Below, one piece after another: positions 1 to 21,234 of a DNA stretch of 21,234 nt (its first letter is position 1; every line of letters starts with the position of its first letter). Position numbers and translations under genes: made by a program. The notes beneath the pieces were generated by a model. The model made no database searches, was not told the origin of the DNA, and worked only from the letters and a program-made list of their open reading frames with translations. Source of the DNA: a virus; the IMG/VR virus record IMGVR_UViG_3300020442_001297, positions 1-21,234 of that record, one strand, 5' to 3'.

Positions 1-506
1 GTTTCTTGAACAAAATAGTTCTCGATGTGTTCCTCTTTCTTTTCTTTCGTAGAAGTTTTGAAATCAATCACCGCTAGTTCGCCATCAAATTCAGCAATGC
101 AATCCACTCGACCTGCTAAACCAAGATAGTGTGAATAGAGAAAGGTCTCTAGACAATGAATCTTATTAATTCGATTTAGTGTAGATTTTGCTGCTTGAAA
201 CATTCTAACAGATAATGGATTATTTTCCAAGTATTTGTTAGTGTTTAACTCGCCTTTGAAATAATCCTCTGCCAAGTTATGAAATGCTGTGCCTCGCTGA
301 GTAGCTCTGGCGGTGATGCGATTTGCCTCGTTTTCACCAATTTTTCTTCGCCATTCTGCGAAGAACTGTGCGTTCTTAAACGATGTGATTGAGGTCACGC
401 TTGGATAATATTTATCCGCATTTGGAATTGGATAGTATCTTACTCCATTTTCATTCACAGGTTCAACATCAATTTCATTGACATCGACATTCACAAATTC
501 AAACAT
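1..506 (-). CDS. PD-(D/E)XK family exonuclease, C-terminus cut by window edge
   Basis: The ATG at 506 opens a frame that runs off the left edge (168 codons visible). It looks like a RecB/Cas4-type or mitochondrial MGME1-like single-strand exonuclease, a type commonly found beside phoH in T4-like cyanophages. Visible support: GTAFH (His76) corresponds to the conserved His of this nuclease group, GRVDC gives the first acidic metal ligand (Asp135), and VIDFKTSTK supplies the D-x-K core (Asp148, Lys150). The likely role is DNA processing in recombination or host genome breakdown; which one is inference. The start lies 3 bases after the phoH stop, so it is the downstream member of the phoH unit. 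The family call rests on motifs only. Confidence 0.75.
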   Translation of the reverse strand, partial: MFEFVNVDVNEIDVEPVNENGVRYYPIPNADKYYPSVTSITSFKNAQFFAEWRRKIGENEANRITARATQRGTAFHNLAEDYFKGELNTNKYLENNPLSVRMFQAAKSTLNRINKIHCLETFLYSHYLGLAGRVDCIAEFDGELAVIDFKTSTKEKKEEHIENYFVQE

Positions 507-509
507 AAA

Positions 510-1271
510 TTAGAATCCTAGATTGTACTTTGCGATGAGGTAAGATTTAACCAAACCAGATCGAACGATGTCATCAATACCAAATTCAATGCAAGAAAAG
601 TCTTCCATGTTTTGTAAAATCTTGATGAAATCTGATATACCATTTTTATCATTCTCTCTGGTTAAATCAGTTTGAGTGATATCACCACAGAACATGATCT
701 TACTATCCTCTCCAATACGAGTGATCATAGAATCAAGTTCGTGAAAGTTTAGATTACTAAACTCGTCTACAATAACAATAGAATTATCAAGGGTAACACC
801 GCGAATAAAACTTGTAGACCAGAAACTAATAGTTTCCTGTGCTCGGAGGTTGTCATAAAGCATGTCAAATGAATTATCATCAGGCATACTGAACATATAC
901 CTAACCATGTTCTTATAAGGAATCTGATAAAGTGCAGACTTATCTTCATGGTCACCAGGTAGGAAACCAATCTCCCTTGTAGGCACAAGAGACCTTACAA
1001 TGTATATCTTATCATAAGGTGAGTTTTCGTCAAGCACTTGCTGTAAAGCAAGATACAAAGTAATGAAAGTCTTACCAGTACCTGCAGCACCATGAAGCAA
1101 AAGGTTCTTACCCAATTCATGTTGCTCAAAAGCAGTCTTCTGATTATCCGTCAGTGGTTTAATTTCCACCATGTAGGATGAATCGATTGGTTTCTTTCGT
1201 TTCATTTGTTTCCTTGACATATTATTAGGAAAAGTTTTAGGAGAATTAGTTCCTTTTCTTGCTCTTGCCAT
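510..1271 (-). CDS. phoH: PhoH-like ATPase
   Basis: 253 residues. It is a P-loop NTPase of the PhoH family: Walker A GAAGTGKTF at residues 61-69, Walker B IVIVDEF around 165-171, and a GDITQTD sensor-like motif at 196-202. A basic N-terminus (residues 1-30, many Lys/Arg) precedes the domain, as in other cyanophage copies, and the length is typical. PhoH proteins resemble the helicase-like part of larger RNA/DNA helicases; their exact job in phages is unsettled. Although named for the phosphate regulon, no Pho box is visible here. The gene lies between a 76-residue protein and the exonuclease with gaps of only 3 bases, so it is translated from the thyX-phoH message. Confidence 0.93.
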   Translation of the reverse strand: MARARKGTNSPKTFPNNMSRKQMKRKKPIDSSYMVEIKPLTDNQKTAFEQHELGKNLLLHGAAGTGKTFITLYLALQQVLDENSPYDKIYIVRSLVPTREIGFLPGDHEDKSALYQIPYKNMVRYMFSMPDDNSFDMLYDNLRAQETISFWSTSFIRGVTLDNSIVIVDEFSNLNFHELDSMITRIGEDSKIMFCGDITQTDLTRENDKNGISDFIKILQNMEDFSCIEFGIDDIVRSGLVKSYLIAKYNLGF

Positions 1272-1274
1272 GAT

Positions 1275-1505
1275 TTAAGTGTAACGACTCAAGTTTGAAC
1301 CTGGATGTGCTGCTTGGACTTTAGACATGACTTCTTTAAATCCGTCATCTGCCTTAGGAGTGCCATAGGTTTTACCCGCAACACCAGCACTCCAATCTTT
1401 ATCCCAATCAGGGTTATCTTTCCTCCACTGATCGTATTCTTTCATTGTCATGGAGAGTTCTTTTTTCTCTCCAGTAGTTAAATTTTTAACAGGATAGGTA
1501 GGCAT
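1275..1505 (-). CDS. Small conserved phage protein, FmdB-like N-terminus
   Basis: 76 residues from the ATG at 1505, chosen because it sits 1 base after the thyX stop; an upstream in-frame start would lie inside thyX. The MPTYPVKN beginning and the tract around MKEYDQWRKDNPDW recall the zinc-ribbon FmdB-type regulators, but none of their cysteines is present, so a zinc function is not supported. It is hydrophilic with no membrane segment. Its position between thyX and phoH suggests only co-expression. Function unknown. Confidence 0.7.
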   Translation of the reverse strand: MPTYPVKNLTTGEKKELSMTMKEYDQWRKDNPDWDKDWSAGVAGKTYGTPKADDGFKEVMSKVQAAHPGSNLSRYT

Positions 1506-1506
1506 G

Positions 1507-2145
1507 TTAGATCCACTCCAATGCGGTTGAGATTGTTGGGAATTGCTCGATGAAAATTTCTTTTGCACCGTTAGCAATATCCATATGTTCTTTCTGCGTT
1601 CCATGTGCAGAACGTAGATCAATATAATGAATCCAAGAACGCAGAGAACCAGTCATGTATAGTCTAGTTGGTGTTGCCAAAGGAAGCACAAACCTAGAAC
1701 ACTCCTTTGCAATGGATGCATCAAGCATTTCCTTGTAGAGTTTCATCCCATTTTCAAAATGTTTTTTGATTTTGATTTCAAATTCTTGTTTGATAAAGGG
1801 ATCGATATCATCAATAGAGTTCTGACGATTCTTTGTATCCTGACGACGAAGTTCGATCATAGGGATCTCGTCAGCAAGCATTGAAGAGTCAGCGTACCGT
1901 TGTGAAAATTCTTGATATGTGAAGCTCCTATGTCGAAGCACTTGAGCTGCAATTCCTCTCGTAGTTTCTATCTGAAGTGTCATGGTTGCCTGTTCAAAGA
2001 CGCTCCAATGACCATGTTTAATACAATACGACAAAAGACCCTCAACCTTAGGGTTTTCTTGATTCTTAGGGTTTGAGACCCTTGCGATATAACCAATAGT
2101 TTTTTCTGCCTCAGGTGTAACAGAAATCAATGAAACATTATTCAT
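1507..2145 (-). CDS. thyX: Flavin-dependent thymidylate synthase ThyX
   Basis: 212 residues from the ATG at 2145; the frame extends three codons further to a TTG, which is less likely. ThyX makes dTMP from dUMP using methylene-tetrahydrofolate as carbon donor and FAD/NADPH as reductant. The diagnostic signature RHRX7S is at residues 71-81 (RHR...S81). Length and overall pattern match tetrameric ThyX. It overlaps the upstream membrane-protein gene by 8 bases and abuts the next small gene, so it is part of a tightly packed nucleotide-metabolism operon with the glutaredoxin upstream. Together with NrdAB it completes a phage-encoded route to dTTP. Confidence 0.95.
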   Translation of the reverse strand: MNNVSLISVTPEAEKTIGYIARVSNPKNQENPKVEGLLSYCIKHGHWSVFEQATMTLQIETTRGIAAQVLRHRSFTYQEFSQRYADSSMLADEIPMIELRRQDTKNRQNSIDDIDPFIKQEFEIKIKKHFENGMKLYKEMLDASIAKECSRFVLPLATPTRLYMTGSLRSWIHYIDLRSAHGTQKEHMDIANGAKEIFIEQFPTISTALEWI

Positions 2146-2371
2146 CAGATACAAATAAAATACGAGATAACATAGTTAAAGCGAACGCTTTAATATAATT
2201 TAGGGTTGCTAAACCAAACAAACCTGGCATCAACCAATTCCATAATAACATAACAACGAGTGGTCTGACAAATATTCCAAGGAATTTGGACGCTGCTTTA
2301 TATGATTCTTCGTCCTTTTGTTTCTTTAATCTTTCTCTTTCTTCTCTTGTTTTGTTAATGAAAACGCTCAT
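2138..2371 (-). CDS. Small membrane protein, function unknown
   Basis: 77 residues. The ATG at 2371 overlaps the TGA stop of the upstream gene as ATGA, which favours it over an in-frame ATG 14 codons earlier. The N-terminal third is strongly charged (KTREERERLKKQKDEE); residues about 30-72 form two hydrophobic stretches likely to span or lie in a membrane. It overlaps thyX by 8 bases, so the three genes are translationally coupled. Not recognised as a named family; not obviously a holin, although the size and two hydrophobic segments would permit a membrane-active role. Confidence 0.65.
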   Translation of the reverse strand: MSVFINKTREERERLKKQKDEESYKAASKFLGIFVRPLVVMLLWNWLMPGLFGLATLNYIKAFALTMLSRILFVSDE

Positions 2372-2643
2372 TTGGTTTTGCGTTTTGGTTTCTTCTGAGT
2401 TGGGTCGTTCCATAATTTAGGATTAATTCTGCCTTCTGTTTGTGTAAACCTTACGAAGTCTTTTTTATAGAGATCGTAATAGTAATCAAAAAGGTCTACT
2501 GCTTTGTTAGCAATGGCAATATCATACACTGACTTACCATCTTGTTTATATTCAACAAGATATGCAGTGTATGGTAGTGAGGTGTCTTTGGCTTCTTTAA
2601 GGTCACAATTTTGTTTTAGGACTCTCAACTTCTGCCACCCCAT
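2368..2643 (-). CDS. Conserved-looking phage protein of unknown function
   Basis: 91 residues from the ATG at 2643, which lies 19 bases inside the end of the upstream gene; the stop overlaps the next gene as ATGA. It is soluble, rich in Tyr and Lys, with an aromatic run around YDIAIANKAVDLFDYYYDLY and a basic tail KKPKRKTK. No catalytic motif is recognised. No good Shine-Dalgarno precedes the start, consistent with coupling to upstream translation. Function unknown. Confidence 0.65.
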   Translation of the reverse strand: MGWQKLRVLKQNCDLKEAKDTSLPYTAYLVEYKQDGKSVYDIAIANKAVDLFDYYYDLYKKDFVRFTQTEGRINPKLWNDPTQKKPKRKTK

Positions 2644-3092
2644 TCAATAGATGGATATGCTTCAGAGACTACCGCTTTGGTAATTCTCTTATACTTGTCA
2701 TTCAGTTTGCCATCCTTCACAAGGACAAGCAGTTCTGCTTCTTCAGCAGCAAGTCCTTCTAAAAGTTGAACAAACATTGTCTCTCTTTTAAGAGGTTTGA
2801 TTCTAGGATCACCACCTTTAAAGAACCTATAAAGTCCCTTATACTGAGACTCAAGTCTGGTATGGTCTGTACCAACTGGTGCATCATTTGGTGTGTAAGG
2901 CACTTCACCTTCGGGGAGTTCAGAAATGATACTCTCATCGAAGTTAATGATTAGTAATTGACGAAGAGCAGTGGAGTTATGCTTCCTGAGCAAATCTACC
3001 TTCTCTTTTTTCGTCTTAGCATTTGAGACCTTCCTTAAGATCTCACTGATTAGTAACCTAGAGTTACTGTTGTCAAGTGATTTTGTAGGCAT
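2625..3092 (-). CDS. Conserved T4-like cyanophage protein, unknown function
   Basis: 155 residues; the start at 3092 has AAGGAG 11 bases upstream. The N-terminal part (LLISEILRKVSNAKTKKEK followed by LRKHNSTALRQLL) is typical of a protein found across marine T4-like phages (I recall a DUF6433-type family; name from memory). Mostly helical and charged, with no membrane segment or enzyme motif. It sits in the glutaredoxin-to-exonuclease operon. What the protein does is not known to me; the family call is a recollection that needs a profile search. Confidence 0.75.
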   Translation of the reverse strand: MPTKSLDNSNSRLLISEILRKVSNAKTKKEKVDLLRKHNSTALRQLLIINFDESIISELPEGEVPYTPNDAPVGTDHTRLESQYKGLYRFFKGGDPRIKPLKRETMFVQLLEGLAAEEAELLVLVKDGKLNDKYKRITKAVVSEAYPSIEWGGRS

Positions 3093-3109
3093 AATTAATT
3101 TAAACTCCT

Positions 3110-3349
3110 TTAATCGTCGTCTTCCTCAAAATCTTGTGAGAGTTCATCCCACGGTGATGTTGGTCTGACATAGATTAGTTCATCATGTAATAGATTACCA
3201 TCCTCGTCAAGCATTTCGGGATGAGTAACAGATTTAGCATAGGCAGCGTTTTCGATGTAATCTTCAACGTAACCTTTTGCTAACCATGAAATAGTGATCC
3301 CTAGTAGGAATGCACCGATAGTAACTAGAACTGCTAATGCGATTAGCAT
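3110..3349 (-). CDS. Single-pass membrane protein with acidic tail
   Basis: 79 residues from the ATG at 3349. This start is decided by a very strong Shine-Dalgarno, AAGGAGG, 6 bases upstream; an in-frame ATG 14 codons earlier has none. Residues 1-24 are hydrophobic (LIALAVLVTIGAFLLGITIS), an uncleaved anchor or signal-anchor, followed by a soluble domain of about 50 residues ending in DFEEDDD. Function unknown. It has the best ribosome binding site of the operon, so it may be made in larger amounts than its neighbours. Confidence 0.75.
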   Translation of the reverse strand: MLIALAVLVTIGAFLLGITISWLAKGYVEDYIENAAYAKSVTHPEMLDEDGNLLHDELIYVRPTSPWDELSQDFEEDDD

Positions 3350-3410
3350 GGTTTCCCTCCTTAGGATAAATGGACAAAAATTGGAAACCAACCTCCTTTT
3401 CTAACTGCTG

Positions 3411-3758
3411 TTATTTAGTTTTTTTTCTACGACCTGGTCGCTTATCAATTTCGTATTGCCATGCGTCTTCTAGAATGCCATACAAGTACTTTCTAATTTT
3501 CCTTGCTTTTGGTTTTCCTAGATACCCATACGCTTCACGAAGTTGCTTGTGATAACTACCATCTCCTCCTTTGATATAAGCATCAAGGTCAGCGATGGTT
3601 AGTGCTAGATTTGCAGCAGTAGAACTTTCAATGAATTCGGTAACCTCTCTACGTTTTGTTTTTCTGTGTTTCAAATATGAGTATGCCTTGAACAGATAAA
3701 CATCTTTTTCAAATGCATGGTCAAGTGCAGATTCAACAAGTTCGTAGAATTCTTCCAT
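3411..3758 (-). CDS. Basic conserved phage protein of unknown function
   Basis: 115 residues. The ATG at 3758 shares one base with the glutaredoxin stop (TAATG), so translation is coupled. It has an acidic helical N-terminus, a central IADLDAYIKGGDGSY segment, and a very basic C-terminus (KPKARKIRKYL and RPGRRKKTK) that could bind nucleic acid; that is inference from charge alone. No recognised domain. About 60 bases separate it from the next gene, which has its own strong ribosome site. Confidence 0.7.
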   Translation of the reverse strand: MEEFYELVESALDHAFEKDVYLFKAYSYLKHRKTKRREVTEFIESSTAANLALTIADLDAYIKGGDGSYHKQLREAYGYLGKPKARKIRKYLYGILEDAWQYEIDKRPGRRKKTK

Positions 3759-3994
3759 TAAATCAAATTGTTTTCACGAAGGTATTTCACTGTCTCGGTA
3801 CAACCACCTAAGTTAGTTCCACCTAAGACGACTTGAGGGAAAGTTGATCCCTCTCCGAATTGAGTATAGAACGCATCGCGTTCAAAGTCAACCCCTAATT
3901 TGTATTCTCTGTAATTATATCTTTTTCCCTCAAGCACTTGCTTGATCTTAGTGCAGTAAGGACATCCGTTGCGAGTGTAAACGGTGAAGTTCAT
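3758..3994 (-). CDS. nrdC: Glutaredoxin (NrdC-like)
   Basis: 78 residues, full length for a phage glutaredoxin. The redox motif CPYC is at residues 11-14, right after the first beta strand (NFTVYTRNG). TFPQVV carries the cis-proline loop, and GGCTE near the C-terminus corresponds to the glutathione-binding GG-T/S-D/E motif. Glutaredoxins deliver electrons to class Ia ribonucleotide reductase; nrdA and nrdB lie about 10 kb away in this window, so it is the likely reductant for the phage enzyme. First gene of the leftward thyX-phoH-exonuclease operon; no clear promoter was found in front of it, so read-through from the exported-protein gene is possible. Confidence 0.92.
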   Translation of the reverse strand: MNFTVYTRNGCPYCTKIKQVLEGKRYNYREYKLGVDFERDAFYTQFGEGSTFPQVVLGGTNLGGCTETVKYLRENNLI

Positions 3995-4006
3995 AGCTTA
4001 TGTTAG

Positions 4007-4036
4007 AAAATAAAAAAGGGACTCATTAGAGTCCCT
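4007..4036 (-). terminator. Intrinsic terminator after the exported protein gene
   Basis: Perfect 8-base-pair stem (arms 4017-4024 and 4029-4036, sequence AGGGACTC on the transcribed strand) with a 4-base loop, followed on the minus strand by a run of six U then AUUUU. It lies 26 bases beyond the stop of the outer-membrane-like gene and just before the glutaredoxin gene. Confidence 0.88.
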
Positions 4037-4061
4037 AAGTTTTCATCTTTATATAGACGAC

Positions 4062-4436
4062 TTAGAATGTGTATTTTGCACCGAACTTCCCAGAGAAGTC
4101 AATGTCGTCAGCAGGATTTGTCACACCATAAAGTTCGCCATAAAGACCAACCTTTTCTGTGATTTGCTTAGAAGCACCAAGGTAACCAGCGATCTCAGTA
4201 TCACCGAAGTCATCAGTAGACTCTGTGTGAGTCACTGTAGGACCTACAGATGCATACCATCCAAGACCACCAGGTGTTTCTCCCTCGTATCCAAGTTGGA
4301 ATTCAAGAGCACCAGAACTGTAAGTGCCATCAGGATAGGATCCGTTTGCTTCTACGTTGACATATGGACCTGCAAAAGCAGCACCAGAGGCGAGAAGAGG
4401 GGCAGCAGCAAGAGCTGCGATTGAAGTTTTAAACAT
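4062..4436 (-). CDS. Exported outer-membrane beta-barrel-like protein
   Basis: 124 residues. Residues 1-22 are a classical Sec signal peptide: short basic start (MFK), Ala/Leu-rich core, and AFA before a predicted cut ahead of GPYVNVEANG. The rest alternates polar and aromatic/hydrophobic residues in strand-like blocks separated by Gly/Asp/Asn turns, resembling a small OmpA/opacity-type barrel or porin fragment. The chain ends in KYTF; a C-terminal Phe is the usual recognition signal of the BAM assembly machine. About 100 mature residues would allow roughly 6-8 strands. It has its own composite promoter and its own terminator, so it is a nearly monocistronic unit. A secreted structural role cannot be excluded. 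Confidence 0.72.
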   Translation of the reverse strand: MFKTSIAALAAAPLLASGAAFAGPYVNVEANGSYPDGTYSSGALEFQLGYEGETPGGLGWYASVGPTVTHTESTDDFGDTEIAGYLGASKQITEKVGLYGELYGVTNPADDIDFSGKFGAKYTF

Positions 4437-4545
4437 TTGTTTTTCGTAATTTACTTGCTGAGTTTATACCAGCAGATGTTAGAGAACTCGACATGTTCTC
4501 GTTAGGTTTTGAACTGAAGAGACCTAGCGGGAGTAATTGAGCCAT
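4429..4545 (-). CDS. Possible 38-residue leader peptide
   Basis: The ATG at 4545 opens a short frame beginning MAQLLPLGLFSSKPNEN; its TAA stop overlaps the ATG of the exported protein by 8 bases, the same kind of overlap used elsewhere in this genome. It fills most of the leader between the composite promoter and the exported protein gene. There is no Shine-Dalgarno before it, and two hairpins fall inside it, so it could instead be untranslated leader. Function unknown. Confidence 0.35.
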   Translation of the reverse strand: MAQLLPLGLFSSKPNENMSSSLTSAGINSASKLRKTNV

Positions 4546-4561
4546 TCGGAATAATAGTTCG

Positions 4562-4580
4562 CGAAGCGTCCTTCGCTTCG
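4562..4580 (-). promoter_or_regulatory. 5'-terminal hairpin of the exported-protein transcript
   Basis: Seven-base-pair stem CGAAGCG/CGCTTCG with a 5-base loop (AAGGA on the transcribed strand), starting about 2 bases after the late element. No U-tract follows, so it is not a terminator; it would cap the 5' end of the message and may protect it from decay. Two weaker hairpins follow in the leader (4482-4500 and 4456-4474). Confidence 0.6.
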
Positions 4581-4582
4581 AG

Positions 4583-4616
4583 TATTTATAATAACACTTT
4601 GTTTAGATTCTGTCAA
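4583..4616 (-). promoter_or_regulatory. Composite sigma70 / T4-late promoter for the exported protein
   Basis: On the minus strand TTGACA (4616-4611), a 17-base spacer, then TATTATAAATA. The first six bases, TATTAT (4593-4588), are a near-consensus -10, and the last eight, TATAAATA (4590-4583), are the T4 late-promoter element. The TGA inside TTGACA is the stop codon of the upstream 51-residue gene. Host polymerase early and phage-modified polymerase late could both use it. Confidence 0.78.
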
Positions 4617-4768
4617 GCGTCTGTTGAATGTTTCTCTTCCAACTTCTTCTCGGCACGCTTCTTAAGGAGTTTAGCATACATGACCTCCTCCTTAGTGTAC
4701 AGCATCTTATTTTTCTTGCGTGCTTTGATTATTCGCTTTGCTGCTTTGATTGTTTCTTTTAGTCTCAT
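4613..4768 (-). CDS. Small basic phage protein
   Basis: 51 residues, MRLKETIKAAKRIIKARKK at the start, Lys/Arg-rich throughout and predicted to be one long helix. The ATG at 4768 has AAGGA 6 bases upstream, a good ribosome site, although it lies 62 bases inside the end of the upstream gene in another frame. Its TGA stop is embedded in the -35 hexamer of the next promoter. The charge suggests nucleic-acid binding, but no motif confirms it. Third gene of the unit headed by the 701-residue protein. Confidence 0.68.
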   Translation of the reverse strand: MRLKETIKAAKRIIKARKKNKMLYTKEEVMYAKLLKKRAEKKLEEKHSTDA

Positions 4769-4982
4769 GTCTTTCCTTTGTAATGTATTCATTCAATTTC
4801 TGTCTAGATTCAACTAACATATGCTGCACTCTATGCCTATCCTCATAGTAAGCATCAGGATCATGTTGGATATCAAGAACATCCCTAGGATCAACGATAG
4901 GATCAAAATAAGCATCTTGATCTCCAAGAACTTCTCTAAGTTCCTTCGGTAGGTTTTTGTTACTGATTTTTGGTAGTTCCAT
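4707..4982 (-). CDS. Small phage protein downstream of the 701-residue protein
   Basis: 91 residues. The ATG at 4982 shares a base with the stop of the 701-residue gene (TAATG), so it is translationally coupled to it. The N-terminal half is rich in Asp, Pro and Tyr (DPIVDPRDVLDIQHDPDAYY), the C-terminal half is polar and basic and overlaps the next small gene by 62 bases. Possibly a structural accessory or chaperone for the large protein, purely from context. Function unknown. Confidence 0.68.
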   Translation of the reverse strand: MELPKISNKNLPKELREVLGDQDAYFDPIVDPRDVLDIQHDPDAYYEDRHRVQHMLVESRQKLNEYITKERHETKRNNQSSKANNQSTQEK

Positions 4983-7087
4983 TATGCTGTAATGTATTTG
5001 TAACCTGTTGCTTCTCTAGTGTGCCAGAATAGATTTCCGTCACCAAGAGTATTGAGGTCTAGTGATGAAGCTATTATACCATTAGTTTGTCCAACTGTCA
5101 CAACAACCTCTGCATTACAATCATTACCATCCAAATCTTTAAAGCAAAGTTTCTTTCCACCGTTCTGAACAGTAAACCCTCCTGAGTTGTTCAAGATAGT
5201 TGCAGTATATGTGCCCGCAGATACACCTGTAGCAGTGCCAGAGTTACTCCCACTTGATGTTGAAGTATTTTGTGTAAAACTAATACCCAACTGGGGTAAG
5301 GCATATGTTCCTAGTGCTGTGTCATATGTGCTTGGATTATCACTCCACGCAAATGCAAATGATAAATCTGAAAAACCTGCACCAGTGACAACTAAGTCAC
5401 CATTTGAATTGAAGTTTGCATCTATGTTGGAATTATATTTAAGTGTCCATGCAGCACCACCAGGATTATCTGTCCAAGTATTAGCAGCACCAGCAGACGT
5501 TACGTTAGTTACTGAAACGGTGAGTGTATGTCCTCCTTCACTAAGATTTGTCAGAGTGGTAGTAGTACTAGATGTAAATGAACCTGATGTTGCTATTTGT
5601 GTGCCATCAAGACTGAATGTAGCAGTGTTATCTGCTTGACATTCAAATTCATAATTACCTGTTGTAGGAATATTTATATTCCAAGTTGCTGTCTGAGCAG
5701 AATCTAATAATGGATTTTGATTGCTAGGGAATACTGCATAGGTATTCATGAAAGACGACCATAGAGGATGCGGACCTGAAGTCACCCATGCAATGTTGGT
5801 TCCAGATGTGCAAACACCACCCTTACATATTTTGATATACCATCCACCAGGATTTCGTTGCCAACTGTAAGCAAGACCAGTAGGGTTGCCTTCAGCATCT
5901 GAAAAACCTGCATCAGAGTTTGTGCAGTTGACAGTAAGAAGTAATGTACCTGCGTTCAGAGACGCTGTAGCGGTGTATGGAGTGTTGTAAGAACCACCTG
6001 CGAAGATTCCCCCTGTGATGTCTAAGAGGGGTGTTGTAGAGTCTCCTATGGTCAATGTAGCGTTATCATCACATGCAAATGTGAATCCATAGGTGTCTGC
6101 TTCAGCAATAGGAATTTTATAAGTTACTATCTGAGGAATGAATGGAAGAGTACAGACAGCAGGATTAGTCCATACACCATATTTGTTTCCTTCTTCACTC
6201 CAATAACCTTGAACGTTAGTAGTTGTAGTTGTGGGAAGAACATCAGTGATAGTAAATGTAGCATTACAATCACTTCCATCACCATCTTTCAAACACAATG
6301 AAGTATTGCCATTTTGAATAATAGGATTATTAGCAGCGTTTAATCCATTATATGTGATTGCATATGATCCTACAGCAAGTTCTAAGGAATGACTTTCTTG
6401 TCCTCTTCTACCACTCTGCGTCCATGTAGTAGATCCTATTTGAATATAATCTACTGCAGTACCTGCAGTGCTTGGATTATCATTCCACTCTAATGAAATT
6501 TGAACAATACCACTTCCTGTTCCACCAACAATTAGGTTCTGACTATTAGCATCAAATGTTGCAGTGATCGTAGCATTATTTGGAATGCTCTGTGTCTCCG
6601 AAGTAACAGGAAACGTAACAGGACTAGATCCTTCTATTGGTGTTTTTTCAACTAATGTTCCATTAGGTGTATAGAACTTTAGTGATCTAATATTAATGTC
6701 AGGTCTAAATGGAGAACACGCATCAGGATTCATCTTAGGCACAAAGAATTTTTCATTCAGTCCTAAATTTGCAACCTCTGCTTCGTACTCTGGAGGTAAA
6801 GGTAATTCAACAGGAGGGATAGAGAATTGATCTTCACAATCATAATATTCTATTGTCCCATCATCTAAAATTCTTTTCTTACATTTCGTGTTTAGATACC
6901 ATCTACCCTTCTCTCCAAAGAAACCGTCTAGAGATAGATACCAATCCGTAGGATTCCCATAAACAATCTCTGTGTCATCATCCTCAACAATGACTGCGGC
7001 TCGAGAGAAATAACTTAAATCTTCATCTGTCTGTGGTAGGTCACATATAGGACCAAACGCACCTTCTGGAAAATAGTATGTTGACAT
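4982..7087 (-). CDS. Large repeat-containing virion or tail-fibre-like protein
   Basis: 701 residues. After a Cys-containing N-terminal region (1-150) there are four beta-rich modules in the order A-B-B-A: A1 about 171-282, B1 about 300-421, B2 about 440-550, A2 about 554-665. The A copies share W(N/S)DNPST and an acidic loop LC(L/F)KD-DG-DCNA that looks calcium-binding; the B copies share a DN-AT-(T/S)(L/F) tract and an NPGG-W ending, as in carbohydrate-binding or PA14-like adhesion modules of cyanophage structural proteins. No signal peptide. Host recognition or head/tail decoration is inferred, not shown. The ATG abuts the U-tract of a terminator-like hairpin and has no normal ribosome site. 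The next gene overlaps its stop by one base. Confidence 0.72.
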   Translation of the reverse strand: MSTYYFPEGAFGPICDLPQTDEDLSYFSRAAVIVEDDDTEIVYGNPTDWYLSLDGFFGEKGRWYLNTKCKKRILDDGTIEYYDCEDQFSIPPVELPLPPEYEAEVANLGLNEKFFVPKMNPDACSPFRPDINIRSLKFYTPNGTLVEKTPIEGSSPVTFPVTSETQSIPNNATITATFDANSQNLIVGGTGSGIVQISLEWNDNPSTAGTAVDYIQIGSTTWTQSGRRGQESHSLELAVGSYAITYNGLNAANNPIIQNGNTSLCLKDGDGSDCNATFTITDVLPTTTTTNVQGYWSEEGNKYGVWTNPAVCTLPFIPQIVTYKIPIAEADTYGFTFACDDNATLTIGDSTTPLLDITGGIFAGGSYNTPYTATASLNAGTLLLTVNCTNSDAGFSDAEGNPTGLAYSWQRNPGGWYIKICKGGVCTSGTNIAWVTSGPHPLWSSFMNTYAVFPSNQNPLLDSAQTATWNINIPTTGNYEFECQADNTATFSLDGTQIATSGSFTSSTTTTLTNLSEGGHTLTVSVTNVTSAGAANTWTDNPGGAAWTLKYNSNIDANFNSNGDLVVTGAGFSDLSFAFAWSDNPSTYDTALGTYALPQLGISFTQNTSTSSGSNSGTATGVSAGTYTATILNNSGGFTVQNGGKKLCFKDLDGNDCNAEVVVTVGQTNGIIASSLDLNTLGDGNLFWHTREATGYKYITA

Positions 7088-7115
7088 AAAAAAAGAGGGG
7101 GAACGATCCCCCTCT
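7085..7115 (-). terminator. Strong intrinsic terminator after psbA unit, touching the next start codon
   Basis: Perfect 8-base-pair stem AGAGGGGG/CCCCCTCT (arms 7094-7101 and 7108-7115 on the plus strand), 6-base loop, followed on the minus strand by seven U. The U-tract runs directly into the ATG of the 701-residue gene, so that gene must be reached by read-through or from a promoter overlapping the hairpin. A 7-of-8 match to the late element, TCTAAATA, lies at 7122-7115, directly upstream. Confidence 0.88.
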
Positions 7116-7117
7116 AT

Positions 7118-7231
7118 TTAGATTAGTCCTAGTGAACCTGCTGTAATACCAACTGCAAGAAAGAAACCGAATTCTAAAATGCCATGATACTCAGGCGGTA
7201 TCCTCAGGAACTTAGATGTGATATGAGTCAT
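7118..7231 (-). CDS. 37-residue membrane peptide downstream of psbA
   Basis: The frame starts at the ATG at 7231, 27 bases after psbA. It encodes a polar N-terminus (MTHITSKFLRIPPEYHG) and a C-terminal hydrophobic segment (ILEFGFFLAVGITAGSLGLI) that could span the thylakoid or cell membrane once. No Hli chlorophyll-binding motif. Small one-helix peptides are common in photosystem II, so a link to D1 is tempting, but I recognise no named Psb subunit. The terminator begins within 3 bases of its stop, so it ends the psbA unit. Confidence 0.62.
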   Translation of the reverse strand: MTHITSKFLRIPPEYHGILEFGFFLAVGITAGSLGLI

Positions 7232-7258
7232 TTTACCTTGTGCTCCTCAGGTTCAATC

Positions 7259-8347
7259 TTAACCGATTGATGGTGCAGTCAATGCAACAGGCACAGACTC
7301 AGCAGCAGCAAGGTCAAGAGGGAAGTTGTGAGCATTACGCTCGTGCATTACTTCCATTCCAAGACCAGCTCTGTTAAGGATGTCTGCCCAAGTAGGAATC
7401 ACAGAACCGTTTGCGTCAAGCACAGACTGGTTGAAGTTGAATCCGTTAAGGTTGAATGCCATAGTTGAAACACCCATTGCAGTTGCCCAGATACAAATTA
7501 CTGGCCATGCAGCAAGGAAGAAGTGAAGTGAACGAGAGTTGTTGAACGATGCATACTGGAAGATAAGACGACCGAAGTATCCATGAGCAGCAACAATGTT
7601 GTAAGTTTCTTCTTCTTGTCCAAACTTATAACCGTAGTTCTGTGACTCTTGCTCTGTTGTCTCTCTGATAAGAGAAGAAGTAACAAGAGAACCGTGCATA
7701 GCACTAAAGAGTGAACCACCAAACACACCTGCTACTCCAAGCATATGGAAGGGGTGCATAAGGATGTTGTGCTCTGCTTGGAACACGAACATGTAGTTAA
7801 AAGTACCAGAGATACCAAGAGGCATCGCATCAGAGAAAGAACCTTGACCGAAAGGATAGACCAAGAACACAGCAAATGCTGCAGAAACTGGTGCTGAATA
7901 AGCAACACAGATCCAAGGACGCATTCCAAGACGGTATGAAAGTTCCCACTGACGACCACAGTATGCTGTGATTCCGATAAGGAAGTGGAAGACTACAAGT
8001 TGGAAAGGACCACCATTGTACAACCACTCATCTAGAGAAGCTGCTTCCCAGATTGGGTAGAAGTGAAGTCCGATAGCATTACTAGAAGGGACAACAGCAC
8101 CAGAGATGATGTTGTTACCATACATAAGCGAACCAGCAACTGGTTCTCTGATTCCATCAATGTCCACAGGAGGAGCAGCGATGAAAGCAATAATGAAACA
8201 TGTAGCAGCAGCGAGAAGGCAAGGAATCATGAGGACACCGAACCAACCAACATAAATGCGGTTGTCCACTGAGGTGACCCAGTTACACAATTCGTCCCAT
8301 CCAGAGAGGAGACCGCCACGCTGACGTGAACGTGAAAGAGTTGTCAT
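7259..8347 (-). CDS. psbA: Photosystem II D1 protein
   Basis: 362 residues, full length, no intron or frameshift. D1 is the reaction-centre core subunit binding P680, pheophytin, QB and the Mn cluster in the thylakoid membrane. Numbering is offset by +3 from standard D1. The sequence is near-identical to cyanobacterial D1 in five membrane helices; [13 protein letters not shown] carries the P680 ligand region, and [14 protein letters not shown] near the C-terminus carries the His332, Glu333, His337, Asp342 and Ala344 equivalents, followed by a 15-residue processed tail. GRQWELS places Gln at position 130, the low-light D1:1 form. No Shine-Dalgarno precedes the ATG; instead a U-rich tract does. 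Phage D1 replaces photodamaged host D1 during infection. Confidence 0.98.
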
Positions 8348-8395
8348 TTGAAAAAAAGGGTAGGTATTAGTGCAGGGGACACTGAATTAAATATT

Positions 8396-8418
8396 CCTTC
8401 ACCACCCTCAGGTGAAGG
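8396..8418 (-). promoter_or_regulatory. Hairpin in the psbA leader
   Basis: Perfect 8-base-pair inverted repeat CCTTCACC/GGTGAAGG with a 7-base loop, about 50 bases upstream of the psbA start codon and without a U-tract. Likely part of a structured 5' leader affecting stability or translation of the psbA message; the function is inferred. Confidence 0.55.
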
Positions 8419-8470
8419 TATTAGAGACGTAGTTTATTCTCCCTATAGGTCTCGGTTGAAGGGGAGCATC

Positions 8471-8494
8471 AAAAAAGGTGAGGAATCCCTCACC
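8471..8494 (-). terminator. Terminator-like hairpin at the start of the psbA leader
   Basis: On the minus strand GGTGAGG, a 4-base loop, CCTCACC, then six U: a textbook intrinsic terminator. It lies about 4 bases downstream of the expected transcription start of the psbA promoter rather than upstream of it. It may end read-through from the three small genes upstream, act as an attenuator, or cap the 5' end of psbA mRNA. Confidence 0.75.
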
Positions 8495-8503
8495 CAGTTG
8501 ATC

Positions 8504-8537
8504 TATTTATAGTAATATAACTTCACAGATTTGTCAA
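8504..8537 (-). promoter_or_regulatory. Composite sigma70 / T4-late promoter for psbA
   Basis: Minus strand TTGACA (8537-8532), 17-base spacer, TACTAT (8514-8509) fused to TATAAATA (8511-8504). The -35 is perfect and the -10 matches 4 of 6; the late element is perfect. The same fused layout precedes the exported-protein gene at 4583-4616. It would allow psbA expression both by host-type sigma factor and by late-modified polymerase. Confidence 0.78.
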
Positions 8538-8553
8538 GGCATAAAGATGAGTA

Positions 8554-8742
8554 TTAATACCCAATTTCCTCTGATCCTCCGAGTCTCGCTAGTCTCCCTG
8601 TAGCATACTCATACATGATTTGATGGATGCTCTTCTCTTCTACGAGACGTTCTTTTAGTTTATCTTGCATTTGTCCTTCTGATAGGACTGGTTCACCGAA
8701 CCATGAATCATAGTTTAAATATTTTGGTGCGGGTACTGTCAT
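8554..8742 (-). CDS. Small phage protein of unknown function
   Basis: 62 residues from the ATG at 8742, 10 bases after the preceding gene. Soluble and charged, with Trp/Tyr near the N-terminus (YLNYDSWFGEPVLSEGQ) and a helical C-terminal half (LKERLVEEKSIHQIMYEYA). No recognised domain. It is the last gene before the psbA promoter, whose -35 lies 17 bases past its stop. Nothing in the sequence links it to photosynthesis. Confidence 0.65.
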   Translation of the reverse strand: MTVPAPKYLNYDSWFGEPVLSEGQMQDKLKERLVEEKSIHQIMYEYATGRLARLGGSEEIGY

Positions 8743-8752
8743 ACGTTAAGTA

Positions 8753-8965
8753 TTAAGTGGATTTATGTGCTTGCTGATGTCCTTCTACGATTGCTTCGAC
8801 AATAATCTTCTTTAGTTCTCTGGTTTTCTTTTTACCAAGACCTACACTGGTATCGATTCTTACTTTGATATAGTAAAGTCCGATGATGCAAATAAGAAAA
8901 GGAATTGCATCTGCCCAAGAGATAGCATTGTACGCATTAGCAGCGTCAGATAAAACAGCAAACAT
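8753..8965 (-). CDS. Small single-pass membrane protein
   Basis: 70 residues. An N-terminal amphipathic stretch is followed by a hydrophobic segment (IPFLICIIGLYYIKV, about residues 22-36) and then a basic, helical cytoplasmic-type tail (GKKKTRELKKIIVEAIVEG). It has its own sigma70-like promoter and a short AT-rich leader. Function unknown; the topology, small size and phage context do not prove a holin role. Confidence 0.65.
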   Translation of the reverse strand: MFAVLSDAANAYNAISWADAIPFLICIIGLYYIKVRIDTSVGLGKKKTRELKKIIVEAIVEGHQQAHKST

Positions 8966-8988
8966 AAAGTATAAAAATATTTATTTGA

Positions 8989-9017
8989 AGTATACCCTAT
9001 GTTGACGTATTCGTCAA
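8989..9017 (-). promoter_or_regulatory. Sigma70-like promoter for 8965-8554
   Basis: Minus strand TTGACG (9017-9012), 17-base spacer, TATACT (8994-8989). Each hexamer matches 5 of 6. The TGA within the -35 is the stop codon (9016-9014) of the upstream gene. The -35 is also one half of a palindrome TTGACG/CGTCAA. Confidence 0.7.
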
Positions 9018-9202
9018 TACTTTCTAACAGTTCCTTTAAGACCAGACTCTTTCATATATTTTGTTCCACCTGACTTAGTGTCAAATACTTTTGCAAATCT
9101 CTTGTCTGGATTCCACGTTGAATGTGATACAAGGTACTCAATCGAGTCATCTACCTTGCGTGTGGCAACCCATCTGATGTTGTTTCCTTTGTCTGCAGAC
9201 AT
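9014..9202 (-). CDS. Small basic phage protein
   Basis: 62 residues from the ATG at 9202. Beta-rich looking with many Lys and Thr (IRWVATRKVDDSIEYLVSH; FDTKSGGTKYMKESG). No known domain recognised. It has a promoter of its own nested in the preceding terminator, and its stop codon forms part of the next promoter's -35, so it is a one-gene unit squeezed between two promoters. Function unknown. Confidence 0.65.
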   Translation of the reverse strand: MSADKGNNIRWVATRKVDDSIEYLVSHSTWNPDKRFAKVFDTKSGGTKYMKESGLKGTVRKY

Positions 9203-9222
9203 AATAATTAATTACTCTCATC

Positions 9223-9251
9223 ATAATATGTATAAAAAAAGAGGAGATCAA
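9223..9251 (-). promoter_or_regulatory. Promoter nested in a terminator, for the gene at 9202
   Basis: Minus strand TTGATC (9251-9246, 4 of 6), 17-base spacer, TATTAT (9228-9223, 5 of 6). The -35 lies in the loop and edge of the terminator hairpin, and the descending arm plus U-tract form the spacer. The TGA inside the -35 is the stop codon of the 48-residue gene. Confidence 0.55.
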
Positions 9252-9262
9252 CTCTCCTCTTT
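9238..9262. terminator. Bidirectional-looking intrinsic terminator ending the hli operon
   Basis: Stem AAAGAGGAG/CTCCTCTTT (arms 9238-9246 and 9254-9262) with a 7-base loop; A-run on one side and T-run on the other, so it can work on both strands, more strongly on the minus strand (seven U). The stop codon of the 48-residue gene lies in the loop. Confidence 0.85.
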
Positions 9263-9394
9263 TACTCTTATAATTATTTGATTTTTTGAGTAGTCTGCTT
9301 TGAACTCTAGTTCGTCATCTGGATCCCAACACATCTCTTCGTAAAGCATGTTGAGTGTCTCCATGTCTTCATAGAGTGCGTTAGGGTTAGGCAT
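9248..9394 (-). CDS. 48-residue acidic phage protein
   Basis: Translated from the ATG at 9394: MPNPNALYEDMETLNMLYEE at the start, then a Cys-Trp and an acidic DPDDELEF tract, and a short basic end. Acidic and helical in its first half. The frame ends with a TGA lying in the loop of the operon terminator, a sign of selection for compactness. Last gene of the hli operon. Not recognised as a named family; no membrane segment. Confidence 0.65.
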   Translation of the reverse strand: MPNPNALYEDMETLNMLYEEMCWDPDDELEFKADYSKNQIIIRVKEES

Positions 9395-9412
9395 TTAGAA
9401 TCCGTTTATTAG

Positions 9413-9483
9413 ATATTAACAATTTATCATATAAGTATGGAATACTTTTGTATTCACTTATACCAATTTAAAATTGTTAATAT
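9413..9483. repeat. Long AT-rich inverted repeat inside the hli operon
   Basis: Outer perfect 13-base-pair stem (9413-9425 with 9471-9483, ATATTAACAATTT) encloses an inner stem (9431-9445 with 9450-9461, 12 pairs and a 3-base bulge) with a TTTT loop. It fills the only sizeable gap between genes of the operon, and its right arm touches the stop codon of the 59-residue gene. Likely an mRNA processing or stability element; there is no U-tract for termination. Confidence 0.7.
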
Positions 9484-9662
9484 TAAGCACCTGATGGGAC
9501 ATAAGCAGGAATCAAAATTCCTCCGTCTCTGTCGTCATCATCGTCATCATCGTCCCAAGGGAGATCACCAAGCATGACAAAACTAACAAGGAAGAGCGTT
9601 ATGACAGGCATAAACGGAAACAACAATGTGTGCATCCATGTTTGGTAATCTGCTTCTAACAT
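9483..9662 (-). CDS. 59-residue membrane protein with an octa-aspartate tract
   Basis: From the ATG at 9662, directly abutting the hli stop. Residues about 10-31 form one hydrophobic membrane segment (HTLLFPFMPVITLFLVSFVM), followed by LGDLPW, eight Asp in a row, RDGG and a hydrophobic end ILIPAYVPSGA. The Asp run comes from a repeated GATGATGAC unit. Placement among Hli genes suggests a thylakoid or membrane partner, but there is no chlorophyll-binding motif. Function unknown. Confidence 0.7.
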   Translation of the reverse strand: MLEADYQTWMHTLLFPFMPVITLFLVSFVMLGDLPWDDDDDDDDRDGGILIPAYVPSGA

Positions 9663-9839
9663 TTAGAAGATACCAAAGAACATATGCCCTGTAGTAAGAT
9701 CAGAGATTGCTGCTGCAAACAGACCTACCATTGCTGCTCTACCATTCCAAGTCTCTGCCCAAATCTTCTGGGGTTCTACTCTGGAGTTTTTCTCAAAGAG
9801 ATCATCCACTGATTTCTGCTTTAAAGATTTAGTAGTCAT
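9663..9839 (-). CDS. hli: High-light-inducible protein (Hli)
   Basis: 58 residues. One transmembrane helix carries the chlorophyll-binding signature E-T-W-N-G-R-A-A-M-V-G (residues about 29-39), identical in key positions to the ExxNGRxAMxG motif of Hlips. Hlips bind chlorophyll and carotenoid in thylakoids and protect photosystem II under light stress. The N-terminal 28 residues are polar and basic. The TTGHMFFGIF ending resembles the common Hli C-terminus TTGQIIPGIF. Its start shares a base with the stop of the 29-residue peptide upstream; its stop abuts the next gene. Confidence 0.93.
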   Translation of the reverse strand: MTTKSLKQKSVDDLFEKNSRVEPQKIWAETWNGRAAMVGLFAAAISDLTTGHMFFGIF

Positions 9840-9928
9840 TAGATAAATGTTGTTGTGAGTGTGCTAGTTCCTAATGCCAACATAAAGATGTATGGCACAA
9901 CTTTAAGCGGTACAGGATATCTTGTCAT
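9839..9928 (-). CDS. 29-residue hydrophobic peptide between two hli genes
   Basis: ATG at 9928 and stop at 9839-9841, each sharing one base with a neighbouring hli gene (TAATG at both ends). The sequence begins MTRYPVPLKVVPYIF and continues as a single hydrophobic helix ending TTTFI, with positive charges at the N-terminus, so it is predicted to cross the membrane once. Too short for standard gene finders. Size and topology resemble small photosynthetic subunits, but I cannot match it to a named Psb or Pet subunit. Confidence 0.65.
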   Translation of the reverse strand: MTRYPVPLKVVPYIFMLALGTSTLTTTFI

Positions 9929-10035
9929 TAGAAAATGCCAGGAATGATTTGACCTGTAGTTGCGTATGCACCAACTGCTGCTACGAAACCAAGCATTGCT
10001 GCCCAACCGTTAAACTTTTCTGCTTCTGGAGTCAT
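9928..10035 (-). CDS. hli: Short high-light-inducible protein (Hli)
   Basis: 35 residues, essentially only the helix and C-terminus of an Hlip: E-K-F-N-G-W-A-A-M-L-G at residues 6-16, then GFVAAVGAYATTGQIIPGIF-type ending, the hallmark of cyanophage and marine cyanobacterial Hli. The Arg of the NGR motif is Trp here; Glu and Asn chlorophyll ligands are kept. AGGA lies 9 bases before the ATG. Likely pairs with another Hli as a dimer in the thylakoid. Confidence 0.92.
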   Translation of the reverse strand: MTPEAEKFNGWAAMLGFVAAVGAYATTGQIIPGIF

Positions 10036-10094
10036 GATAGTGTTCCTATTGTGTGTTGATTGTGTGTATAAAATATTTTCGATGATAGACATGG

Positions 10095-10295
10095 TTAGAA
10101 ACCAAGTAGACCAAAGAAAAAGAAACTTCCACTGGAAACGTAAGAAATAAATCCTGTTACGATTCCTAGCATTGCCAAACGACCATTGAGTTTTTCGGCA
10201 TTCTGAGGATAACCTTCGTAGTTTTCAACGTAGGTCATACGAGGTTCTGATGCGAACATGTTTTGTCTGCCACCAGATTCAGTAGTTGTGGTCAT
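10095..10295 (-). CDS. hli: High-light-inducible protein (Hli), first of the operon
   Basis: 66 residues from the ATG at 10295. The frame stays open upstream for 62 codons, but that part lies across the promoter and a terminator and is rejected. The motif E-K-L-N-G-R-L-A-M-L-G at about 36-46 is a perfect Hlip signature, followed by one helix and a Phe-rich end SFFFFGLLGF. A perfect sigma70 promoter sits 28 bases upstream, so it heads the hli operon that runs down to 9248. Confidence 0.93.
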   Translation of the reverse strand: MTTTTESGGRQNMFASEPRMTYVENYEGYPQNAEKLNGRLAMLGIVTGFISYVSSGSFFFFGLLGF

Positions 10296-10323
10296 TTGTA
10301 TACTATTGTGAAGAACTGTTACA

Positions 10324-10352
10324 ATTATATATAAAGTTTTAACATTTGTCAA
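10324..10352 (-). promoter_or_regulatory. Consensus sigma70 promoter of the hli operon
   Basis: Minus strand TTGACA (10352-10347), exactly 17 bases, TATAAT (10329-10324). Both hexamers are perfect. Transcription would start near 10317 and give a leader of about 22 bases. Predicted to be used by unmodified host polymerase early in infection. Confidence 0.92.
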
Positions 10353-10385
10353 GAGGTTTGATACATAAGACTTTCTTATTCCAAT

Positions 10386-10418
10386 GATAAAGGGGTCTAC
10401 TATTTCTAGTAAACCCCT
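10386..10418 (-). terminator. Probable terminator after the 86-residue gene
   Basis: Twelve-base-pair stem with one G-U pair (arms 10391-10402 and 10407-10418) closed by a GAAA tetraloop on the transcribed strand, followed by UUUAU. The U-tract is weak, but the stem is long and it lies between the end of one operon and the hli promoter. Confidence 0.7.
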
Positions 10419-10484
10419 TATGGCACAAGACTTATAACATCGGTCTCGCTGAAAACCATCTAGTTTAAAGTCTATTGGCAAAGA

Positions 10485-10745
10485 CTAGGAGAATGTGATG
10501 ACATCCTCACTGTTAGTATCTAGGTTAATTGTATCCGCAGCAACCGTGTTATAGAAATCCAATCCAAGAGGTTGGTCACCAATGGTGAATGAATAGGAAG
10601 TCTTCGGTTTGACTTGACTAGCAATAGCTTTTACACCTTGATAGTGTCGCCACAATTCAGTCGAAAGACTAGAATCGATGTCATCATCCAGTGCTGCCTT
10701 GACAGCATCTTTAAGAGCATTTTCTGCTTGTTGATAAACGTTCAT
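10485..10745 (-). CDS. 86-residue phage protein of unknown function
   Basis: From the ATG at 10745, two bases after the stop of the 24-residue peptide. Helical, acidic N-terminal half (AENALKDAVKAALDDDIDSSL) with Trp/Tyr, then a beta-like C-terminal half (YSFTIGDQPLGLDFYNTVAAD). No recognised family or membrane segment. It ends the cluster of tiny genes that starts at the tRNA region, with a terminator about 70 bases beyond its stop. Confidence 0.68.
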   Translation of the reverse strand: MNVYQQAENALKDAVKAALDDDIDSSLSTELWRHYQGVKAIASQVKPKTSYSFTIGDQPLGLDFYNTVAADTINLDTNSEDVITFS

Positions 10746-10747
10746 GG

Positions 10748-10822
10748 TTAGTGAGGATCGTAGTACCTGATAAGTGCTCCTGCTATTGCAACGAGCACGA
10801 TGATAATAATTAGTGCGGTCAT
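10748..10822 (-). CDS. 24-residue transmembrane micropeptide
   Basis: The ATG at 10822 overlaps the TGA of the upstream gene as ATGA, and the stop is two bases before the next ATG, so it exactly fills the gap in an otherwise gapless cluster. Translation gives MTALIIIIVLVAIAGALIRYYDPH: one hydrophobic helix with a short polar end. Function unknown. Confidence 0.6.
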   Translation of the reverse strand: MTALIIIIVLVAIAGALIRYYDPH

Positions 10823-11055
10823 GTGGTCTTTATGTAAGCACCTACCTCTGGATCAGGATCAAGCCACTTTGTATATTCAAAGTCTTCAATCACATAATCC
10901 AGTTGGATGCTATTGTCTAGAAGATACATGTCTTTGTATCTCTTAGTCCAGTCGTTGTATTTCTGAATGCGATAGTCAGGATGCCCATTGTCGAGCGTCC
11001 CAACTTTCACATAGCGATAAGGATATCGCTCAAGGATAGTCTCAAGTTTAGTCAT
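10819..11055 (-). CDS. 78-residue phage protein of unknown function
   Basis: Start at the ATG at 11055, overlapping the previous stop by 8 bases (ATGACTAA); a longer frame to 11106 would overlap the neighbour heavily. Rich in Tyr, Asp and Lys (ERYPYRYVKVGTLDNGHPDYR; YTKWLDPDPEVGAY), probably a small mixed alpha/beta fold. No recognised domain, no membrane segment. Translationally coupled on both sides. Confidence 0.65.
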   Translation of the reverse strand: MTKLETILERYPYRYVKVGTLDNGHPDYRIQKYNDWTKRYKDMYLLDNSIQLDYVIEDFEYTKWLDPDPEVGAYIKTT

Positions 11056-11257
11056 AATAAAAAAGGTCACTTTCAAGTTTAGATAGGAGGATATCATAAT
11101 CCTCATCTACATCACCATAGAAATCGACTCCTTTCTCCTCATAGAATTTCACTACTTGATTATAAATGATAGGATACTCGGTGTCAAGTACGATGTTTCT
11201 GTCTACTGCTCCATAAAGGATTTCTAGACAAGACTCGAACTTCTGTGCTGTAGTCAT
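11048..11257 (-). CDS. 69-residue acidic phage protein
   Basis: From the ATG at 11257, 40 bases downstream of the tRNA. Acidic (EEKGVDFYGDVDEDYDILL) and helical, with a CLEIL tract near the N-terminus. No family recognised. The leader between tRNA and ATG holds a palindrome (TCCCTTT/AAAGGGA) and a second small hairpin (TTGGT/ACCAA) that may mark the processing site between tRNA and mRNA. AAGG lies 7 bases before the start. Confidence 0.65.
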   Translation of the reverse strand: MTTAQKFESCLEILYGAVDRNIVLDTEYPIIYNQVVKFYEEKGVDFYGDVDEDYDILLSKLESDLFYYD

Positions 11258-11297
11258 ATGTTTTACCTTTGGTGAACCAATCCCTTTTTAAAGGGAA

Positions 11298-11476
<179 letters not shown>

Positions 11477-11501
11477 TTGAGAACTCCCTTGAAACCTCTG
11501 T

Positions 11502-11530
11502 AGTATACGCAGTTCTTACCTAGTTGTCAA
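11502..11530 (-). promoter_or_regulatory. Sigma70 promoter for the tRNA and small-gene cluster
   Basis: Minus strand TTGACA (11530-11525), 17-base spacer, TATACT (11507-11502, 5 of 6). The TGA in the -35 is the stop codon (11529-11527) of the GIY-YIG gene. Transcription would start near 11495, giving a leader of about 19 bases before the 47-residue frame and then the tRNA. Confidence 0.85.
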
Positions 11531-11925
11531 GGGTTAAAATAGTCTTTACGCATGTACCTACCAAGTATGTTCGAGTTGTAATATGCAGGGGTTCCATCGC
11601 TTGTTGCCTCCGTAAGTACATTGTGTTTAAATAATTGTCGGGTCTCCTCATAATTGCATTGACCCTTCGTTGTATGTAGGCTTATTATCTCTCTTTTAAA
11701 TTGTAGTTTACCGAACAATTTTAAATCTTCTTTTAATTCTGGACAAGAACCATAGTATTTTTTCCAGTCAGATTCTTGTTTTACTCTTCGTTTTTTCCCT
11801 GGTGGTTTTCTAAAACTCCAAAAATACTTTCTCCCAACGTATTGTCGTTTGTTCTTGAGATTGGTAATGACATAAACAAAACCAAAGTACTCCCCAACAT
11901 CGTCACTATTAAAAGTTCGTTCCAT
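11527..11925 (-). CDS. SegE-like GIY-YIG endonuclease domain protein
   Basis: 132 residues from the ATG at 11925; the frame is open back to a GTG at 12009 (160 residues). GFVYVITN and QYVGRKYFW match the GIY and YIG motifs; KKRRVKQESDWKKYYGSC, FKREII and the Glu-containing NYEETRQLF complete the small nuclease domain shared by T4 Seg-type proteins and many cyanophages. It may be a free-standing homing or DNA-cutting enzyme; activity is inferred. The start is uncertain: the residues ENPWTY before the ATG look conserved, and an ATG placed just before them is out of frame by one base. Its stop supplies the -35 of the next promoter. Confidence 0.72.
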   Translation of the reverse strand: MERTFNSDDVGEYFGFVYVITNLKNKRQYVGRKYFWSFRKPPGKKRRVKQESDWKKYYGSCPELKEDLKLFGKLQFKREIISLHTTKGQCNYEETRQLFKHNVLTEATSDGTPAYYNSNILGRYMRKDYFNP

Positions 11926-11947
11926 GTAAGTCCAAGGATTTTCATAA

Positions 11948-12112
11948 TCAGTCGCAGATTCCGTCTTCGTCGTTGATGTCACGATAAGTAGTGTGCTTGT
12001 CAGTATCACTACTTATACGATATGCTCCAGTGTCTGAATATACTTCAGACTTTAACTCTGCCACAGCGATTTCTAAATCATGTATTAGAGTCTTAAGGTT
12101 TTTCTTTTTCAT
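11948..12112 (-). CDS. 54-residue phage protein of unknown function
   Basis: The ATG at 12112 overlaps the TGA of the upstream gene as ATGA. The N-terminus (KKKNLKTLIHDLEIAVAELK) is a basic then heptad-like helix, probably a short coiled coil; the C-terminus is acidic (RDINDEDGICD). No recognised domain. It is coupled to the small gene upstream and precedes the GIY-YIG gene by a few bases. Confidence 0.65.
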   Translation of the reverse strand: MKKKNLKTLIHDLEIAVAELKSEVYSDTGAYRISSDTDKHTTYRDINDEDGICD

Positions 12113-12258
12113 GAATAGTATTCTTGTAGTATTTGTAGAACCCTATTGATCATGTAGTGAGAACCATCTAACCATTCATCAGTCGCTCCCTCGTAATGAC
12201 CATTATAGAGTTCCATTTTTAATCTGTATATCCTCGATTCGATATCGATCTTTCGCAT
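12109..12258 (-). CDS. Small phage protein downstream of talC
   Basis: 49 residues from the ATG at 12258, chosen because AGAGG lies 5 bases upstream and it avoids overlap with talC; an alternative ATG at 12309 gives 66 residues and overlaps talC by 19 bases. Mostly helical: RIYRLKMELYNGHYEG, then DEWLDGSHYMINRVLQILQEY. No recognised family. The stop overlaps the next ATG. Confidence 0.6.
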   Translation of the reverse strand: MRKIDIESRIYRLKMELYNGHYEGATDEWLDGSHYMINRVLQILQEYYS

Positions 12259-12290
12259 TTGACCTCTACCTGACGGAGGATATAGTCCCC

Positions 12291-12956
12291 TCAGTTCTTC
12301 TTCAGACATTCCTGTAGTTCCTTCCAATCGTTGTCAAAGAGTTCTAATCCTTTATCTGTCAATAAATGCCTATACATCTTATGGAAGATTGTAATAGGAA
12401 TAGTACAGATGTCAGCACCCACTCTAAATGCAGAGGATACTTGATACACCTCTCTAATAGATGCTGCAAGGACTTGAGTATTAGTATTGTGTGTTGCAAA
12501 TACATCTGCAATCTCTTCAATGACTCCAATGCCATCAAAAGATTGATCAAATACTCTTCCCACAAATGGTGAAACATATGTTGCTCCTGCTTTGGCAGCT
12601 AGAATTGCCTGTGCTGTATCAAATACAAGAGTTACATTTACGTTGATCTCATCAGAAGACAAACGTTTACATGCTTTTAATCCTTCAAAGGTGCATGGAA
12701 CTTTGATTGTAATATTCGGTCCGATATCAATGTAATCTTCTGCCATCTGTAACATTTCTTCAGCAGTATCACCTACCACCTCAGCAGATACAGAAGAATT
12801 CCAAGGAAAGATTTGCGAGATCTCCTTGATTACATCACGAGGGTCATTACCTGCCTTCAACATAAGTGAAGGATTAGTAGTAACACCGTCGATTAACCCT
12901 GTGTCAAACGCTTGTAAGATTAACTCAGGATCAGAGCAGTCCAGAAAAATTTTCAT
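12291..12956 (-). CDS. talC: Transaldolase (TalC / fructose-6-phosphate aldolase type)
   Basis: 221 residues from the ATG at 12956 (GGAG 7 bases upstream); a longer frame to 13013 crosses the promoter and is rejected. Short TalC family barrel: MKIFLDCSDPE start, GVTTNPSL at 23-30, Schiff-base Lys85 in NITIKVP, NVTLVFD and YVSPFVGR for phosphate binding. It transfers the dihydroxyacetone unit in the pentose phosphate pathway; phage TalC is thought to push carbon to NADPH and ribose-5-phosphate for nucleotide synthesis. It has a dedicated promoter nested in the preceding terminator and heads a four-gene unit. Confidence 0.95.
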   Translation of the reverse strand: MKIFLDCSDPELILQAFDTGLIDGVTTNPSLMLKAGNDPRDVIKEISQIFPWNSSVSAEVVGDTAEEMLQMAEDYIDIGPNITIKVPCTFEGLKACKRLSSDEINVNVTLVFDTAQAILAAKAGATYVSPFVGRVFDQSFDGIGVIEEIADVFATHNTNTQVLAASIREVYQVSSAFRVGADICTIPITIFHKMYRHLLTDKGLELFDNDWKELQECLKKN

Positions 12957-12984
12957 GACTCTCCAGTTATAGTTAAGCTTATTT

Positions 12985-13013
12985 AGTATAACAAAAAAAC
13001 CCCCAGTCGTCAA
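12985..13013 (-). promoter_or_regulatory. talC promoter nested in a terminator
   Basis: Minus strand TTGACG (13013-13008, 5 of 6), 17-base spacer, TATACT (12990-12985, 5 of 6). The -35 begins in the loop of the terminator at 12991-13025; the descending arm and its seven U make up the spacer. Leader about 22 bases to the talC ATG. Confidence 0.7.
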
Positions 13014-13025
13014 AGACTAGGGGTT
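12991..13025 (-). terminator. Intrinsic terminator after the DUF4278 gene pair
   Basis: Eleven-base-pair stem with one G-U pair (arms 12998-13008 and 13015-13025, AACCCCTAGTC on the transcribed strand), 6-base loop, then seven T. Just 11 bases beyond the stop of the 55-residue gene. Confidence 0.9.
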
Positions 13026-13036
13026 ATGTGTTGATA

Positions 13037-13204
13037 CTAGGATTTTATCTTCCAGTGTTTACTGCCAAAGTGAATTTTTAAGTCAACCCACTTAGCATAG
13101 TGCACTCCACGATATGTCAAGAATGCAAATATTCTGTCAGGATCGTGTAAATCAGGATCAAATTCTGGAAGATTGTGATCCCAATCTAACCTGATCCTTA
13201 ACAT
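13037..13204 (-). CDS. 55-residue DUF4278-like protein
   Basis: ATG at 13204 with AGGAG 7 bases upstream. The second half has LTYRGVHYAKW, the YRGV-x-Y core of the small cyanobacterial DUF4278 family, preceded by an acidic His/Asp/Pro-rich N-terminus (DWDHNLPEFDPDLHDPD) that could bind a metal, though nothing proves it. Second of two tandem family members. Function of the family unknown. Confidence 0.68.
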   Translation of the reverse strand: MLRIRLDWDHNLPEFDPDLHDPDRIFAFLTYRGVHYAKWVDLKIHFGSKHWKIKS

Positions 13205-13222
13205 TGTTAATCTCCTAAACGA

Positions 13223-13366
13223 TTAAGACTTAGAAGCAAACTTACGCTCTACCTTGATCCCACGATACATGAGTTCATGATTGCGTGACTGTTCTTGCTC
13301 GGCAAGAACCTTTGCTTTGTAGCCTTCAGCGTCGTACTTAACGCCACGGTATGTGATGATAGTCAT
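13223..13366 (-). CDS. 47-residue DUF4278 protein
   Basis: ATG at 13366 with AGGAG 8 bases upstream. ITYRGVKYDAEGY at the N-terminus and LMYRGIKVE near the C-terminus give two YRG-(V/I) motifs, the pattern of DUF4278 proteins of marine cyanobacteria and their phages. Basic overall. Co-transcribed with the related 55-residue gene 18 bases further on. Function unknown. Confidence 0.75.
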   Translation of the reverse strand: MTIITYRGVKYDAEGYKAKVLAEQEQSRNHELMYRGIKVERKFASKS

Positions 13367-13408
13367 CGTTTTTTCTCCTAAAGTAGTTGGATTTTTAGCC
13401 CCGTTCCT

Positions 13409-13570
13409 TTAGTCGTTTGCGTCCCATGGACAATGAGGTGTTGCTTCTTGAATTACTTCAACAAGTTCTGCCTTAACTGCCTCATCCATATTCTTATGCT
13501 CATTGAGGCGACCGATCATATCGGAAGCATCTTGGCAATTAATGGATGCATAGAATAATAATTCAATCAT
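13409..13570 (-). CDS. 53-residue peptide controlled by a probable riboswitch
   Basis: ATG at 13570; protein starts MIELLFYASINCQDASDMIG, a mixed helical peptide with two Cys (C12, C47) and ending PHCPWDAND. It follows the glutamine-type leader at 13573-13624, which in cyanobacteria and phages precedes short peptides (Downstream-peptide RNAs). Its Shine-Dalgarno GGAG falls within the switching region. Peptides so placed have been suggested to tune nitrogen metabolism; for this one that is inference. Confidence 0.72.
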   Translation of the reverse strand: MIELLFYASINCQDASDMIGRLNEHKNMDEAVKAELVEVIQEATPHCPWDAND

Positions 13571-13572
13571 GA

Positions 13573-13624
13573 GATGAACGCTCCGTTCCGCGACTTACTT
13601 GCGTCCCCGAAGGGATGAACGTAA
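13573..13624 (-). promoter_or_regulatory. Probable glutamine-type riboswitch (Downstream-peptide / glnA RNA)
   Basis: On the minus strand CGTTCATCCC, a UUCG tetraloop, GGGGACG, then CAAGTAAG and GCGGAACG. This matches from memory the conserved layout of glnA and Downstream-peptide RNAs (CGUUCAUCC, GGACGGAAGUAGG, GAAGGAACGC). P1 is CGTTC (13621-13617) with GAACG (13588-13584); P2 is UCCC/GGGA at 13604-13615. The next bases GAACGGAGCGTTC can fold into a rival hairpin that traps the ribosome site. Confidence 0.65.
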
Positions 13625-13646
13625 TCGATAGGTTTCCCTATACTTA

Positions 13647-13654
13647 TATTTATA
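13647..13654 (-). promoter_or_regulatory. T4-type late promoter TATAAATA
   Basis: Perfect TATAAATA on the minus strand; no -35 at the right distance, as expected for T4 late promoters. Transcript would begin near 13640 with an ATAGG-GAAA-CCTAT hairpin (GNRA loop), followed by the riboswitch-like element and the 53-residue gene at 13570. Confidence 0.75.
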
Positions 13655-13678
13655 TCATGGATTCCTAACAAATGTAGT

Positions 13679-13840
13679 TCACTGTGATACATTTTTATCT
13701 TTCCCTAACTTTCTATCAGATCTAGGGTCGGTAATCAGGTATCTACAATACTCATTGCCATGATCATAAAAGTTGTCAGACATATCAACTGGAACATTAG
13801 CATTCCGTTTACCGTCAACTATTCTCTTTGCTTTCCCCAT
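13679..13840 (-). CDS. 53-residue phage protein of unknown function
   Basis: ATG at 13840, overlapping the upstream gene by 26 bases in another frame; no strong ribosome site, so coupling is likely. Basic and polar with a central NFYDHGNEYCRYLITDPRS. No family recognised. It ends the primase-nrd transcript just before a late promoter; no terminator was seen between, so read-through into the riboswitch region is possible. Confidence 0.55.
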   Translation of the reverse strand: MGKAKRIVDGKRNANVPVDMSDNFYDHGNEYCRYLITDPRSDRKLGKDKNVSQ

Positions 13841-14033
13841 GCTGTTTTCTCATATCATTATGAAGCCTATTTAGTGCTTCTTTTCTTGCAGCAGACCAAA
13901 CCATATCGGTCACATCAGGACCGATATCATTTGCTTCATCAGTGGCAGCTTCGTACAACTCTCGTTGTTGTTCAAAGGCTGAACCCTGCGAAAGTATCTG
14001 CTTTAACGTCTTGTTTGATTCCTCCGACGACAT
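13815..14033 (-). CDS. 72-residue phage protein overlapping nrdB
   Basis: ATG at 14033, 62 bases inside the 3' end of nrdB in another frame, with GGAG 11 bases upstream. Acidic helical protein: QRELYEAATDEANDIGPDVT followed by MVWSAARKEALNRLHNDMR. It may start further down if an alternative codon is used, but no better ATG lies before the conserved-looking part. Position after nrdB suggests co-expression with ribonucleotide reductase. Function unknown. Confidence 0.62.
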   Translation of the reverse strand: MSSEESNKTLKQILSQGSAFEQQRELYEAATDEANDIGPDVTDMVWSAARKEALNRLHNDMRKQHGESKENS

Positions 14034-15102
14034 AGGATTCAATCTCCGTTTCTTGTGGTGCGTTTTGTTGTCCTTTTGAATTCAACCAATGCTGAGTCCA
14101 AGGAAGAGGATTAGTTCTTGCAACTACATCAAAGACAGGATCAATACCGATCGCTTTCATACGACGGTTAGCAATCCACTCAACATAGTTATATAAAAGA
14201 CGATCATTAAGACCGATCATACTACCTTCTTTGAACAGATAGTTTGCCCACATCTTCTCTTCATCAACAGTCTTCTTAAACATTTCTGTTACGAATCCTT
14301 TTTCTTCTCTTGCAATTTCTTCCATTTCTGGATCGTCTCCGTCTCTCCACTTGTTGAGGATATTCTGCGTGATAACCAGATGTTGACTTTCATCTCTAGC
14401 GATAAGAGAGAGTATCTTAGCTGAACCCTCCATAAGTTTATTCTCGCCAAAAGCAAACGAACACGCGAAGGAAACGTAGAAACGAATGCCTTCAAGAATA
14501 TTAACATTGGCAATCGCTCTGTAGAGTTTTCTCTTGAGTTCTTTTCTGTCATAGGTTCCTGTAGGGTGTCCTTGTCTTGCAAGATCCCAAGTCTGACAGT
14601 TGTCAAACTGATGAGCATGGTTGATGAAGTCATCATAAGATTCCGTGACAGATGTAGCACGAGACATGACATTCTCATCATCTAAGATAGTGTCAAATAC
14701 TTCTGAAGGATCTGAATACACATTCTTAATGATGTATGTATATGAACGACTGTGAATCATCTCCATGAATTCCCAGACAGTCATACATGCTTCCAACTCA
14801 GGAAGAGAACAATATGGAATGAATGCCATACCAGGACCACGACCTTGTACAGAATCAAGCATGATCTGATACTTCAAATTAGAAGTAAAGATATGCTTCT
14901 GCTCTGGTGTCAGAGTCTGATAGTCGGAACGATCTTTCTGGAGAGATACCTCTTCGGGTCTCCAGAAGTATCCTAGTTGAGACTGAGTAAGTCTATCAAA
15001 TACTGGATACTTATATGAATCATATCTTTGGACACCCAAAGGTTGCCCAAAGAACATTGGTTGTTTTTTTGAATCTACTTTCGCTTTGTTAAATACGGTC
15101 AT
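13972..15102 (-). CDS. nrdB: Ribonucleotide reductase class Ia beta subunit
   Basis: 376 residues from the ATG at 15102; an in-frame GTG at 15132 would overlap nrdA. NrdB holds the di-iron centre and tyrosyl radical that start reduction of NDPs in NrdA. All ligands are visible at almost the E. coli positions: Asp83, Glu114 and His117 (EFMEMIHSRSY), Glu204, Glu238 and His241 (ARDESQHL), with the radical Tyr121 in HSRSYTY. Complete and uninterrupted; no intron or homing gene inside. Located 10 bases after nrdA. Confidence 0.96.
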   Translation of the reverse strand: MTVFNKAKVDSKKQPMFFGQPLGVQRYDSYKYPVFDRLTQSQLGYFWRPEEVSLQKDRSDYQTLTPEQKHIFTSNLKYQIMLDSVQGRGPGMAFIPYCSLPELEACMTVWEFMEMIHSRSYTYIIKNVYSDPSEVFDTILDDENVMSRATSVTESYDDFINHAHQFDNCQTWDLARQGHPTGTYDRKELKRKLYRAIANVNILEGIRFYVSFACSFAFGENKLMEGSAKILSLIARDESQHLVITQNILNKWRDGDDPEMEEIAREEKGFVTEMFKKTVDEEKMWANYLFKEGSMIGLNDRLLYNYVEWIANRRMKAIGIDPVFDVVARTNPLPWTQHWLNSKGQQNAPQETEIESYVVGGIKQDVKADTFAGFSL

Positions 15103-15112
15103 TCCTGTTACA

Positions 15113-17413
15113 TCAGACTTTACAACTGTCACAATCGTCCTCCTCGGTGTTTAGTAGTTCGTTAATCAAATTGTCTACATTACCAGAAGTTTCATCGTCA
15201 CCATCTTTTTTAGCATCGTAGGTGTTTTGATAATACGATGTCTTCCAACCATACTTGTAAGTGGTAAGAAGATCACTTGCCATGACTTGCATAGGCACTT
15301 CATTATTTGGATAGTTCTCTGGATTATACGACCAGTTTCCAGAGATTGCTTGGTCAAAGAACTTTTGCATTACAGCAGTTACTTTGATGTATCCATCATT
15401 ATTATGCATATCCCACAGTAGGGTATACTCATTTTTCAATGTCGTATATGATGGAACAATTTGCTTAAGAGGTCCTTTCTTCGACTTCTTAACGGACAAG
15501 TAGTCTCTAGGAGGTTCGATTCCATTGGTTGCATTTGACACAACGGAACTGCTCTCCGAAGGCATCTGTGCGGACAACGTGCTGTGCCGTAATCCGTACT
15601 CAAGAATTCGTCCTCGTAGAAACTCCCAATCACAGAGAAGCTCATTTGGTATAATCTCATCCACGTCCTTCTTATATGTATCGATAGGAAGAATTCCATC
15701 AGCATATTTTGTCTTACCAAAATAACCGCAAGGACCTTTCTCCATTGCCATACGATTGGACGCTGTTAGAAGGGCATATTGGAACCTCTCAGTTAACTTA
15801 TGAACGAGATCAAATGCTTTCTGTGAATCATACTTAGCACCATTCTTAGCAAGATAATGTGCTAGTCCAATATAACCGATACCAAGTGATCTACGATTCA
15901 GAGTACTTGCTTTTGCAGCAGGAACAGGATACTGTTGATAATCAATCAACGCATCAAGACCACGAACAGCAAGTTCACATAGTTCATCAATCTCATTTAA
16001 GTTATTAATCTTACCAACATTAATAGCAGAAAGAATGCACAAAGCAATCTCACCTTGACCATCAATATGTTGAATAGGATCTGTAGGTAGAGTGATCTCT
16101 TGACAGAGATTACTCATACTTACCTTGTCTTTGAAAGATGAATGATCATTACAATGATCAATGTTCATTATGTATAAACGACCTGTCTCTGCTCTTTCTT
16201 TTAGAAGATCTAAAATAAGTTTCTGAGCACCGATTCTTTTCTTCGGAATTGAGTCATCTTGTTCATAACCCACATAGAGATCGTCAAATTTATCAGTCCC
16301 AAAAGCATCAAAAAGATCAGGAACGTCGTGCGGACTGAAGAGGGTGATCTCTCCATTGGCGATGAATCGTTCATAGAATAGTTTTGATAATTGAATACTG
16401 TAATCTAGTTTTCTTACTCGGTTGTCTTCTGTTCCTTTGTTGTTTTTGAGGACGAGGATGTCTTCGATTTCCTGATGCCAGATAGGAAAGTGGACAGTGG
16501 CCGACCCTCCTCTGATACCGTTTTGAGTACAGCATCTAACAGTACTCTCGAACTTTTTAAGGAAGGGGACAACACCTGTGTGTTGAACTTCTCCACCCCT
16601 GATCTTACTGTTGATCCCCCTGATTCGACCTGCGTTAATACCAATACCAGCCCTCTGTGCGACGTATTTGCCAATAGCCATATCAGAGCTAAAGATACTA
16701 TCGAGGGTGTCATCAATATCAACCAGAACACAAGATGCAAATTGACGAATGGGTGTTCGGACACCTCCCATGATTGGGGTCGGGATGTTGAGTCTGTGTT
16801 TGCTGATTGCGTCATAATACTTTTTAACGTACTCTAGTCGGTAGAATTTGTCGTCGTCTTGGAAGAGAGTCGCTGCCACCATCATATACATGAATTGTGG
16901 AGTCTCGAAAATCTCTCCAGAGCTTCGATCTTGTACGAGGTATTTATCAGCAACCTGACGGATACCTGCATATGTAAACAGGTAATCACGATCATGGTCA
17001 ATATAACTATTGAGTTTATCCCATTCTTCTAAAGTATATTGATTTACAATATCAATATCATAAATGCCTTTCTTAACACAGCGATCTACATGTGCCCTGA
17101 GGTGAGGGTGATCGTCAGGATGTTCACCATAGACAGACTTACGCAGACTGAAAAGCAGAAGTCTAGCAGCAACGTATTGATAGTTAGGTGCATCTAAAGA
17201 AATCAAATCGTTAGCAGAACGAATAAGGATCTCTTGGATGTCACTGGTCTTGATGCCATCAAAAAATTGTAATCCACTATTGATTTCAATGTGGGATTCA
17301 GAAACACCTGCGAGTCCTTCACAGGCAAGTTCTACCATGCGGTGAACTTTATCAAGGTCGAGAGGTGTAGAAGTTCCATCTCTCTTGATGACGTTGATTT
17401 CTTTAGGGGTCAT
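15113..17413 (-). CDS. nrdA: Ribonucleotide reductase class Ia alpha subunit
   Basis: 766 residues from the ATG at 17413, which overlaps the primase TGA as ATGA with AAAAAGG just upstream; an ATG four codons earlier is possible. Catalytic subunit reducing NDPs to dNDPs. The active-site set is in place: Cys228 and Cys459 redox pair, Asn435, radical Cys437 and Glu439 in NLCQE, the SYYQNTYDA radical-transfer tyrosines, and a C-terminal CDSCKV that shuttles electrons from glutaredoxin. Residues 1-80 resemble the ATP-cone activity domain. A glutaredoxin gene lies in this window. Promoter upstream of primase serves the whole unit. Confidence 0.97.
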   Translation of the reverse strand: MTPKEINVIKRDGTSTPLDLDKVHRMVELACEGLAGVSESHIEINSGLQFFDGIKTSDIQEILIRSANDLISLDAPNYQYVAARLLLFSLRKSVYGEHPDDHPHLRAHVDRCVKKGIYDIDIVNQYTLEEWDKLNSYIDHDRDYLFTYAGIRQVADKYLVQDRSSGEIFETPQFMYMMVAATLFQDDDKFYRLEYVKKYYDAISKHRLNIPTPIMGGVRTPIRQFASCVLVDIDDTLDSIFSSDMAIGKYVAQRAGIGINAGRIRGINSKIRGGEVQHTGVVPFLKKFESTVRCCTQNGIRGGSATVHFPIWHQEIEDILVLKNNKGTEDNRVRKLDYSIQLSKLFYERFIANGEITLFSPHDVPDLFDAFGTDKFDDLYVGYEQDDSIPKKRIGAQKLILDLLKERAETGRLYIMNIDHCNDHSSFKDKVSMSNLCQEITLPTDPIQHIDGQGEIALCILSAINVGKINNLNEIDELCELAVRGLDALIDYQQYPVPAAKASTLNRRSLGIGYIGLAHYLAKNGAKYDSQKAFDLVHKLTERFQYALLTASNRMAMEKGPCGYFGKTKYADGILPIDTYKKDVDEIIPNELLCDWEFLRGRILEYGLRHSTLSAQMPSESSSVVSNATNGIEPPRDYLSVKKSKKGPLKQIVPSYTTLKNEYTLLWDMHNNDGYIKVTAVMQKFFDQAISGNWSYNPENYPNNEVPMQVMASDLLTTYKYGWKTSYYQNTYDAKKDGDDETSGNVDNLINELLNTEEDDCDSCKV

Positions 17414-18396
17414 ACCTTTTTCCATTCGGTTAGTTTTACTTGTGCTTCAAGACCATCATAGGTATTAAATTCTACCAGACTTTGCACATCATGTCCAGTA
17501 ACATACATATCATTCAAATCTTTTTCTTTTAGATTAGTTGGCCAAATAACTGTCTCATACCCTCTATCGATAGCACGAGACATTCGATCTACAATTTCTT
17601 TGTTTCTTTTTTCGTTGTCAAAAACAAACACAGCATCCTTACCATCAAGCAAGTCCCAATCAATATCAGCACCTGCCATGGCTATGGCATTGTCTATGAA
17701 TAGACTGTCGAACGGTCCTTCAGTTACATAGACTGTTTTGTTAAAGTCAACTTTATTAAGTCCAAATACTTTAGATCTATCTTCGTCAAGCATGATAGTA
17801 ATGTATCGCATTCTATCATTTAAACCATAAGACCTACCTTGGAATCCAAACCATTCTCCTTTCTCATCGATGAAAGGTAAGATAATTCTAGGGTGATCTT
17901 TCTTGACATTTTCAAATGTAGGTTTTTGTTTGTTTACCCACGTACAGAACTCTTCAGCGTGATATAGCTCAGTGAAATATTCCTGAGGTATTTTACGTTC
18001 GCGAAGGTATCTGACTGCTGAGTGTTCTTTATTTAGATCCGCAATACTTTGCAGTTCTGTATTTTTCTTGAACTTTGGTTTTTCTGTTTTGAAAACTGGA
18101 TCAGCAACATTTCTGCCCTTACCAGTAAGACCTGCTTTGTATCTTTCCATGACATATTCGTCATAGATGTCAGCAGCATGATCTTTCAAGAAGTTACCAA
18201 AAGATCTACCTACACCACAATTATGGCACTTGTAGACTAGACCACTTTTCTTAGTGAAGAAGTATCCTCTGGACTTATTCCGATGCCTCTGTGAGTCACC
18301 GCAGTAAGGACACCTAAAATTGTACACGCCATCTCGCACCTGCTTGAACTTGTCAAGTCTAGCAGATATTAGATTAACGTAAAACTTGTCAATCAC
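17410..18396 (-). CDS. DNA primase (T4 gp61-like)
   Basis: 328 residues, GTG start at 18396. It makes RNA primers at the phage replication fork together with the gp41-type helicase. Zinc ribbon: Cys29-Cys32 (RCPYCGDS) and Cys57-Cys60 (YKCHNCG). TOPRIM core: VYVTEGPFDS with Glu226 and Asp230, and VFDNEKRN with Asp260 and Glu262 for metal binding. Domain order and length match gp61. The message begins with a GGGC/GCCC hairpin immediately before the GTG, and a sigma70-like promoter lies in the end of the upstream gene. First gene of the primase-nrdA-nrdB unit. Confidence 0.92.
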   Translation of the reverse strand: MIDKFYVNLISARLDKFKQVRDGVYNFRCPYCGDSQRHRNKSRGYFFTKKSGLVYKCHNCGVGRSFGNFLKDHAADIYDEYVMERYKAGLTGKGRNVADPVFKTEKPKFKKNTELQSIADLNKEHSAVRYLRERKIPQEYFTELYHAEEFCTWVNKQKPTFENVKKDHPRIILPFIDEKGEWFGFQGRSYGLNDRMRYITIMLDEDRSKVFGLNKVDFNKTVYVTEGPFDSLFIDNAIAMAGADIDWDLLDGKDAVFVFDNEKRNKEIVDRMSRAIDRGYETVIWPTNLKEKDLNDMYVTGHDVQSLVEFNTYDGLEAQVKLTEWKKV

Positions 18397-18408
18397 TAAA
18401 GGGCTAGT

Positions 18409-18792
18409 CTATTGCCCTTTTATGATACTACTTGTTGAATTATCTGTCAACCCGAAACTGTTTTGGAAGAATTTTTGTCCGATTGGACTAACGAGGAAAG
18501 ATATAATACTAAGAGCACCAAATATAGACCACATTTTCTTTTCCATGAGTCTAAGACGTTCGTCGATTTTGCGTATGTCACGCTCGCACCCCCTTTTGAT
18601 TGCTTCTGTATCACGATTAAGGTCGGCATGTAACCTGTCGATCTTTTCAAACAAGACTTCATCCACCTTGTCTTGCTTGTCAAGTTTTTCATTATGTACA
18701 GCAAGAAGTTGACCCATCTTCACAGAGTTTTCTTGAAGTGTGTCAACTACTTTTTCTAGTCTCTCTAGAATCGCTGAGTTAATATCAGACAT
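18409..18792 (-). CDS. Coiled-coil protein with C-terminal membrane anchor
   Basis: 127 residues; the ATG at 18792 shares one base with the upstream stop. Residues 1-80 are heptad-rich coiled coil (ILERLEKVVDTLQENSVKM; RDIRKIDERLRLMEKKM), then one hydrophobic segment (SIFGALSIISFLVSPIG) and a polar tail. The layout resembles XhlA-type hemolysin/holin accessory proteins and some phage membrane tethers, but this is only by architecture. Its 3' end contains the promoter for the primase operon. Confidence 0.68.
   Translation of the reverse strand: MSDINSAILERLEKVVDTLQENSVKMGQLLAVHNEKLDKQDKVDEVLFEKIDRLHADLNRDTEAIKRGCERDIRKIDERLRLMEKKMWSIFGALSIISFLVSPIGQKFFQNSFGLTDNSTSSIIKGQ
18422..18450 (-). promoter_or_regulatory. 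Sigma70 promoter for primase-nrdA-nrdB
   Basis: Minus strand TTGACA (18450-18445), 17-base spacer, TATCAT (18427-18422, 5 of 6), inside the last codons of the 127-residue gene. The start near 18415 would give a 5' hairpin GGGC/GCCC (loop AATAGACTA) ending three bases before the GTG of primase. Confidence 0.78.
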
Positions 18793-19313
18793 TACCGTGT
18801 CGCGTCTTGTTCTACTCCAGTCCTTGCTTGCTTCTTAAGTTGTTGTGTTTTTAATTGTAATTGTTTTTGAAGTTCTTGCTTCTTAAGCATGACCTTCTTC
18901 TTCATGTTCTGAATCTTTTGTTGATTCATTTGGTTTTTCATCTGCTGATCACCAGCAGACTCAGAAACGTTTTTCATATGCTTCATGCGTTTGTCCATAA
19001 AGAATTTAGCAGCACCACCTGGCATAATCCTTTCAATGTTAATACCAGACCTATACTTAGGCATGATTAACATTCTCAATTTCATCCTCAGTTCAGCAGG
19101 ACTATTAGCATACACTATAGTCTCTCCTACCTCTGGGACATTGATTTTGTATTGAAAAAGTCTAGAAGGTTGTTGAGGATTTTCTCTACCCTCTTTTACT
19201 GCTTCCTTCTTTTTCTTCAATTTTTTCTTGAATTTCATGACAGGATCAAAACCCGCTACAGGTCCTGTAGCATCAGCACTACCACTAAATCCTCCAGTAC
19301 CAGCAGACATCAT
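18792..19313 (-). CDS. Gln/Lys/Met-rich conserved phage protein
   Basis: 173 residues from the ATG at 19313, which is 8 bases after GGAGG; an ATG two codons earlier overlaps the previous stop as ATGA but is too close to the ribosome site. Gly/Ala/Ser N-terminus (SAGTGGFSGSADATGPVAGF), a central folded part (FQYKINVPEVGETIVYANSP), then a long helix very rich in Lys, Gln and Met that should be a coiled coil. Perhaps an assembly or scaffold-related protein; no motif proves it. Confidence 0.7.
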   Translation of the reverse strand: MMSAGTGGFSGSADATGPVAGFDPVMKFKKKLKKKKEAVKEGRENPQQPSRLFQYKINVPEVGETIVYANSPAELRMKLRMLIMPKYRSGINIERIMPGGAAKFFMDKRMKHMKNVSESAGDQQMKNQMNQQKIQNMKKKVMLKKQELQKQLQLKTQQLKKQARTGVEQDATR

Positions 19314-19315
19314 TG

Positions 19316-19678
19316 TCATATCCTCCGTAATTCTTCCTCTAAGTCGGGATCAGTTTCAAGATCAGGTAACATACCCACAGGGTATTTATTCAAATAGATG
19401 AGTATAGTTTTCAATATACTCCAATACTCCCTCTCTAGTTTATAAAACAAGAGTGGAGTTGCAGCTTCACCAAAAACATTATACAGAATAATCAGATGAT
19501 TTATAACGAGATGAATCCTTAAAGGACCTCTTCTCACATAACGCTTCAAGAGTCTCTTTAGATACTTGAAGCGTTTTATATCTTCATCAAAGTCATCGCG
19601 TGTGACGCAATGAGGATTTTCATAATGCTTAATGGCGAAAAGAATGTACGTATCGTCATTCAGTTCGTCAAATTTCAT
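19316..19678 (-). CDS. Conserved T4-like phage protein, unknown function
   Basis: 120 residues. The N-terminus DELNDDTYILFAIKHYENP and the following basic helix (IKRFKYLKRLLKRYVRR), then HLVINHLIILYNVFGEAATPLLFYKLE, are characteristic of a protein conserved in T4-like phages (recognised from memory, no function known to me). Soluble helical protein. It lies 7 bases after the virion-type protein and overlaps the next gene, so it shares the late transcript. Confidence 0.75.
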   Translation of the reverse strand: MKFDELNDDTYILFAIKHYENPHCVTRDDFDEDIKRFKYLKRLLKRYVRRGPLRIHLVINHLIILYNVFGEAATPLLFYKLEREYWSILKTILIYLNKYPVGMLPDLETDPDLEEELRRI

Positions 19679-19685
19679 TTAGTCA

Positions 19686-20258
19686 TTAACTAGCGGTAAA
19701 TGTTGTGGTAGAACCAGATCCACCTGCACCAACTACGTCTCCAGTTGCGAATGCCTTATCAGATGTTGCACCACCTGTTGAGTCAACGATAGTTCCAGAG
19801 ATTGTTTGTGCTTGGACAGCATGTGCTTTACCAGTTGCAGCAGCAGTGAATGTAAACTCAACACGGTTTACACCAGTCTGTGCAGCAGCAGTTGCAGTAA
19901 TGTTGGCACTGTCAGTAGTATTTCTGACGACTAAGGTTGCACCGTTGGTAACATTAACCTGTTCGTTGTAGATAACAACAACAGTTCCTGTTGCACCACC
20001 AGCGTATCCAGTCTCTTCAAAGAATACAGCAGTAATGTCTGCACCACCTAAGGTGTTAGTTCCACGACTACCTGCACCAACCAGACCATCAACAGAGACG
20101 AGAATCTCATCCCAAAACTCGGTCTTAGCAGCATTTTTGTAGTGACGAAGAACCCAACCATCGGCAGTTGCAAAGATATTTTGAGGGTCTACTGCACCAC
20201 CTCGTACAGCCCACTTGGGTTTTGCTTCATCAGCGTCAGTTACACCGTAAAGTGCCAT
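19686..20258 (-). CDS. Probable virion structural protein
   Basis: 190 residues with an AGGAG ribosome site. N-terminus MALYGVTDADEAKPKW and GWVLRHYKN are typical of small structural proteins of T4-like cyanophages. The rest is Gly/Ala/Thr/Val-rich and beta-like (VVVIYNEQVNVTNGATLVVRN; VNRVEFTFTAAATGKAH), as in an immunoglobulin-like decoration or tail domain. A T4 late promoter 35 bases upstream fits a virion component. No signal peptide or Cys. Exact location in the particle unknown. Confidence 0.75.
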   Translation of the reverse strand: MALYGVTDADEAKPKWAVRGGAVDPQNIFATADGWVLRHYKNAAKTEFWDEILVSVDGLVGAGSRGTNTLGGADITAVFFEETGYAGGATGTVVVIYNEQVNVTNGATLVVRNTTDSANITATAAAQTGVNRVEFTFTAAATGKAHAVQAQTISGTIVDSTGGATSDKAFATGDVVGAGGSGSTTTFTAS

Positions 20259-20292
20259 GTCTATGCTCCTAAGATCGTAAAATTCCTATGAT

Positions 20293-20300
20293 TATTTATA
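20293..20300 (-). promoter_or_regulatory. T4-type late promoter TATAAATA
   Basis: Perfect TATAAATA directly after the U-tract of the terminator at 20303-20322, with no -35 element. Start near 20287, leader about 29 bases, then the probable virion gene at 20258. Confidence 0.8.
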
Positions 20301-20302
20301 AG

Positions 20303-20322
20303 AAAAAGGGTCTCTAAGACCC
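20303..20322 (-). terminator. Intrinsic terminator after the 65-residue gene
   Basis: Six-base-pair stem GGGTCT/AGACCC (arms 20308-20313 and 20317-20322) with a 3-base loop and a five-U tail on the minus strand. It insulates the late promoter that follows. Confidence 0.85.
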
Positions 20323-20344
20323 CTCTAGAATCGCCTGTGAGCGT

Positions 20345-20542
20345 TTATTCTCTTGTCTGTAGAGCAGATTTAACTTTCTCAAATAGAGCGTCGTCTGCTT
20401 CCGTTTTAGTGAGTTTCACCGCCTTGCCAATAATCAATAGGCAAATGTCGATAAGTTTTTCTCCGAGTTCTGCATCATCAGGAATTTTTGCGACAGCAGA
20501 ATCGATTACTTTATATGCCAATGGCATTAAAAAAGATAACAT
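20345..20542 (-). CDS. 65-residue phage protein of unknown function
   Basis: ATG at 20542 with AGGA 9 bases upstream. Hydrophobic helical protein (MLSFLMPLAYKVIDSAVAKI; KLIDICLLIIGKAVKLTK) with alternating charged residues, more like an amphipathic helical bundle than a clear membrane protein. No family recognised. Ends 23 bases before a terminator. Confidence 0.65.
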   Translation of the reverse strand: MLSFLMPLAYKVIDSAVAKIPDDAELGEKLIDICLLIIGKAVKLTKTEADDALFEKVKSALQTRE

Positions 20543-20579
20543 GATTAGATTCCTAACTAAGGGTTACAATATATAGGCT

Positions 20580-20789
20580 CTAATCGTAAGTCTTCTTACC
20601 ACCCTTCATGTATCCAGAACCCTTCTTGTCGTAGAAGCGAACTCCTTTAGTTCTAGTTGTAGTGTATAACTTATCCTTCGCTTTTTTAGCGTTGTCCATT
20701 ACTTCTTTATAACGCTTACCGTATTTCATACGGTTATCACGTTCTTTGTTCTCTCTTTCTTTTTTAAGATGTGCTAGTTCTTCGTTCAT
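20580..20789 (-). CDS. 69-residue Lys-rich phage protein
   Basis: ATG at 20789 overlaps the upstream TGA (ATGA). Extremely charged: LKKERENKERDNRMKYGKRY, then basic and Gly/Tyr-rich to a GSGYMKGGKKTYD end. Predicted helical N-terminus and disordered tail, which would suit nucleic-acid or scaffold interactions; not proven. No family recognised. Confidence 0.65.
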   Translation of the reverse strand: MNEELAHLKKERENKERDNRMKYGKRYKEVMDNAKKAKDKLYTTTRTKGVRFYDKKGSGYMKGGKKTYD

Positions 20790-21234
20790 GTTCCTAGTCC
20801 ACGACCTTTGTCATAGTTGTCTTTACCACCATAACGAGCCATAGTATCAGTGTAGTTCTGAACAGACTTAAACCCACGCTTCTTAGCGTCTGCAGCAGTT
20901 TGCTTCTTCTGGTCTGCTGCTTTCTTATACTTTCCAGTACCTACAGTAGACTTTGCACCTTTCACTTTCTTTTGCTGTTTACTGCCACCAGACATGATAG
21001 CACCCTTACCATACTGTTTGGTAATTTGTGCTTTTACAAAGTCTAATGCAGAATCTTTTTGTTTGGATCCTGTAGGTTTTTTAGTTCCACCCTTATCGTA
21101 CCCCTTCTCTTTCTTGAGACGGGTTGCTTCATCAAAATATTGATTGAAGGTCAAGAGGTTCGCTTCAGAATCGCTTTCTTTTGTGCTTTCTTCTGAAACT
21201 TCTTCTTGACTGACATAGGCTGTTTCCTCCGTGG
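20786..21234 (-). CDS. Lys/Gly-rich phage protein, open at the window edge
   Basis: The frame is open to the right edge (149 codons visible). Within the window the only plausible start is a TTG at 21154 (122 residues, TFNQYFDEATRLKKEKGY onward); otherwise the protein begins outside and carries an acidic Ser/Glu-rich stretch before this point. The C-terminal 120 residues are basic and low in complexity (GGTKKP, KQQKKVKGAKS, KKAADQKKQTAADAKKRG), with a YGGKDNYDKGRG end. Disordered or nucleic-acid-contacting in appearance; function unknown. An out-of-frame ATG at 21216 with a good GGAGG gives only 21 codons. Confidence 0.55.
   Translation of the reverse strand, partial: TEETAYVSQEEVSEESTKESDSEANLLTFNQYFDEATRLKKEKGYDKGGTKKPTGSKQKDSALDFVKAQITKQYGKGAIMSGGSKQQKKVKGAKSTVGTGKYKKAADQKKQTAADAKKRGFKSVQNYTDTMARYGGKDNYDKGRGLGT

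Follow-up and report, generated by a model that had tools for sequence, protein, structure and literature searches.

The region in front of talC in this viral sequence raises the question of how one transcription unit can be ended and the next one started within a few tens of bases. The window, by which we mean the whole stretch analyzed here, is a 21.2-kb fragment of a marine T4-like cyanomyovirus (IMG/VR record) that carries psbA, nrdA, nrdB, talC, a phoH-like gene and a thyX-like gene, the main genes all lying on the minus strand. The talC gene (12291-12956, minus strand; Pfam TAL_FSA, E = 4.6e-56) encodes a transaldolase of 221 aa and is a host-derived gene of sugar metabolism. Its ATG at 12956 is preceded by a Shine-Dalgarno-like GGAG (12961-12964, minus strand), and 80 bases separate it from the stop codon (TAG, 13039-13037) of a 55-aa ORF (13037-13204, minus strand), which had no match in a Pfam search and is probably the last gene upstream of a terminator hairpin that begins 11 nt farther on. 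A TTG at 13013 was considered as the start of the talC ORF and rejected, as the ATG at 12956 has the GGAG site and agrees with the relatives. We estimate at about 70% the probability that the 46 bases at 13025-12980 (minus strand) are a compact boundary element, in which a terminator, a host-type promoter and a late box are combined and which would have talC expressed from early-middle to late infection.

The hairpin (12998-13025, minus strand) has an 11-bp stem and a 6-nt loop, and a base-by-base check places the left arm AACCCCTAGTC at 13025-13015, the loop TTTGAC at 13014-13009, and the right arm GACTGGGGGTT at 13008-12998. Folded alone it gives -18.3 kcal/mol, the 71-nt stretch that contains it has a z value of -5.8 relative to shuffled sequences, and the G+C-rich stem is followed at once by a run of seven T (12993-12999, the first two paired in the stem), as in an intrinsic terminator. 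The first-pass annotation had described a -35 hexamer, TTGACG, beginning in the loop of this terminator, with TATACT 17 nt on, and both coordinates and arithmetic are correct to the base: the -35 occupies 13008-13013, the spacer ACTGGGGGTTTTTTTGT 13007-12991 and the -10 12985-12990 (all minus strand), with a TG at 12993-12992 that makes it an extended -10. Two details of that description need adjustment. Five bases of the -35 lie in the loop, the sixth already belonging to the right arm as its first base, and the spacer, said to be exactly the descending arm plus seven T, does have 17 nt and is made up of the rest of the right arm, the T-tract, and GT. TTGACG and TATACT together match at 10 of 12 positions, which is below consensus. 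Overlooked in the annotation was a T4-type late promoter box, ACTAAATA (12987-12980, minus strand), which is more strongly conserved than any other part of the region and overlaps the -10, its CTAAATA (12986-12980) being fused directly to TATACT. A possible outer helix between the -10 and the end of the upstream gene does not form consistently in relatives and was therefore discarded as a conserved feature.

Within the window, the hexamer pair at talC is not beyond what chance would give, as a scan of 2.5 kb found 8 promoter-like sites with 8.2 expected (and 5 terminators with 1.5 expected). We therefore collected talC loci of relatives from IMG/VR and from phage isolates, giving 95 distinct upstream sequences plus the window, 92 of them with a late-type box; since the searches returned the best 80 matches per query, distant talC genes are undersampled. 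The sequences were aligned on TAAATA, and the -35 was scored as a match to TTGACA of 5/6 or better. Such matches were present in 30 of the 92 distinct listed upstreams, at a spacing of 16 (5 sequences) or 17 (25 sequences), and there were none at spacings of 4 to 15 or 18 to 25. The match score was bimodal, with 29 sequences at 5 to 6 and 57 at 1 to 2. Clustering at 75% identity gave 16 groups, 7 of which had a correctly spaced -35 matching 5/6 or better, where about 0.014 to 0.018 would be expected per group; the corresponding P value of about 1e-9 to 6e-9 assumes independence, which the group count overstates because sequences of classes A and B, defined below, partly share ancestry. The spacing-specific -35 in these groups and the bimodal score argue that the host-type promoter is real in the lineages that have the -35, including that of the window. 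The conserved hexamers of the 7 groups fall within the 16 to 18 nt expected of a host sigma-70-type promoter; the -35 is absent from class C. As a -35 for class C we rejected a TTGATA that lies before the hairpin: the 5/6 matches there are at a spacing of 34, which is too far, and are part of the region around the upstream gene's stop codon.

The relatives fall into three arrangements. In class A (the window, L148, L157, L169, L176, L134-L143, L201-L205, L242, and L268), the hairpin has the -35 core in its loop. In class B (L118-L132 and L208-L215), a consensus promoter, TTGACA-17-GATAAT or TTGACC-17-TAAAAT, is separated from a terminator about 50 nt upstream, and class C, comprising the remaining and most numerous listed talC relatives, has a short AAAGSACCC hairpin and TGN-TANNNT without a -35. 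Common to nearly all of the listed relatives is TANNNTAAATA, about 21 to 24 nt before the talC start. Among 12 distinct class A hairpins with identical geometry, 99.2% of cells in the stem were paired and 21 double-sided changes were counted, compared with 7.7 after shuffling and zero to two in slid controls, while TT.AC, TTTT, TA, and TAAATA were invariant. With the stem covarying around fixed promoter letters, both the hairpin and the promoter letters have been kept, and this comparative evidence supports the earlier claim that termination of one unit and initiation at talC use the same bases. The variants in near relatives of the window read TTTACG, only 4/6 compared with TTGACA. Among laboratory phages, the class A element is present in S-TIM4 (as the TTTACG variant) and in P-RSM1 (with TTGACA). 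On the talC protein tree, class A turns up in four places and requires four changes, at least three of which are imposed by branches with good support; six changes are needed when all classes are counted, which indicates that the arrangement was altered several times; exchange and repeated origin both fit. Because classes B and C each keep one part without the other, terminator and promoter are separable parts whose overlap is fortuitous. The class of terminator can thus change while the promoter stays, and boundary signals can be packed very densely.

The late box itself shows the expected bias. We searched the 100 nt before the ORFs of four complete related genomes for [ACT]TAAATA; 157 genes have it in their own orientation and 15 in the opposite one, a 10-fold bias, and for CTAAATA alone the counts are 56 and 6. 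This fits the cyanophage late promoter of S-PM2 and Syn9, NATAAATA (PMC2984593), from which CTAAATA differs at the second position in having C instead of A. At talC, a TATAAATA-like box upstream of the gene, which is all that a late promoter needs in that no -35 is required, is kept in nearly all listed relatives, and the related S-SSM5 genome has annotated genes for the late sigma gp55 and for gp33. Terminators with a late box right behind them recur: in the four genomes, 17 of 175 terminators had one within 15 nt, with 4.3 expected, and the next distance bins held 3, 1, 0, 0, and 1. At several genes (in the genomes behind L037, L043, L050, and L057), the late box runs straight out of the terminator T-tract, as in GAGACCCCTTTTTTTATAAATA before an S-layer-like gene. 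At 7125-7087 of the window (minus strand), another late box, TAATCTAAATA, adjoins the upstream side of the terminator that follows psbA (7115-7094), and the T-run of that terminator finishes within the ATG that opens a 701-aa ORF; as a start at the usual distance would fall inside the left arm, the full hairpin could not form in the new RNA.

TATACT running into CTAAATA reads as a composite host-sigma and late promoter, and the combination is largely confined to particular genes. The sequence TGN-TA before TAAATA was found in 66 of the 92 listed talC upstreams compared with 7 of the 157 late boxes counted across the four genomes. talC itself accounts for four of these seven, and the other three are a single gene (98 aa, T4-GC 392), which heads a petE-PTOX-gnd-zwf cassette in S-SSM5 and has TTGACA-16-TANNNTAAATA at 33 of 33 distinct listed loci (L273-L315), the weakest -35 still matching 5/6. 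Composites occur at few other late boxes in these genomes (5 of 157, of which 3 are the petE-PTOX-gnd-zwf cassette). From the other direction, the four genomes have 121 host-type promoters ahead of ORFs, of which only five run into AAATA, three of them at T4-GC 392, and a second copy of the talC element was found at none of the 121; among terminator-abutting late boxes, only that of S-TIM4 talC has a -35-like hexamer at the right spacing. Of 49 psbA loci listed, 28 have a late box, and 23 of these 28 a composite; some of those lacking a late box are possibly not myoviral. The window has a sister composite, TTGACA-17-TACTATAAATA, upstream of psbA (8504-8537, minus strand), and TTGACA-17-TATTATAAATA (4583-4616, minus strand) lies upstream of an outer-membrane-protein-like gene (4436-4062; Pfam Phage_OMP). 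The T4-GC 392 promoter was near-invariant as a whole, TTGACA-16-(TGN)TACAATAAATA (L273-L315), and in P-HM1, where cp12 adjoins talC and precedes it, the cp12 leader contains TTGACATAAATA (L263, 1480-1530), a different promoter arrangement in which a -35-like hexamer overlaps the late box in another way.

The late sigma factor gp55 works with gp33 and the sliding clamp. We propose that the intrinsic terminator would end the unit of nrdA, nrdB, and the small ORF about 13 nt before a predicted talC start at 12978. The host holoenzyme would start talC in early to middle infection from a sigma-70-type promoter whose -35 lies in the loop of the terminator, for which the T-tract serves as spacer, and whose extended -10 is TGTTATACT. 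The late box CTAAATA, sharing its T with the -10, would then allow gp55 with its partners to keep talC on later from almost the same site, with predicted 5' ends near 12978 for the host form and within a few bases of 12978 for the late form. The assignment of each sigma factor to its part, the timing, and the transcript starts and ends are all predictions from sequence, while the anatomy, spacing, conservation, covariation, and separability of the parts, and the recurrence of the composite at other auxiliary metabolic genes, are computed results. Since class C has no -35, any use of the host sigma there would depend on the extended -10 by itself. The overlap most likely reflects economy and the exchange of ready-made cassettes, not control by the hairpin. 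In P-HM2, talC belongs to the middle class, as do psbA and the nrd genes, and is one of the most highly expressed genes (PMC5082946). Overlapping early and late promoters have been proposed for middle genes of S-PM2, Syn9, and RB49, and S-PM2 and Syn9 are without MotA and AsiA, the middle-promoter proteins of T4, which leaves the timing of cyanophage auxiliary metabolic genes unsettled (PMC2984593). A base-sharing composite at talC, psbA, and the gnd-zwf cassette offers a simple, testable answer, namely, one start site used by two forms of the polymerase. The bolder proposal, that cyanomyoviruses have a dedicated composite promoter for host-derived metabolic genes and that terminator nesting hands polymerase from the ribonucleotide-reductase operon to talC, we regard as quite unlikely; if it were true, a base-for-base host and late composite would keep such genes on from early to late infection.

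Could the TTGACG in the loop be incidental and CTAAATA, read by gp55, be the sole start signal behind the terminator? The prominence of the late box in the conservation, the class C relatives that lack a -35, the recurrent fusion of terminators and late boxes, and the poor match of TTTACG in the near relatives would all agree with this. The placement of the -35 specifically at 16 to 17 nt in 7 of 16 groups would not, and neither would the rarity of the TGN-TA signature at ordinary late boxes or the middle-gene status of talC in P-HM2, and we consider a late promoter alone fairly unlikely. That talC is instead transcribed by read-through from nrdA-nrdB, with neither promoter used, is highly improbable: talC does lie downstream on the same strand, and nrdA, nrdB, and talC share the middle class in P-HM2, but in most relatives a strong, covarying terminator is retained between them, with a promoter maintained immediately behind.

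The remaining alternative is a mechanical link between termination and initiation, in which a released polymerase slides a few bases and reinitiates on the same DNA or a hairpin formed in the DNA modulates the -35. Escherichia coli polymerase remains bound to DNA after intrinsic termination and reinitiates at nearby promoters after 37 to 55% of terminations in vitro (PMC6978380, PMC11347151), and at talC the release site and the predicted start are about 13 nt apart. However, such recycling requires proximity only, not overlap; class B separates the promoter from the terminator, and class C has the terminator without a -35. A literature search found no data on coupling of this kind in cyanophages or in vivo, and we judge the link to be very unlikely. 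The suggestion in the first-pass annotation that hairpin extrusion or polymerase pausing influences talC firing found no support, given that classes B and C part promoter from terminator, and hairpin control of the talC promoter is thus not supported.

Elements of a related kind in T4-type phages, termed PeSL, were reportedly treated by Arbiol in 2010. They are promoter early stem-loop elements, and a paper that cites this work notes that their density is low in cyanophage S-PM2 (PMC4503421). Compared with PeSLs as described in citing literature, the talC element likewise joins a stem-loop terminator and an early-type promoter at a gene boundary. Mobility of the PeSL kind is one reading of the changes that class A needs on the talC tree, repeated origin being the other. 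The two differ in that the -35 of talC is inside the loop whereas the PeSL promoter merely adjoins the stem-loop, in the late box fused to the -10, and in copy number: such elements are few per genome, while PeSLs are many repeats of one motif in shuffled regions. The overlapping early and late promoters of RB49, S-PM2, and Syn9 (PMC2984593) similarly place a host-type and a late promoter on one gene. At talC, however, the parts share bases (TANNNTAAATA), the terminator overlaps the promoter, and conservation of the composite has been measured across auxiliary metabolic genes. With the T4 and cyanophage late promoters (TATAAATA and NATAAATA), the element shares the TAAATA core, the strand bias upstream of genes, and gp55 in relatives, and it differs in its CTAAATA variant and the added host -10 and -35 signals. 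The talC element is best read as a compact cassette of terminator plus composite promoter, allied to PeSLs and to the published overlapping early and late promoters.

Two further observations were made at psbA. Right behind the composite in the window, at about the predicted start, lies a terminator-like hairpin, GGGTGAGGGATTCCTCACCTTTTTTG (8495-8476, minus strand), through which psbA could be attenuated or a short RNA produced. The psbA composites of relatives (L339-L388) have an additional common motif between the -35 and the -10, approximately GTAAAGTT or TTAACA, which is possibly an activator site.
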